Shown here in pieces: positions 1-64,000 of a DNA stretch of 64,000 nucleotides. Within the stretch, counting starts at the first letter, position 1; every line of letters begins with the position of its first letter. The notes beneath the pieces are model-generated. The model saw only the letters and a list, made by a program, of their open reading frames with translations. It did not search any database and was not told the DNA's origin. Origin of the DNA: Symploca sp. SIO3C6 (GTDB lineage Bacteria; Cyanobacteriota; Cyanobacteriia; Cyanobacteriales; Coleofasciculaceae); contig JAAHHJ010000001.1 of NCBI GenBank assembly GCA_010692425.1, positions 248,001 to 312,000 of the forward strand, read 5' to 3'. A program made the translations under genes and the position numbers.

Positions 1-1196
1 GCCCTTAAACTGAAATTATCCATATCCTTAATAATATCCTGCTCAATTATAGATAGTTTCTCCTTGCTAGGTAAATTTCTCAAAAACTCTCTGTAGCTAT
101 CGACTTGATTGTTAACTAGAAATCCATATTTTTGACCTGCAAGTAGATGCTCCATACGCTCACAGGGAATTGTCAAAACTGCTCTACCACAGGATAAATA
201 TTCAGGAACCTTTAAACTGGCACAAGTAAACTTATCTTGGAGATAAAGGTATTTATTGTAAGGAGCCACGCAAAGATTAGCAGCACTGATATAAAGTGCT
301 GCCTCTTTTTGGGGTAGCCTGCCTGTAAATACAACAGGCGCATTAAGCTCTTTGGCAAGTGCTTCTAACTCTTCACGTTTGGAGCCATCACCAACCATGT
401 ACAAAACTACACCCTGGGGTTGTTCACGCCCCAAAGCTTCAATAATTGGTCCTGGTTCCTGGATAAAGCGGTTAAGTGAACCGACATAGGTTAAGACTAA
501 CGCTTCTTGACTAATGCCTAATTGCTCTCGACAAAAGCGACGCTCTCGAATACTGAAAGTATCAGGATCAACGCCATAGGGAATGGGGTAAATGGGCTGG
601 TTAGGGCGAACATAACCATTTTCTAGTAGAAAAGACTTCATCTGTTCTGTTTCTACTACAATGCTGTCAGTGCGATCGCTCCATTGCTTCCTCAGCTGAG
701 GTCGTAATTGCTCTAATCCAATACTTGCTAACTGCTTGAGTAAGTTAGGCTGCTGCAATTTTCGATACTTATACATTGCTTCAATCAGAATTACTGTCGG
801 CACTTGGTAGCGAGAGAAAGCACTAGCAAAAATTCCCAACAAAGGCCATTCTTTTTCAATGATTAAATCGAATTTTTTAGCATGTTCTTGGGCAAATTTA
901 TCTATAATTCGCTTATAGTTCCACAAAGACAAATAGTGGTTAGGCACATAGTAGGGAAATCTATTGTGTTTTTCCCGTTCTGACATCTGATTTTGATCAA
1001 CAAGCGTTAAGTATTTGTGATCAATATGATCATCTTCATTAGTGTTGAGAATTTTTCTGTAAACTAGAGTAACATCAAAGTCTTTTTCTAAGAATGGTAC
1101 CATCGGCAAGGTACTCAAGATGTAAGGAGAGCGGGGTTGGTATTGAACACCAGGTAAGGCAATACAAATTCTTGGCTTTCTGAAAATCGATTTCAT
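1..1196 (-). CDS. GT4-type glycosyltransferase (C-terminus truncated by window edge)
   Basis: Reverse-strand reading frame starts at ATG complement 1194-1196 (MKSIFRKPRICIALPGVQYQPRSPYILSTLP...) and stays open to base 1; closely similar to the GT4 at 5945-7240 (shared CREQLGISQEALVLTYVGSL.RFIQEPGPIIEALG). Confidence 0.85.
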   Translation of the reverse strand, partial: MKSIFRKPRICIALPGVQYQPRSPYILSTLPMVPFLEKDFDVTLVYRKILNTNEDDHIDHKYLTLVDQNQMSEREKHNRFPYYVPNHYLSLWNYKRIIDKFAQEHAKKFDLIIEKEWPLLGIFASAFSRYQVPTVILIEAMYKYRKLQQPNLLKQLASIGLEQLRPQLRKQWSDRTDSIVVETEQMKSFLLENGYVRPNQPIYPIPYGVDPDTFSIRERRFCREQLGISQEALVLTYVGSLNRFIQEPGPIIEALGREQPQGVVLYMVGDGSKREELEALAKELNAPVVFTGRLPQKEAALYISAANLCVAPYNKYLYLQDKFTCASLKVPEYLSCGRAVLTIPCERMEHLLAGQKYGFLVNNQVDSYREFLRNLPSKEKLSIIEQDIIKDMDNFSLR

Positions 1197-2219
1197 CTGA
1201 ATGAACTCTATTTTATTAGTTGTTAAGAAAAATAGTTTTTTCGTTGATCAAAACTGATAATTAAACTTATCAATTGGCTTTGATATTCACAACATATGTG
1301 TGTTTCTTACTGAAATCAATACGGTAAGGTACTGAAACTTCGTCTTGTCCAAGTCTTTCTGTGAAAAAGTTTACGTAAATGTTTAACCACTGTTTCACTG
1401 TGTCTGTTAAGAAATTTCTGACCTATAGCACTGGGCGCTGGTGTGTTTACAAATCATCAATCGAGCCTTGATGAGCAAACAATTAGTACACTTGTACTGT
1501 AAGCAGCCCGTAGCCCACTGCTATAAGTAACAGACTTAGTTACTTAGGTATACTCGATTCATCAATACTTACTGGGTTCGCTTATTCTAATTAAAATTAA
1601 AGATTAATGATTGTCTTAATTATACTACTAGTATAATTAATTGCCTTTTTGTCGCTAAACAAACAATAATGATATTTCTCTAAAAAATGTTTAGTTCTTA
1701 ATATTAATTAACTAAAACATCTATTTTTATGTAGAAACTGATTTTTCGTTAAAATTAACAATTAGCTGGGAGTTACTGCCAGGAGAGCAAATGCCTTAGG
1801 AAAGGTTAGTTACAGCAAGGTATTGAGTACTCTCAGCCCACATTATGCACTTCACTATGAAGTTAAAAAAAAATTGCTACAAATTTTCTCTTACAGCAGT
1901 TTCAGACTCGATGTGATCACTTGTAGCCCTCACCCCAGCCCCTCTCCCAACGCAAGGGAGAGGGGGACAGATTATGACATAATAAAGGTTTAATGAATTC
2001 GTCAACAGCATCGACTACTATACTACACAGTGTTAGAAATTGCTGTCAAGAGATTACAGTTCTTATGAATATAAGCCCATGCTACTCTCCCTTCTGCCCC
2101 ACATTTAGATATGGGGACTTCCAAATCAAAAATATTCAATTGAAAGGGTAGATGAGGAGCAGGAAGAGAAGAATATTTAAAGAAAATTTAAGTCGTGTTT
2201 AACTAGTCAATTGGATAAT

Positions 2220-3041
2220 TTATTTGTTGGAGTTCCCTAAATTAAGGAGTTCAGAAGACGACACAGTTTGTTGCACTTCAGCCTCCACAGGGTGTTGATT
2301 CTTACTATCTCTCTTGGCAATTACTTTCGCAGGCACACCGACAGCAATCGAGTAAGGTGGTATGTCTTTAGTGACCACAGCTCCAGTACCAATCACACTA
2401 CCCTGACCAATAGTGATGCCATCAACAACTCTAACACCACTGCCTAACCAGCAATCATCCTCAATCACAATTCCCTTGTAACTATTACCTTGCTTGATAA
2501 TCGGGCGCGTAGAATCATCAAAGATATGGTTGTTGGCATAGAGGCCTGAATGGGAGGCAATCAAGCAATAATTACCAATTTTGATATAGTCACCAGACAG
2601 ACAAGTGTAGGGACCGATATAAGTGTGTTCACCAATTTCAATTTCGCCAGACCGATGAGTTTTTATATCAACACCGCGATCAAGATTAGTCCTATCTTTG
2701 AGTCGAATTTTGCTATTGTCACCAAGGCATCGAATGCGAACATCGCGATAAAGCTTGACCCAATCACCAATTTCAATACCGCTAGTATAAGCAAACTCGA
2801 CGCCAGTTTGAATATCAACACAAGCACCTATGTGGGCGAAGGTAGTACGGTATACAAGCCTTCGCAAGCCTCTACCAACGCTCAATGGAATCGATCCTAA
2901 TAAAGCGATCAGTAAAGATTCCATAAAGGTATACTTCTGCACAGAAGGTAAGTTTTTGTTTTTTTCGATGGTAGTTGACATGACCTTAAATTGAGTTAGC
3001 TTGATTGCCAAAGGAATTATAAACGCACGAAAATCCTGCAA
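2220..3041 (-). CDS. Hexapeptide-repeat (left-handed beta-helix) acyltransferase, WcaF/maltose-acetyltransferase-like
   Basis: Hexapeptide repeats IGEHTYIGPYTCLSGDYIKIGNYCLIA, IEDDCWLGSGVRVVDGITIGQGSVIGTGAVVTKDIPPYSIAVGVPAKVI. Confidence 0.85.
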   Translation of the reverse strand: MQDFRAFIIPLAIKLTQFKVMSTTIEKNKNLPSVQKYTFMESLLIALLGSIPLSVGRGLRRLVYRTTFAHIGACVDIQTGVEFAYTSGIEIGDWVKLYRDVRIRCLGDNSKIRLKDRTNLDRGVDIKTHRSGEIEIGEHTYIGPYTCLSGDYIKIGNYCLIASHSGLYANNHIFDDSTRPIIKQGNSYKGIVIEDDCWLGSGVRVVDGITIGQGSVIGTGAVVTKDIPPYSIAVGVPAKVIAKRDSKNQHPVEAEVQQTVSSSELLNLGNSNK

Positions 3042-3070
3042 CTAGAACTCCTCAGTCCTCTTTTTATTAA

Positions 3071-4738
3071 TTATCTAGCCAAGATAGCTTTCTTCAACAA
3101 AGGCTTGCCATCAAAATATTTTGGAATTGGTGCATCCATCAACTGCAAAATTGTCGGGGTTAAGTCCACCGCCGGAGCAGTTGGTAAGTGGGAACCTGGT
3201 TCAATGCCTGGCCCAATCGCACTCAAAAATCCCCTGGCGCGGTGAGAGCCAGTGCGGCGATAAGGCACTGGACCAATACGTCCAAATTGAGGAGATTCAA
3301 TCACATCAGCTGGGGAATCTTCCCAGATAACCACTAAGTCAGCATCAGGAAGTTTGGGGTCACACTCACTACCCGAAAGCCTTGTCCGAATTACCTTTTT
3401 CACCATTGGTGTACCAGTGCGGGCATTCTTGAGACTATAAATTTGTTGCGTGAGTTCATCGCATAGGGCATCATACTCAGCCCGAGCAACAATCCCGTTG
3501 GGTTCCCTGCCCTGTAGATTAATACGGACATATCCTTCTGAGAAGCTAGGCAAAGCAAAGGCTTTCATTTGTGACCATAAGGGTTGATACCACATTGGCG
3601 GCTGCCAGCTCATGCCCCCTCCTGGGCGACGTAAACGGGAAAGGATCGAATAATTAGCCCCAGTCAGTTTAGCCAGTCTGGGAAGCCATGGTTCTAGTTT
3701 TTGATTTAGTTTTTCAGGTCCCCAGCGCCTCAACCATGTGATTAGAGGGTTGGGGTGATATATCTGCCGCCAAACTTCAGCTTGCCAGTTCATAGTTTTG
3801 GGAGTAACTATAGGTGCTAAGGGAGGCACTCCTAGCTTGCCAATCGGCAGCATCGACTTTCCTGGAAAGCTAAACCGATAGAGAAACTCTGGTAGAAACA
3901 GCATACTAGTTACATCAGTGGTATTGCTCCCAGAGCCATGAACTGCAAACACAATCACATAGGCATTTTTTGGAGCTTCAGCAATAATTTCACCAACTGC
4001 CCTGTCTACTGATTCAAAGACTTCCAGCATCGGGTCACTGCTGAAACCATTGAGCTTATGATGATGGTATAGTGGGTGTTCCGGTTGACTGAGGAACCAG
4101 AAGTCATGACCAGCTGAATGAGTTTCGCCGAAGATAGTTAAAAATAGATCCCATTGTTCCTGCCTCAAAAAGTCCCGACAGATGGCACTACGCTGCTCAA
4201 TACCAGTTTCTAAGGCTTGCTTAAGATGCTGGAGATAATCAAGATCCCACCAATCACCATGATCTTTGTGGAGTGCCGGATGTTCTCCGTGCTTGCTAAT
4301 TAAATCACTCAGTAATTGTGCTGGTAGAGAGTGAGTGGGTGTTTGGGGTGAATGTGCTCCCCATGCCAGCACCTGTGAGCCATTGACTTGCTCAGACAGG
4401 CTTGACTGGGGTATATCAAAGACTGCAACTCGGTAGTCATCTCCCAAGGCATAGAAAGGAGAATACTCTTTAAAATCGTAGGCCTCAACTAGGGTTGCCT
4501 CATAGGTACCTTCGTGAAACTTGATTGGTGCCCAGTAGCCAGTTTGGGAGGGTAAGCAACCAGTTAGGAATGTAGTCCAAGGAGTTTCTGCCTTATAGTG
4601 TTCTAGATTAGTTAGACGACCATAGGCTCCTTGCTTTCTCAGCTGGTTTAGATTCTGGAGATGCCCTTGAGACATCCAATTTTCCAATAAAACTGGGTCT
4701 GCAGCATCCAAACCAATGGCAATGACAGGAGTTTTCAT
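3071..4738 (-). CDS. Alkaline-phosphatase-superfamily (type I phosphodiesterase/NPP-like) protein, paralog 1
   Basis: AIGLDAADP metal motif, ETPWTTFLTGC nucleophile region, GETHSAGHDFW, VHGSG; homologous to the ORFs at 7542 and 9264. Confidence 0.8.
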   Translation of the reverse strand: MKTPVIAIGLDAADPVLLENWMSQGHLQNLNQLRKQGAYGRLTNLEHYKAETPWTTFLTGCLPSQTGYWAPIKFHEGTYEATLVEAYDFKEYSPFYALGDDYRVAVFDIPQSSLSEQVNGSQVLAWGAHSPQTPTHSLPAQLLSDLISKHGEHPALHKDHGDWWDLDYLQHLKQALETGIEQRSAICRDFLRQEQWDLFLTIFGETHSAGHDFWFLSQPEHPLYHHHKLNGFSSDPMLEVFESVDRAVGEIIAEAPKNAYVIVFAVHGSGSNTTDVTSMLFLPEFLYRFSFPGKSMLPIGKLGVPPLAPIVTPKTMNWQAEVWRQIYHPNPLITWLRRWGPEKLNQKLEPWLPRLAKLTGANYSILSRLRRPGGGMSWQPPMWYQPLWSQMKAFALPSFSEGYVRINLQGREPNGIVARAEYDALCDELTQQIYSLKNARTGTPMVKKVIRTRLSGSECDPKLPDADLVVIWEDSPADVIESPQFGRIGPVPYRRTGSHRARGFLSAIGPGIEPGSHLPTAPAVDLTPTILQLMDAPIPKYFDGKPLLKKAILAR

Positions 4739-4928
4739 AATTATCTGTAGTCAGAGATTTTGACATCTCCCTGCCAAAGAAAAACAGGGATCCTAACAAG
4801 AAGAGAAAGTATAGAGGTTATCGGTAGGAAAACAGATATAGGGAAGGGTGGAAGGATGGTCATATACAATCATTCTCCCCATCTCCCCCTCTCCCCATCC
4901 CCCCCTCTCCCCCTCTCTTCCCAAAGTT

Positions 4929-5930
4929 CTAATCATGAACAATTTTCAGACTGGAGTTCAACCAAACTTGATAGATATAACCCCAACTGCGCACAATTTT
5001 TATCTGTGCTGTAGTTTTGAGTTTGGGATTAGACCATGCCCTCAGCAAAGACCAAAGCATAAGAAAAGGCTTTCTCTGTTTGAGGAGTCCTACTAAAATC
5101 TGTTTCCATTCTTCCCTGAGAGTTTTGCCCAGTATCAACCCTACTACAGCTGATGATCTGCCTTGCCAGTAACTCCGCCGGAGCATCCAGTTGAGGTTAA
5201 CTCGCTGTTGAGAAATCCAATGTTGAACTGATATTTGGGGATGATAGTAAAAAAGTCCTTTTCCGTGTTCTACTAGAATTTTGTAGGTTAGGTACTCTTC
5301 ACAGGAAAGCAGATTTTTGGAGCCTTGGCGACCAAGATTTTCAGAGAAGCCTCCTATTAATTGAAGGGCTTCTCGCTGGTAGGTCATATTGGCTCCAAAT
5401 AGATGTTTGGGCAACTTCAACCACTGGTGCTTTTCACCTAAGTCGAGGATACTAAAGAGATATTCTACTTCTTTGGTTATCCAGTCAGGTTTGCTAGAGT
5501 CCCACAGGGGATAAATTGGGCCTCCTACACAGATAGGTGTGGGTTTAATTGTCTGGTAAGTCTCGATAATTGTTTCCAGCCAATTGGCGCAAGGTATAGC
5601 ATCATCATCAAGATAGGCAATGTATTCGCCCCTTGCCTGCTCCATCGCTGTATTGCGTGCTTTTGAAAGTCCTAAAATTGGTTCGTAGATGTAGCGCAAA
5701 TTAGGTAAATGTTGTTGATAGCGAGTGCAGACTTTCCCTGTGTCGTCTGTTGAGCCATTATCGATCACTACAATCTCAAAGTATTCAATGGGTAGAGACT
5801 GACAACAAAGAGCATCGAGAGCAAAAACTAGACGATCTGCCCGATTGTAAGTACAAATGGCAACTGAAATCAGGGGACAGGGTTTACCATTTTCGTCAGC
5901 TTGAGGGGTTGTTATAGTAAAGTCGTTCAT
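4929..5930 (-). CDS. Glycosyltransferase family 2
   Basis: SVAICTYNRADRL, IEYFEIVVIDNGSTDDTG, GEYIAYLDDDAIP (DxD-like), GT-A fold motifs. Confidence 0.9.
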   Translation of the reverse strand: MNDFTITTPQADENGKPCPLISVAICTYNRADRLVFALDALCCQSLPIEYFEIVVIDNGSTDDTGKVCTRYQQHLPNLRYIYEPILGLSKARNTAMEQARGEYIAYLDDDAIPCANWLETIIETYQTIKPTPICVGGPIYPLWDSSKPDWITKEVEYLFSILDLGEKHQWLKLPKHLFGANMTYQREALQLIGGFSENLGRQGSKNLLSCEEYLTYKILVEHGKGLFYYHPQISVQHWISQQRVNLNWMLRRSYWQGRSSAVVGLILGKTLREEWKQILVGLLKQRKPFLMLWSLLRAWSNPKLKTTAQIKIVRSWGYIYQVWLNSSLKIVHD

Positions 5931-5944
5931 TTTTATAGGCTGTT

Positions 5945-7240
5945 CTAAACTTTTAGAAATTTTAAAGGTACTGGAGTAACATTATGTGATATAGTTTCCC
6001 TAATTACCTGCTTGTACAACTGTGCAATCTCCTGCCAAGTTAGTACGATGCCTTGATCCCTAAGAACGGAACTCTGAAGATCACTAATTAGGCAATTTTC
6101 CATTTGGGATAGTTCTTCTCGGCTAGGTAAATTTCTAAAAAATTCCCTGTAACTATCTACTTGATTTTCCACAAACAAGCCGTATTTGCCGCCAGCTAGC
6201 AAATGTTCCATCCTTTGACAGGGAATTGTTAGCACCGGGCGACCACAAGCTAGATATTCACAAACCTTAAGGCTGGCACTGGTAAATTTGCCACCTGGAA
6301 ATAAGTTTTTATTATAGGGAGCTAGACAAAGATCAGCTGCTCCAATATAAAGAGCTGCTTCCTGTTGCGATCGCCGTCCGTGAAAAATCACTGGTGCTGC
6401 AAATTTTTGGGCAATATCCTCTAGTTCTTGTTGTTTATGACCATCGCCGATCATATGCAAGACAACATCCCTAGGTTTTTGCTTACCTAGTGCTTCAATA
6501 ATCGGTCCTGGTTCCTGGATAAAACGCCTCAAAGAACCAACATAAGTTAATACTAAGGCTTCCTGGCTAATCCCTAATTGTTCGCGACAAAACTTGCGGT
6601 CTTGAGGAAAGAAAATATTAGGATCAATACCATTAGGAATCGTGGTAACTGGCTTATTGTGAACAGGATAATTATTCTCTAAGAGAAAAGATTTAGTCTG
6701 TTGAGTCTCGACAATAATCCCGTTAGCCCTATTCATCCATCTCCTTCTCAGGTGAGGTAGAAGCTGATTAAGAGCAAACCTCAAAGCCTTATCTTTCCAG
6801 CCTTTAAAGAAAATGTTGTTATAAAATTCAGCTTCGATAATAAATACACTTGGTACTCCATAGCGTATGAAAGCACTAGATAAACCTCCCACTAAAGACC
6901 ATTGCTTTTCAATTACCAGATCAAAGTTTTTCGCCTGCTCTTGGGCAAATTTATCTAACACTTGCAGATATTGCCAAGCTCCCAAGGGACCTCTAGGGTT
7001 AAAGTAACCTTTTTGATCTGCTGTCTTAGTTCCTGAAGACCTACTTGCCTCAAGGATACTCAAATAGTGACAATTTAACTGAGGATCTTCTGGAGTATCA
7101 CAGAAGGCAAGAGTAACATCAAATTCTGCTTCTAGGTAGGGAAGCAGGGGTAAAGTGTTAAGCACATAAGCTCCAAAAGGCGGGCAAGTAATCGCCGGTA
7201 GAGCAATACAAATCCGGGGTTTTGGATACATTGTTTTCAT
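5945..7240 (-). CDS. Glycosyltransferase family 4
   Basis: LTYVGSLRRFIQEPGPIIEAL, GRRSQQEAALYIGAADLCLAPY, LKVCEYLACGRPVLTIP; GT-B signature. Confidence 0.9.
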   Translation of the reverse strand: MKTMYPKPRICIALPAITCPPFGAYVLNTLPLLPYLEAEFDVTLAFCDTPEDPQLNCHYLSILEASRSSGTKTADQKGYFNPRGPLGAWQYLQVLDKFAQEQAKNFDLVIEKQWSLVGGLSSAFIRYGVPSVFIIEAEFYNNIFFKGWKDKALRFALNQLLPHLRRRWMNRANGIIVETQQTKSFLLENNYPVHNKPVTTIPNGIDPNIFFPQDRKFCREQLGISQEALVLTYVGSLRRFIQEPGPIIEALGKQKPRDVVLHMIGDGHKQQELEDIAQKFAAPVIFHGRRSQQEAALYIGAADLCLAPYNKNLFPGGKFTSASLKVCEYLACGRPVLTIPCQRMEHLLAGGKYGLFVENQVDSYREFFRNLPSREELSQMENCLISDLQSSVLRDQGIVLTWQEIAQLYKQVIRETISHNVTPVPLKFLKV

Positions 7241-7289
7241 GGCAATTAGCGTGAGACCCCATCCGTAAATCTATGATGCGAACTGGAAA

Positions 7290-7403
7290 TATAGCGCTAC
7301 GCGCAAGGCTCCAGGGCAGAAGGCAGAAGGCAGAAGGCAGAAGGCAGAATTTGACAAAGTTTTAGCGATTTAGCTTGTCCTAACCTTAATACGTACTGCT
7401 ATA
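7290..7403 (+). repeat. Interspersed MITE-like repeat, copy A (114 bp)
   Basis: TATAGCGCTACGCGCAAGG...CCTTAATACGTACTGCTATA; same unit at 38990-39097 (inverted) and 50696-50804; ends form imperfect inverted repeats TATAGCgcTACGc / TATAGCagTACGt. Confidence 0.85.
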
Positions 7404-7501
7404 AAACCATTAATCTTAACTAATATCAATTACCTAAATATTTTCTACTAACATTGAAGTAAGTAATAAGTTGTAAGTAAAAAGCCATAAATCTTCTACT
7501 G

Positions 7502-7543
7502 CTCACTTATTACTTATTACTTATTACTTATTACTTATTACTT
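7502..7543. repeat. Heptamer tandem repeat (TTACTTA)n
   Basis: cttattacttattacttattacttattacttattactta; similar block at 60740-60782. Confidence 0.85.
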
Positions 7544-9197
7544 AAATAAGAACTCCTGTTTCCAAGAGAGTCTTACCCTCAAAATATTCAGGAATTGGAG
7601 CATTCATCAAGCTCAAAATTGTGGGAGTAAGGTCGAGTGAATGACCAGGTGCCAAGCTGGAGTTTGGCTCAATTGCTGGTCCAGAGGCGAGGAAAAATCC
7701 TTGAGAGCGATGACTACCACTGCGAAAATGGGGAACAGGGCCAATGCGTCCCAACTCAGGACTATCGACAACATCGCTAGCGTACTCCTCTTGCCAGATT
7801 ACTACTAGGTCAGCATCAGGCAGTTTGGGGTGATTGTCAGTTGGCAATTGACGCGTCCTGATGATCTTTTTTACCATGGGTGTCCCGGTGCGGGCATCCT
7901 GAAGACGGTAAAGTTTTTGGCTGATTTCCTCACAAAGGTGATCATACTCAGACGGTGGGACAATTCCCTGTGATTCTCTACCCTGCAGGTTAATGCGAAT
8001 GTAACCTTCTGAGAAACTGGGTAGTGCAAAAGCTTTCATCTGCTTCCAGCAGGGTTTATACCACTCAGCAGGTTGAAAGCTGAGTGGATTTTTTTGTTCA
8101 TTCAACTTGTGAGGAGAAACTAGATCGGGTTGCTCAGAAGTACCCAAAAAGGGTTCTATATGCTTAAACACTCTGTATGGGGCTTCTCGTCTCAAAAATC
8201 TCTTTAGAGGATTAGTTTCATACTTCCTCGACCAAGTTTCCCAAGACCAAGACTGTTTCTTTAAACTAGTGATTGGGGAGTCTGGAGATGTTCCCAACTC
8301 ACCAGAAGTTAGCCCAAATTTACCAGGAAAGCTGAAGCGGTAAAGGAACTCAGGCAGGAAGGTGCCGCTGGGTAAATCCATAACATTAACTCCCATGCCA
8401 TGGGCAGAAAAAACAATTATATGAGCATCTGACGGCGCTTTCGTGAGTATCTCGCCAATGGCTTGGTCTATTGCTTTAAAGACTTCAAGCATACTGTCCT
8501 TTGATGCCCTAGAGCCTAAAGCCTCATAGAGAGGATGATTACGTTGACCAAGATGCCACATGAAGTGACCCGCAGCGTGAGTTTCGCCAAAAATCGTCAA
8601 GAATAGATCCCAAGGCTCCTGTTGGAGCAGTTCCTGACAAATGGCCCCACGGCGGGAGATGCCAGTTTTGAGAATATCCTCTAAGCGAGTGATGGCATCT
8701 AGGTCATAACAGCCGACGTGATCCTTGTGCAGCCCTGGATGTACACCGTGTTTATTAACAATTTCCTCAAACAGTGATGCTGGCAAGGAATGACTGGGAG
8801 TTTGGGGAGAATGAGCACCCCACGCCAGTACTTGTATGCCATTAACTTGCTGTGAGAGCGTAGACTGGGGTATATCAAAGACTGCTACCCGATAATCCTC
8901 ACCTAGGGCATAAAAGGGCTGGTACTCGGCAAAATCATAGGCTTCAACTAGTTCAGCTTCGTAGGTATTTGGGTGAAAACTAATTGGTGACCAGTATCCA
9001 GTCTGTTTGGGGGAACAACCAGTTAAGAAAGTTGTCCACGGCGTTTCTGCTCTATAGTAATCGAAGTTTTGCAGGCGTGCGTAAGTTCCCTGCTCTCGGA
9101 TACGACTCAAGGTGGGCAGAGCGCCCTGAGACATCCATTGCTCAATCAGGGTTGGTTCTGCAGCATCGAGACCAATGGCAATAACAGGCTTGTTCAT
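7542..9197 (-). CDS. Alkaline-phosphatase-superfamily protein, paralog 2
   Basis: AIGLDAAEPTLIEQW, ETPWTTFLTGC, FGETHAAGHFMW, SAHGMG; collinear with paralogs 1 and 3. Confidence 0.8.
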   Translation of the reverse strand: MNKPVIAIGLDAAEPTLIEQWMSQGALPTLSRIREQGTYARLQNFDYYRAETPWTTFLTGCSPKQTGYWSPISFHPNTYEAELVEAYDFAEYQPFYALGEDYRVAVFDIPQSTLSQQVNGIQVLAWGAHSPQTPSHSLPASLFEEIVNKHGVHPGLHKDHVGCYDLDAITRLEDILKTGISRRGAICQELLQQEPWDLFLTIFGETHAAGHFMWHLGQRNHPLYEALGSRASKDSMLEVFKAIDQAIGEILTKAPSDAHIIVFSAHGMGVNVMDLPSGTFLPEFLYRFSFPGKFGLTSGELGTSPDSPITSLKKQSWSWETWSRKYETNPLKRFLRREAPYRVFKHIEPFLGTSEQPDLVSPHKLNEQKNPLSFQPAEWYKPCWKQMKAFALPSFSEGYIRINLQGRESQGIVPPSEYDHLCEEISQKLYRLQDARTGTPMVKKIIRTRQLPTDNHPKLPDADLVVIWQEEYASDVVDSPELGRIGPVPHFRSGSHRSQGFFLASGPAIEPNSSLAPGHSLDLTPTILSLMNAPIPEYFEGKTLLETGVLI

Positions 9198-9263
9198 AGC
9201 TTAGTGCAACTCTGATGGTATCTAGACTCAAATCAAGTATTTGATAACAAAATTCTCGTTTTG

Positions 9264-10940
9264 TCAGTTAACCTTAACGGGCATTTGAATTAGTGGCTTA
9301 CCTGCAAAGGATTCCGGAATCTCTGCTCCCAGCAAATTCAAAATTGTGGGGGCTAAGTCTAGAGAATGACCAGTGGGCAAATCCGGACCATCAGGAATAT
9401 CGGGTCCTTTAGCTAGCAAAAAGCCGTCACAGCGGTGGCTACCGGTGCGATTAAAGGGAACAGGTCCAATGCGTCCGATGTCTGGGCTATCGACAACATC
9501 ACAGGCGTACTTCTCTTGCCACATTACTACCAAGTCAGCATCAGGTAGTTTGGGATCGTTATCGGTTGGTTGTTGGCGGGTGCGGATAATTTCTTTAACC
9601 ATAGGCTCCCCGGTGCGAGCATCTTGCAGGCGGTGGAGTTTAGCTGTCAACTCATCACACACACTGTTGTATTCTTGGGGGGAGACAATTCCTTGAGATT
9701 CCCGCCCTTGGAGATTAAGGCGAATATAGCCTTCTGAAAAGCTAGGCAAGGCAAAGGCTTTCATTTGAGGCCAAAACTTTTGATACCAGAGTGCTGGTTG
9801 ATAGTAAAAGGGTTCTGACTCGGCGATTAACTCAAAGGGGGAGATCAGGTCTAGTTGGGGACGAGGTCCAAAGATTGGCTCTAGGAGATTAAAGATTTTA
9901 GTCGGGAGCTTTTGTCTTAAAAATCCTTTGAGGGGATTAGATTCATACTTAAGGCTCCAAGTCGCACCCAGCCAACCTCTTTTAGCACGCTCACCAATCA
10001 TCAGCGAACCAGGTTGCTTTCCAGGTTTACCTCTAGCAATACCAAATTTACCAGGAAAGTTCCAACGGTAGAGAAATTCAGGTAAAAACAACATGCTAGG
10101 GAGATCCATGACATTAGTTCCCATGCCATGGGCAGCTAGTACGAGGATATTGGCATTTTCCGGAGCTTTGCTTAAAATCTCGCCAATGGCTTGGTCTACA
10201 GCTTCAAAAGTTTCCAGTAGAAAATCTCCCGACGAATAAGCTTTCATGGCTTCGTAGAGGGGATGATCCGCCTGACTCGTGTGCCAGAAATAGTGACCAG
10301 CTGAATGGGTTTCACCGAAAATTGTTAGAAAGAAGTCTAGTGGTTCTCTTTGCAAGAGGTCTTGACAAATGGCAGCGCGACGACTTATTCCTGTTTCCAA
10401 AGCTTGTTGTAGTCCCTTGAGGGCACCTAGATTCTGACAACTGGCAAAATCCTTGTTGAATGCTGGATGTTCACCGTACTTATCGATTACCTCACTCAGG
10501 AGTTGCGCTGGTATTGAATGGCTGGGAGTGAGGGCTGCATGGGCTCCCCAACCTAGAACTTGCAAGCCATTGACCTGCTCAGACAGGGCAGAATGGGGCA
10601 TATCAAAGACCCCTACTCGGTACTCATCTCCCAATAAGGCATAAAAGGGCGGATGTTCGATAAAATCGTATGCCTCAACATCTTCGTTTCCGTAGTTATC
10701 TGGGCAAAACTTCACCGGTGCCCAGTAACCAGTCTGTTGAGGCGAACAACCGGTTAGAAATGTCTCCCAAGGAGTCTCTGCCCGATAGTACTTAAAAGTT
10801 TTCAAGCGTCCGTAGGCACCCTGTTGGCATAAGCGACTCAGGTTCTTGAGATGCCCTTGAGAGATCCACTTCTCAATCAGCGAGGGGTCGGCTGCATCCA
10901 GCCCGATAGCTATTACAGGGTTATTCATAGTCTTTTGCAT
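9264..10940 (-). CDS. Alkaline-phosphatase-superfamily protein, paralog 3
   Basis: AIGLDAADPSLIEKW, ETPWETFLTGC, FGETHSAGHYFW, AAHGMG; collinear with paralogs 1 and 2. First ATG may be 6 codons downstream (MNNPVIAIG). Confidence 0.8.
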   Translation of the reverse strand: MQKTMNNPVIAIGLDAADPSLIEKWISQGHLKNLSRLCQQGAYGRLKTFKYYRAETPWETFLTGCSPQQTGYWAPVKFCPDNYGNEDVEAYDFIEHPPFYALLGDEYRVGVFDMPHSALSEQVNGLQVLGWGAHAALTPSHSIPAQLLSEVIDKYGEHPAFNKDFASCQNLGALKGLQQALETGISRRAAICQDLLQREPLDFFLTIFGETHSAGHYFWHTSQADHPLYEAMKAYSSGDFLLETFEAVDQAIGEILSKAPENANILVLAAHGMGTNVMDLPSMLFLPEFLYRWNFPGKFGIARGKPGKQPGSLMIGERAKRGWLGATWSLKYESNPLKGFLRQKLPTKIFNLLEPIFGPRPQLDLISPFELIAESEPFYYQPALWYQKFWPQMKAFALPSFSEGYIRLNLQGRESQGIVSPQEYNSVCDELTAKLHRLQDARTGEPMVKEIIRTRQQPTDNDPKLPDADLVVMWQEKYACDVVDSPDIGRIGPVPFNRTGSHRCDGFLLAKGPDIPDGPDLPTGHSLDLAPTILNLLGAEIPESFAGKPLIQMPVKVN

Positions 10941-11936
10941 GTGAGGTAGCGCCCATCAAAAATATAAATACCGGAGACTCTCTGCGGCTAAGGTTAAATT
11001 TTAGTCTGACCAGGCAACTGCTAAGCTTGGCGACACTGGTAACTACATTGCTAAGCGTCAACCATAAGCCTCTCTTAAACAATAATCCTCATCTTGGCTG
11101 TATGACAGTGAAGAATCTATAAAGCTCTACAAATCCTTCATGAAGTTTCGGTGAAGTCCCCCATAACTAGCCAATTACTCTATGGGTTGATTTTATAGAT
11201 TTTACAACTTGGTTTATGTATCTTAATATTATTAATATAATATTAACAATACAATGGTGATCAAAATCTTGACAAATGGGAAAAACTCGCTAATCAGCTG
11301 CTATGCCTAGCTTTTAGGGTGAAGCTGAGACTGCCATAAATAGTAGTTACTAACTGAGCTTGCAGTTCAAAATCTGTCCCGTTGCCCAACTTTCCTGGAA
11401 GGGGTTCCTCTGATTCGTTGTAAAATGCAAAGAATGTAAAAAATATACAGTTGTACCAGGCAACTCTCCCGTAGTGGTATTCGTGATATTGCTGCTATAG
11501 AGTCAAAAGGTGCATTGCCAATCAGACTGCTATTGGCAAAAAGGCACTTTCAGGTTTCACAAGGATCGTGATTTACCCCGAGGCTAAATCTTGTTTCCTT
11601 GTGATTATTCTGACTCCAGTTTATTAAATTTGCCAAAAAAGTTCTTTAAAGATTTCATGAAGCTACCTAAAAAAACTAGCGACGAACACAAAGATTGTGT
11701 AAATATTTTCTTGGTAGAGATTTTTACTTAATTTGTTTATGTAAAGCGCTCAAAGATTCTTTATAGCAATCATTACGCGAATAAATTAGGTCAATCTTAG
11801 TTAAAAACACCAAAGTTTGATGTGCCAAATTTAAGGTCGCAATAACTAGAGATAGTCTACTCACCAAATATTCTTCGAGCATAGAATTGCCAAGGATGAA
11901 TCAAAGTTAATTTTATTATGGGCAGGGGGAATAGTA

Positions 11937-12722
11937 ATGAAAAAGGTTAATATCTTAAATATAAACATCGACAATATGTTAAAGTCGGAGGTTCTCAAGC
12001 GTCTCAAATATGGTGTCGTCTTTACCCCCAATGTCGATCACTTAGTCAAACTACAAAAAGATACAGAGTTCTTTAGAGCTTACGAAGCTGCTGACTATAT
12101 ATTGTGCGATAGCAAGATAGTTTACTATATCTCTAGATTTTTAGGTACGCCGATCAAAGCCAAAATTTCTGGTTCTGATTTTTTCCCAGCCTTCTACACA
12201 TACCACAAAAATAATCAAGATATTAAAATTTTCCTCTTAGGGGCAAGACCAGGAGTTGCCCAAAAAGCCCAGGAAATAATCAATGACAGGATTGGTAGGC
12301 AAATAGTTGTTGGTTCTTATTCCCCTTCCTTTGGTTTTGAGAAAAACGAAGCAGAATGCTCAGAAATTATTAACCTGATTAACAATTCAGAGGCAACAGT
12401 ATTAGCAGTAGGGGTTGGGGCTCCTAAACAAGAAAAGTGGATATGTAAATACAAGAGTAAGTTACCCCAGATCAAGATATTTATGGCAATAGGTGCAACT
12501 ATTGATTTTGAGGCAGGTAACATCAACAGGGCACCAAAATGGGTGAGTGAGGTAGGGATGGAATGGTTATATCGGCTTTTATCGGAACCGCAAAGGCTGT
12601 GGAAGAGATATCTGGTGGATGATCCTCTCTTCTTCTGGTTAATTTTAAAACAAAAGTTAAAACTATATAAGTTTTCAGCTACTAAAGTTAATCCGAGTTT
12701 ACAGCAACTCACTGAGCGTTAA
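11937..12722 (+). CDS. WecG/TagA/CpsF family glycosyltransferase
   Basis: FTPNVDHLVKLQKD, ADYILCDSKIVYYISRFLGTPIKAKISGSDF, FLLGARPGVAQKA, VGVGAPKQEKWI, RAPKWVSEVGMEWLYRLLSEPQRLWKRYL. Confidence 0.92.
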   Translation: MKKVNILNINIDNMLKSEVLKRLKYGVVFTPNVDHLVKLQKDTEFFRAYEAADYILCDSKIVYYISRFLGTPIKAKISGSDFFPAFYTYHKNNQDIKIFLLGARPGVAQKAQEIINDRIGRQIVVGSYSPSFGFEKNEAECSEIINLINNSEATVLAVGVGAPKQEKWICKYKSKLPQIKIFMAIGATIDFEAGNINRAPKWVSEVGMEWLYRLLSEPQRLWKRYLVDDPLFFWLILKQKLKLYKFSATKVNPSLQQLTER

Positions 12723-12784
12723 AAATTTTATGCTTCTTTTATAAACTGCTTAGCTTGTCTGGCAAGAAGCCCCAAGAAAAGTAC

Positions 12785-12845
12785 CCGGAGGGTCAGCATG
12801 AGACGGGGGGTTTGCCCCTCTTCTGTCACTCTCCGGTTTTTTTTA
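12785..12845 (+). terminator. Putative intrinsic terminator downstream of the WecG/TagA gene
   Basis: CCGGAG at 12785-12790 pairs with CTCCGG at 12831-12836, followed by a run of T (tttttttt). Confidence 0.6.
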
Positions 12846-13059
12846 TTATTAATAATTTCTATAATTTTTGGAGGTCGCTCTTGTGGCTTATCAGAAGAAT
12901 AGATATCGTTTCTCACAGTTGTGATGTACACCTTAAATTTAAAACCCATTACTGTTGAATAATAAGAAAAATTAACCTGTACATCATGAGTATGAGAACC
13001 ACTATATAAGAGCCATAGAAAAATTGATTGTAAAATAGTAATTTATTTATAAGCGTAAA

Positions 13060-14415
13060 ATGAATCAAACTAAATCTGAATCTCGTTGGGGTTATGACAA
13101 CGGTTTTTTATGTACATGTGGGATTATCGTTGTGGATATAGTTGGTTCTAGCCAATTGAAAGGTCGAGATCAAGATCAGAACCAAACTAAAATTAACCTA
13201 GAGAATTTAATTACACATTGTGGAAGACTTATAGACGGTAAATTAAAGTGGAATGGTGATGGAGGAGAAATTTTTGTCCCTGGATTGTCAACTATAGAAT
13301 ATGACCATCTAGTATCGCTTACCATTCAAATAAAATATGCTCTGAATGGTTTTAACAATGATCCGGTAATGGGTAATTTATTAGAATCAGACATTAGTTG
13401 TCGAATTTCCTGCCATACAGGCTTAGTTTCTTTCAATGAAAATCCTAAGCAAATCCAAGGTGATTGTCTTAATTGGTTCCTAAAAAATGAACGAGAGCTA
13501 GGAAAAAGTGGAATAATTACGATCACACAAGAGGTACAAAAACAACTTTCTGCACGTTTACAAAATATGTTTATAGAAGAGAAAATAAAGATAAAAAACT
13601 CTTCAACTGCTCAACAAGAGGAGTATTCTATATATCGTTTTAACCTCCAGGCACATCCTAATCACAATAAACGCTATTGCTTGGCACACAGTGATTTTAA
13701 AAAAAAGTATAAAGAAGCTTTTGAAACATATCCAATTGTTAATGATCTGCATTCCAAGTTGTTTTATATATTTTTAAATGTCAATGGACCAAACTTTTAT
13801 CGATGTAAGAAAAAAATCGAAAATTATTTCAACGGTGAAGTCCATAATAATCAAGATGAAGATATTAGTCTTATGTATCTTTTAGGCAGTTCCGAGATTT
13901 TAGTTAAATTCCATTCCACTTATGAAAGAGCCATCGAGATAGAACGCAGAATTCAAAAAGAATTAGAAGGTTATCTCCCATTCCCTACGAATGAACTATT
14001 AGATGAACCAAGTATCATAAGGATCGATATCCAGAAAGAATATATTCGTGACGATAAATATACTAACTATAATGAAGGTTCCCTAAAACCTAATACAAAT
14101 AGTATTGATCTGGACGAAAATTTGAGAAGCATTAAAGCAATTATTAAGCTAGATTCCGGTGAAAGAAAATTCAATGATAAAACAATAAACACTCTCAAAG
14201 ATGATGCGATAGAATACGTTGATATCATTGAGAAATTTTCAATTTCTCACGATAGGACAAAGATAATAATAGAAATTTATATTCCTTGTGGTCTCTTTTC
14301 AGGGCTAAATGATATCTCAAAAAAACTAGAATCGAGACTTGGAGGAATGTTACGTAAGGATACTTATATTGCTTATCAAGCTCAGTATTGGTCAATCAAA
14401 ACCCTTAATCAATAG
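13060..14415 (+). CDS. Class III nucleotide cyclase-like protein (Pycsar PycC-like candidate) with C-terminal extra domain
   Basis: IIVVDIVGSSQL (metal Asp 1), LKWNGDGGEIF (metal Asp 2), ISCRISCHTG, GDCLNWFLKNERELGKSGIITITQEV; C-terminal ~220 aa unassigned. Confidence 0.65.
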   Translation: MNQTKSESRWGYDNGFLCTCGIIVVDIVGSSQLKGRDQDQNQTKINLENLITHCGRLIDGKLKWNGDGGEIFVPGLSTIEYDHLVSLTIQIKYALNGFNNDPVMGNLLESDISCRISCHTGLVSFNENPKQIQGDCLNWFLKNERELGKSGIITITQEVQKQLSARLQNMFIEEKIKIKNSSTAQQEEYSIYRFNLQAHPNHNKRYCLAHSDFKKKYKEAFETYPIVNDLHSKLFYIFLNVNGPNFYRCKKKIENYFNGEVHNNQDEDISLMYLLGSSEILVKFHSTYERAIEIERRIQKELEGYLPFPTNELLDEPSIIRIDIQKEYIRDDKYTNYNEGSLKPNTNSIDLDENLRSIKAIIKLDSGERKFNDKTINTLKDDAIEYVDIIEKFSISHDRTKIIIEIYIPCGLFSGLNDISKKLESRLGGMLRKDTYIAYQAQYWSIKTLNQ

Positions 14416-14451
14416 ACATTATTGAGGCAGTTTTTAAGCAGAGAAAACAAA

Positions 14452-15240
14452 ATGATTATTTCTAATAAATTTACCCATAATGCCAATGTGTTCTCATCTC
14501 TAGATAGTAGAAATTTTGCCACGATTAATCTAGAGCCAAAAAAATTTGTATCCCCCTATTTAAGAAATGAAAATAATCAACATGATTTTCGATTGAGTAT
14601 TCTGTTTCTAGTCTTAAGTGGTTCATTACATACACCATTGGGAAAGTTGTCACAGGGAACTATGGCTATTTTTTCCAGTGCAGATAATATAATGGCTAGT
14701 CAAGAAGGGTGTCTTGTCAGTATATTAATTTGGAAGACAAATAATTGGACTATCTGTAATGAGCTATTATGGTTATCTTCTCAGAGTAAGTGGTACAAAA
14801 AGTATGAAGCATGGGTCGGCAAGCTAAACTTTAATGGAAAAAACCCCAATCCCCTATCTCCTTGGACTGCTTATATGGTTGAATTACAACCCTTTAACGG
14901 AGAAGTAAGTCTACATCTGCATCAAGAACTTAACAACCTCATTTTTATTCAGGGGCAGCCCAATGTTAACAGCGGTTACTTCATCATCGAAGAAAATTTA
15001 AAATACCTTGCATTACCATTAAAAGCAGGAGATATCATTTTGGTCAAACCAGGAGTAAAGCATAATTTAGTATCTTCAAATACTAAACACAACTTAAAGT
15101 TTTTTGTTTTTAATAATTCTCAATCAGATTATCAACAAGAAGAAAGTTCAGATTATCATCTTATGAAAAAAGTTCCGTGGAGTGCCGTTGACATTCAAGT
15201 ACGTTTTAATTTAAACCCAATACTTATCAATGTAGGCTGA
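14452..15240 (+). CDS. Cupin-type protein, probable bicupin
   Basis: Second cupin motif VSLHLHQELNNLIFIQG...LPLKAGDIILVKPGVKHNLVS; start chosen at ATG 14452 (internal Met of the 14422 ORF) behind a purine-rich RBS. Confidence 0.6.
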   Translation: MIISNKFTHNANVFSSLDSRNFATINLEPKKFVSPYLRNENNQHDFRLSILFLVLSGSLHTPLGKLSQGTMAIFSSADNIMASQEGCLVSILIWKTNNWTICNELLWLSSQSKWYKKYEAWVGKLNFNGKNPNPLSPWTAYMVELQPFNGEVSLHLHQELNNLIFIQGQPNVNSGYFIIEENLKYLALPLKAGDIILVKPGVKHNLVSSNTKHNLKFFVFNNSQSDYQQEESSDYHLMKKVPWSAVDIQVRFNLNPILINVG

Positions 15241-15249
15241 TTTACCACA

Positions 15250-16116
15250 ATGTTTGACGCTTCTCCTCTTTCTTGGCATAATGGAAAAATCGTTCCGCGT
15301 GAGCAAGCTGCACCGTCAGTCGCCAGTCATTCTCTTCACCTTGGGATTGGTGTTTTTGATGGAATGATGGCTTATTGGAATAGGGATCATTATTACATCC
15401 ATCAAATCAAAGAGCATCTCTATCGTTTCCAACAGGGTGCTCAAAAAATGGGGCTTAACCTACCTTGGACAATTGATGAACTTAGATCAGGAATTCAATC
15501 ACTTTTAGAAGAGATCCCTCAGAAAGACTACTATATTCGACCGATTGTATATCGCTCCGTTCCTCAAATTAATGTTACAGGCAGTGATGATATGCCGATT
15601 GATGTAGCAATTTTCGGGGTGACCGCGCCGCGTAATATAGATAAAGCTTTAATTTGCCATATTTCACCTTATGAACGGGTATCAAGTTTAGCCATTCCAG
15701 TTTCGTGGAAAATCTGCGGAACCTATGTTAATAGTTACTTAGTGAGACGTGCTGCAGAAGCTAAAGGATTTGATGACGGTATCATGCTTGACCGACAAGG
15801 TAGAATAGCTGAAGCTTCGGCAGCAAACCTCTTTCTATTACAAGGAAATACCTTAGTCACCCCTCAACTAACTCCAGATATTTTTCCAGGTATTACCCGA
15901 TTGACCTTGTTAAGTTTAGCTAGATCTCTAGGTATTGAAATAATTGAAAGACACATTTTTCCAACTGAACTTTCGGATTTTGATGGAGCTTTTCTCGCCT
16001 CTACGTTGATGGAATTAAAAGCGTTGACAAAGATCGAAGATAATAAATATCTAACCTCAGAACACTCATTATTTTGTAATTTATTAAAAGAATTTCGGGA
16101 GATTACACATCAATAA
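15250..16116 (+). CDS. PLP-dependent class IV aminotransferase (IlvE/D-amino-acid aminotransferase-like)
   Basis: SLHLGIGVFDGMMAYW, SWKICGTYVNSYLVRRAAEAKGFDDGIMLDRQGRIAEASAANLFLL (catalytic Lys and NlF region), FPGITRLTLLSLA. Confidence 0.88.
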   Translation: MFDASPLSWHNGKIVPREQAAPSVASHSLHLGIGVFDGMMAYWNRDHYYIHQIKEHLYRFQQGAQKMGLNLPWTIDELRSGIQSLLEEIPQKDYYIRPIVYRSVPQINVTGSDDMPIDVAIFGVTAPRNIDKALICHISPYERVSSLAIPVSWKICGTYVNSYLVRRAAEAKGFDDGIMLDRQGRIAEASAANLFLLQGNTLVTPQLTPDIFPGITRLTLLSLARSLGIEIIERHIFPTELSDFDGAFLASTLMELKALTKIEDNKYLTSEHSLFCNLLKEFREITHQ

Positions 16117-16255
16117 CTAGAAAAATATACGCTCAAACAAATTCTTTAAAACTCTTGACATCATTAAAGAAAAAGAGAAGGAAGAAAACTAAATAATTTA
16201 TTTTTTGTCTTCTGAATCTTCCTATGATGTTTTCAAAATTCCAAAGGAGCTTTAA

Positions 16256-16729
16256 ATGCCTGAAGACTTAGAACATGCTTGGAAAATCAAGGAATATATT
16301 TTTCAGAACATACATTTTTCGGACTCTAAAGCAGGTACGATTGTTGCTATTTCTACACTAAACTTGACACTTTTGGCATTCCTACCAAATAATTTATCTC
16401 AAGAATCAGCTGTCAAAGTAGCTATATCAAGTGTACCTTTATTCTTAAGTATTGTTTGCGCTATTTTCAGTGTATTACCACGAGTAGATATTAAACCACT
16501 CGGTCGGACAGTTTTTTGGGGAAACATTCAACAATATAGCACATTTGCAAAATACCACAATGAGTTTATTTCAAAAAATACAAACAAATTAGAACAAGTC
16601 TTAGAACAAGTTTACTGCCTTGCTAAAATAGCTCAAAAAAAATATAGTATGGTTTCTTGGGCACTTAGATTCCAAGTCATTGGTTTGGTTGTTTTTTGGT
16701 TTGTGGTTTTTAGCATACGTATTTATTAA
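16256..16729 (+). CDS. Small multi-TM protein resembling the Pycsar effector (DUF5706-type) family
   Basis: IFQNIHFSDSKAGTIVAISTLNLTLLAFL matches the (A/S)DxKAG-TM signature; second TM AVKVAISSVPLFLSIVCAIFSVLP, C-terminal TM ALRFQVIGLVVFWFVVFSIRI. Confidence 0.65.
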   Translation: MPEDLEHAWKIKEYIFQNIHFSDSKAGTIVAISTLNLTLLAFLPNNLSQESAVKVAISSVPLFLSIVCAIFSVLPRVDIKPLGRTVFWGNIQQYSTFAKYHNEFISKNTNKLEQVLEQVYCLAKIAQKKYSMVSWALRFQVIGLVVFWFVVFSIRIY

Positions 16730-17114
16730 GACATGGGTTTAATGTAAGCAGATTAGATAATAACTAACTAACTTACCTTTTTGAATCCATCACTAAATCA
16801 TAACTTCCTATGGAATTTATTTTCTGAGGCAACGGAGTGCAGATGTTGATCACTGAAGGTGGCGCTTTTGTTTTTCGGCTGCTTTCGATGTTTCCGTATT
16901 CTTTATTTCCTTAAACACTCGTCATCTAGTTATCGTTTAAAATGTAGTAAATTGTAGAGTATTAAGATATACGCTAGACTTGGGCATCAGCTTGAGGATG
17001 ATTGCCTATGGACAAGTAAGGAGTCTACTCCCTTGGTTGAAGCTCCGAAGAAAACATCAAGACTGCTAACTTTTAACAGTTTTGAATATTTGAATAGGTT
17101 TTTCGTAGCAGGCA

Positions 17115-20100
17115 GTGGCAATAAAGCTTGTGTTTGGTCGAACCCGTGCCAAAATTGTCTTATTTTTAAGCACTCTCTTGATAAGTGTGTTTATATTTGC
17201 GCATTTCCATAGGGCTTTGAGTTCATTACAGTCGCCTGCAACTGCTAAAGATACATCTATAGAGATTGTCAAAGGATGGCAATATCGGTGGGGTGACTTT
17301 TCTGTGGAGGGGGCAGATGCTCCCGCTTGCCAAGAAAATGAGATTTCCAACTCTTGCTGGCAGCAGTTTCAGTTTCCCAGCAGGTTACGAAAGCCCGAAG
17401 ATGAACAAATTGTTTGGTTACGTGTCCCTTTACCAACAGGTCAATGGAAATCTCCAGCGCTTTATCTGAGGGGAGTACCTTACATCATCGGAGCCTATCT
17501 TAACCAACGACTAGTCTATACAGAATTTTCTCTAAATTCATCAGGTAAAGCTAATTTTGAAAGTTATCAATGGCCGATTATTCCTTTAGGCTCAGATTTT
17601 CAGGGTGAAATTCTGTTGTTTAGAGTTTATGTTGGTGACTATCCTTCTATTTATATCGGTTTGTTTGATCGAGTTACCATTGGCTCACAAATAGCTTTGA
17701 TCAAAAGATCATTTGAACAGGAAATTGATGCAGTATTTGGTTTTTTAGTTACCTGTCTGGGCTTAAGTGCAATCTTTTTATCTTTAATTAGAAAGGAAAC
17801 AAAGTCATATTTTCGTTTCGGCTTATTTGCTCTTAGCATCGGTCTTTATATTATCAGTGACTCTGATTTGATTACTTTATTTTTGAATAGATTAATAATT
17901 TTAGGATACCTAGAATATATATCTTTTTATTTAATACCAATTAGCACTTGCCTTCTATTTGAAGAAATATTTGGAGTTGGATACAAGTCAATTATTCGGT
18001 ATTTATGGAAAATTAATTTAGTTTATGCAATTATAGGTTTGCTGTTATTTGCCACCCAAACAGATACTTGGATTTCAGATATATATCTTGATCAATTGTT
18101 ACTATTAGTAACAGCCTTAATTTTATTAATAAATTCTATCCAAATGTCGATGACCGGCAATTGGGAAGCCAAGTTATTTACCTCAGGGTTTATTATTTTA
18201 GCTTTGTCTGCTGTTCACGATACTTTAGTTTATATTCTAAAACCTTTATATTGGTATCATAAAATTCACCCTTGGGGAACATTTGTTTTTATCCTCTTAG
18301 TGGGATTAATTTTTGAATACAGATTCAACCAAGCACGCCGTCGTCTTCAAGATTATGCTAGAGAGTTAGAAGTAAAAAATTATGATTTGCAGGAGATGGA
18401 TAAGCTCAAAGATGAGTTTTTAGCTAATACTTCCCATGAACTAAAAACCCCTCTCAATGGTATTATTGGCATCGCTGAATCACTAATTGACGGTGCAACT
18501 GGTAAGTTATCTCAGCAAACTATATCTAACCTCTATCTAATTGTATCCAGTGGTCAAAGACTAAACCAACTAGTAAATGATTTGCTCGATTTTTCTCAGC
18601 TAAAGCATAAAAAACTACAGCTAACAACTAAAGCCGTGGGGATGAGGGAAATTACCAATGTTGTTTTAACACTTTGCCAACCACTTGTGGGTAGTAAACC
18701 TTTACAGCTAATTAATAAAATTGGACGTGAGCTTCCCCCTGTAGATGCAGACGAAAACCGAGTACAACAAATTCTTTACAATTTAGTCGGCAATGCCATT
18801 AAGTTTACTGCTAGTGGTACGATTGAAGTCTCTGCAATAATTAGAGATGCTTCTTTAGCTAACTCAACTTCTCCGTCCTCCCCAAATCAGGAAGTTAGCG
18901 GGAAAGGCAAGACCCAACTTTTGCCTATTGGCTCACAATATCTAGAAGTCACTGTAGCTGATACAGGTATTGGTATTGAGGCAGATAAATTAGAGCGAAT
19001 TTTTCAATCTTTTGAACAAGCTGATGGCTCGATTTCTAGAGAATATGGTGGTGCAGGACTTGGTTTAGCAGTAACCAAGCAACTAGTAAAGCTACATGGA
19101 GGTGATATTCACGCCGAATCTACCCCAGGAATGGGTTCACGTTTCATTTTTACCTTGCCTTTATCGGCAGGGAAGGTCGAGAAGAGACTTTCAGAAACAG
19201 TTTCTAAAATTAGCAAGTTTTCGGCAATGGCGACAACCCAGAAGCAATTATTACTAGATGGGGTTGCCTCAGCGCCTACTGAAGGGGCTTTTAAAATCAT
19301 GCTTGTGGATGATGAATTAGTAAATCTTCAGGTTCTAATTAACCATCTTTCACTACAAAATTACGCTATCACTCAAGCTGCCAATGGGATTGAAGCCTTA
19401 GAAATTATTCAGCATGGTTTCCAACCAGACTTAATTTTGCTGGATATCATGATGCCGAAAATGACAGGTTATGAACTCTGTAAGAAGATTCGTGAACAGT
19501 TCCCTGCTAATGAATTGCCAGTGGTACTATTGACAGCCAAAAATCAGGTGTCAGATCTGGTAGAAGGTTTTGGGGTAGGGGCAAATGACTATCTAAGTAA
19601 ACCCGTATCCAAACACGAGTTACTAGCACGCATTAAAACTCATCTTCGTTTAGCTAAAATTAATGCTGCCTATGGTCGTTTTGTCCCTCACGAATTCCTG
19701 AATTTCTTAGATAGAGAAAGTATTGTTGATGTGCAATTAGGCGATCAGGTACTTAAAGAGATGACGGTTCTGTTTGCTGATATTCGCTCCTTTACTACTC
19801 TCTCAGAGCAGATGTCACCAAAAGAAAATTTTGATTTTCTCAATGCCTACTTGAGCCGAGTAAGTCCAGTTATTCGTAATCATCATGGCTTTATTGATAA
19901 ATATATCGGTGATGCAATTATGGCACTGTTTCCTCAAAGCGCTGACGATGCTTTACAGGCGGGAATTGATATGCAAAAGCAAGTATCACTCTTTAATTCC
20001 TATCGGCAACAGAGGGGCAAAGAACCTATTGCTATTGGCATTGGCATGCATACAGGTAGCTTGATTCTCGGTACCGTTGGAGAGTCCCAACGTATGGAAA

Positions 20101-20513
20101 ATACGGTGATTGCTGACGCTGTGAATCTGGCATCTCGTTTGGAAGGGTTAACCAAGGTTTATGGAGCAGATATCTTAATTAGTGAACAAACTCTTGGTTT
20201 ACTCGATAACCAACAACAATACAGATGTCGATTTCTTGGTCGAGTAAAAGTCAAGGGTAAAACTCAAGCAGTAGGAGTTTTTGAAGTTTGCGATGCTAAT
20301 CCCCAGCAGTTGATGGAACTCAAGATGCAAACTTTGACTGAGTTTGAGAGGGGAGTAGAACTTTATGTCGAGAAGAAGTTTGCACAAGCGCAGCAGGTTT
20401 TTAAAAAAATTTGGCAAATCAATCAGCATGATCTGGTTACTAAACTTTATATAAAACGCTGTCAGAAAGCTAAAAGATTTGGAGTATCAGAATTTGATGT
20501 AGTCGTCGACTAG
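17115..20513 (+). CDS. Hybrid sensor: 7TM-DISM-like sensor, histidine kinase, receiver, class III adenylate cyclase
   Basis: GTG start; multiple TM helices; [15 protein letters not shown] (HisKA), [37 protein letters not shown] (HATPase), [17 protein letters not shown] (REC), [15 protein letters not shown] / [15 protein letters not shown] / [16 protein letters not shown] (cyclase). Confidence 0.92.
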   Translation: [1132 protein letters not shown]

Positions 20514-20686
20514 AGTTCGATTTTTGTAAGAACAGAGCGATCGCTCCCACTGGCGATATCAACACAAGTTAACAAGTAATTCAGCAATTGTCAGTCTGAC
20601 CAGAAAAACAGTTAATTTCCCCAATGAAAATAAAACTATATACTACTATCAGATAAACTGTTCCCATATCTACATGGTTTTTAGAA

Positions 20687-21109
20687 ATGTTTGTTAGCAC
20701 CACACAAGCAGCACATCTGATGGGTGTATCGGTGAGGCGAATACGCCAATTACTCTCCGGAGGCAGAATTCAAGGAGCCTTTAAGGCTGGCAAATTTTGG
20801 ATGATTCCTCTAGTAGGGGGAATGCCAAAAGTGAAAGAAGGAACAAGAGGCCCCAAAGCCAGTTGGTGCAGGCGTAAGCCTTCCCCTGTAACTATCATTC
20901 ATGTCAACCAGCAGACTATTCGCCAAAATCAAAAACAGGAAAAGCCGGCTCCAGTAATTAGCGTTAAGCGAGGAAAAAATAATAGGTATGGTCATGAGGT
21001 AGAAATCACTGGACCGTGCCGGGTGGTTTATCGACGTGACAATCCTAAGCCATGTGGGGCCAGGGTTTGGATTGAGACTCTCTTTCCAGTCGCAGTGTAC
21101 ACTCAATGA
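20687..21109 (+). CDS. Helix-turn-helix (MerR/excisionase-like) DNA-binding protein
   Basis: N-terminal STTQAAHLMGVSVRRIRQLLSGGRIQGAFKAGKFWMIP. Confidence 0.65.
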   Translation: MFVSTTQAAHLMGVSVRRIRQLLSGGRIQGAFKAGKFWMIPLVGGMPKVKEGTRGPKASWCRRKPSPVTIIHVNQQTIRQNQKQEKPAPVISVKRGKNNRYGHEVEITGPCRVVYRRDNPKPCGARVWIETLFPVAVYTQ

Positions 21110-21321
21110 GAATAGCGATCGCTTTGCGCTAGCTGAAGAAAAGTCAATCGCTTGAAGGCTAATGACTTATCAAAAATTCACACTTTCTCCCAAAAAATCT
21201 CCTAAAGTTTTAAGGTTCATTACAAAGTTATAAGAGTAGAACTTTGGTTGTGATACTTTCTACAGTTGGTTGCTTCTAGAAGAAGTTGACTAACAGCTGA
21301 GAGTTAGGGAAGGAGAACACT

Positions 21322-21537
21322 TTGGATTTGCATTCTACTCAAGCCCCACAAGATTTCGTTCGTGAAGATTTTAGTGAGTATGTGGCCGAGCTTCAGCTTC
21401 ACATGACGCTACAAGCTCGTAACTTAGTGCCGAATATTACCACAGCAGCAGATAGCCGAGAGCAGCTGCTACAGCAAACCCAAGCCAGTGTTGAAAAGCT
21501 AGTTTCACGACAAGCAATGTCAACTACCAATCCTTGA
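21322..21537 (+). CDS. Small hypothetical protein
   Basis: 71-aa ORF preceded by a ggaaggag RBS; ends tail-to-tail with the ORF at 21520. Confidence 0.5.
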   Translation: MDLHSTQAPQDFVREDFSEYVAELQLHMTLQARNLVPNITTAADSREQLLQQTQASVEKLVSRQAMSTTNP

Positions 21538-22593
21538 GCGTCGATTCACTGCTATCCAGGATTCGACATACTGTAGCGCTTCTTGCCAAACCTCATAGCC
21601 AAGGCGATTTAAATGTACCCCATCAGTAGTTAAGTTCCGCTGCATTTGGTCTTGTTTATCGACAAACCAACTGTTGAGATTGAGATAACCTGCGCCTTCT
21701 TGCTGAGCAATGAGTGCAATTTGTTGGTTGAGGTTACGAATACGCTGATTGGGAATTGCTTTTAACCTAGTGGGCAAAATCGACTGCACAATCACTTGAG
21801 ATTGGGGGTGATTCTGGCGCAAGCGCTGCACAATCTGGCGCATATTATCGAGAATTAGGCGATCACTTTTTCCTTGGCGCAAGTCATTAGTACCAGCCAT
21901 AACATAGATCGTATCAGGTCTAGTTTGGGAAAAGGCAGATAACCGATTGAGAACTTGACCAGAGTTTTCGCCAGAAATTGCTTGATTGAGCCAAAATTGA
22001 TTACCAGGGAGTTTTTCTGAGGGAAACCACAGGCTCAGGGAATCTCCAACTAAAATAGCTAAACGATTGGAACCCTGCCCAAAGCTTACTGCTTGGGCTT
22101 CCTCCTCTAGTAAACGCTGCCACTGTCGATAAGTAGGTTTGGCTAGAGTTTGTGTTTGAGAAGAACCTCCCCTTAGCCAAAATGACTGGAAACTATCAGC
22201 AGGTAAGCGGGTGTAAATCTTACCTGCTTTCAAGGCAGCTAATCTTTGATAATAGAGTTGACTTCCAGAGGCAGGGGAGGTCTTAGTATACTTTGATCTG
22301 GTCAAAGTTCGCTGATTTAACGGTTGTTGCTTGGTAGTATTAGCTAATACTGATGTCAGCCCCAATTGCTTTGTTCTCTTTGAGGAATAGTTGCTGAATT
22401 CAGGAGAGGTTATTACCTCAATCGATTTAATCACCCTTGTGACAACCGACTGTAAATTCCTTGCAGCACCGGCAGCTAACAAGGAGGAGAAGTTATCCGC
22501 TTGCTGTGGAGGTAATCCTGGAGTCGGCGGCACCGATAATGGTCCTGCTGCAAAGAAACCTGCTGCCAAGAGAAAAGGATCGCTCATTTGCAA
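21520..22593 (-). CDS. SGNH/GDSL-type hydrolase
   Basis: AILVGDSLSLWFP (block I), VMAGTNDLRQG (block III), TTDGVHLNRLGYEVW (block V). Confidence 0.88.
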   Translation of the reverse strand: MQMSDPFLLAAGFFAAGPLSVPPTPGLPPQQADNFSSLLAAGAARNLQSVVTRVIKSIEVITSPEFSNYSSKRTKQLGLTSVLANTTKQQPLNQRTLTRSKYTKTSPASGSQLYYQRLAALKAGKIYTRLPADSFQSFWLRGGSSQTQTLAKPTYRQWQRLLEEEAQAVSFGQGSNRLAILVGDSLSLWFPSEKLPGNQFWLNQAISGENSGQVLNRLSAFSQTRPDTIYVMAGTNDLRQGKSDRLILDNMRQIVQRLRQNHPQSQVIVQSILPTRLKAIPNQRIRNLNQQIALIAQQEGAGYLNLNSWFVDKQDQMQRNLTTDGVHLNRLGYEVWQEALQYVESWIAVNRRSRIGS

Positions 22594-22659
22594 AATAAGT
22601 TTGCTTACTTTTATTTTGACAGCAATTGTTGAGGACTCTCAGGAAGTTATAGGATTTAG

Positions 22660-22722
22660 AGCAAAACCCCCGTCTTTCAAGCGCCGGATGTAGCGATAGC
22701 ACTTTTAAGTGCGCGAAACACT
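22660..22722 (+). repeat. IS200/IS605-type left-end-like hairpin, copy 1
   Basis: gagcaaaacccccgtctttcaagcgccggatgtagcgatagcacttttaagtgcgcgaaac; stem GCACTT/AAGTGC; similar sequence at 43250-43311 and (reverse strand) 46845-46901. Confidence 0.6.
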
Positions 22723-22775
22723 TTGTAAGTAACTGATTTAATGGTACAATAGCAGTCATAAACACGGCAACATAA

Positions 22776-23878
22776 ATGTTAGTACTTGAGGCAAAACTAA
22801 TCGGCAAAAACTGGCAGTACGAACGGCTTGATGAAGCTATTCGCACTGGTCAGTTTGTTCGCAATAAATGCCTCGCCTATTGGATCCAATCATCGCGAGA
22901 TGAAAAAATTAATCGTAATAGGCTAAACAAGCTAGCATTAGAGCTGAGGAAAGAGTTTGAATGGGCTGGTAAGCTAAACTCACAAGCTGCTCAAGCCCAT
23001 GCAGAAAGGGCGTGGAGCGCTATCTCTAGGTTCTTTGACAACTGCAAGAAGAAGGTGCAAGGATTGAAAGGCTATCCCAAATTCAAGAAGAACTCTCGCT
23101 CTGTCGAGTATAAAACCACGGGATGGAACCTGTCAGAAGACAAGAAGAAGTTAACCTTAACTGACGACTTCAATGCTGGCACTTTCAAACTGAAAGGAAC
23201 TCGCGACTTAAGTTGGTACACCAAAAAGCAAATTAAGCGAGTTAGAATAGTCTGTCGTGCCAAAGGATATTTTGTTCAATTCTGTATAGATGTAGAGCGT
23301 TCTGAACCCTTGCCTAAAACTAACAAATTCGTGGGTATTGACTTAGGGATTAAAGAGTTCTACACCGACAGTAACGGTGAGGTTGTCAACAACCCCCGGT
23401 ACTTAAGGAAATCAGAACTGAGATTAAAAAGAAGGCAGCGACGGAAGTCTGCAAGAGTGAAAGGATCTTTGAATCGACTCAAAGCCATTAAGAAATTAGG
23501 TAGAGCGCACTTCAAGGTAAGTAGTCAGCGTAAAGATGGGAGCTGTTAAGACAGCCAAAACGCTAATCCAATCTAACGATATGGTGATCTATGAGGACTT
23601 GCAAGTGCGCAATATGGTGAAAAACCATAAGCTGGCGAAGTCGATATCTGACGCCTCGTGGTCAATGTTTACCGACTGGCTAGACTATTTCGGCAAGGTT
23701 CATGGGCGGATAGTATTTTCCGTCGCGCCCCACACCGACATCCCAAAACTGTTCTAACTGTGGGGAAAAGGTGTTGAAGAGTCTTAGTACAAGAACTCAT
23801 CAATGTCCTAAGTGCCAGACGGTATTAGATAGAGACCACAACGCCGCGATCAACATTCTCAAGCTTGGGTTGGGATGA
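22776..23878 (+). pseudogene. tnpB: IS200/IS605 family RNA-guided endonuclease TnpB, two frameshifts
   Basis: Frame 1 (22776-23549) has FVGIDLGIKEF; frame 2 (from ~23536) has AVKTAKTLIQSNDMVIYEDLQVRNMVKNHKLAKSISDASWSMF; frame 3 (from ~23730) has TSQNCSNCGEKV...HQCPKCQTVLDRDHNAAINILKLGLG stop. Frame changes near 23540 and 23735. Confidence 0.88.
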
Positions 23879-23921
23879 TGATAGAGTACCGCAGGGCATG
23901 CGGGAATTTGAGTGCGACCCA

Positions 23922-23972
23922 TCCGGAGGGGAGACCCACCTGGAGGGGAGACCCACCTGGAGGTGAGACCCA
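23922..23972. repeat. Three 17-bp tandem repeats downstream of the tnpB remnant
   Basis: tccggaggggagaccca / cctggaggggagaccca / cctggaggtgagaccca; followed by hairpin acttgtcgg-ttt-ccggcaagt. Confidence 0.75.
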
Positions 23973-24141
23973 CTTGTCGGTTTCCGGCAAGTGGAAAGCT
24001 CGCCTCGAAGGTTCCCGGCAGGTGGAAAGCTCCCCTCATAGGTTTCCTCCGGTAGGTCAAGCGCGCTCGCACGCTTGAGGAGAGCGGGGCCTCACCGCAG
24101 GGTGGAGAAATCCCTTCTGCTAAGTCCTCTCTAAGATTCAA

Positions 24142-24173
24142 GAATCCCCCTTTTAGAAAAAGGGGGAGTGTCA
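24142..24173 (+). repeat. IS200/IS605-type right-end-like hairpin
   Basis: AGAATCCCCCTTTTAGAAAAAGGGGGAGTGTCAA; same frame AGAATCCC[stem-loop]GGGAGTGTCAA occurs on the minus strand at ~33853-33887. Confidence 0.6.
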
Positions 24174-24314
24174 AGTGACCTATTCCTACACTTACCCGAT
24201 AGGGGGGAAGTGTAGGCTTCTCCTCCGGTCCAAGGGGATTAGCGTTTTATAGTGAAGCAACGCCCAACTCCACTTCGACAGTTCAACTGCGGTACTGGAA
24301 ATTCAGTTTCCTGA

Positions 24315-25823
24315 CTAGGAGACTCCTTCTCCGAAGTAAAGACGGCTTAACTCTGCTAGCGGAACTTCATTAGCAGGTTGTGGATCGAGAAAATAAGGAT
24401 GGATTGGGAGGAGTTCCTGTTGGGTGCGTGTCAATGGTAAAGACAGTATTTGCTCAATGTGGTTCAAGTATTCTTGGGCAGTAGCCTCCCAAGTATGATT
24501 CTCGAGGACATGTTTATGGGCAGATTGAGCAAAATCATCCCACTGCTGAGGGTTGCTCAGCAGTTGCTCCAAACCCCTAGCAATATCAGTAGGATCCTCT
24601 GGATCAACTAGCAATCCGTAATCCCGCTCTGGTTGTTGCAGGCTCTCAGTAATGCCGCCATTTTTGGTAACGACTACAGGTAATCCAGCTGCCGCAGCTT
24701 CTAAAGGTCCAAGGCCAAAAGGCTCAAATAGGGAAGTTAGGGCAAATACCGAACGACGCTTTGCCAAAAACCGATAAGTTGCCGCTAGTGCTGGTTGATC
24801 TGGCACACCAAAAGCACTGATTTTGCCCCAGAGGTTATGTTCTCTAATTACCTCGCGGATAGGATCGAGTACCATTTGTTCTGTCTGTTCATCCTTAGCC
24901 TCTTCCTGCAGAGGATTATCCATGCCCGCAGTAATCATCACCAGGTTAGCCAATTCTTGAAGTTTTTGGCTTCCAGCAAAGGCTTGCACCAAACCCAAGA
25001 GATTTTTCTTAGGAGCAAGTCGGCTCGATGCCAAAATTACAGGCAAATCCCGCCTTGATTCACTGATATCCCGTGCCAATCGCTTCAGAATTAGCTCGTA
25101 GGTAGCTTCTTCGTTATAGGCACGGCTTTTGGCGCTGAACATCGCTGGATCTACTCCTGGCGGGATGGCGGCAAAGCGAGTGTCATCATTAACATTGACT
25201 GCTTGACGATAAGCCTGATGAGTATATTGTTGGAAACGTTCCTGTCGCGTGTTGGTGATATTGAGAGCCGAGCGATTCATGCTCAAGCGTTCAACTAACA
25301 GGCGGTATCTGAATTTGTAGTAATCATCCATTTCCTCGAGATTATCGGCATTTACCTGCAGCTTATCCATCTTTTGAGCACCTAGGGAATGGGCGGTAAA
25401 GGTGAAAGGTAAACCGATTTCGTCTTCAATTAGAACCCCGCACAACCCACCATCACTATAGTGAGCAGTCATAGCATCCGGTGAATCGCCCTGCTGTTGA
25501 TAGAAGTTGAGGATATTAGGAACCCAATCTTGAACCAAATGCGACCAAAGTAATTCTTTGCGCAGAAATCCTGGTGGTCCAGCTGGCAAACGGACAATGC
25601 GGACGTTTTCGACCTCTGAATAAGCATCAAAAGGCTCAGCAAACTCTGGCCAGTCTGGATCAATAATTTGACGCGTGAGAATATCAACTTTGTTACCCTT
25701 GCGACCAAGGGCTAGGGCAACTTCCTTAACATAGACTAATTGACCTCCAAAATCTGGATGTTCTGTTATATAACTATCGTTTTTGTCGAAGTTACCCTGG
25801 GGGTTGAGAAATCCAATATACAT
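24315..25823 (-). CDS. Glycosyltransferase family 4, sucrose-phosphate synthase-like
   Basis: YIGFLNPQGNFDKNDSYITEHPDFGGQLVYVKEVALALGRKGNKVDILTR; SSRLAPKKNLLGLVQAF; EPFGLGPLEAAAAGLPVVVTKNGGITE. Confidence 0.85.
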   Translation of the reverse strand: MYIGFLNPQGNFDKNDSYITEHPDFGGQLVYVKEVALALGRKGNKVDILTRQIIDPDWPEFAEPFDAYSEVENVRIVRLPAGPPGFLRKELLWSHLVQDWVPNILNFYQQQGDSPDAMTAHYSDGGLCGVLIEDEIGLPFTFTAHSLGAQKMDKLQVNADNLEEMDDYYKFRYRLLVERLSMNRSALNITNTRQERFQQYTHQAYRQAVNVNDDTRFAAIPPGVDPAMFSAKSRAYNEEATYELILKRLARDISESRRDLPVILASSRLAPKKNLLGLVQAFAGSQKLQELANLVMITAGMDNPLQEEAKDEQTEQMVLDPIREVIREHNLWGKISAFGVPDQPALAATYRFLAKRRSVFALTSLFEPFGLGPLEAAAAGLPVVVTKNGGITESLQQPERDYGLLVDPEDPTDIARGLEQLLSNPQQWDDFAQSAHKHVLENHTWEATAQEYLNHIEQILSLPLTRTQQELLPIHPYFLDPQPANEVPLAELSRLYFGEGVS

Positions 25824-25989
25824 CGCGGGATTCCTGTACAGACTCCTTGTTTTCAGGTAGTTTACCTTTTAGTGCGTTAGATCAGATCAAATACGTCCCA
25901 ATTTAGATTTAGAGACTAGCATCAACTTTTCCTAGTCAGTAGGGGAACTCCAAGCAATAAATTATCTAATTGACCAGAGAAACCCGACA

Positions 25990-27210
25990 TTAACTGGTAA
26001 TGATTTTTTTCCACAAGTCTTGATACTCCGATGAATTAGACAAGGGTTTGAGAAAATCACTCTTATTGAGTTTGTCAGCATCTGGTAGGAGTAGGTGATC
26101 ATTTTGTAGTTCTTTTGGTAGTTGCTCTGTCTCCTTTGGCTTGAAGAGGATTGGTGAAGCAGCATGGCTAAGTCGAGTAATGGCAGTTGCTATCTCTTGT
26201 TGCCAACAAAAATTAATCCACTCCTGGGTTAGAGACTTTTGCTGTAGTTGATCTTCAGAGTTAGGCTCGGCAGCTAAAGATTTTGGTTTCACCCACAAGT
26301 CTGCCCACATAACTGTTCCCGACTCAGGAAAAACTGCCTCAAGGCGATGATCACGTGCAACAATTGGCTCGATATCAGTAGACCAACCGACTGCTACCCA
26401 GGTATCACCTAAAAGCAGGGGTTGTAAATAGTTGTCAGAGCTGTAAAATTTAATTTGTTTATGTAGCGCTTGTAGCTCTGTTTCCAGACCTGGCACTTTA
26501 CTCAAATCGCTATGGTTGTAGGAAAAGCCCAGTTTCTTCAAGGTCAAGCCGATAAATTCTCGCGACTGGTCTAGCATAGAAATGCGCCCGCGCAAGCTTG
26601 GATTCCACAAATCACTCCAATCTTTGGGTAGATCTAAATTTTCGGATTTAAATTTATCGCGGCGATAGGCGATCAGTGTACTCCCCCAACGGTAAGGTGC
26701 CCCCCAGAGTTTAACATACTCACTTACCTCATTTTTTTGATTATTGGGTGTTGCACCCTCTTGATTGATTACGACCAACTTTTGCAATCGCTCTGGCAGA
26801 TGCTGCCAATTTGAGTCCTGTTTGAGACTCAAAGGTTCAATCAGTTCTGCCTCGATTGCTTGTACCAACCAGTAGTCTCCCAAGGTAACAAGGTTAGTTG
26901 GCGCTGTTGTTCTAGTTCCCATGAAAGGCAAAAAATCTAATAACCTTTGCTGCTGGATGTTGGAGTTTTGACCTTCCTGTTTCCAGGTTTCCAGGCGCTC
27001 GAATGTATCTTGTAACTGTTTGGCTACATCAAAATCGAGAGTTGCTCTTTGGTGCAGTTGCTTAAATCTATTTAACAACTGAACAGGGATTGAATCTTGC
27101 AAAAGCAGCACTTTCAAATGTTCCTGTTGTCGGCTACTACAAGAAGACGCCAACTGACTCACAGCTAAGCTAGCGCTACCCAACAGAAAAGACCGTCGCT
27201 TAATCATCAC
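25990..27210 (-). CDS. ABC transporter extracellular substrate-binding protein (PotD-like)
   Basis: Secretion-like N-terminus (RRSFLLGSASLAVSQLASSCSS), periplasmic binding features (WGAPYRWGSTLIAYRRDKF, VAVGWSTDIEPIVARD). Confidence 0.75.
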   Translation of the reverse strand: MMIKRRSFLLGSASLAVSQLASSCSSRQQEHLKVLLLQDSIPVQLLNRFKQLHQRATLDFDVAKQLQDTFERLETWKQEGQNSNIQQQRLLDFLPFMGTRTTAPTNLVTLGDYWLVQAIEAELIEPLSLKQDSNWQHLPERLQKLVVINQEGATPNNQKNEVSEYVKLWGAPYRWGSTLIAYRRDKFKSENLDLPKDWSDLWNPSLRGRISMLDQSREFIGLTLKKLGFSYNHSDLSKVPGLETELQALHKQIKFYSSDNYLQPLLLGDTWVAVGWSTDIEPIVARDHRLEAVFPESGTVMWADLWVKPKSLAAEPNSEDQLQQKSLTQEWINFCWQQEIATAITRLSHAASPILFKPKETEQLPKELQNDHLLLPDADKLNKSDFLKPLSNSSEYQDLWKKIITS

Positions 27211-27476
27211 AAGTAGGAATTAGAGGGCACGATAGTAACCCATATGCCAGAATCGAAATATTCAGGGAGGACTACGCTGAACATCAGGAAAAAATCAGGA
27301 GAAAATCAGGAGATTTGATTTAAAACTCAATTTTTACCAATTTAATAGCAAATAATTAGCCAAGATCCTGATCAACCCCTGTTCTCAAATAGTTAAATGA
27401 ATCAGCAATCAACGTTAATTACACTTTAATTTGACTAGCATAACAAAGTAAATCAGTTAAAGTAATCAGGAATCAG

Positions 27477-27857
27477 ATGGATGTAGTTCAAAAGCAAATC
27501 ATTGCTTTAACTCATAAAGTTGATGCGCTCTATCAAATTATCGAGCAGCTTAATAGTCAAATAACTCAGTGTATGTCCCAAATTGGACAAAACTCGCAAT
27601 TGGAATCTGGTAACTTAGCTTCAGCCCCTAACTCTAGAGGGTCTTCCTATCAAAGTCCCAGCCTCCTGAAATCAGTGATGGAACATAAGGACATCCTGGT
27701 TGATGGCACTAATGGATTGAGTTCTTCTTACCAAAACAGCGAGAATACTTTGTCGGCTGATGTTCAAGTGCAACGTCTGACTGCCCAGCTGACGGCAGCT
27801 TACAATCGTATTGCTGCTCTCGAAGAACAATTACTAGCCAGAAGAATTCATTCTTAA
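27477..27857 (+). CDS. Small coiled-coil hypothetical protein
   Basis: 126-aa ORF with heptad-like segments at N- and C-termini. Confidence 0.55.
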   Translation: MDVVQKQIIALTHKVDALYQIIEQLNSQITQCMSQIGQNSQLESGNLASAPNSRGSSYQSPSLLKSVMEHKDILVDGTNGLSSSYQNSENTLSADVQVQRLTAQLTAAYNRIAALEEQLLARRIHS

Positions 27858-28178
27858 GTGCAGTGCCTGAGCAGCTTTGTAGAGTAGTCCCTTCGCTGCC
27901 TAGGGTAGGGCTTGACGCACCACGCTTTGCCCCTAGGTTTAGGTTAAGGTGATTTTGGGCGCTAACATCAATTGTTTAGACTTGAAAGAGCTCTATTGCT
28001 ACTGGAGATTTCGCCATCCTCAATGCTGGTAGTGTGACTTGTCAAGTGATTGCCTTGAAGTACCCACCATTGTGAGTTCTCGCCACGCCCGATAGCGGAG
28101 CATGAGATGCTTCTTTGAGTTATGGGACTATAGCCGTGCGTAATATGTAATATAACGGGAAACTTCTAGCCGGACAAG

Positions 28179-29372
28179 TTAACTTTGAGAGTATCGAGCT
28201 AACAAGGACTCAATCGCCGCAAGTAATTGAACTTGACTCCAGTCTTGGTAAAGATGAGCAGCAATTGCGCATCCTCCAGCACCAACACCTTCTTTTACAT
28301 ATCCCTGCTCATAAGCCCTGAGTTGAGGATAGCCAGACTTAGCAAAACTTAACTCTGTTGCCAAAAGCGGCACATCACCAACCTCTGTTGCTAATCCGAC
28401 AGTGTCACCAGTAGGATCCTCAGCTACCCAGCGAGTCGTACCCACTACTACTTGTGTAGGCTGCCATTCCAGAGCCGAAGAAAAAGCCCTGTTTGCTTGA
28501 TATTTTGCTGATGTCGCACTTTCCCCATCATCCTCTTCTGCACGCCCCAATGCCTGCGCTAGGGCATAAACCGCCAGCATTTGTGTACCTCCAGCTAGTA
28601 AGACTCCACAGTTGCGACTAGCAGTAATTGTCATCGCTGCTGCCACAATTTGCATTGGGTCTCCTACTGACGCTACTAACTGTAGTGGATTGCATTTTGG
28701 TGGTAAAACTTGGGATTGAGACTGTAAATCCCAAAGACCAGCGCGTTTTAAGCCAAGTTGCACAAGTTCCCACTTTTGGGCATGATTACATTGAGAGTGG
28801 CTACTATTAACCTTACCAACAGCGTCAATGCCCAAACCCGTTAGGACACTTAGAGCTGTTGTCGTCCCTCCCACTACGCACTCGCTGATGAGCAGATAGC
28901 TGCCAGTAGCAATAGCAGCCAGTTTTTGCCCCCACTCTAAGCCTTGTTCAAACAGCTCATAAACTGTGTTGAGAGGTAGAGCTGTACCAGTCGAGAGACA
29001 TAAAGCCGGAGCACCGCCTAATTCAATTGCCGGAACTGTCGGTTGATGAGGTAAACCAGCATTAAACAGATAGACGGGGAGATTAAATGCTTCAACGACT
29101 GCGCGGGAAATTAGTACAGGGGATACTCCCAACTCTAGAGGTGGTAAGGGATATTGAGGTTGTGAGCTTACCCCATTGACTAAAAATTCAGCATCGGCAA
29201 GGGCAGTATATTGACGGGCACTAGGAGTGGCACCGGCGGCAGAGATACCTGGAATCAAACCTGTGGCAGTAAATCCTAAGATGCAAGCGATAACTGGTGG
29301 GCGTTTCTGATACTGCTGCAACCATTGATGTCCCTGCTTTAGGTTAGTATAAACTCGGATCATTTTTAACAA
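28179..29372 (-). CDS. CobT-like (nicotinate-nucleotide-dimethylbenzimidazole phosphoribosyltransferase-related) protein
   Basis: GISAAGATPSARQYTALADAEFLVNG, ISECVVGGTTTALSVLTGLGIDAVGKVNSSH, ELSFAKSGYPQLRAYEQGYVKEGVGAGG. Confidence 0.8.
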   Translation of the reverse strand: MLKMIRVYTNLKQGHQWLQQYQKRPPVIACILGFTATGLIPGISAAGATPSARQYTALADAEFLVNGVSSQPQYPLPPLELGVSPVLISRAVVEAFNLPVYLFNAGLPHQPTVPAIELGGAPALCLSTGTALPLNTVYELFEQGLEWGQKLAAIATGSYLLISECVVGGTTTALSVLTGLGIDAVGKVNSSHSQCNHAQKWELVQLGLKRAGLWDLQSQSQVLPPKCNPLQLVASVGDPMQIVAAAMTITASRNCGVLLAGGTQMLAVYALAQALGRAEEDDGESATSAKYQANRAFSSALEWQPTQVVVGTTRWVAEDPTGDTVGLATEVGDVPLLATELSFAKSGYPQLRAYEQGYVKEGVGAGGCAIAAHLYQDWSQVQLLAAIESLLARYSQS

Positions 29373-29388
29373 ATGCTAACAGAGTATT

Positions 29389-29628
29389 TTGATCCTGAAT
29401 GTGACTGTTGATGAAATCTTAAGTGATCCACTCAAATATCTGCGCCAAGTAGAAGCAGGTGAAACTCTTGTCATTGTTTGCTTCAATCAACCGATCGCTG
29501 AACTTAGACCTATTGCCAGTAGTAAGAAATTAAGACCATTTGGTTTGTGTGCAGGCGAATTTAGAACTCCAGATGATTTCGATGCTCCTTTACCTGAAGA
29601 CATTCTCTCTTCCTTCGAGGGCACATGA
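29389..29628 (+). CDS. Phd/YefM-type antitoxin
   Basis: TVDEILSDPLKYLRQVEAGETLVIVCFNQPIAELRPI. Confidence 0.8.
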   Translation: MILNVTVDEILSDPLKYLRQVEAGETLVIVCFNQPIAELRPIASSKKLRPFGLCAGEFRTPDDFDAPLPEDILSSFEGT

Positions 29629-29654
29629 AGATTCTGCTATTTGATGATTCTTGA
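29625..29654 (+). pseudogene. Remnant of a PIN-type toxin start (MKILLFDDS stop)
   Basis: ATGA overlap with the antitoxin stop; reading frame closes after 9 codons. Confidence 0.5.
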
Positions 29655-29812
29655 AGGTTCCGAGAGAGTGTGAATTAATGATATTGTGACCTTTTCTTCC
29701 TTGAACTCTCTCTCAATAAATGGTGCCAGGTATCGAAATCGCCAAAAGCTCGAAAACTCGTAGAGAAGTTGTTGAAAATTACAACTTGACATTTGCCTGG
29801 AGACGTTAGATA

Positions 29813-32314
29813 TTAAAGGTCACAGCTCTCTGCACGAAAAAACACTTTTTCGTAGTTACTGCTCCTGACCCACCCCAGATCCACATCAGTTACTAAAAGG
29901 TCACTATCGAGCTGGTACCACTTGCGAGGTAGGTAGCCCTCCGATGTCTTCTCCACCGCTCCGTCACCAAATAGTTGGGAGTAATTCAACCACTTACCGA
30001 CCTGTCGCCATCCCACATAATCTACGTATTTTAAATAGGTTTCGTTATCAGATGAATCTATTTTACCACCGAGTTTGAGCCAAATACCCTTCTGGACACT
30101 AAAGCCAAAGCGACTGTCAGAGTATTTTATCCAAAGATCGTCAATGGTTTTGAGGTCTTTGCAGGAGAAATTATTGATAGATTCTGAGTCTAGATATCTT
30201 CGATCTTCTCTATCAGCAATATAGAGCATAACTCTAACTGTTTTCAAATCGGCTTCCCGCCACTTCTGATTTGCCAGTAAGTTGTCAAGTTCCGAAAGAT
30301 AGTGTTGTTTGAGAGAATCCTTGACACTACTCAATAGCTTATCATCCTCACCTGTCGAGAGTAATTCGATAAATTCTCGATGGAAAGCTTCGACGTTTTC
30401 TGCTGATAAAATTTTGCCCTTGATGTCTTGAGCAAACGGACTATATCCCTTCAGAAGTAGGAACGCTTTCCGATAATATTCGATGCTTTCATCAGTCTTT
30501 TTTTCCTGTTTCAATAAATTGCCTTCTGTCTTGAGAGTAAGAATACGAAGTTGGCATTTGACCTTGGCGTTGTCGCATTTTTCTTCCTGGCTATTACTAT
30601 GGGCTTCTGATGGCAACTGTTTTTTACTCTTTTGAAGATATTTTCTGGCTAGTTCCAAGTCTGGTTCAATAAGTTCCTGATAACCAAGAGATATACCGGC
30701 AAATAGCATAGCTAGCTTGAGTTTGGGGTGGGGAACGTTGACAGATTGACCAGCTAGTGAAAATAGATCTTTGGCTTCAGAATGAGAACCTTCATCTTCC
30801 AGTTGTCCAGCTAGTTTAGCTAGTTTTTCAGCATTGTTAAGATATATCTGAGTTTCTGCAACTTTCTGTACTGACCACAGGGCAAATATACTTAAAATTA
30901 CTGCCACCGAGGTAGTAAAAGTTAAGACCATAGTCCCTCGGCGAATCTGCCGTTTGGCTTGACGATTCGCCTCAGTTAATACCAGATTTCTCTTTTCTGC
31001 TGCTTCCCTATCCTTTCTCTCCCTCTCTAATTGAGCCTCTTGTTCCTTTTGAGCTATTTGCTTCTTTCTCTGCTTCTCGTCACTAGCCGCTAAAAACTGT
31101 TTATCCTGATAACTCAAATTCTTCCCTTGAGCCCAGCCTTGAGCATCGAGCAGAGTCTTACCGCGCAACAGTCGAGACTCATCGGAGCAACCAGAAGCCA
31201 GCCAAGCCCTAAACGCTTCCGAATAGGGACGCAAATTAGCTAATTGCTGCTCAATCCAGTAGAGATTAAAAACCTCTTGGTAAATCTGATTGTAAATACT
31301 GAGTTTACCCTCTCGCCTTACCACTAAACCAGATAGCTGTAACTCGCTTTGTTCACTGGTGTTACTAAAGTCAATTTCACCTTGCTGAATGAGCTGCTGA
31401 TATAATTCCAGCAAGTAGCCAGCCTTTTGCTCATCCCTAGTAATTATGCGATCGCGAATTGTCCGTAAATGCTCTGGCTCATCATTAGCTTCCCAACTCT
31501 CAATAATCTGTTCTCTAACTACCTGCTCAACCGAGCGTCGATGTTCCCTCTGAGACTCCAAAACCATCAACTGGCATAACTTCTGCGTCAGAAAGGGTTG
31601 TCCCCCTGTCCAATCTAAGATTTCCTCGATTACAGCCTGGGGATTGCTGAATCTACCCGACAATCCCTTAAGAAGTGGTTCCACTTCCTGTAATCGAAAA
31701 CCAGCCAGAGTAATTGCTTGACCAATATTAAAAGGAGTACGTCTTTTATCCTCAATTAAATTAGATGGTGATGCCACTCCCAACAAACAAAAAGTCAAGC
31801 GATTGTATTGGGGGTTATCAGCACGTTGGTTATAGCAAGCGCGGATAAAAGCAAAAAAATCATCCGTGGGAAACTTGAGACTCAAGACACTATCAATTTC
31901 ATCAATGAAAATGATAATCTGCTCAGTTACCTCAACCAACAGTACCTCTTCAATAAACTTGCGAAATCGCTTAAGAGGCGAAAGTAGTTGGCGTGAGTAC
32001 CACCACTGTTCTAAATCCAGCTCTAAATCAAAGCTATCAATCAGGGTGTCGATTAAACCCACATACCATTGCTCAGACGTAACCTCCTGTACCTCGTCAA
32101 AAGATAAATCAATCGCTGCACAAGCAAAACCCACATCGGTTAGTCGGCGGTGGGTACGCACCCGCAAGCTGGATTTACCTGTTTGTCGAGAATTGAGTAC
32201 ATAGCAAAATTTTCCTGATTTGAGCGCCTCATATAATTGCTCATCAGCTTCCCGCTTCACATAAGTGGTGGCTGATTCTGGAAGACTACCAGAGAAAATG
32301 TACTCACTGACCAT
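29813..32314 (-). CDS. AAA-like (AAA_35-type) ATPase + TM + helical repeats + C-terminal GUN4 domain
   Basis: Walker A NSRQTGKSSL, Walker B IIIFIDEIDSVL, TM MVLTFTTSVAVILSIFALWSV; C-terminus LSELDNLLANQKWREADLKTVRVML...CKDLKTIDDLWIKYSDSRFGFSVQKGIW...VGWRQVGKWLNYSQLFG...GYLPRKWY is GUN4-like. Confidence 0.82.
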   Translation of the reverse strand: MVSEYIFSGSLPESATTYVKREADEQLYEALKSGKFCYVLNSRQTGKSSLRVRTHRRLTDVGFACAAIDLSFDEVQEVTSEQWYVGLIDTLIDSFDLELDLEQWWYSRQLLSPLKRFRKFIEEVLLVEVTEQIIIFIDEIDSVLSLKFPTDDFFAFIRACYNQRADNPQYNRLTFCLLGVASPSNLIEDKRRTPFNIGQAITLAGFRLQEVEPLLKGLSGRFSNPQAVIEEILDWTGGQPFLTQKLCQLMVLESQREHRRSVEQVVREQIIESWEANDEPEHLRTIRDRIITRDEQKAGYLLELYQQLIQQGEIDFSNTSEQSELQLSGLVVRREGKLSIYNQIYQEVFNLYWIEQQLANLRPYSEAFRAWLASGCSDESRLLRGKTLLDAQGWAQGKNLSYQDKQFLAASDEKQRKKQIAQKEQEAQLERERKDREAAEKRNLVLTEANRQAKRQIRRGTMVLTFTTSVAVILSIFALWSVQKVAETQIYLNNAEKLAKLAGQLEDEGSHSEAKDLFSLAGQSVNVPHPKLKLAMLFAGISLGYQELIEPDLELARKYLQKSKKQLPSEAHSNSQEEKCDNAKVKCQLRILTLKTEGNLLKQEKKTDESIEYYRKAFLLLKGYSPFAQDIKGKILSAENVEAFHREFIELLSTGEDDKLLSSVKDSLKQHYLSELDNLLANQKWREADLKTVRVMLYIADREDRRYLDSESINNFSCKDLKTIDDLWIKYSDSRFGFSVQKGIWLKLGGKIDSSDNETYLKYVDYVGWRQVGKWLNYSQLFGDGAVEKTSEGYLPRKWYQLDSDLLVTDVDLGWVRSSNYEKVFFRAESCDL

Positions 32315-32328
32315 GATTGAATTCCTCT

Positions 32329-33813
32329 TCAGAGGGTTGCACCCAGATGAGTTGAGAAATACTGACGATAGAGCTTACAACTGGGAAAGTAATTATCTCC
32401 TGAGAGTTTCACTAACCCCAAACTGTGTAATTTAAAGCCCACCTCTGTATTCAAGGGTACAGGAGCAGGAGCCATAACTACTTTTTTATAGGCAGTTTCC
32501 AGTGGGGGATGATGTTGTAAATTCCATAATTGTTGATGTAAATGGGTTTGGAAAATACCTTCAGAGGTAGGAGCTAACTTCAGAAGTTCCTCTAGGCTTT
32601 GATTTTGAGTACACCAAGCTGAAAAAGCCTGCTGCAATAAATAAGGATGCCCTCCTACTAACTCCATTAGCTCCTGTAACCCTGCCTCACTCAATTTCCC
32701 TTCTAGGGGATAGTGAGTCGCTGCTTGAGCTACCTGTTGTTGAGTAAATTCCGGCAATTCCATCGCCACTCCCACATTAAAAGGGGAGTAATTGGTATCT
32801 AATTTGGGATAAACTTCCGTTGAATGCACTACCACCAAGCGCAATTGCTGCCAAAGAAGACCCACTTTGGTTTCAGCTTTAGCCAGTTCATACCAACCAC
32901 GCAGCAGACTACAAAAATTGTCGAACAGTTCTTCATAGGCAAATAGTCTTTCAAAATTATCGAGGGCAAATACCAGAGGTTTGTTGAGGCTTGGTAACAA
33001 ATATTTTTGCCAATAACGAGTACAGTTTTTGTTCAAACCGAATAACTCTCGCCAATAATTTTCCAGTTTAGCTTCCAGGTCCAGACTCTCTGCCACCTCC
33101 ACACAGATTGACTTTAAAAAGCTTTGATAATCAGCGAGAATAGTTTTTTCCGCCAACCTCAAATCCAACTTTACTGTTTGATAACCCTGTTTTCTTCCAT
33201 AGTTGAGTACCTTCTCTAAGAGTAAAGTTTTACCCATTTTTTGAGGTGCTTTAATCCGTAGTAACGCCCCAGGCTGGGTTATAGTTTGGTAACAGTTTGC
33301 CTCAATGGGGGGACGCTCAATATAAAAACTCGAATTCTGATTCAGGTTTGAAGGCAAAGCTCTTAAGTCTTTAACTGCCGTGCGAATTCCTCTGGCAATA
33401 TCTGCAAATGCCTGATCGCGGTTTGCCCAGTTCGTTACAGGTTCAGCATTCTTAGGTAACGCCTGCAATTTACCAAAGGGTGATCCTTTCCAGTCCACCT
33501 CGCGCACAATGATTGGTATCACCCTGGCTTCTCCTGCCTCATGCCGCTCCATTGCCCGCTTTAACTCAATACCCCAGCAAAAATCAGATGCCAGAAAATC
33601 TGCGCTAATTAACAGTAGAATAACATCGGCTGAGTTTAGACGCTTCTCAATTTCTTGCTTCGACTCATCTCCTGCACTGATATCCCGGTCATACCAGGTT
33701 GAAATCACCTTCTGCCGCTTCAAAATCGCCAGATGCTTTGCTAATTCGTCCCGCAGTTCTTCGTCTTCGTGAGCATAGGAGAAAAATAATTCTATTGATT
33801 TATTTAACATCAT
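32329..33813 (-). CDS. TIR domain + AAA_35-type ATPase
   Basis: TIR: IELFFSYAHEDEELRDELAKHLAILKRQKVISTWYDRDISAGDE...LLISADFLASDFCWGIELKRAMERHEAGEARVIPIIVREVDW; Walker A APQKMGKTLL, Walker B LVFALDNFERLF. Start moved to MMLNKSIELFF because the first 34 codons of the track ORF overlap a transposon end. Confidence 0.82.
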   Translation of the reverse strand: MMLNKSIELFFSYAHEDEELRDELAKHLAILKRQKVISTWYDRDISAGDESKQEIEKRLNSADVILLLISADFLASDFCWGIELKRAMERHEAGEARVIPIIVREVDWKGSPFGKLQALPKNAEPVTNWANRDQAFADIARGIRTAVKDLRALPSNLNQNSSFYIERPPIEANCYQTITQPGALLRIKAPQKMGKTLLLEKVLNYGRKQGYQTVKLDLRLAEKTILADYQSFLKSICVEVAESLDLEAKLENYWRELFGLNKNCTRYWQKYLLPSLNKPLVFALDNFERLFAYEELFDNFCSLLRGWYELAKAETKVGLLWQQLRLVVVHSTEVYPKLDTNYSPFNVGVAMELPEFTQQQVAQAATHYPLEGKLSEAGLQELMELVGGHPYLLQQAFSAWCTQNQSLEELLKLAPTSEGIFQTHLHQQLWNLQHHPPLETAYKKVVMAPAPVPLNTEVGFKLHSLGLVKLSGDNYFPSCKLYRQYFSTHLGATL

Positions 33814-33852
33814 GCTTACTTCTTCAGCTGGCGACGAATCAACATGGGATTG

Positions 33853-33887
33853 ACACTCCCTCGCTAAAAGCGAGGGATTCTTAGATC
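33853..33887 (-). repeat. IS200/IS605-type right-end-like hairpin
   Basis: Minus strand AGAATCCCTCGCTTTTAGCGAGGGAGTGTCAA. Confidence 0.6.
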
Positions 33888-34177
33888 GTGGGGATTCCGA
33901 CGAATTTACCCTCACTAAGCATCTTGACCGTATGCCCTACGGCTGCAAGTCCGCGTATCGCGACTACTCTCGCTGCCGCCACGTCTCTATCTGTGGTGTA
34001 GCCACAATTACTGCATGAGTGGATGCGCTCAGCTAAAGTTTTCTTCCCCGTTTCTGTTAAACAATTGGGACAGATTTGAGAAGTCTTTCTGGCGTCTACC
34101 TTTTGGAAAAACACACCGCGCTTTAAACAACACTGGGAGAGTATTTGTAGAAACTGACCCCAACCAGCATCTAAGCA
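33881..34177 (-). pseudogene. tnpB: 5'-truncated TnpB C-terminal fragment
   Basis: QCLDAGWGQFLQILSQCCLKRGVFFQKVDARKTSQICPNCLTETGKKTLAERIHSCSNCGYTTDRDVAAARVVAIRG; zinc-ribbon and RuvC-III Asp present, N-terminal ~300 aa missing. Confidence 0.85.
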
Positions 34178-34183
34178 CTGACT

Positions 34184-34223
34184 GGCAATTCATCCCATCG
34201 CTAAAAGCGAGGGATGAATTGCC
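34184..34223. repeat. Long inverted repeat (hairpin) flanking the tnpB fragment
   Basis: GGCAATTCATCCCATCGCT-AAA-AGCGAGGGATGAATTGCC, arms complementary apart from a 1-nt bulge. Confidence 0.8.
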
Positions 34224-34670
34224 GGAGTAGATAAACTAGCGAATTACCTGCCGCTTGGTTTCTTGGCGCTCCAAGCAGTACTCTTCCAATGCCTGATACT
34301 CGCTCAACGGTAGTTCCACCAACAGTTGTTTGAGCGGCTCAGTCGATACTTTCCTCGGCATCCTTTACCTATGGAGTCTATATACATGACTCAAGCTAGC
34401 ATCGCAATTTGCTATATGCAAATCAAAGAAAAATATCTCACCTCTGCTTGAGAGATAGAACTTTGAGCTGATGTACTCTAGATGGTGATGCGATTAACTA
34501 GAGCCAGTGCCAAAGGCAATCGCACCAGCATAAAGTGCTATTTTCGCTATCGTATGCAACGAGAACACCTAAACCTATTAGAAACACAACCTAATATTCT
34601 TTCTCCCCATCTCCCCATCCCCCCATCTCCCCATCTCCCCCTCTCCCCATCTCCCCATCTCCCCATCTCT

Positions 34671-35363
34671 TCATCCTTCGTAATCAAGCATAACTTGCAC
34701 CCAATGTGGAGGGCGTGGAATTGGGTTACCTAAGCGATCAAGCATCAGTAAGGCTACAAGATGGACGACGAATAAATATACTAAATTGTTGATGATAATC
34801 ATGATCACAGCTAGGGCCTGAATCATCCCTAAACTCGGCTGAGTTAGTAACCCCAGCTTGACAAACACCCAATCAATCCATTCTGTAATTACGCTCATCG
34901 CATAAACCCAAAGGTCTTCGCCTACCAGAAACGAAGCCAGCCAGTACTTGAAGAAAAATCCTAAAGTGCCAATGATGGTACCAGTACTAATTGAAAACAA
35001 CCAACTGCTTCGGCGCTTCCAAAATGCTCCTAACTGCACGCCCATTAGACCAAAGGGAATGAAAAAGAGAATGCTGCGAGTTGGCCCCATCAGTACTGAG
35101 AGTAACAACCCTGAAACCAATGCCGCCATCCAGGATGCTCGGTTTCCTCGCCGCAGGTAGACTAAAGCAATGGGTATGGGGAAAAATATCCGCAACAATG
35201 GTCCAATCGGAAAATAATAGTTAATTAGGAAAATTAAGCTGGCGGTACTGGCAAGAAAAGCTGTTTCCACCATCGCTATTGGCGCTTTAGTCTTGGATTC
35301 TACACCTTGGGCTTGGGTGTGTTCATCGGCAGTAATTTTGTCATCATCAAAGGAATAACTCAT
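34671..35363 (-). CDS. DUF2232-type polytopic membrane protein
   Basis: Multiple TM helices; VYLRRGNRASWMAALVSGLLLSVLMGPTRSILFFIPFGLMGVQLGAFWKR. Confidence 0.7.
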   Translation of the reverse strand: MSYSFDDDKITADEHTQAQGVESKTKAPIAMVETAFLASTASLIFLINYYFPIGPLLRIFFPIPIALVYLRRGNRASWMAALVSGLLLSVLMGPTRSILFFIPFGLMGVQLGAFWKRRSSWLFSISTGTIIGTLGFFFKYWLASFLVGEDLWVYAMSVITEWIDWVFVKLGLLTQPSLGMIQALAVIMIIINNLVYLFVVHLVALLMLDRLGNPIPRPPHWVQVMLDYEG

Positions 35364-35393
35364 GTAGGTTTTGTCAACTCTTGAGTAGTCTGA

Positions 35394-36206
35394 CTAGACG
35401 ATAATATTTTCTAAGGCAGCTACATCAGGGATGTACATGATATCTTGCTCCCGTCTAATCAAACCTTTTTTTTCTAGCCTTGTCAGCACCCGCGTGACAG
35501 TCTCCCGCGCCAATCCACTGAGACTGCTTAACTCTCGATGAGGTAAGTTGGGAATCTCAGTTCCTTGCTGTTTGAGTATTCCCTGCCCCTCTACTAGAAA
35601 TAATAAAGTATCTGCCACTCGCGACTGTGCATCGGCTTCCCGCAGCCGGAGACGTCGATTAACTTGACGCAGGCGCTTTGCCATGAGCTGAGCCAAGTGG
35701 ACACCCGCTAATGGTTCAGAATGGATTAACTGGATAAAATCCTGAGCTGGTATACTGCCAATCGTTGTTGGCGTTAGGGTAATGACGTCTGTAGAACGAG
35801 GTACTTCATCCAAAGCAGCCATTTCTCCAAAAATTTCTCCCTTGCCCAGAATGTTTAGTGTCACCTCTCTGCCTTCAAGATTGTAGGTGCGGATCTTTGC
35901 CCAACCTTCCAAAATGAAGTACACAGAGCCGCCCCAATCATTCTCAAGTAAAATTACTCGCTCTTTAGGATGGCTACGGGTAACAACATGACAAGTAGCT
36001 TGCTTGATAGAAGCTTCTGGTAAGCCAGTAAAAAAAGGAGCATGGCGAATCAACTCATTGAGATTAGGGTTCATTTCCTGTGAGCTGTGTCGGTCTTCCA
36101 TCAAGCCAAGGCAAATTATAAACGCTGTGGACAAATCTATGATAATTAGCTGTCCAATAATAGAGTAGGACAGTGAGCAGTTTCTAATTTCAACTGAGAA
36201 CAGCAA
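35394..36206 (-). CDS. Crp/Fnr family transcriptional regulator
   Basis: Cyclic-nucleotide-binding-like fold (GGSVYFILEGWAKIRTYNLEGREVTLNILGKGEIFGEMAAL) and HTH (LPHRELSSLSGLARETVTRVLTRLEKKGLI). Likely start is internal (MEDRHSSQEMN or MNPNLNEL). Confidence 0.9.
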   Translation of the reverse strand: MLFSVEIRNCSLSYSIIGQLIIIDLSTAFIICLGLMEDRHSSQEMNPNLNELIRHAPFFTGLPEASIKQATCHVVTRSHPKERVILLENDWGGSVYFILEGWAKIRTYNLEGREVTLNILGKGEIFGEMAALDEVPRSTDVITLTPTTIGSIPAQDFIQLIHSEPLAGVHLAQLMAKRLRQVNRRLRLREADAQSRVADTLLFLVEGQGILKQQGTEIPNLPHRELSSLSGLARETVTRVLTRLEKKGLIRREQDIMYIPDVAALENIIV

Positions 36207-36477
36207 CTGTCTGAGGAAGCTGAGACCTCAGTTGCTACGCACCTGCATTTATCTTTCAAGATAAGACACAATGGCTACAGTTGCCTTAGTTTCTATCCCT
36301 ATTGAGTTTTCTCCCATATCGGCAGTGTCTTTGAGCAGAATTTGGAGTCAGTCTGGGATCCTCGATAAGCAAAGCATGAGTTTATTGGAATTGGTAGCTT
36401 TGGCAATTTAACATTAAAGTGAGAGCAATCTCACTTACTCCTTCATTGCTGCAGTTGTTCTCGTCAAGGGTTAAACC

Positions 36478-38658
36478 GTGACTTCTCACCAGGATATCGA
36501 ATCTCTGATTACTGATATTGACCGTTTCCTCCCCAGAGCTGGATCCCGTTTTCCTTGGTCTAAGCCAAGTGATGTTGTGGCTGGGCACCGGTTGTTGGAA
36601 CGCCTCCGCAGCTACCTAGTTTCACAACTACAGAGTTTGGAGGCTGCTCCTCAGAAGCCGACTGTAGCAACTTCTAGAGATACAGTTGCTCAACAGTCTA
36701 CACCAGAAGTACGGCAGATTGTGCAAGCGGTTACTCAAGAAATGAGTTTTCTGCGTGCTGAGTTAATAGAACGCTTGCAAGTGGAGTTGGATGCTTTTCG
36801 AGAACAGCGAGACTCTCTGCTGAGAGAAATTCAGCAGTTAGAGCAAACTAAGCAGCAGATTGAGATTCAACATCAGCTACAACTTTCACAACAGCAAATC
36901 AACTCGGAATTTTCTCAAGCTTTAATTAGTCGTTGCAGTGAAAACCTAAGGCAACAGTTAGCACAAATCTTTGCTAATTGGGAAGCTCGACTCAATAATC
37001 TCCATAACACTGAATTGATATCTAGAGAAAATGCTCCAGAGATTGGGCTCTCAAGTCAGTTTCATGAAAATGCATATTCAGAAAATATTTTTGAAAAATT
37101 ACAACAACGGCAGATTGACTCAGATAAATTGCTGGCAACTCTGGACGCTAACCAGCGAGCAATCTTTGAGGCACTACAGCAAAATCTCCAGAGTTATCAG
37201 AAATCCTTGTCTCAGGGGCTAGAAAACATGTACAGCTTAGGCTCTCAAGGGCAAATGCTGTTGGCAGAATTAGTGAGTCGCCTGGGGCAGCAGTTGGGGC
37301 GAGAAGCCTCGACAATTTTATCTTCATCAGTACAATTTCCTGAGTTGCTTACTCCAACCAAAGAGATAGCTGGTACTCAAGAGATACTAGATATTTCCGA
37401 AAAACCTAGCAATCTAAGAGTAAATCAACAACTTCCTGCCTTCCCCTATGCAGGGGCAGAAATGCCCTTACAGTTACCCCAACCAGTAGATCCACTCCTT
37501 GAAGAACTGGAAAATGCGGCAAATGATGCTATAGAGCAATGGGAAGCACAATCTGAGGCAATCACCCAGGAAAATTCCTCGGAGAATTTAGATTCGGAGT
37601 GGGAAATCATTGAAGGATTAGATTTAGAAGATTTGGAAGTTGAACTTGAGGGAAACTTTGGAAGAGATACCTTCATACAAGTTGATTTCAAATCTCAAGC
37701 CTCACTACCTTCAATCAAAGAGATAGAAACTTCAGAACAATCAAGTACTCAAGATATAAATCCTTCATCAGATTTGGTTGGCGAGTACTTGTCAGCTTCT
37801 CCTCCTTCAGAATTGGCGCAAACTCAAACGGATGAAGTGGCAAGCTTAGACAAGCAAGAGGTGGAAGATAAAGAAAATTTTAGTTCTCAAGAGCACCTTC
37901 AGGAAATTGAACAATTGTATGAAGCTCTTTTTGGTAAAGAATCTGTGGACAACAGGGCAATGCCATGGACATCAGATTCCTTGAAATCTGTTTCGGAGGG
38001 GGAAAACTCATCTTCACTGGAGGATAAGCAGCAATCTCAACAGGAAAATCTCAAAGAATCTGAAAGTATAAAGAGCATTAGAACACTTACAGATTTGTTT
38101 GAGGAAATGGGGCTCTCCAAGAATACTTCAGCAGCGATAGATTCTGAAGTATCTATATCTACTTCAAAAGAGCAATTTCTGACAGATAAAAACTTTGAGC
38201 TTAAAGCTCAAGGTAGTCTGAACCAAGAGGGATACATGCCAGCTTCACCAGAGGAAAATTTGCTGGCAACTGAGGAACTGGAGCTAGAGGCAAATTTAGA
38301 TATTTTGCTAGATTCTAATACCCTGCAACAACTCAGCCAGGATCTTGATAACTTTGAAGAGTCAGAAACTCAGGATGTCCAAACTTCAGAGGCTCAGAGT
38401 TTGTCTAGTAATGATTCTAAATCATCAACAGGTGTATCTTCAGAAACACCTGAATTTCAGTGTCCGCAGCCTTTGCCGTTAGGAATGTCAGAAGAGTTAT
38501 TAGCTGAAGATTGGGAAGAGTTTGCTCTCAATGATTTCTCTGATCAAGATTTTACTTTGCCAGAGCCAATAGAGCATCAAATAGATGGTAAAAGCGAGGA
38601 ACACTCAACCTCGACAGAAAGCAATTCAGCTCAACCAGAAGCTGAGGAGCAAAACTAA
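36478..38658 (+). CDS. Acidic coiled-coil hypothetical protein
   Basis: 726-aa ORF; N-terminal coiled-coil (LQVELDAFREQRDSLLREIQQLEQTKQQIEIQHQLQLSQQQ), acidic low-complexity C-terminus. Confidence 0.75.
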   Translation: MTSHQDIESLITDIDRFLPRAGSRFPWSKPSDVVAGHRLLERLRSYLVSQLQSLEAAPQKPTVATSRDTVAQQSTPEVRQIVQAVTQEMSFLRAELIERLQVELDAFREQRDSLLREIQQLEQTKQQIEIQHQLQLSQQQINSEFSQALISRCSENLRQQLAQIFANWEARLNNLHNTELISRENAPEIGLSSQFHENAYSENIFEKLQQRQIDSDKLLATLDANQRAIFEALQQNLQSYQKSLSQGLENMYSLGSQGQMLLAELVSRLGQQLGREASTILSSSVQFPELLTPTKEIAGTQEILDISEKPSNLRVNQQLPAFPYAGAEMPLQLPQPVDPLLEELENAANDAIEQWEAQSEAITQENSSENLDSEWEIIEGLDLEDLEVELEGNFGRDTFIQVDFKSQASLPSIKEIETSEQSSTQDINPSSDLVGEYLSASPPSELAQTQTDEVASLDKQEVEDKENFSSQEHLQEIEQLYEALFGKESVDNRAMPWTSDSLKSVSEGENSSSLEDKQQSQQENLKESESIKSIRTLTDLFEEMGLSKNTSAAIDSEVSISTSKEQFLTDKNFELKAQGSLNQEGYMPASPEENLLATEELELEANLDILLDSNTLQQLSQDLDNFEESETQDVQTSEAQSLSSNDSKSSTGVSSETPEFQCPQPLPLGMSEELLAEDWEEFALNDFSDQDFTLPEPIEHQIDGKSEEHSTSTESNSAQPEAEEQN

Positions 38659-38989
38659 CCAGACAACAGAGCAAAGCAGTTAATGTTACTTCTGTTGAAC
38701 TTTGTGTTTCAAGTTTATATAAACTAACACACAGAAACTTGATATAATTGTAGCTTGTGTATAAAGCATAACTAAATACTAATAAAAGTTGATGTTTTCA
38801 TCTAATTAATAATTTATTTTCTTCCATACAAAAGCTTTAAAAAAGGCAAGAAAATGTAAAGAGTCGGTGAATTAAACGACTACTACTAGCTTTTTGTGGA
38901 AGCAATTCAATATGATTGACACAGGATTTACCCAAGTGACTAGGGTGTTTCTGCAAACTGAAGTTAGCCAGCGACCCTAGGTATTCGTG

Positions 38990-39097
38990 TATAGCAGTAC
39001 GTATTAAGGTTAGGACAAGCGTTCATCGCTAAAACTTTGTCAAATTCACCCCTTCTGCCTTCTGCCTTCTGCCCTCTGCCTTGCGCGTAGCGCTATA
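38990..39097 (-). repeat. Interspersed MITE-like repeat, copy B
   Basis: Reverse complement of the unit at 7290-7403. Confidence 0.85.
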
Positions 39098-39210
39098 TAG
39101 AGAAAAGACAACGACAACCAATGGGTTTTGTTGAGTATCGCTTTTAAGAAAGCCGTGGTTTCAAGTTTGCATATATACCCTAATACCCCGTAAACAACTG
39201 GCTGCAAGCT

Positions 39211-39909
39211 GTGATTATTACACCAAAATTTTCCCCTGCTTTTTCTGCTGATTCAGCAATTCTGACTTCCCTCATTCAGAATGAAGTATTTGAGGAACAG
39301 GCACATCAATCTACCAACTGCAAAATTAAGCGCCTGATTGATATTCTCGGAGCCTTAGTTGGATTAACCATTACAGCAATCGCCATAATTCCACTAGCGT
39401 TAGCAATCTACTTTGATAATCCTGGTTCAATCTTCTACTCTCAAATGCGCTGTGGTCTCAAAGGCAATACTTTCCGCATCTGGAAGTTTCGTTCAATGGT
39501 TGTCAATGCCGAACAACTACAACATTTAGTGAGTAATCAGGCAAAAGGTAATATTTTTAAAAATGATAACGACCCTCGTGTTACTCGCGTCGGTCGTTTT
39601 TTACGTCGTACTAGCTTGGACGAATTGCCTCAGTTTTGGAATGTCCTCAAAGGAGAGATGAGCCTGGTAGGAACTCGTCCACCGACAGTAAAAGAGGTTA
39701 AAAAATACCAGAAACACCACTTCCAGAGATTGAATGTCAAGCCTGGAATCACAGGTGAGTGGCAGGCTAATGGTCGTTCGACAGTAACGGATTTTGAAGA
39801 TATCGTGCGCCTTGATATTGCTTACCAAGACAAGTGGTCTGTTGCTTACGACTTCCAGTTGATTTTCCAGACAATCTGGAGAGTTTTGAGGAAGGATGGT
39901 GCTTGCTAG
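39211..39909 (+). CDS. Bacterial sugar transferase (undecaprenyl-phosphate sugar phosphotransferase)
   Basis: KRLIDILGALVGLTITAIAIIPLALAI, WKFRSMVVNAEQ, RVGRFLRRTSLDELPQFWNVLKGEMSLVGTRPP, KPGITGEWQANGRS. Confidence 0.93.
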   Translation: MIITPKFSPAFSADSAILTSLIQNEVFEEQAHQSTNCKIKRLIDILGALVGLTITAIAIIPLALAIYFDNPGSIFYSQMRCGLKGNTFRIWKFRSMVVNAEQLQHLVSNQAKGNIFKNDNDPRVTRVGRFLRRTSLDELPQFWNVLKGEMSLVGTRPPTVKEVKKYQKHHFQRLNVKPGITGEWQANGRSTVTDFEDIVRLDIAYQDKWSVAYDFQLIFQTIWRVLRKDGAC

Positions 39910-39952
39910 GGAGTCTCAAGAGAGTACATAGGCACAGCCAACTACTTTCATC

Positions 39953-40030
39953 GTGACCTACTCCTACACCGAATCAAAGATTACGGTGTAGGCTTCTCCT
40001 CCCTTTGAGGGATTCGCATTTTATACTGAA
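39953..40030. repeat. Hairpin repeat shared with 24176-24255
   Basis: gtgacctactcctacaccg...cggtgtaggcttctcctcc...gggattcgcattttatactgaa versus gtgacctattcctacac...gtgtaggcttctcctcc...ggggattagcgttttatagtgaa. Confidence 0.7.
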
Positions 40031-40108
40031 AAGTTTAATCCCAAAGCTATTTGGTTATAAATAAACTAGGAGTTAGGATATCAACACCTAACTCTTGACT
40101 TCATTGGT

Positions 40109-40669
40109 ATGAATTTACCTAATTGGATTACCTTTTCTCGCTTGCTAGGGTTGCCATTTATCTTATACGGTCTAAATAATCCAACAGAGCAAGCGCGTTG
40201 GGTCTGTTTAGTAATATTTTTGGTTGCAGCTGGGACAGATTGGCTAGATGGCTATCTGGCTCGCAAACTTAACCAAGTTACGGATTTAGGCAAGTTTCTA
40301 GACCCTTTAGTGGATAAACTTTTAGTATTGGCTCCGCTGCTGGCTTTGATTGAGATTGGTCAGGTTCCTGCTTGGGGCGTATTTCTAATTTTGGGGCGGG
40401 AGTTGGCAATTGCCGGTTGGCGGGTGAATCCTAACCTGACTGGCAGCAGTGGTATTAGCGGAGCCAATATCTGGGGTAAACTCAAAACCGTGAGTCAAAT
40501 TGGGGCGATAGCGCTTTTAATTGCACCAACCACCACTGCCTGGGAAACATTTTCTGTAGTAGCTTTTTGGATTGCTGTTGCCCTGACTTTGATTTCTGGT
40601 GCAATTTACCTTTTGCCCCAACTGGCAGCCAATATTTCCTCATCAATAGAGAAATCAACCTCTGCTTGA
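40109..40669 (+). CDS. pgsA: CDP-diacylglycerol-glycerol-3-phosphate 3-phosphatidyltransferase
   Basis: CDP-alcohol phosphotransferase signature DWLDGYLARKLNQVTDLGKFLDPLVDKLL. Confidence 0.9.
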   Translation: MNLPNWITFSRLLGLPFILYGLNNPTEQARWVCLVIFLVAAGTDWLDGYLARKLNQVTDLGKFLDPLVDKLLVLAPLLALIEIGQVPAWGVFLILGRELAIAGWRVNPNLTGSSGISGANIWGKLKTVSQIGAIALLIAPTTTAWETFSVVAFWIAVALTLISGAIYLLPQLAANISSSIEKSTSA

Positions 40670-41553
40670 TCACGCCCAGATGCCTGGTAATCATTCTCAA
40701 ATGAGTCTTTGAGCCCAGAAACTAGGTCATATTGTGGCTGCCAGTTGAGTTGGGTCATGGCTTTATGAATCTCAGCAAAGAAGTGCTGCCCTCGCAGGGG
40801 AAAAGCTTTGCGCTTGCCAAAATCAAATTTTTTCGGGTCGTAGTGTACAATCTTGATGTCGTCAGCCGCTTGTCCGACAGCTTCAGCACAGGCACGAGCT
40901 AAACCATCAAAGGTACAATAACGGTCTCCCGAGACATTATAGATTTGTCCTACTGCTTGCTTGTTACCCAGTATCTGAGACATAGCTTGGGCTAAGTCTT
41001 GACAATGACCTAACTGGGTGATATATGTGCCATTACTAGGAATAGGGAGCGGGCGATCGCGAACAATGCGGTCAAAAAACCAGGCTTCTAAATCGTTATA
41101 GTTGCGAGGACCATATATATAGGTGGGGCGGATAGCGGTAAAAGGAACTCCCTGTGCTTTCAGATAAGCTTCTGTCTCATGTTTACCCTTGTGGCGACTT
41201 TTGGGATCAACGGGATCTCCCTCTTTGTGAGGCAGCTGGTCTGATTTAAGGTATACTCCAGCTGAACTCATATAAACAAAATGCTGCACACTGTCTTTAA
41301 AAATCTCCACTAAAGGCTGAGTGTCACTCAGTTGACGACCATTGTTGTCAAAAATGGCATCGAATTTCTGGTGTGATAACTTCTCCTTTAATTGTAAAGC
41401 ATCTTTGCGGTCTCCGTGAATCTGAACTACTCCCTTCACTGGAATTGGTTTATTGCCTCGATTGAACAATACAACATCATGACCTTGTGCCACCAGAATT
41501 TTTGTGAGGTAAACACCGATAAACCTGGTGCCGCCCATAATTAAAATTCGCAT
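40606..41553 (-). CDS. NAD-dependent epimerase/dehydratase (CSP41-like)
   Basis: MRILIMGGTRFIGVYLTKILVAQGHDVVLFNRG; FVYMSSAGVYLKSDQLPHKEGDPVDPKSRHKGKHETEAYL. Confidence 0.88.
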   Translation of the reverse strand: MRILIMGGTRFIGVYLTKILVAQGHDVVLFNRGNKPIPVKGVVQIHGDRKDALQLKEKLSHQKFDAIFDNNGRQLSDTQPLVEIFKDSVQHFVYMSSAGVYLKSDQLPHKEGDPVDPKSRHKGKHETEAYLKAQGVPFTAIRPTYIYGPRNYNDLEAWFFDRIVRDRPLPIPSNGTYITQLGHCQDLAQAMSQILGNKQAVGQIYNVSGDRYCTFDGLARACAEAVGQAADDIKIVHYDPKKFDFGKRKAFPLRGQHFFAEIHKAMTQLNWQPQYDLVSGLKDSFENDYQASGRDQAEVDFSIDEEILAASWGKR

Positions 41554-41938
41554 CTAGATCCTTTGGTTTTTATGAAGTTTTCATCCCTTGTAGGAATTGT
41601 ACAAGAGGAATCGGTCAAGCGTGCTTTGTGCTGGGTGCAGGGTGTAGATTGAAGTGACTCTGAAAAGACAAGAAAGGAAGAAGCTTGAGATTTGAAATTG
41701 TTTTAAGGCTGACAGTAAACTGTTGTTTCTTCAAAGACTTGTTTTTCTTTTATTCCTGAAAGATAGGGGCTTGTATCTTGTATCTGGACTATACTTTCCG
41801 TACACAGAGAATGAGGAACAATGCTAACAGTTTAGTAGTTTTTAAGGTCAAATTTTAAGAAAAAATTCATTAATTTTGACTCAGGGCGGTAGTTTTTTGC
41901 ACATTTCCGCTTGATGCTAATGGTGTAGCACTAACCCT

Positions 41939-42445
41939 ATGTTACCGAAAAATGATATTGATATGATCACAATCAAAAGTAAGTGCTTATCTGGACTGAT
42001 AACAGCACTAATGAGTACAAGTTCTTTATGGTTAACTGTTGCAGCCCAAGAACATAACCGAGATCACCGGTCAAAAATATTTCAATGTAATCAAATTAGT
42101 TTGATTGTCAACAAAGCCGTAAAGGATGTTAACAATGTTAGTAGTAACAGCAATGCATCTGATAATGAAAACCTGCTTATAGCGGCTAATAAAATAGATT
42201 ACTATGCCCAAAAATTGGAAACTATTGCCATTGCTGACCCAATCTTACAAATTTATCAATCGCGATTTGCCAAGATGTATACAGATACCAGTGCAGCAAC
42301 TAGCAATTTAGTTACTGCTTTTAATAATCAGAATCGAGTGCAGGCCGAGTTAGCTATGCAAGCATTGCAAGCTGCTACCAGTGTAGAAGAACAGCTAGTT
42401 GAAGATATCAATAATTATTGTCAAGCCATGCCAAATGATAAGTAG
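41939..42445 (+). CDS. Hypothetical exported helical protein
   Basis: 168-aa ORF with N-terminal hydrophobic segment. Confidence 0.55.
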   Translation: MLPKNDIDMITIKSKCLSGLITALMSTSSLWLTVAAQEHNRDHRSKIFQCNQISLIVNKAVKDVNNVSSNSNASDNENLLIAANKIDYYAQKLETIAIADPILQIYQSRFAKMYTDTSAATSNLVTAFNNQNRVQAELAMQALQAATSVEEQLVEDINNYCQAMPNDK

Positions 42446-42524
42446 CCTGGCTGATACTATACGAGATGAGAAAACAGGGTAAAAAAGACTGCCAACAGGC
42501 TATTTTATCTCAAAAAACACTACA

Positions 42525-43226
42525 CTAAAGTCGAACTTGAGTAACAGCGATATTTCCTGAGAAGCAGACATCGACATCAGTTCCCGGAGTACGACCACGC
42601 TTACCATATTCTCCCTCATAGAAATAACAATCACCTTCAACCCGGTATTTTACCTGCAAAGGCTGAGTACTTGATTGACAGAATACAATTTCTGGTTCAG
42701 CTGAAGCTGCTTCCAGATGAGGCAAATTTACATTCCAAAAGCTTCCAGGAGTTATTGGACGAGCTAATAAATCTTCTAAAACCCTAGTAGTCCAACGGGT
42801 AGCAACCTCCCAATCAATCACCATCGGCTTTTTGATCCAGTGGGAAATAGCAATTCCTGGAATGCCGTGCATCGCTGCTTCCCTAACAGCAGCTACTGTT
42901 CCGGAAAGGTAAACATCAACACCTAAATTACCGCCAGCGTTAATACCGGAAAGCACATATTTGACATCTGTACGCAAATGCATTAGGGCGAGGCGAGTGC
43001 AATCAGCAGGAGTACCAGCGATCATATACTCTGTATCAGAGCGGCGTTGGACATGAATTGGTTGATTAGTTGTCACCTGATGACCACATCCTGATAACTG
43101 CTCCTTAGGGGCAACAATCACCCCCTTACCGTTGATAGCTTTATGAAGTGCTCGGATACCAGGAGCGTCTATCCCATCGTCGTTTGTGAGTATTAGGGTC
43201 ATGCTCTGTCGCTTAATCAAACACAA
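42525..43226 (-). CDS. surE: 5'/3'-nucleotidase SurE
   Basis: MTLILTNDDGIDAPGIRAL; LSGINAGGNLGVDVYLSGTVAAVREAAMHGIPGIAIS. Confidence 0.95.
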   Translation of the reverse strand: MCLIKRQSMTLILTNDDGIDAPGIRALHKAINGKGVIVAPKEQLSGCGHQVTTNQPIHVQRRSDTEYMIAGTPADCTRLALMHLRTDVKYVLSGINAGGNLGVDVYLSGTVAAVREAAMHGIPGIAISHWIKKPMVIDWEVATRWTTRVLEDLLARPITPGSFWNVNLPHLEAASAEPEIVFCQSSTQPLQVKYRVEGDCYFYEGEYGKRGRTPGTDVDVCFSGNIAVTQVRL

Positions 43227-43249
43227 TTATAATTTTTACAGAAAAACAA

Positions 43250-43311
43250 GCTGCATCCCACGTCTTTTAAGCGTAGGATGTAGCGAAAGGACTTTCAAGT
43301 CCGCGATACTC
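43250..43311 (+). repeat. Solo left-end-like hairpin, copy 2
   Basis: cgtcttttaagcgtaggatgtagcgaaaggactttcaagtccgcgatactc; stem GGACTT/AAGTCC. Confidence 0.6.
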
Positions 43312-43360
43312 CTAAGCTATTTTGGAGAAATTTTATAAATCCTCCTGACCTTAGGAGATA

Positions 43361-43921
43361 TCACCTGCGAGGCAACTGAAGACTATCTTCACCAAAGAGT
43401 TCACATCCCCTAAATTCGCAAACAGGTGTATCTTTGGTGTAATCACAAGTATAAGTTGCTAGTATATCAGCTTGCTGGTTGAAGACCCGGACATTGTACT
43501 TATAGTTTCGAGCAATAGTACCAAATTTATCAACCAAACTGTATCTTTCTATATAATCAAGGATGACCCATATTTGAAGATTAACGATTAAATCAAGTCT
43601 CTTGTGTTTTGGATAGACTATCCAGTTGTTAATCAATTTGCCACCAAAAAACTGATTAAATTGTTCCTGTGCCCACCATAAGCTTGGATATTTAATTCCT
43701 GTCTGAGATTGTGTCTGACGTATAGTATTGGCGGTTATGATTTCCCGCTGCGTCGGTAGTGTTGCTCCTGGAGCCATTAGTTCTACCTCTAGTGGTTCTG
43801 AACAAGGCTCTGGAGTTTTTAGAGTTTGTGCCAAAGTGTGCTGAGGTATGCCTAGATTAATAATGCTTGACAACAAGATTGGAACTGGTAGCAGTTGCAG
43901 AAATCTTGACCCAAAGCTCAT
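43361..43921 (-). CDS. Hypothetical exported protein
   Basis: 186-aa ORF with N-terminal signal-like segment. Confidence 0.6.
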   Translation of the reverse strand: MSFGSRFLQLLPVPILLSSIINLGIPQHTLAQTLKTPEPCSEPLEVELMAPGATLPTQREIITANTIRQTQSQTGIKYPSLWWAQEQFNQFFGGKLINNWIVYPKHKRLDLIVNLQIWVILDYIERYSLVDKFGTIARNYKYNVRVFNQQADILATYTCDYTKDTPVCEFRGCELFGEDSLQLPRR

Positions 43922-43991
43922 CTATTTTTCTCCCATCAATCCTCCCCACCTCAACGCTATCCTAAGGATCAGGCATGGGTGTCGGTTCTAG

Positions 43992-45176
43992 TTAACTCCA
44001 AAGACGACGTCGTTGTGGACCATTGAGACGTTGATGAGTATCTCTTAATAGCGCCGGGATGTCTAGCTGTTTCGGACAACGGGGCAAGCAATCCCCGCAG
44101 CTGGTGCAGCGATTACCTTTAACTCCACTAAACCAATGGCCAGCAACTTCAAACATGTTGTAGCGATATTTCCCAAAGTCAGTCATGTCATAAGCAACAG
44201 CCAGATTTCGCAGCCGCAAAATTTCTGGAATATTGAGGTTTTCTGGGCAAGGCAGACAATGGTAACACTGGCTACAGCACTCAGTTCCCAAAGCATGCTC
44301 TAGTTGAGTTTCCAAACGAGATATTACCTCTACTTCCATCTGCCTCAGAGGTCCATCTTGATCAGCAACAGCAAGAGGGAGCTGAAGTTCATCTGGGTTA
44401 GCTGGCCCAACGCTAAGAGTGGTGATGCGGTAATCACTCAACAAAAACCGATAGTTGAGTTCTAGTGGTGATAAAGGATAGGACAACTGTTGTAACTTGG
44501 GTGGGGGATTATGAAGGCGTCCTCCCTTATCAGCTGGAGAAATAATGAAGATGCCGAGATCTTTACTGTGAGCTAACTCAATCGCCGCTGCCTGCCGCTG
44601 GAAAAAATAATAGTAATGAAGGTTGACAAATTCAAATAAATCTGTATTGATCGCCGCTAGAATTACCTCTAGAGGAGCGTGAGTGGAGAAGCCCACATGC
44701 CTTATACTTCCCAGTGCCATAGCTTCTTGTACAGCCTGCATACAGCCAACTGGTGACTCGATCCAGGCTAGATGCTCCCAGGTATTGATGCCATGAATTG
44801 CTAAACAATCCAAGTAGTCAAGCTGTAGGCGCTCTAGGGACTCATTGATCCACTGACACATTAGTTGGGCATCCGCTGTCGGTGGCAGCTTAGTGGTAAT
44901 GTAGAGTTGCTCTCGCGGCACAGACAACTTTTTGAGGGTATTGCCCAGATATTGTTCGCTCTTACCGTAACCCCTGGCAGTTTCCAGGTGGTTGATACCT
45001 CTGTCAATTGCCTCCTGCACTGTTTCTTGGGCATCTAATTGAGATGCTAAACAGCGCATAGTTCCAAGGGAAAAGACCGACAACGGCAGATTAGTTTTCC
45101 CAAAACGTCGGTAACGCAAAACTAGATACTCCCTTACATAAGACTTACCCAGAGCTAACCACATCTGTAGCTTCAA
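43992..45176 (-). CDS. Aldo/keto reductase with C-terminal 4Fe-4S motifs
   Basis: YRRFGKTNLPLSVFSLGTMR, RGINHLETARGYGKSEQYLG; CCSQCYHCLPCPENL and CTSCGDCLPRCPKQLD. Confidence 0.9.
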   Translation of the reverse strand: MKLQMWLALGKSYVREYLVLRYRRFGKTNLPLSVFSLGTMRCLASQLDAQETVQEAIDRGINHLETARGYGKSEQYLGNTLKKLSVPREQLYITTKLPPTADAQLMCQWINESLERLQLDYLDCLAIHGINTWEHLAWIESPVGCMQAVQEAMALGSIRHVGFSTHAPLEVILAAINTDLFEFVNLHYYYFFQRQAAAIELAHSKDLGIFIISPADKGGRLHNPPPKLQQLSYPLSPLELNYRFLLSDYRITTLSVGPANPDELQLPLAVADQDGPLRQMEVEVISRLETQLEHALGTECCSQCYHCLPCPENLNIPEILRLRNLAVAYDMTDFGKYRYNMFEVAGHWFSGVKGNRCTSCGDCLPRCPKQLDIPALLRDTHQRLNGPQRRRLWS

Positions 45177-45245
45177 ACCCCCTCAACTCCTAAACTAGAG
45201 TTGAAGAAGCCCTGCTCACTACTTAAAAAATTTAGGAGTTGGTAA

Positions 45246-45749
45246 CTAGGTGTCGCCGCTTCTAAATTTCTTAATCTGGACAAAATCTTCCGGTCGGATA
45301 TTGGCGACGAACTCTCGGAAGGCTTGTCGTTCCTCTTCGTCAGCATCTCGATCAACTGGTATCGAGGCATCAGCAACGACTTCTTCCATTACCCAGATTG
45401 GGCTGCCAGTGCGCAAAGCAATGGCGATTGCATCACTAGGTCTGGCGTCAATTTCTTTTTTAGTCTCGCCCTGACTAATAGCAAGGATGGCATAGAAAGT
45501 ATTATCCTGAAGCGAGTGAATGATAATCCGCTCTAGACTCATGTCCCATTCTTCAAGGAGATTGACGAAGAGGTCATGAGTTAGAGGGCGAGGGTGTTTT
45601 TGCCTTTCTAAAGCACTGATAATTGCCTTAGCCTGGTCTTGCCCAATGTAAATTGGCAACGCTCTTCGATCTGAGGAATCCTTGAGCAGCACAATCGGGT
45701 TGCGCGTGACGGCATCTAGTGCAATTCCAGCAACTTTCATTTCAATCAT
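45246..45749 (-). CDS. Bifunctional nuclease family protein
   Basis: PIVLLKDSSDRRALPIYIGQDQAKAI...RPLTHDLF...EIDARPSDAIAIALRTGSPIWV. Confidence 0.9.
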   Translation of the reverse strand: MIEMKVAGIALDAVTRNPIVLLKDSSDRRALPIYIGQDQAKAIISALERQKHPRPLTHDLFVNLLEEWDMSLERIIIHSLQDNTFYAILAISQGETKKEIDARPSDAIAIALRTGSPIWVMEEVVADASIPVDRDADEEERQAFREFVANIRPEDFVQIKKFRSGDT

Positions 45750-46050
45750 CTGATTAGCCTCTAGAACACGATCGGCATCGGGGGCATCAAGGGGAAGCGA
45801 TAAACTAATATATTAGACTGATTGAGACTGGAATTTGCCATGCCAGATCTGCTCTAATCACTTCACTGGTCAACCTTCAAATCAGTCCTTGAGAACCTAA
45901 TTTAGTGGTGCTCAACGAAGTTTCTTCTCCCAGTATGCCCCAGTCTCAGAATGTTTGCGCCAGGACTTTATGAAAAAAACACACAAATATTTTGATGTCT
46001 TAGATAGAATTAGCAACTTTGCACTAGCTTCAGGAGTTTAACCAAAAACA

Positions 46051-46740
46051 GTGTTTACAGGATTAATTCAAGCCCTGGGAATGATTAGACCACTGGGAGA
46101 CGATCACTTTGATATTTCCTGCCAAAATAAGGCATCGATGGCTATTTTACATGATTTGGCAATCGGTGATAGTGTCGCGGTTGATGGTATTTGTTTAACC
46201 GTTGAAGAAATTTTACCTCAAGGCTTTGTGGCAACTGCTTCAGATGAGACCCTACACCGCACAACTTTAGGACACCGACAACAGGCAGCTCCCTGGGTAA
46301 ATTTAGAGACATCAGTGCGTGTCGGTAGCAAACTAGGCGGTCATTTTGTCACTGGTCATGTAGATGGCATCGGCTGCTTGCTGGAGTCTGTAGCAACACC
46401 TAATTCCTGGGAGATGTGCTTTCAGGCTCCAGCATCTTTTAGTGACTTGTGGCAACGACAAGTTGCCCGTTACCTTGTCCCCAAGGGAAGCATTGCTGTC
46501 AATGGGGTGAGCCTGACGATTGCCGATTGTGATCCTCAAGGCAGTTGGTTTAAAACTGCAGTAATTCCCCATAGCTACGCCCAAACTAATTTAAGTTATT
46601 TACAGACTGGTAGTTGGGTTAACTTAGAGAGTGATATTTTAGGCAAGTATGTTGATAAATTACTGGGTCATCGGAACCCAGCATCGCAGCAGTTAGAGGG
46701 AATAACACCGTCGTTTTTAGCTGAACATGGGTATATTTAA
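46051..46740 (+). CDS. ribE: Riboflavin synthase alpha chain
   Basis: MFTGLIQALGMI, GDSVAVDGICLTV, GGHFVTGHVDGIG, GSIAVNGVSLTI. Confidence 0.95.
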   Translation: MFTGLIQALGMIRPLGDDHFDISCQNKASMAILHDLAIGDSVAVDGICLTVEEILPQGFVATASDETLHRTTLGHRQQAAPWVNLETSVRVGSKLGGHFVTGHVDGIGCLLESVATPNSWEMCFQAPASFSDLWQRQVARYLVPKGSIAVNGVSLTIADCDPQGSWFKTAVIPHSYAQTNLSYLQTGSWVNLESDILGKYVDKLLGHRNPASQQLEGITPSFLAEHGYI

Positions 46741-46844
46741 AGAGGGGGAGAGAGGGAGAGGGGGAGATGGGGAGACTAAGTCAAAAGGTGATTTGAATCC
46801 TTAAAACTTCAGACGCCTTGCTGCTGGACTCTGGATTCAACTGT

Positions 46845-46901
46845 AGGCTCCCTAAAGGCGCTCTCGCTACATCCCCTACCTGGAAGGAAGGGGCTTTGCT
46901 C
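46845..46901 (-). repeat. Solo left-end-like element, divergent copy 3
   Basis: Minus strand gagcaaagccccttccttccaggtaggggatgtagcgagagcgcctttagggagc; shares GAGCAAARCCCC and GGATGTAGCGA with copy 1. Confidence 0.4.
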
Positions 46902-46948
46902 GAAACTTGGGTAACTTCTGTATTCTGAACTTCTGTAATTCCTTTAGT

Positions 46949-48403
46949 TCAACCGGAAGTCTCAGTATCTGCTGGTGATTGAACCTGTACGAGCTTGAGA
47001 GCATCGATAAATTGAGCCATAGAATATTCTAAATGGGCACCAGCGTCCACTGCGATCCAACCATCGTCAGTCAGATGTCGCCATTCAAAGTGTAAGTGAG
47101 GACCAGTAGAATTGCCTGTGTTGCCGGCACGCCCAATTACAGTTCCCTGTGCCACCCATTCGTCTGGGTCGACAAAAATTTCTGAAAGGTGCCCGTAGAG
47201 ACTTTCTTGGGTTTCTTCCTCATGACGCAAGATTACCGTCAAACCATAACCCCTTAAAAAGTCAGCAGTTGCTACCCTACCGGAAGCAGAGGCAATTACT
47301 GGTGTTCCTTCTGGGACTGCTAAATCTGTTCCATTATGAAACTTCTGAGTTTTGTAAATCGGATGTAAACGCCAGCCAAAGCGCGAGGTGATCGTAGCTG
47401 GGATTACTAAGGGATAGAGAAAACTTTCTTGTTCTAGAGAGGTAGCTCTTGAAGGTCGCTTGGTGAAATTATAGTAGGATAGCTCTGTGGGTTTGATCTC
47501 GTCGGTAGTCGGCTTCTGGGGTATTGTCGAACGCAGAATGCGGGAAGCGACTTTTACAGGAACGGGAGTAGAGCTTACAGCACGTCTGGTTGCTCTAGGT
47601 AATCGCTTTTTAGGTGATGGTTGTGAACGCCTTCTCACTGCTACCCGTTGCGATGGACGTACACTGGGCCTGGAACTGGCAGTTGGTTTCGGTGCTGTGG
47701 TATTACAAACTCCACTGGCAAGGGTGCCATTTTGCGAGACAGTATTACAACCGGTAGAACGTTCGGTTAGCACTACAGAGTTAGGAGCATTGTATTGACC
47801 AGTTGCACCAACACTATAACTAGTGCGATCGATGAAATTATGGTTAGGAGAAACCGTAGTGCCAGCAGTCTGTTGATTAGGTGTGGGTTTATGAGGTACT
47901 TTAGGAGGCTTGGCGATAGTCTGTGTAGGTGGCACAGATAGATTGGGAGCGCTCAGGGCTGGTTTTTTCTCGACAGTAGTTGCGGGGGCTGATGTCGATG
48001 CTGACGATGCTGGCGGTTTAAAACTATTGGGTTTGCGTTGCGCTGGACCATGTGCCGGGATTGAGGCTGCTGGGGTGGGCTTCCTGAGAGTTGCTCGAGG
48101 TGGTGCTGGTTTGCGCACTGGGGTAGCTGGCACAATCAATGATTCTGGAACAGCTGGCTTGGGTTTGGCAGCAGGTGCAGGAGCTGGTACTTTTTTGGCA
48201 AGCGGTTTTACTGTTGAAGTATTTGGCGCTACTAATTGATCTACAGGTAAGGAAGCTTGTGCTACAACTACACCGCTACTGAAGACACCACAACTGCCAA
48301 TTAAGCTTAGTACCTGCATTAGTCGAGGACAACGGTAAAAAATCCCTAATGGGGTGCTAGCAGAGGAAGTTTCTGTTTTCATGTCTAACTCACTACTCAT
48401 CAC
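46949..48403 (-). CDS. M23 family metallopeptidase (LytM-like) with Pro/Ala-rich linker
   Basis: TSRFGWRLHPIYKTQKFHNGTDLAVPEGTPVIASASGRV...YGHLSEIFVDPDEWVAQGTVIGRAGNTGNSTGPHLHFEWR. Confidence 0.93.
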   Translation of the reverse strand: MMSSELDMKTETSSASTPLGIFYRCPRLMQVLSLIGSCGVFSSGVVVAQASLPVDQLVAPNTSTVKPLAKKVPAPAPAAKPKPAVPESLIVPATPVRKPAPPRATLRKPTPAASIPAHGPAQRKPNSFKPPASSASTSAPATTVEKKPALSAPNLSVPPTQTIAKPPKVPHKPTPNQQTAGTTVSPNHNFIDRTSYSVGATGQYNAPNSVVLTERSTGCNTVSQNGTLASGVCNTTAPKPTASSRPSVRPSQRVAVRRRSQPSPKKRLPRATRRAVSSTPVPVKVASRILRSTIPQKPTTDEIKPTELSYYNFTKRPSRATSLEQESFLYPLVIPATITSRFGWRLHPIYKTQKFHNGTDLAVPEGTPVIASASGRVATADFLRGYGLTVILRHEEETQESLYGHLSEIFVDPDEWVAQGTVIGRAGNTGNSTGPHLHFEWRHLTDDGWIAVDAGAHLEYSMAQFIDALKLVQVQSPADTETSG

Positions 48404-48513
48404 TCACTAAGTCCTTAGGAAGGTTAGATAATTTTCTTAATAAGATTACTCTAGCTGCTAAATAAGAGTACTCTGGCTGCTCCAATCGTCTGTGGCTAGG
48501 AATGCTGCCAAGA

Positions 48514-49368
48514 TTACGGGTTATAGCCAAGACTGATTGTACCTGGCTGAAGGGAAATTTCTGTGATGGAAGCGGGTGCAGGTAATTGGGCAACCATAGC
48601 TTCTGTTAGGTTTAATTGGACTCGCAACTCACCAGTGGTTGTTACACCCGTGACAATTCCGGGTTTTCCCTCCACAATTACGCGACTACCAAGACTTTCT
48701 AGCAATTCCAGATAAGAAGCTAGCAAGACTTCTATTTCTACCTCTAACCAGTATTGATATCCGGATAGCACTCCTTGTAGTATGATGGACGCCAGCATTT
48801 CCAAACAAGTCACTGGTGAACTTAACCCCTGCTTGGAAAAGGATTGTAAGTTGATACCATTTTCAGGCACACAGTTGCTAAAGTTAAGACCGACGCCTAT
48901 AACTGCCTGCTTAATCTGACCCTGATGTACGCGAGTTTCAGTAAGAATGCCCCCCAGCTTGCGCCCAGAAAGTATTAAATCATTGGGCCACTTTAAGAGG
49001 ACTGGAATATCGTAACACCTCAATGCCATGGCAATTCCCCAAGCACTAAAAATAGTTAGCTGAGTACTGTATTTTGCCTCAAGATTAGGAGTTAGAGCTA
49101 AAGATAGGTATAGTCCACCAAGGTCTGATTGCCACTGCCTCCCCCACTGACCACGCCCAGCTGTCTGCCTTTGGGCAATAACGACGGTTCCGGCTGTAGC
49201 TCCTTGAGCAAGCAATTGCCAAAGGGTTTGGTTAGTTGAAGGTATAGTTTCAAATATATGTAAATTTATCTGTGGAAATTGTTCTCTTGTCAGAAATTTG
49301 ATCTGCCGAGATATTTGCTGTTTGACTACTGGGAGTTCTTGCTCAAATTTTTGCTGGTTAAATCCCAC
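48514..49368 (-). CDS. birA: Biotin-[acetyl-CoA-carboxylase] ligase
   Basis: ETIPSTNQTLWQLLAQGATAGTVVIAQRQTAGRGQWGRQWQSDLGGLYLS; LLKWPNDLILSGRKLGGILTE. Confidence 0.92.
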   Translation of the reverse strand: MGFNQQKFEQELPVVKQQISRQIKFLTREQFPQINLHIFETIPSTNQTLWQLLAQGATAGTVVIAQRQTAGRGQWGRQWQSDLGGLYLSLALTPNLEAKYSTQLTIFSAWGIAMALRCYDIPVLLKWPNDLILSGRKLGGILTETRVHQGQIKQAVIGVGLNFSNCVPENGINLQSFSKQGLSSPVTCLEMLASIILQGVLSGYQYWLEVEIEVLLASYLELLESLGSRVIVEGKPGIVTGVTTTGELRVQLNLTEAMVAQLPAPASITEISLQPGTISLGYNP

Positions 49369-49403
49369 GGTGTTGGTCTAGGCTAATTCTTTTTTAAGCT
49401 AGC

Positions 49404-49619
49404 TTAATCCAACTCCGGTTGCTCCGATTGCTGACAATGGGGATGACTACTAACTTGGGAGAGCCGGTTTGCCAAATCCTGAGCTTGTTGGAGAGCCTCG
49501 TCAATTGATTGGGCTTCAAACTCCAGGCATTTGCGAATATGACTGAGCATCAATAGATTTGGTTGCCCAATACCTCTCTCGGGACTTAGGAAAATGTCGA
49601 TTCTGTATAATTTTGACAT
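49404..49619 (-). CDS. Small hypothetical protein
   Basis: 71-aa ORF between birA and pgeF. Confidence 0.5.
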   Translation of the reverse strand: MSKLYRIDIFLSPERGIGQPNLLMLSHIRKCLEFEAQSIDEALQQAQDLANRLSQVSSHPHCQQSEQPELD

Positions 49620-49868
49620 ACTAAAAATAAATTGGTTGGGTGAACTCAGGCTGGAACTGAGACATCAAATAGCTTAAGTGCTGCTAAATTGTATTGTAAG
49701 CTTTTTGTCAGTCGCTCGACAGACATAGAAGCAATTTTATAGTAAGATTATGTGTTTACTAAATTCATCAATAGTTCTCTCAGGCTACTCTCAGGCAGAG
49801 AGAGAAGTTTTTCAGCTAATGTAGATGTGTCAAGCAATTTACGATGATTCAAAAAACTTTACGAGGCT

Positions 49869-50669
49869 TTGATGCATACTTGGCACTGGCATACTTGGGA
49901 AGGGCTGCCATATCTAACCTGTAGCCTGTTGGAATCATGGAATCACGGCTTTTTCACTCAACAGTTTTCGCCCCGCCCTCCTTCTCAAATTGTTGGTGTA
50001 CTCCAACCTGATGCCTTGGTTTATCGAACTAGACAGGTACATGGCAATACTGTACTAACGCCCTCAGAAATCGAAATTACTGCCCAGGCAATCACCGAAA
50101 GCAATCAAGAATCAGAAAGACCAGCTGCTGATGGTATAGTAACTGAGCAGCCTCAGCAGGCAGTGTGGGTTTGTAGTGCTGACTGCACACCTGTGCTCAT
50201 TGCAGATGAAGAAACGCGACAAGTAGCTGCTGTACATGCAGGTTGGCGTGGTACGGCTTCTGAGATTGTACCAAGGGCGATCGCACGATTGCTCGATAAT
50301 GGTAGCAGGCTTGAGAATTTGCGCATTGCCATGGGACCGGCAATCACAGGTGAAGTTTATCAGGTCTCTGAGACAGTAGCAGCCCAAGTAGGAACAAGTA
50401 TAGTACCGCCAGAAACACCCCAGACAACTCAATCGATTCTTAATATCTTGGAGAAGTTTCCCAAATCCCCAATTCTTGAAGATTCGCAACTGGGGCGAGT
50501 GCGTTTGGATGTGCGCAGGATAAATGAGCTACAGCTAGAGCAATTGGGAGTTAATCCAGAACAAGTGACGATTGCCCCTTACTGCACTTATCAAACACCA
50601 GAGTACTTTTTTTCCTATCGCCGCGACAAGCTCAAAAAAGTCCAGTGGTCAGGTATTGTTAGCAAGTGA
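49869..50669 (+). CDS. pgeF: Peptidoglycan editing factor/laccase-domain protein
   Basis: RQVHGNTVL, ADGIVTEQPQQAVWVCSADCTPVLIADEETRQVAAVHAGWRGTA, MGPAITGEVYQVSE. Confidence 0.9.
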   Translation: MMHTWHWHTWEGLPYLTCSLLESWNHGFFTQQFSPRPPSQIVGVLQPDALVYRTRQVHGNTVLTPSEIEITAQAITESNQESERPAADGIVTEQPQQAVWVCSADCTPVLIADEETRQVAAVHAGWRGTASEIVPRAIARLLDNGSRLENLRIAMGPAITGEVYQVSETVAAQVGTSIVPPETPQTTQSILNILEKFPKSPILEDSQLGRVRLDVRRINELQLEQLGVNPEQVTIAPYCTYQTPEYFFSYRRDKLKKVQWSGIVSK

Positions 50670-50695
50670 AAGTGGTAATGATGGAAAGTAATAAG

Positions 50696-50804
50696 TATAG
50701 CGCTACGCGCAAGGATCCAGGGCAGAAGGCTCCAAGGCAGAAGGGGTGAATTTGACAAAGTTTTAGCGATTTAGCTTGTCCTAACCTTAATACGTACTGC
50801 TATA
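50696..50804 (+). repeat. Interspersed MITE-like repeat, copy C
   Basis: TATAGCGCTACGCGCAAGGATCCAGGGCAGAAGG...TTTGACAAAGTTTTAGCGATTTAGCTTGTCCTAACCTTAATACGTACTGCTATA. Confidence 0.85.
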
Positions 50805-50911
50805 TTAACAATAATCTTGGTAATTTTTTTACTTAAAAAGTCTTTCTAGCAAGCATTTAGGTAATCTAGATAAGAATCTAAAACTAAGCTAAAGCTATAG
50901 TTTTAGATTCG

Positions 50912-52249
50912 TTAATTAGGTTCTACAATTGAACCCATAAATAGGACTGTTCCAGTTTGGTTATCTCGAATCGCACAAAAGAAAGGACGATCAACAATCA
51001 TTTGGAAGGGTGGTGTTGAGGTCTCAGCAGAGGTGCGAGTGATGCCAATAGAGGTTATAGCGGCTGCTTCAGTACCTTCTTCGTTAACTTCTACAAAGGT
51101 TTTATGTTTAACCTCATCAATGGCTACTGGAGTAAAAGTCATATCGGCAAAATTTGCTCTTGGACTGAAGGCTACTTCCATACCTAGGGCTCTCAGAGCA
51201 TTATTGAGTTGAATATCGTATTCAAATTTGAAGCGAGGGAGCTTAATCATTCCCTTCCGCTTACGAAACTGATCCATCCATTGTTGCCAGTTTTGAGCGT
51301 TCAGTTGCTGCTCAAAGGCTTCAAGGGTAATGCTTTGGTGTGGCAGGAATACATAAAAACTCAGTCTCCCCTCTCCGTAAGGTAGACTAGCAGCTTGAAA
51401 AGTTTCATTTTCATAATAATTATACTTACCTGACCCAAACATCAAAGGGTGTTGTTTCTGAGTGCCATCCAATAGATAAAAAGGCAGCTCAGTGGTTAGA
51501 TTCTGGTCAAATTTTTCTGACCAGTTACCTTTGAAATAAATAGCGTTAATTAAAAAGAGTAAGTCATTCGGTTTAATCTGATCAATAATCTTATCGATCT
51601 TACCGCTAGTATTTTCCTGAACCCATTTGTTGATAGCTCTCGGGGCATCAGGACTATTGAAGTCCAGTTCCTTAACTTGGGCTCCATAGAATTGTTGATT
51701 TCTTTGGAGAAAATCAGGCTGGAACTCTATACCTAGTTTGCTCCAAAGGGAGTTGGCAATCGATAACTGAACTTCTGGATCGGCATTTTCCAAAGATACT
51801 TTTAAAGCTTCATTTGCCTGATTGATTTGCTCAATGCTCATGCCTTGTAGTTCCAGTGCTTTAGCCATTGCTTGTTGAGTTTCACCACTAGCACCGTTGT
51901 AAGTCATCGCTAGGGCAATTGCGATGCTACTAGGAGAGATAAAAACGTTTTTATTGCTTTCTTCTTTAAGAATTTCCTTAAGAAGTTTAAAACCAAATTT
52001 GGTATTGGCTTCAATAAGTTGGGAATCCACTGCTAGATCGGGTGATTCTTGAGCTAAACTATATTCTCCAAGATTTTGAGAATCAAAGAGAGGGTCAAGG
52101 GCATTGAGCTTATGAGCCATCAACCCTTCCAGTATACCTGAAACAACAATACCTGCTGCCGCAATAGCACCTACAATAACACCTGCTCGACTGACTATTT
52201 GTCGATTCATTGAACTACCTCTACCTACCAGTGCGCTTTTTACTGTCAA
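50912..52249 (-). CDS. Serpin family protease inhibitor
   Basis: NVFISPSSIAIALAMTYNGASGETQQAM; LFLINAIYFKGNW; hinge/RCL EVNEEGTEAAAITSIGITRTSAETSTPPFQMIVDRPFFCAIRDNQTGTVLFMGSI. Confidence 0.95.
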   Translation of the reverse strand: MTVKSALVGRGSSMNRQIVSRAGVIVGAIAAAGIVVSGILEGLMAHKLNALDPLFDSQNLGEYSLAQESPDLAVDSQLIEANTKFGFKLLKEILKEESNKNVFISPSSIAIALAMTYNGASGETQQAMAKALELQGMSIEQINQANEALKVSLENADPEVQLSIANSLWSKLGIEFQPDFLQRNQQFYGAQVKELDFNSPDAPRAINKWVQENTSGKIDKIIDQIKPNDLLFLINAIYFKGNWSEKFDQNLTTELPFYLLDGTQKQHPLMFGSGKYNYYENETFQAASLPYGEGRLSFYVFLPHQSITLEAFEQQLNAQNWQQWMDQFRKRKGMIKLPRFKFEYDIQLNNALRALGMEVAFSPRANFADMTFTPVAIDEVKHKTFVEVNEEGTEAAAITSIGITRTSAETSTPPFQMIVDRPFFCAIRDNQTGTVLFMGSIVEPN

Positions 52250-52508
52250 CCTAATATGACCAATTGCAGTAGGAGGAGTTCCCTATTAGAGCAAAGCAGG
52301 GAAAAGAAAGTATATTGTTTATTAATAGACTTTAGGTGGGGGAGTGTATTAGCATGCCCTGTTGCAAACCGAAAAAAACTTCTAGCGAAAGTGGCGCAGT
52401 CGGTTTTAACGGCTGGCGTTGGAGCAAGGTACTCCAATTTCTCCTGACTTTATTTCTTCTTACAGAAATATAGAACAGTATCCCACACGATTCATCCATG
52501 GGAGTTGG

Positions 52509-52871
52509 TCAATCTTCATCTACTTCCTCAATGCAAAGTGCATCAGCTTCGTGTTTGCGAAGACTCAAGTTACAGCCGTGTACTTCGATTTCTACACAAT
52601 CTCCCATAGGTATGTGGCGGGTGATAGTAAACTCTGTACCGGGTGTTAATCCCATGACAATCAATCTTCCTGTATAGCCTCCGCTAACCATTTCATAGCC
52701 AACAACGCGCCCTCTAGAGCCCACTGCTAAATTGCGTAGGTATGTGTTTGTGTTCATGGTTTTTTGCTCTTTACCTAAAATCTTTAACCCAGGGAAATCT
52801 CGATCCTTCATCGCTTCTTCATGGCTTCGGCGTCGGTGCATTTGGTGGTTTGAGTCCTTATTATCTTTCAT
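52509..52871 (-). CDS. FeoA-domain protein
   Basis: LRNLAVGSRGRVVGYEMVSGGYTGRLIVMGLTPGTEFTITRHIPMGDCVEIEVHGCNLSLRKHEADALCIE. Confidence 0.82.
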   Translation of the reverse strand: MKDNKDSNHQMHRRRSHEEAMKDRDFPGLKILGKEQKTMNTNTYLRNLAVGSRGRVVGYEMVSGGYTGRLIVMGLTPGTEFTITRHIPMGDCVEIEVHGCNLSLRKHEADALCIEEVDED

Positions 52872-53198
52872 AGATACTTGAGAATAATTGAGATTTATTT
52901 CTAATAAAATAGCAAAAAAAAATTCTTGCTGATCAGCTTTTTGCGTTTATGTCATAAAATCACAACTTAATCTCGTCAGTCTTGACTAAAAAAACATCAA
53001 TTACTATTGATTCTCAACCTGGCTGCTCCTAACAACGATGCCTGCTCTAAATGATGCAGTTAATATATAGTTTTCTCTGAATTAGATCCGTAAAAACAAA
53101 TCGAAAAATCTTTATAATAAATAATCGATTGTTACCTTAAGAACGACCAGAGCTGTTTATATAGAGAAATATTCAATCTTCATTGTTAAGAACTACTT

Positions 53199-53672
53199 AT
53201 GCTGAGCAAGTCTAACATTGACATTCGTCCAATTCAGAGTAAACGAGAACTAGATGATATGTACTACCAAAGATGGCTTGTCCTCAGGGCTCCTCTGGGA
53301 ATGGACAGAGGCAGTGAAAAGGACAAGCATGATTACAGTGCTTTTCATTTAGTTGCCGTCTGCGAAGAAAAAATTATAGGTTCTGCCAGACTGCGGCAAT
53401 TATCTGCACAATTGGGCAGTATTGCTTATGTTGCCGTACTAAGCGAGTTTCGCTCTCAGGGGTTAGGCACAAAATTAATTAAGAAGTTGATGGAGCAAGC
53501 CCAGGAAAAAAATCTCAAGAGTTTAAGGTTAATGGCTCGGAGCAATACCTTGGGCTTCTACCATCGAATCGGTTTCTTGGAGAAGGGGGAACCCTTTAAT
53601 TTTTTAGGTATACCCCACATCTTCATGTATGCTAACTTGCCACTTTTTTGCGATAACGTCGAAGATCGGTAA
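53199..53672 (+). CDS. GNAT family N-acetyltransferase
   Basis: HLVAVCEEKIIGSARLRQLSAQLGSIAYVAVLSEFRSQGLGTKLIKKLMEQA. Confidence 0.9.
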   Translation: MLSKSNIDIRPIQSKRELDDMYYQRWLVLRAPLGMDRGSEKDKHDYSAFHLVAVCEEKIIGSARLRQLSAQLGSIAYVAVLSEFRSQGLGTKLIKKLMEQAQEKNLKSLRLMARSNTLGFYHRIGFLEKGEPFNFLGIPHIFMYANLPLFCDNVEDR

Positions 53673-54633
53673 CAGGATTTAAGTACAAGCGGAGACTTTC
53701 TACATAATATTTAATGAATTCTGACTCCTTCATAGCGTGGCAAGAGCCTTTCAGGCTAATTGTCTTACTTTCATCTTTGACAAGATTAGCCTGATAAGTA
53801 TACACAGAGCCATTTGGTTGTTGTAAAGTGAGTTCAGCGACAATTGAGGTTTTGTCTGAAGACTGTTTGAGAATTTTGCCAGCAACTTTGTAGTCAAACC
53901 AATTCCATCCATGGAGCAGCATTAATTCCCTTTCCAATACCTGAATTTGTGTCGGTATAATTCCCCAACCTCGATACACTTTATTCATGCAGCTGATGTC
54001 ACCAGTCCTAGTCAAGATCGACTTAAATGAATCTTGATCAAGACCTCCATAATACCTGCCATCGGGAAAGTCTATGGCAGTGGGAGCAAAACGATGACCA
54101 CCGAAGTGACTTGCCCTCCAAATCCTAATATTCCTCAAGGACAGTTCCGAGATGGTAGCTAAAGCTTTTGTGTAAAAAGGAGCGCCATACTTGCCACAAC
54201 AAAGGTCATGGTTGCCGTGAGTACATACTAAGATATCTCGGGTTACAATGTCATCACAGTCTAAACTTACAGTATTATCGGTGAAATACTGACGAATTAA
54301 TTCTGCTGCCTGCCCGATATTTTCGACATTAAATTCTTTACGACTGTAACCTTTGATAATTCCTTTGTTTTTCTGGTCATAAATCAGGATCTTTCTACTA
54401 TCTTTTTTCCTGGTTTCATTGTTATTGATTAGGAGGAATTTCACCGAGAGTTGATTTTGTTTAACCTCGGCTATCAATCTTTTAAGATTTTCCGGGAGCG
54501 ATTCTGTCTCAAGGGCATTGTTTGCCCAGGGGGTGGGACACTCAACTAAAACATAGGTTTGACAATTGGTCCCACTACCAATAATGTCTTCTCCTGATTG
54601 CCTTGAAAATGCAGCACAAGAAAAATTACTCAT
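53632..54633 (-). CDS. Sucrase/ferredoxin-like (thioredoxin-like [2Fe-2S]) protein
   Basis: ILVCTHGNHDLCCGKYGAPFYTKAL...RIWRASHFGGHRFAPTAIDFPDGRYYGGLD. Confidence 0.88.
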   Translation of the reverse strand: MSNFSCAAFSRQSGEDIIGSGTNCQTYVLVECPTPWANNALETESLPENLKRLIAEVKQNQLSVKFLLINNNETRKKDSRKILIYDQKNKGIIKGYSRKEFNVENIGQAAELIRQYFTDNTVSLDCDDIVTRDILVCTHGNHDLCCGKYGAPFYTKALATISELSLRNIRIWRASHFGGHRFAPTAIDFPDGRYYGGLDQDSFKSILTRTGDISCMNKVYRGWGIIPTQIQVLERELMLLHGWNWFDYKVAGKILKQSSDKTSIVAELTLQQPNGSVYTYQANLVKDESKTISLKGSCHAMKESEFIKYYVESLRLYLNPVTDLRRYRKKVAS

Positions 54634-54858
54634 CAGTTCTATTGATCCTCCTTAAGGTTTATTTAGTGATTGACGATAGGGGCAATGAAAATAATTTCTT
54701 CTAACAGTTGCTAACTAGCAGTTTTTCTCTAAAAACTATTGACAATAAAGTGCCCCTTGTGAATCTTTCTCAACAAGAGAGCCAGATATTAATACCTAAC
54801 CTCCTTGACCAAAACTATAAATTATGTGTCCACTTTCTTTCTCCTGATCTAGATGTGT

Positions 54859-56025
54859 CTATTGGTAGATGCTAGTATCAACGAAAATAATTCCTTCAAG
54901 TACCAGACGACTTAAGAGTGGGACAATATCAATCTCCCAATCAAAACCTGGTAGCCAATTGATCACATCATTCCCTGTAAAAAACTCTTTAGTTAAAAAT
55001 TTCTCAACTATCGAACTACTCACTCCCCTTATAGATATTTCCTTACCTGAAACAGTAATTTTGCATCCATTGCTACTGTCTGGTAGTTCCGATATACCAA
55101 ACCGCTGAAACTGTGGGACTTTGAACCTTGTGTGCGTTTCTTTGTCAAAGATATTGAATCCCGCTTGCTGGGGTAAAGAATATCTCTCTACCGGCTTCCC
55201 TAAACTATCAAGGTAACTAATATACTCTTGACAAAGATTATTAGAGTAAATATATTTATCTAAATCTGTAACTAATTTATCTAGATAAACCTCTACAGGT
55301 TTTGCCTCTAAACGTAATGGTAGACTTCTACGCCATTCTTGGCGCTGGCGCAACTCTCCCACCAACCATTCCAGAAAATCAATACCTGTCTGACAATGCA
55401 CTCCTAAGGTTAAGTGCATTGATGGTTGATCTTGAGCAACCGCATAATGCCAATGTCCTCGTGGTATATAAAGGACATCGCCAGGGTTGAGGGTACAACT
55501 CAAATATGGCTCTCCTTCTGGAGGCTGAAGAGATTTTGATTTTTGCTCTACTAAAGGGTATTTAAAAGTATCAGAAAATACATACCACTTCTTAGAGCCA
55601 TCTATTTGCAATACGAAAACTTCGTGGGTGTCGTAGTGGGAAGAAAATCCTTGTTTTCCAGGCCAAGAACAATAGGCATTTAGTTGAATCCCATAGCCTA
55701 AATCATATTTGAGCTCTGTAGCGAATTTGGCAATTTCTGGAACCAGTTTATTGACCTGGTTGATGATTAACGTTGCCCCTTCCTGGCAAAACTTAGTCAA
55801 ATTCTCATTGGCACTCTCGTCTAAAACTTTTCCATCTAATGCTAGACGAAGGTCTGGATATTTGAACTGATGATAGTTAAGCAAATAGTTTAATTGTTCC
55901 CAGGAGAACAGATCCGCAAACTTATTTGTTTCCTCACTCAATATGTGGACGGCTTTGCTTGTCCAATTGTGTTTTAGGAATTCCTCTAAAGTATATGGTT
56001 TTAAGATTTCTACGAGGGACTTCAT
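54859..56025 (-). CDS. JmjC/cupin-4-type Fe(II)/2-oxoglutarate oxygenase with C-terminal winged-helix-like region
   Basis: GIQLNAYCSWPGKQGFSSHYDTHEVFVLQIDGSKKWYVF (HxD) ... LNPGDVLYIPRGHWHYAVA (distal His). Confidence 0.85.
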   Translation of the reverse strand: MKSLVEILKPYTLEEFLKHNWTSKAVHILSEETNKFADLFSWEQLNYLLNYHQFKYPDLRLALDGKVLDESANENLTKFCQEGATLIINQVNKLVPEIAKFATELKYDLGYGIQLNAYCSWPGKQGFSSHYDTHEVFVLQIDGSKKWYVFSDTFKYPLVEQKSKSLQPPEGEPYLSCTLNPGDVLYIPRGHWHYAVAQDQPSMHLTLGVHCQTGIDFLEWLVGELRQRQEWRRSLPLRLEAKPVEVYLDKLVTDLDKYIYSNNLCQEYISYLDSLGKPVERYSLPQQAGFNIFDKETHTRFKVPQFQRFGISELPDSSNGCKITVSGKEISIRGVSSSIVEKFLTKEFFTGNDVINWLPGFDWEIDIVPLLSRLVLEGIIFVDTSIYQ

Positions 56026-56162
56026 CGTTTGAGAAAGATTCGCAATAACATTATAAAAAAAACGATTATTTTACCTAACTACTTATCATAGCTCGGATTT
56101 GTATCAGGAGTAAAGGCTATATTAGTGTACCCTATACATCCTGATACAAAACATAAGCAATA

Positions 56163-56191
56163 AATATTAGCAATTAGTAATTGCTAATATT
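56163..56191. promoter_or_regulatory. Perfect inverted repeat between the peptide gene and the oxygenase gene
   Basis: AATATTAGCAATTA-G-TAATTGCTAATATT, 14-bp perfect arms around one base. Confidence 0.85.
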
Positions 56192-56232
56192 GTTGCATTA
56201 GAACTAGTACTAAGGAATAATACTAGAGGTTA

Positions 56233-56391
56233 TTAGTTGCTGAGATCGCCACCGTCGGCATCAGTATTCAAGTCGCCGCCATCAGCATCAACATGCAAGT
56301 GCAGTGTTCCCTTGTTAGGAGCTTTGTGCTGCAGGATTTCTTTAACTTCGATTTGGATCTTGCTAGCGCGCGGTTGTTTGGTCTTTAACAT
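56233..56391 (-). CDS. Putative RiPP precursor peptide, 52 aa (not in supplied ORF track)
   Basis: MLKTKQPRASKIQIEVKEILQHKAPNKGTLHLHVDADGGDLNTDADGGDLSN stop; RBS GGAG in ttggagataaATG; two tandem 9-aa repeats at C-terminus. Confidence 0.75.
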   Translation of the reverse strand: MLKTKQPRASKIQIEVKEILQHKAPNKGTLHLHVDADGGDLNTDADGGDLSN

Positions 56392-56661
56392 TATTTATCT
56401 CCAAGCGTAGTAAATCACCCATTGAACCTGCTTAACCTCACCAGCTTAAACTGTTGAGGCTAAACAGAGTCTTTATCCTTATTGAGACTTTAACTCAAAG
56501 TCAACAAAAAAGTCAACTTTTGATAAGCTTTACTAAGAAATGAAAAAATGCATTGCTTGGGATGCATTGACTATGCTCTACCATAGCTTCTGACAAAGAC
56601 CTTAAACTGTTATGGTTTTGTCAAACAGCTTGGTGGATTAGGAACCTTAAGTCAAATAATC

Positions 56662-57063
56662 ATGACAAAACAAGTTATACGCACTTCTCACGCACCGGCA
56701 CCTGTAGGGCCTTATAATCAAGCGATTATCGCTAGTGGTGAAATAATTTTTGTGTCTGGTCAAATTGCTATTGAACCCAGAACCAACCAAATTGTTGGTA
56801 TCTATGATGTTGCCAAGCAAACAGAGCAGGTGATGACGAATATTGAGGCTATACTAGCAGCATCAGGGGCGATTATGAGCGATGTTGTCAAAACAACTGT
56901 TTTTCTTGCAAATATGAATGATTTCGCAGTCATGAACCAGGTCTACGGGCGGTATTTCAACAAGGCATCAGCCCCAGCCCGTGCCTGTGTTCAAGTTTCC
57001 CGTTTGCCAAAGAATGTTCTAGTTGAAATTGAATGTATTGCTGTTATCCCTAAGGATCAGTAA
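56662..57063 (+). CDS. RidA family reactive-intermediate deaminase
   Basis: SHAPAPVGPYNQAIIASGEIIFVSGQIAIEPRT...VVKTTVFLANMNDFAVMNQVYGRYF...PARACVQVSRLPKNVLVEIECIAV. Confidence 0.95.
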   Translation: MTKQVIRTSHAPAPVGPYNQAIIASGEIIFVSGQIAIEPRTNQIVGIYDVAKQTEQVMTNIEAILAASGAIMSDVVKTTVFLANMNDFAVMNQVYGRYFNKASAPARACVQVSRLPKNVLVEIECIAVIPKDQ

Positions 57064-57822
57064 TTATAAACGCAGGTGATTGCTAATTTGATGGTCTAGT
57101 GAGGGGGTGAGTTGTTCTTGATTGAGGAAATGCCAAAACTGGAGGATTTCTTCCGCCGTAAGCTTAGCATGAAAGTGGTGGAAGAAATGACCTCCTGTTG
57201 GACATTGCCAAAGGCGATCGCTATCCTTGAAGTAGGTTCGCCACTGCTGCAGGGCATTAATGTCAACAATGAAGTCGTTCTTGCTACCGCAAACCATCAA
57301 AGGGACACTGACTCCTCCCGGAGTTATACTGACTCGATGCCAGAGGGAATGGGGGGAGGGGGAAGAAATTAAATCTCTCTCCAGAATTTTTATCAATCTT
57401 TTGAGGTTGCTTTTTTCCTGATCACCAAAAAAATTGTAAACCATTTGAGCGAGAATTATTTGACGAGTGCAGCGCAAAAACTCGAGACGGCTGTAGTAAT
57501 GAGCTTGCCAATCTACAGCTGGATGCACACCCACAGCCAATAATGTTAAAGACCTTACTCTTTCAGGATGTTGGCGAGCATATAGTAACCCTAGTAATCC
57601 TCCTGTACTATGGCCAATCAAATCAATTGGTTGTTGGCGGCATTTGAGATAGTCGTGGAGCAGTATTAAAGCAATATCTAGAGAGCAGGCTTCGTCCGGG
57701 TTTTGGGAATACTCCCATAAACCAATTGATACTTGCTTCGACAATTGACGTAGTAAGCGCTGATCGAAACACTGAAAATTGCGACTTGTATTTAACCAAA
57801 GGACATCTGGATTTTTTGACAT
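57064..57822 (-). CDS. Alpha/beta hydrolase
   Basis: IDLIGHSTGGLLGLLYARQHPERVRSLTLLAVG. Confidence 0.88.
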   Translation of the reverse strand: MSKNPDVLWLNTSRNFQCFDQRLLRQLSKQVSIGLWEYSQNPDEACSLDIALILLHDYLKCRQQPIDLIGHSTGGLLGLLYARQHPERVRSLTLLAVGVHPAVDWQAHYYSRLEFLRCTRQIILAQMVYNFFGDQEKSNLKRLIKILERDLISSPSPHSLWHRVSITPGGVSVPLMVCGSKNDFIVDINALQQWRTYFKDSDRLWQCPTGGHFFHHFHAKLTAEEILQFWHFLNQEQLTPSLDHQISNHLRL

Positions 57823-58079
57823 GAGAGTCTCCTTCTACAATCCAAACTTAATTGTGAGTTGAACGGTCCTTTATTTGCTCTTTCATAAAAAAATCATATG
57901 ACAACTAGTTAAAAATAATTTCCATTTTTATTGATGAACAAGGCAGGTAAATTCCCTATTACCAAGGGAAAAAGCGTTGCAGAAAGAAAATTATATCCAC
58001 TCTCTCTGCAAAGCTTTCGAGTTGCTGTTAGAAAAGAGAACTACACTGCATCACAATATAAGGTTATTGATATTTTTTG

Positions 58080-58970
58080 TCAACTACTAATTCGGGGATC
58101 AAGAGCATCTCGGAGACCATCCCCTAGAAGGTTAAATGCGAGGACACTTAGAGTGATAAATAAACCAGGAAATAATATAGTCCAGGGTGAGGAGAGAGAA
58201 TAGCCCCCTTTAAAAGCATCAGAGAGCATTGTTCCCAATTCTGGAGTAGGGGGCTTAGGGCCCAAACCCAAAAAGCCCAAACCTGCAGACTCCAAAGTAG
58301 CGGTACCAATTGAGAGGGTTGCTTGCACCACCAGCGGAGAGAGACTTGAAGGCAAGAGGTGACGGAAAATGATCTGTCCTGGTGTTGCACCAATAGCGAT
58401 CGCACTTTGAATAAACTCTAATTCCCTAAGTGATAGCACCATACTGCGAGTTAGTCGGATAAAAATCGGGATTTGTACTACTCCTACGGCAATCATGGCG
58501 CTACTGATGCTAGGGCCTGTAACCGTAACTAGAGCAATTGCCAATAGAATTGAGGGAAAAGCTAAGAGAATATCACTCAACCAGCTAATAGTGGTTTCCA
58601 GCCACCCCCGAAAATATCCAGCTATTAGTCCCAATAGCATGCCAACAACAAGTCCCAATCCTACTGAAATCAAGCTGATAAATAGAGAAGTCCGCAATCC
58701 ATACCAAACTAGGTTGAGAAGATCTCTTCCCAAGCCATCAGTTCCAAACCAATGTTCAAGACCCGGAGGCTGCAAACGTGCAGTATAGTTGCGGTCTGTG
58801 GAGGGTTCGTAGGGATTGATAAGGGGAGCAAGCAGTGCCATCAAAACAATGGAACAGGTGATAACAAAACCTATTGTTCCAGAAGTTGATTGCCAAAAAC
58901 GTTTAACGGCTTTCTGTTCAAATAGTTTCATCGTACTCGCTTTCTTACCTGTTAACTGCTCACCCTCCAC
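58080..58970 (-). CDS. Peptide/nickel ABC transporter permease, DppC-like
   Basis: HWFGTDGLGRDLLNLVWYGLRTSLFISLISVGLGLVVGMLLGLIAGYF; GATPGQIIFRHLLPSSLSPLVVQATLSIG. Confidence 0.92.
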   Translation of the reverse strand: MEGEQLTGKKASTMKLFEQKAVKRFWQSTSGTIGFVITCSIVLMALLAPLINPYEPSTDRNYTARLQPPGLEHWFGTDGLGRDLLNLVWYGLRTSLFISLISVGLGLVVGMLLGLIAGYFRGWLETTISWLSDILLAFPSILLAIALVTVTGPSISSAMIAVGVVQIPIFIRLTRSMVLSLRELEFIQSAIAIGATPGQIIFRHLLPSSLSPLVVQATLSIGTATLESAGLGFLGLGPKPPTPELGTMLSDAFKGGYSLSSPWTILFPGLFITLSVLAFNLLGDGLRDALDPRISS

Positions 58971-59995
58971 GGAGTAGGGTGGGAAGTGTCAATAGAAATT
59001 CTAGGGTCTAAGAGTGCATAGGAAATATCGACCAAGAGGTTAATCAGTACAAAAATAACGGCAACAAATACTACCCCACCCTGCACAACTGGGTAGTCCC
59101 GTGCCAAAATTCCTTCGTAAATCCACGAACCAATTCCCGGCCAAGAAAAGATAGTTTCTGTCAGAATTGCGCCGCCTAAGAGCTTACCAAATTGTAGACC
59201 AATGATCGTAACTATTGGCAACAAGGCATTTTTTAAGGCATGAGCAAAAATCACCCAGCGCTCTAAAACCCCCTTAGCTCTTGCTGTGCGAATGTAGTCT
59301 TGGGAGAGGACTTCTAGCATAGCGCTGCGGGTGATGCGAGCGATAATCGCTAGGGGAATAGTTGCTAAAGTCAGCGCTGGTAAAATCAGGTGAGATAGCA
59401 CATCAATGAATGCTGTAATCTTGAACTCAAGCAAGGTGTCGAGTAGGTAAAAGCCAGTGAAAACTTGCAGGTTTAGTCCTTCTTCAATACTGATGCGCCC
59501 GCTTGGTGGGAGCCAATTCAGATTGACAGTAAATAGGTAAATTAATAACAGCCCTAACCAATAAACTGGCATCGAGACGCCCAGCAAAGAACCGCTCATA
59601 GTTAAATTATCCCAGAGGCTATTTTTGCGCACGGCTGCCAAGACTCCTGCGGGGATTCCTAAAATAATTGCAATCAACATTGCTGCCGTTGACAACTCAA
59701 AAGTAGCAGGCCAACGGGTTTTGATTTCTTCGGCAATGGGAATACCACTGATGATGCTGGTACCAAAGTCGAAGCGCAATAAATTTGACAAGAAGGTAAG
59801 ATATTGTAGCGGTAGAGGTTGGTTTAAACCTAATTGCTCTCTTAAAGCCTCAACTTGCTCAGGAGTAGCTCTCTCTCCCAGCATAACTGATGCTGGATCA
59901 CCAGGAATTAAGTGCAGTAAGGTGAAAACTAAGAGTGTAATCCCCAACAATACTGGCAGCAAATTGAGCAGGCGTTTGGTAATGTATAAGCCCAT
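58952..59995 (-). CDS. Peptide/nickel ABC transporter permease, DppB-like
   Basis: HLIPGDPASVMLGERATPEQVEALREQLGLNQPLPLQYLTFL; TRSAMLEVLSQDYIRTARAKGVLERWVIFAHALKNALLPIVTIIG. Confidence 0.94.
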   Translation of the reverse strand: MGLYITKRLLNLLPVLLGITLLVFTLLHLIPGDPASVMLGERATPEQVEALREQLGLNQPLPLQYLTFLSNLLRFDFGTSIISGIPIAEEIKTRWPATFELSTAAMLIAIILGIPAGVLAAVRKNSLWDNLTMSGSLLGVSMPVYWLGLLLIYLFTVNLNWLPPSGRISIEEGLNLQVFTGFYLLDTLLEFKITAFIDVLSHLILPALTLATIPLAIIARITRSAMLEVLSQDYIRTARAKGVLERWVIFAHALKNALLPIVTIIGLQFGKLLGGAILTETIFSWPGIGSWIYEGILARDYPVVQGGVVFVAVIFVLINLLVDISYALLDPRISIDTSHPTPWRVSS

Positions 59996-60252
59996 TTAGG
60001 TTCATTGTTGATTGTTCATTGCTCATTGTTCATTGCTCATTGTTGATTGTTCACGGCTATCAGTTAATATGATGTCCGGCAAATCAACCATAATAGAGCG
60101 AGGCTAAATAAAATGTGAAACTTGGGTTAGGGCAAGGAGTCTCCGAGTCTCCGAGTCTCCGAGTCAGAAGGGAAAAGCCTTGGAGTTCATTTTAAGTATT
60201 AGAGAATAGGATAATCCTTTTTCACGAATCAAATCCTTTCGCTATAAAAACT

Positions 60253-60636
60253 TCACCGCGTCTGGTGCGTCTGGTTTGTTTGGCTGATTATGGTTTCCCA
60301 ACGTTGGAACCAGATGTGGCTTAGAAATTGGTGATGTTGACTATTGTATTGCTTTTCGTGCTTTTGGAAGTCTTCGCTGATTTGGGTTAAGCAGTTAAGT
60401 AATTCCAGCAAACTTGAGCATTTCTGAATTTGATGGGCGATGGCAATTAGCCACTGCCTTAGTTTTCGATAGCTGATAAATTGTCCGCCGACATCACGAC
60501 GGTGGACAAATACTATATATTTCCAAAATTCGACGCGCACAATTTCCTGCTCGGGAATGTTGAGAAATTGGGCAATTTCACCGACACTAATGTGGAAGTT
60601 TTCAGAGGGTTGGAGGCGAGTAAATAGAGTAGTCAT
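60253..60636 (-). CDS. Hypothetical protein
   Basis: ORF starting MTTLFTRLQPSENFHISVGEIAQFLNIPEQEIVRVEFWKYIVFVHRRDVGG. Confidence 0.5.
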   Translation of the reverse strand: MTTLFTRLQPSENFHISVGEIAQFLNIPEQEIVRVEFWKYIVFVHRRDVGGQFISYRKLRQWLIAIAHQIQKCSSLLELLNCLTQISEDFQKHEKQYNSQHHQFLSHIWFQRWETIISQTNQTHQTR

Positions 60637-60782
60637 AGTAGATGGGGAGATGGGGAGACGCACCAGACACACCAGACGCAGAGAAATGAGGAAGAAGAGA
60701 ATGAAATTAACAAGTAATAAGCAATAAATGTTCTGGTCTTCACTTATTACTTATTACTTATTACTTATTACTTATTACTTAT

Positions 60783-60944
60783 TCCTCCTTCGGTAAATCC
60801 CAAATAACTTCAAACTTGCCATCGGGGACATGGTGACGCCACCAGTCGAGGTGTCCCTCGGCGTCTGATTTGGTGCGGAAACGATCAATAATTGACCATT
60901 GCAGATTGTTGTGCAATAGACGGGCGATCGCTCCGCGCTAGCCC
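60783..60944 (-). pseudogene. Gene remnant with open frame to its stop, no start identified
   Basis: ...RGAIARLLHNNLQWSIIDRFRTKSDAEGHLDWWRHHVPDGKFEVIWDLPKEE stop. Confidence 0.45.
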
Positions 60945-61023
60945 GAAGGGCTAATCACCCAAGGTCTCAGTCTGTCTCGGTACGTCATAATAGGTTCGTA
61001 TCCTTTTGGTAAAGGGGATCCAG

Positions 61024-61066
61024 AGCCAGCCTGCGAGTGTCCAACTGCATCAGGCTGGCTTTTTTC
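61024..61066 (+). terminator. Strong intrinsic terminator with no upstream + strand gene
   Basis: AGCCAGCCTG (61024-61033) pairs with CAGGCTGGCT (61051-61060), then a T tract. Confidence 0.8.
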
Positions 61067-61486
61067 TGGGTTGCTATAGCAACAATATTATTTTACTACA
61101 TTAATTTTATTAACACAAGTTTTTTTTGTAAAAAGTTTTAATTGTAACATTTATTAATCAAGGCTTTGTAGGGGCAAGATAATCCATCACCCCGTAAGGG
61201 GCTGTACTTCTGTGATCTCCATCACCACAACCCTCCAAAACTGTTAGACTTGTGAAGACTAGCTGATTCTTTGCACGCGCTGAAGTGGGTAGACTTGATT
61301 CGTTTTTCTAGGTAGGGCAAGCAGCTCAACGTGGAATATAAAACTTTAATCCTTGTTTAATCCTTGGCTTTCTGCTGGTTACCAAGCAAACTTCGTTCAC
61401 CTCAGAGTGTGATAACCACGGATTTTAGTATATAATTTTCGAAAAATTAACTTAAAATCGATACTGGTAACCGAACTAAAGAATCT

Positions 61487-62809
61487 ATGGCAACGGGCAT
61501 TACAAAACGCGAACAGCATTCTCTAGATGCTATATCTGCTCTTGATTTTTATGAAGAGCAGATTCCGCTGCCCAATGAAGAAGCTCCAGTCACACTCACT
61601 TATCCCAATAAGGCTGCGATTACTGACATAGTTCAGCCTTTTCCCCGCCGTTTTATCTGTGTTGATGATCAAGGAGAGAAGCCATTAGCTAAACTGCCGG
61701 ATAATTCTTTCATCTTGGATGACAATTTTTTTGTACTTAATGAGTTAATCTGTGAGAACAAAAAAGCAGACTTATTTTATCTAGATCCCCCATACGGAAC
61801 TGGATTTGATTTTCATTCACGGGACTTGGATCACGCTTACAAAGATACTATGAGACAGGCCACGTATCTTGAGTTCATGAGGCGTAGACTGATCCTAATG
61901 CGCGAATGTATGACAGATACCGGATCAATATATGTCCACATTGGACATCAAATGTTGGCACATCTTAAGGTGCTAATGGACGAAATCTTTGGCTCTAATA
62001 ACTTCAGAAACCTCATTACTAGACGAAAGTGCAGTAGTAAGAACTTTACCCGTAAACAATATGCCAACATCAATGACTATATTCTTTTTTATTCAAAAAA
62101 CAACTCATATACATGGAACCAACCAGGAGTTAAACCAGAACAAGAATGGATAGAAAAAGAATATCCGAAAGTTGATGAACTAGGTCGACGTTTTAAACTT
62201 GTTCCTATCCATGCGCCTGGAACGAGAAACGGTGAGACTGGTCAACCCTGGCGAGGAATGGTTCCTCCTCCAGGAAAGCATTGGCAATATGTACCATCTA
62301 AACTAGATAAGCTAGACAAACAAGGAGATATACATTGGTCCCGAAATGGGAATCCACGTCGCAAAGTTTACTGGTCAGCAGATAAGAAAACAGCACTGAC
62401 GGATTATTGGGAGCAGTATCGCGATGCTCATCACCAGAGCATTAAAATTACTGGATATCCAACAGAGAAGAATCTGGAAATGATCAAGATGATTGTTGGC
62501 GCTAGCTCGAAACCCAATGATCTTGTGATTGATCCTTTCTGTGGCTCTGGTACGACTATGCAAGCGGCTCGTGATCTTGGACGTAGATATATAGGCGTTG
62601 ATGCATCATTCAGTGCGGCTAAAGCAACCCTCCAGCGTATGAGGCATGGTCTAAAGCTAATGGGCGACTATGTTAGTGGTAAAAGTAAACAAGCTAAACA
62701 ACTTGTTTTGTCAGATGTTGGTAAGACGATAAATTCCTGCACTTTCATCACAGACAGTTGCTTACTTGATGCATACAACGCTGAGATTAGGGAGCTAAGC
62801 TCAATTTAA
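61487..62809 (+). CDS. DNA methyltransferase (Mod/beta-class adenine-type)
   Basis: LFYLDPPYGTGFDFHSRD (motif IV) precedes VIDPFCGSGTTMQAARDLGRRYIGVD (motif I). Confidence 0.93.
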   Translation: MATGITKREQHSLDAISALDFYEEQIPLPNEEAPVTLTYPNKAAITDIVQPFPRRFICVDDQGEKPLAKLPDNSFILDDNFFVLNELICENKKADLFYLDPPYGTGFDFHSRDLDHAYKDTMRQATYLEFMRRRLILMRECMTDTGSIYVHIGHQMLAHLKVLMDEIFGSNNFRNLITRRKCSSKNFTRKQYANINDYILFYSKNNSYTWNQPGVKPEQEWIEKEYPKVDELGRRFKLVPIHAPGTRNGETGQPWRGMVPPPGKHWQYVPSKLDKLDKQGDIHWSRNGNPRRKVYWSADKKTALTDYWEQYRDAHHQSIKITGYPTEKNLEMIKMIVGASSKPNDLVIDPFCGSGTTMQAARDLGRRYIGVDASFSAAKATLQRMRHGLKLMGDYVSGKSKQAKQLVLSDVGKTINSCTFITDSCLLDAYNAEIRELSSI

Positions 62810-63702
62810 CTTTCCAACCATTCGGGAGAGATGCGTTTAGCGGCTAACTTTAGCGTAATGACCCGCACACGCTCATTCCATTGACCATCCAATACACACG
62901 CCTCTTCCCAGGTATCACGATGCATCAACCCAGGACCATCAGAAAGGAATATCAACTTCAGGCGAGTTGGTGTTACTTGATCAAATGCTTTCAGTTTTTC
63001 TACCTTGTTAGAATTACCGCCAGTACGGTCATCAGACTGTGATCCTCCTCGCGTAGAATCATAGCGACCAAAACCTACTGCTAAGACTTCATTATCGTTA
63101 CAACGACGGATAACAAAATCGCACGGATAAGATCCTTCAAATTCGGGATAAATTTCAGAAAGCTCAATATCTCGACCCGCCCCACGAGGCCCTTCAATTG
63201 TATATTTACCCCTGAAATGTTCTTCAAACCAATCAAAAAAAGCTCCAGTAAGTTGATATCCTAGCTGCCCTCGCGTGTCATATTCTCCAACAAGTGCAAC
63301 TAGCGCATATCGATATTCTTTTGGCAGCTTTGAAAATTGACTTTTTAATTTTGAAATTGGCTTAAATGTTTCACCATATGTTTCAATAAGTGTCTCGCTA
63401 CTAACCTTCTTAATTTTTTTTGTTGTCTCCGTATCAAGCACTGGTGATACGCAACGACGATACATTTTCAATAGTGCCATTCGTTCATTTGAATTACGTT
63501 CCGATGAGCGAATTTTACGCAAAACATCAGCGCTTGAATCTGATTCAGTTATTAACTGACAAAAGATATCTATTGCATCGCCATACTTTTCAAGAAGTAT
63601 CTCTAAGACTTCAGGAAATCTGATCGCACTATCGAGAGGAGTAATTATTTTGCTAACATCAGAAATAGTTCTTAGAAAAGAATAGTCGCTCATGCCCCTC
63701 AT
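62806..63702 (-). CDS. Putative type II restriction endonuclease paired with the methyltransferase
   Basis: Tail-to-tail with the MTase; GAFFDWFEEHF..KYTIEGPRGAGRDIELSEIYPEFEGSYPCDFVIRRCNDNEVLAVGFGRYDSTRGGSQSDDRTGG, compatible with a nuclease core. Confidence 0.65.
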   Translation of the reverse strand: MRGMSDYSFLRTISDVSKIITPLDSAIRFPEVLEILLEKYGDAIDIFCQLITESDSSADVLRKIRSSERNSNERMALLKMYRRCVSPVLDTETTKKIKKVSSETLIETYGETFKPISKLKSQFSKLPKEYRYALVALVGEYDTRGQLGYQLTGAFFDWFEEHFRGKYTIEGPRGAGRDIELSEIYPEFEGSYPCDFVIRRCNDNEVLAVGFGRYDSTRGGSQSDDRTGGNSNKVEKLKAFDQVTPTRLKLIFLSDGPGLMHRDTWEEACVLDGQWNERVRVITLKLAAKRISPEWLES

Positions 63703-63739
63703 ACAGTTATTCTAGTATCTTATAGAGAATTGTGGAACC

Positions 63740-64000
63740 TTAAGACTTACTCAATGCCTCAAAAAGCTCAACAGAGGAGGGACTAGGAATCCAGCCCTTG
63801 AGATGCTTACGTTTAGCTAAAAGAGGCTGCGAATGAACTATTGGCAGGCGTACAATTTCCTTATAGAGGATTTCGTCTACCTGGGCATAAATTTTAGCTC
63901 GCTCAGCTTGATTCCCCTTGGTACGACCTTGCTCTAGAAGTGTCAGGATTTGATCATTTTTCCATCCACCTAAGTCACTGGTACCACCAGGACCAAAGTG
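63740..64000 (-). CDS. Peptide ABC transporter substrate-binding protein (SBP_bac_5/DppA-like), partial
   Basis: ...HFGPGGTSDLGGWKNDQILTLLEQGRTKGNQAERAKIYAQVDEILYKEIVRLPIVHSQPLLAKRKHLKGWIPSPSSVELFEALSKS stop. Confidence 0.8.
   Translation of the reverse strand, partial: HFGPGGTSDLGGWKNDQILTLLEQGRTKGNQAERAKIYAQVDEILYKEIVRLPIVHSQPLLAKRKHLKGWIPSPSSVELFEALSKS

Follow-up and report, generated by a model that had tools for sequence, protein, structure and literature searches.

The 52-aa open reading frame at positions 56233-56391 of the window (the whole 64,000-nt stretch of DNA analysed here) is, on comparative sequence evidence, a real and conserved gene, found in about 50 filamentous cyanobacteria next to the gene of an iron-dependent oxygenase. 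Very probably its product is a RiPP or RiPP-like precursor of that adjacent JmjC-RRE oxygenase, which would dock its leader and hydroxylate Asp in its core; both the binding and the modification are inferred.

The peptide gene and its homologs

The peptide gene comprises the following features.

56399..56402, minus strand: GGAG ribosome-binding site, 7 nt 5' of the ATG at 56391
56233..56391, minus strand: precursor-like peptide of 52 aa (translation, homologs, dN/dS)
56335..56370, minus strand: putative leader recognition motif RASKIQIEVKEI, residues 8-19 (conserved island with invariant Ile)
56293..56334, minus strand: variable linker, residues 20-33 (low information, pN/pS 0.43-0.77)
56266..56292, minus strand: core repeat 1, VDADGGDLN (alignment and copy comparison)
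56239..56265, minus strand: core repeat 2, TDADGGDLS (alignment and copy comparison)

An earlier note, made from the letters alone, had proposed a minus-strand reading frame of this length with a GGAG ribosome-binding site and two copies of DADGGDL. Translation of 56233-56391 reproduced the frame exactly, and 48 of 49 homologs have an SD-like element ahead of their start codon. Nucleotide comparison of the two DADGGDL copies gave the predicted 6 differences in 21 nt, all of them synonymous. The translated peptide contains neither Cys nor Tyr. Searches of Pfam, NCBIfam and PHROG returned nothing convincing for it, and no curated Ca-binding domain model in Pfam or NCBIfam matched.

A first homolog search, covering 99 related genomes, recovered ten further true homologs, of the same family and order as the window. 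Two weak matches (L012 and L013) were rejected: they contain a stop and lie on the strand opposite an ATP synthase subunit gene. Linkage to a candidate modifying enzyme, one criterion for a RiPP biosynthetic system, was met: the true homologs adjoin a JmjC_2 gene, except in one draft assembly (G021) where peptide and JmjC lie on different contigs. Within the window's family, all 10 genomes that have a full-length JmjC ortholog carry the peptide and none of the 11 without one does; one further ortholog, truncated by a contig edge, is outside this count. These genomes share kinship and are not independent events. Sampling 390 genomes of the class turned up only six matches, so the distribution of the peptide is patchy.

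A JmjC profile scan of named genomes yielded 80 loci, 56 of which carried an orthologous JmjC gene. Three of these begin at a contig edge, leaving 53 with enough upstream sequence. The peptide lies upstream of JmjC on the same strand in 49 of the 53, counting two (L069 and L073) that were accepted by eye with weak E-values. The four exceptions (L030, L038, L044 and L060) form a single clade in the tree, made up of Rhizonema and an uncultured Scytonema; they have an intact-looking JmjC gene and lack the peptide, Suc_Fer and GNAT genes. This looks like one loss of the gene set in which the oxygenase was kept. Peptide-bearing organisms include Symploca, Moorena, Okeania, Trichodesmium, Microcoleus, Tychonema, Brasilonema and Scytonema.

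Alignment of 50 peptides revealed two information-rich islands separated by a poorly conserved linker. The leader island has the consensus R.SKIQ[IV]EVK[ED]I, with an invariant Ile. The core island reads [NH].DxDG[GS]D, and its acidic positions rank with the most conserved of the peptide. A conserved leader with a separate core, our criterion for a ribosomal precursor, is thus met. The leader had been described beforehand as basic and amphipathic. Its conservation was borne out, but it is mainly a beta-strand-like motif rather than just a basic or amphipathic stretch. Each peptide carries one to three core copies (two in the window and in Brasilonema, two or three in Okeania). This core is conserved, whereas many RiPPs have hypervariable ones.

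The peptide is under purifying selection. Comparison of the window with its nearest relative (L020) gave a dS of 0.556 and a dN of 0.087. In the Microcoleus-type group, the leader motif has a pN/pS of 0, with zero nonsynonymous changes among 12 sequences, compared with 0.065 in the core and 0.43 in the linker. In most genomes having tandem core copies, the copies encode the same amino acids with 0-6 nt differences; the exceptions to amino-acid identity are L021, L062 and L066.

The earlier note had read the peptide as a RiPP precursor and had called for a homolog search without length filters. That search returned a conserved leader, a varying number of core copies and a JmjC_2 gene downstream. 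Neither outcome that would have counted against the proposal, frame disruption in relatives or a lack of homologs beside oxygenases, occurred. The precursor reading is supported at this level, with modification and cleavage not shown.

The oxygenase and its neighbourhood

The peptide gene is followed by JmjC_2 and then usually by a gene for a Suc_Fer-like protein and a convergent GNAT gene. In the window these features are:

56098..56190, minus strand: two stem-loops (about 56164-56190 and about 56098-56150), possible attenuator or processing site (folding z about -8.6)
54859..56025, minus strand: JmjC_2 (PF08007) Fe(II)/2OG oxygenase, 388 aa, ligands H130, D132 and H193 (Pfam, alignment, model)
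54862..55128, minus strand: predicted C-terminal RRE-like domain of the oxygenase, residues 300-388 (predicted fold, Foldseek)
53632..54633, minus strand: sucrase/ferredoxin-like (PF06999) protein with conserved C137, C145, C146, H176 and H180 (Pfam, conserved partner)
53199..53672, plus strand: GNAT acetyltransferase, convergent, 3' ends overlapping (conserved neighbour)

The oxygenase matched PF08007 with 93.1 bits against a cut-off of 22. N116, Y118, H130, D132, K145 and H193 are invariant across 40 oxygenase sequences. These include the HxD...H iron ligands and the 2OG Lys and Tyr (K145 and Y118), and the active-site criterion is thereby met. The predicted structure (pLDDT 91) resembles NO66, MINA53, YcfD and YxbC.

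As the C-terminal domain alone gave no significant sequence match in the PDB or Pfam, it was examined by fold comparison. Its predicted model (mean pLDDT 84) adopts a beta3-alpha3 winged-helix fold. Most of the best Foldseek matches were RREs, including those of McbB, LynD, TigE, TruD, ThcOx, CteB, PbtF and TbiB1; a YcfD-like enzyme matched too, through its winged helix. The RRE E-values are weak (0.03-1; best 0.034, probability 0.99). We regard the domain as RRE-like on the consistency of this match list, not on any single E-value, and only as far as the predicted model holds.

Suc_Fer-like genes occur in 49 of 57 loci and convergent GNAT genes in 42 of 57. Class A loci, the type found in the window, nearly all have Suc_Fer. 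A PDB search found no relative of the Suc_Fer protein, and any role in electron transfer is an inference. No conserved protease or exporter was recognised among the shared neighbours, which were surveyed within about 4 kb only. By eye alone, we also noted a serpin-like protein (50912-52249, minus strand) and a FeoA-like small protein (52509-52871, minus strand) in the window.

Strong stem-loops occupy the region between the peptide and JmjC genes (56026-56232). Over 24 loci, with mononucleotide shuffles as reference, the mean folding z was -3.7 for the intergenic region, -1.3 upstream and 0.0 for coding controls. Comparable structure is found in most loci although the sequences are unlike. The stem-loops may set the precursor:enzyme ratio, which is again an inference. 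The distance from peptide to JmjC can be as short as about 80 nt or exceed 1200 nt. In the Okeania/Trichodesmium loci (L049-L066) the gap is about 0.6-1.2 kb, compared with the usual 0.1-0.3 kb.

Diverged paralogs and their small proteins

Different small proteins lie upstream of JmjC enzymes that have diverged to about 40-46% identity. Class B precursors, seen upstream of JmjC at L076-L099, combine a Sec-type N-terminus and an [IV]EVEVVNL-like motif with Asp/Gln, Asn/Ser or Asn/Arg repeats. Class C precursors combine a double-glycine leader with Asp-Val-Asp repeats. The window's own genome encodes a second JmjC paralog with a class C protein upstream (G000:C235:16411-17592 and L108:4522-4842, minus strand); this double-Gly-leader protein (MIISDLSYLEVVEESKIVGG...) is rich in Asp-Val-Asp repeats. 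Two class C-type genes stand in a row at L089. Intermediate precursors were observed at L074:3299-3541 and L095:3539-3895, where RIEISIEDI or RLHVEIEDL accompanies DYDYDVD-like cores; the JmjC enzymes beside them pair in the tree. The 17 class B loci correspond to a single enzyme clade with a support of 100. As far as sequences and tree can tell, enzyme clade predicts precursor type.

Of the class A precursors, 48 of 49 carry a shared strand motif, as do 18 of 19 of class B type; its frequency in neighbouring proteins is 0.00013 per residue. This motif was written after inspecting the sequences, and part of the class B set was selected by it; 15 had first been grouped by BLAST alone. Pfam and NCBIfam searches with the other precursor classes gave nothing convincing, and Suc_Fer is not among the shared conserved neighbours of class B loci. 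The factor common to the precursor classes is an Asp- or Asn-dense core. Such cores would fit an Asp/Asn beta-hydroxylase, by inference. For FIH, a 2OG hydroxylase, the position hydroxylated in protein residues is C3 (PMC9814778).

Interpretation and relation to known systems

We propose that the strand-like leader motif docks on the C-terminal RRE-like domain of the oxygenase, and that the linker is flexible enough to bring the C-terminal core to the Fe(II)/2OG site. This site would most likely hydroxylate the C-beta of Asp in each DxDG[GS]D unit. Accessory or tailoring functions are probable for GNAT and for the Suc_Fer-like [2Fe-2S] protein. Any cleavage or export of the peptide, and its biological role, are likewise inferred. 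Several observations weigh against this explanation: the core does not diversify as a natural-product core would; Rhizonema-type genomes keep JmjC without the peptide; shared neighbours within about 4 kb hold no recognised protease or exporter; the individual RRE matches are weak, with the YcfD-type winged helix matching as well; and the shared strand motif was defined post hoc.

Of the alternatives, a JmjC modification other than simple Asp hydroxylation (crosslink, desaturation or backbone cleavage), possibly with Suc_Fer, is unlikely. Cys-Tyr crosslinking and backbone cleavage are both known from other 2OG enzymes of RiPP biosynthesis (PMC12636437), and Suc_Fer is a near-constant partner in class A. 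However, characterised RiPP 2OG enzymes mostly hydroxylate (PMC12636437), the conserved neighbours of class B do not include Suc_Fer, and the known crosslink needs both of the residues that the window's peptide lacks. For the same reason a 2OG macrocyclisation (10.1021/jacs.5c07332), described in a citing paper as forming a Cys-Tyr crosslink, does not fit the peptide. We consider it improbable that the peptide is a small binder of Ca or another metal through its DxDG.D loops, its oxygenase linkage being regulatory or incidental, or the oxygenase tuning an encoded metal site. DxDG.D does resemble Ca-loop chemistry, and the strongly conserved core acids in one to three copies would suit a metal site. 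Against this, no Pfam or NCBIfam model matched, the separate leader motif and RRE-like domain would be left unexplained, and the diverged systems carry Asn/Ser or Asp/Gln repeats, which are not Ca loops, in place of DxDG. Ca binding nevertheless stays possible, and even a DxDG.D unit that is modified might serve as a metal ligand.

A short ORF directly upstream of JmjC and followed by a structured intergenic region could also be a regulatory leader peptide (uORF or attenuator) of the operon, aided by the downstream stem-loops. This is very hard to reconcile with amino-acid-level selection concentrated in two islands, with up to three core copies whose amino-acid identity is mostly kept, or with the varying distance to JmjC. 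That the ORF is spurious could be argued from its 52-aa length and its absence from annotation libraries. Frame, ribosome-binding site and dN/dS are conserved in about 50 genomes, which already refutes this notion and leaves it a negligible chance.

Returning to the hydroxylated-precursor reading, we offer a broader and speculative extension, which we hold to be doubtful: that the cyanobacterial JmjC-RRE family installs beta-hydroxyaspartate or hydroxyasparagine on repeat peptides with varied export routes, the DxDG.D class being a ribosomally encoded metal ligand. The last suggestion arises because many peptide siderophores chelate through beta-hydroxy-Asp. Paralogous JmjC enzymes are now tied to other Asp/Asn-repeat peptides, and the activity of the whole oxygenase clade becomes testable through one co-expression experiment.

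Asp beta-hydroxylation in a leader-bearing precursor, as proposed here, has counterparts in the nitrilobacillins (PMC13060819) and the pfl/pos systems (PMC12636437). Those rely on MNIO or HEXXH enzymes, with other folds and clusters and no tandem DxDG.D core. BipG/BpmG of biphenomycin biosynthesis (PMC12707348, PMC12257519) is, like our candidate, a JmjC 2OG enzyme, and it modifies a RiPP precursor by side-chain hydroxylation; it differs in acting on ornithine within a multi-enzyme MNIO/B12-rSAM cluster. No cluster genes of that type were recognised among the conserved neighbours here. The oxygenase shares its overall fold, Fe/2OG residues and C-terminal winged-helix-like domain with NO66, MINA53, YcfD and YxbC. 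Whereas NO66, MINA53 and YcfD hydroxylate ribosomal proteins, the window's oxygenase is linked to a dedicated small peptide. In the absence of substrate data, this linkage points to the peptide, not a ribosomal protein, as its substrate.

The closest precedent is an RRE survey (PMC12710340), which reports PF08007-RRE fusions and places bacterial homologs in RiPP-like contexts. Like our enzyme, these join a JmjC_2 domain to a beta3-alpha3 RRE-like domain, so the fusions themselves are already known. No earlier description of the peptide family was found in the literature searched, which misses most subscription journals, and within that limit the precursor family appears undescribed so far. As far as its accessible part goes, the survey names no precursor; here, the precursor family, its core, its recognition motif and its partner genes are defined, as a compact conserved cassette in Trichodesmium, Okeania, Moorena and Microcoleus.
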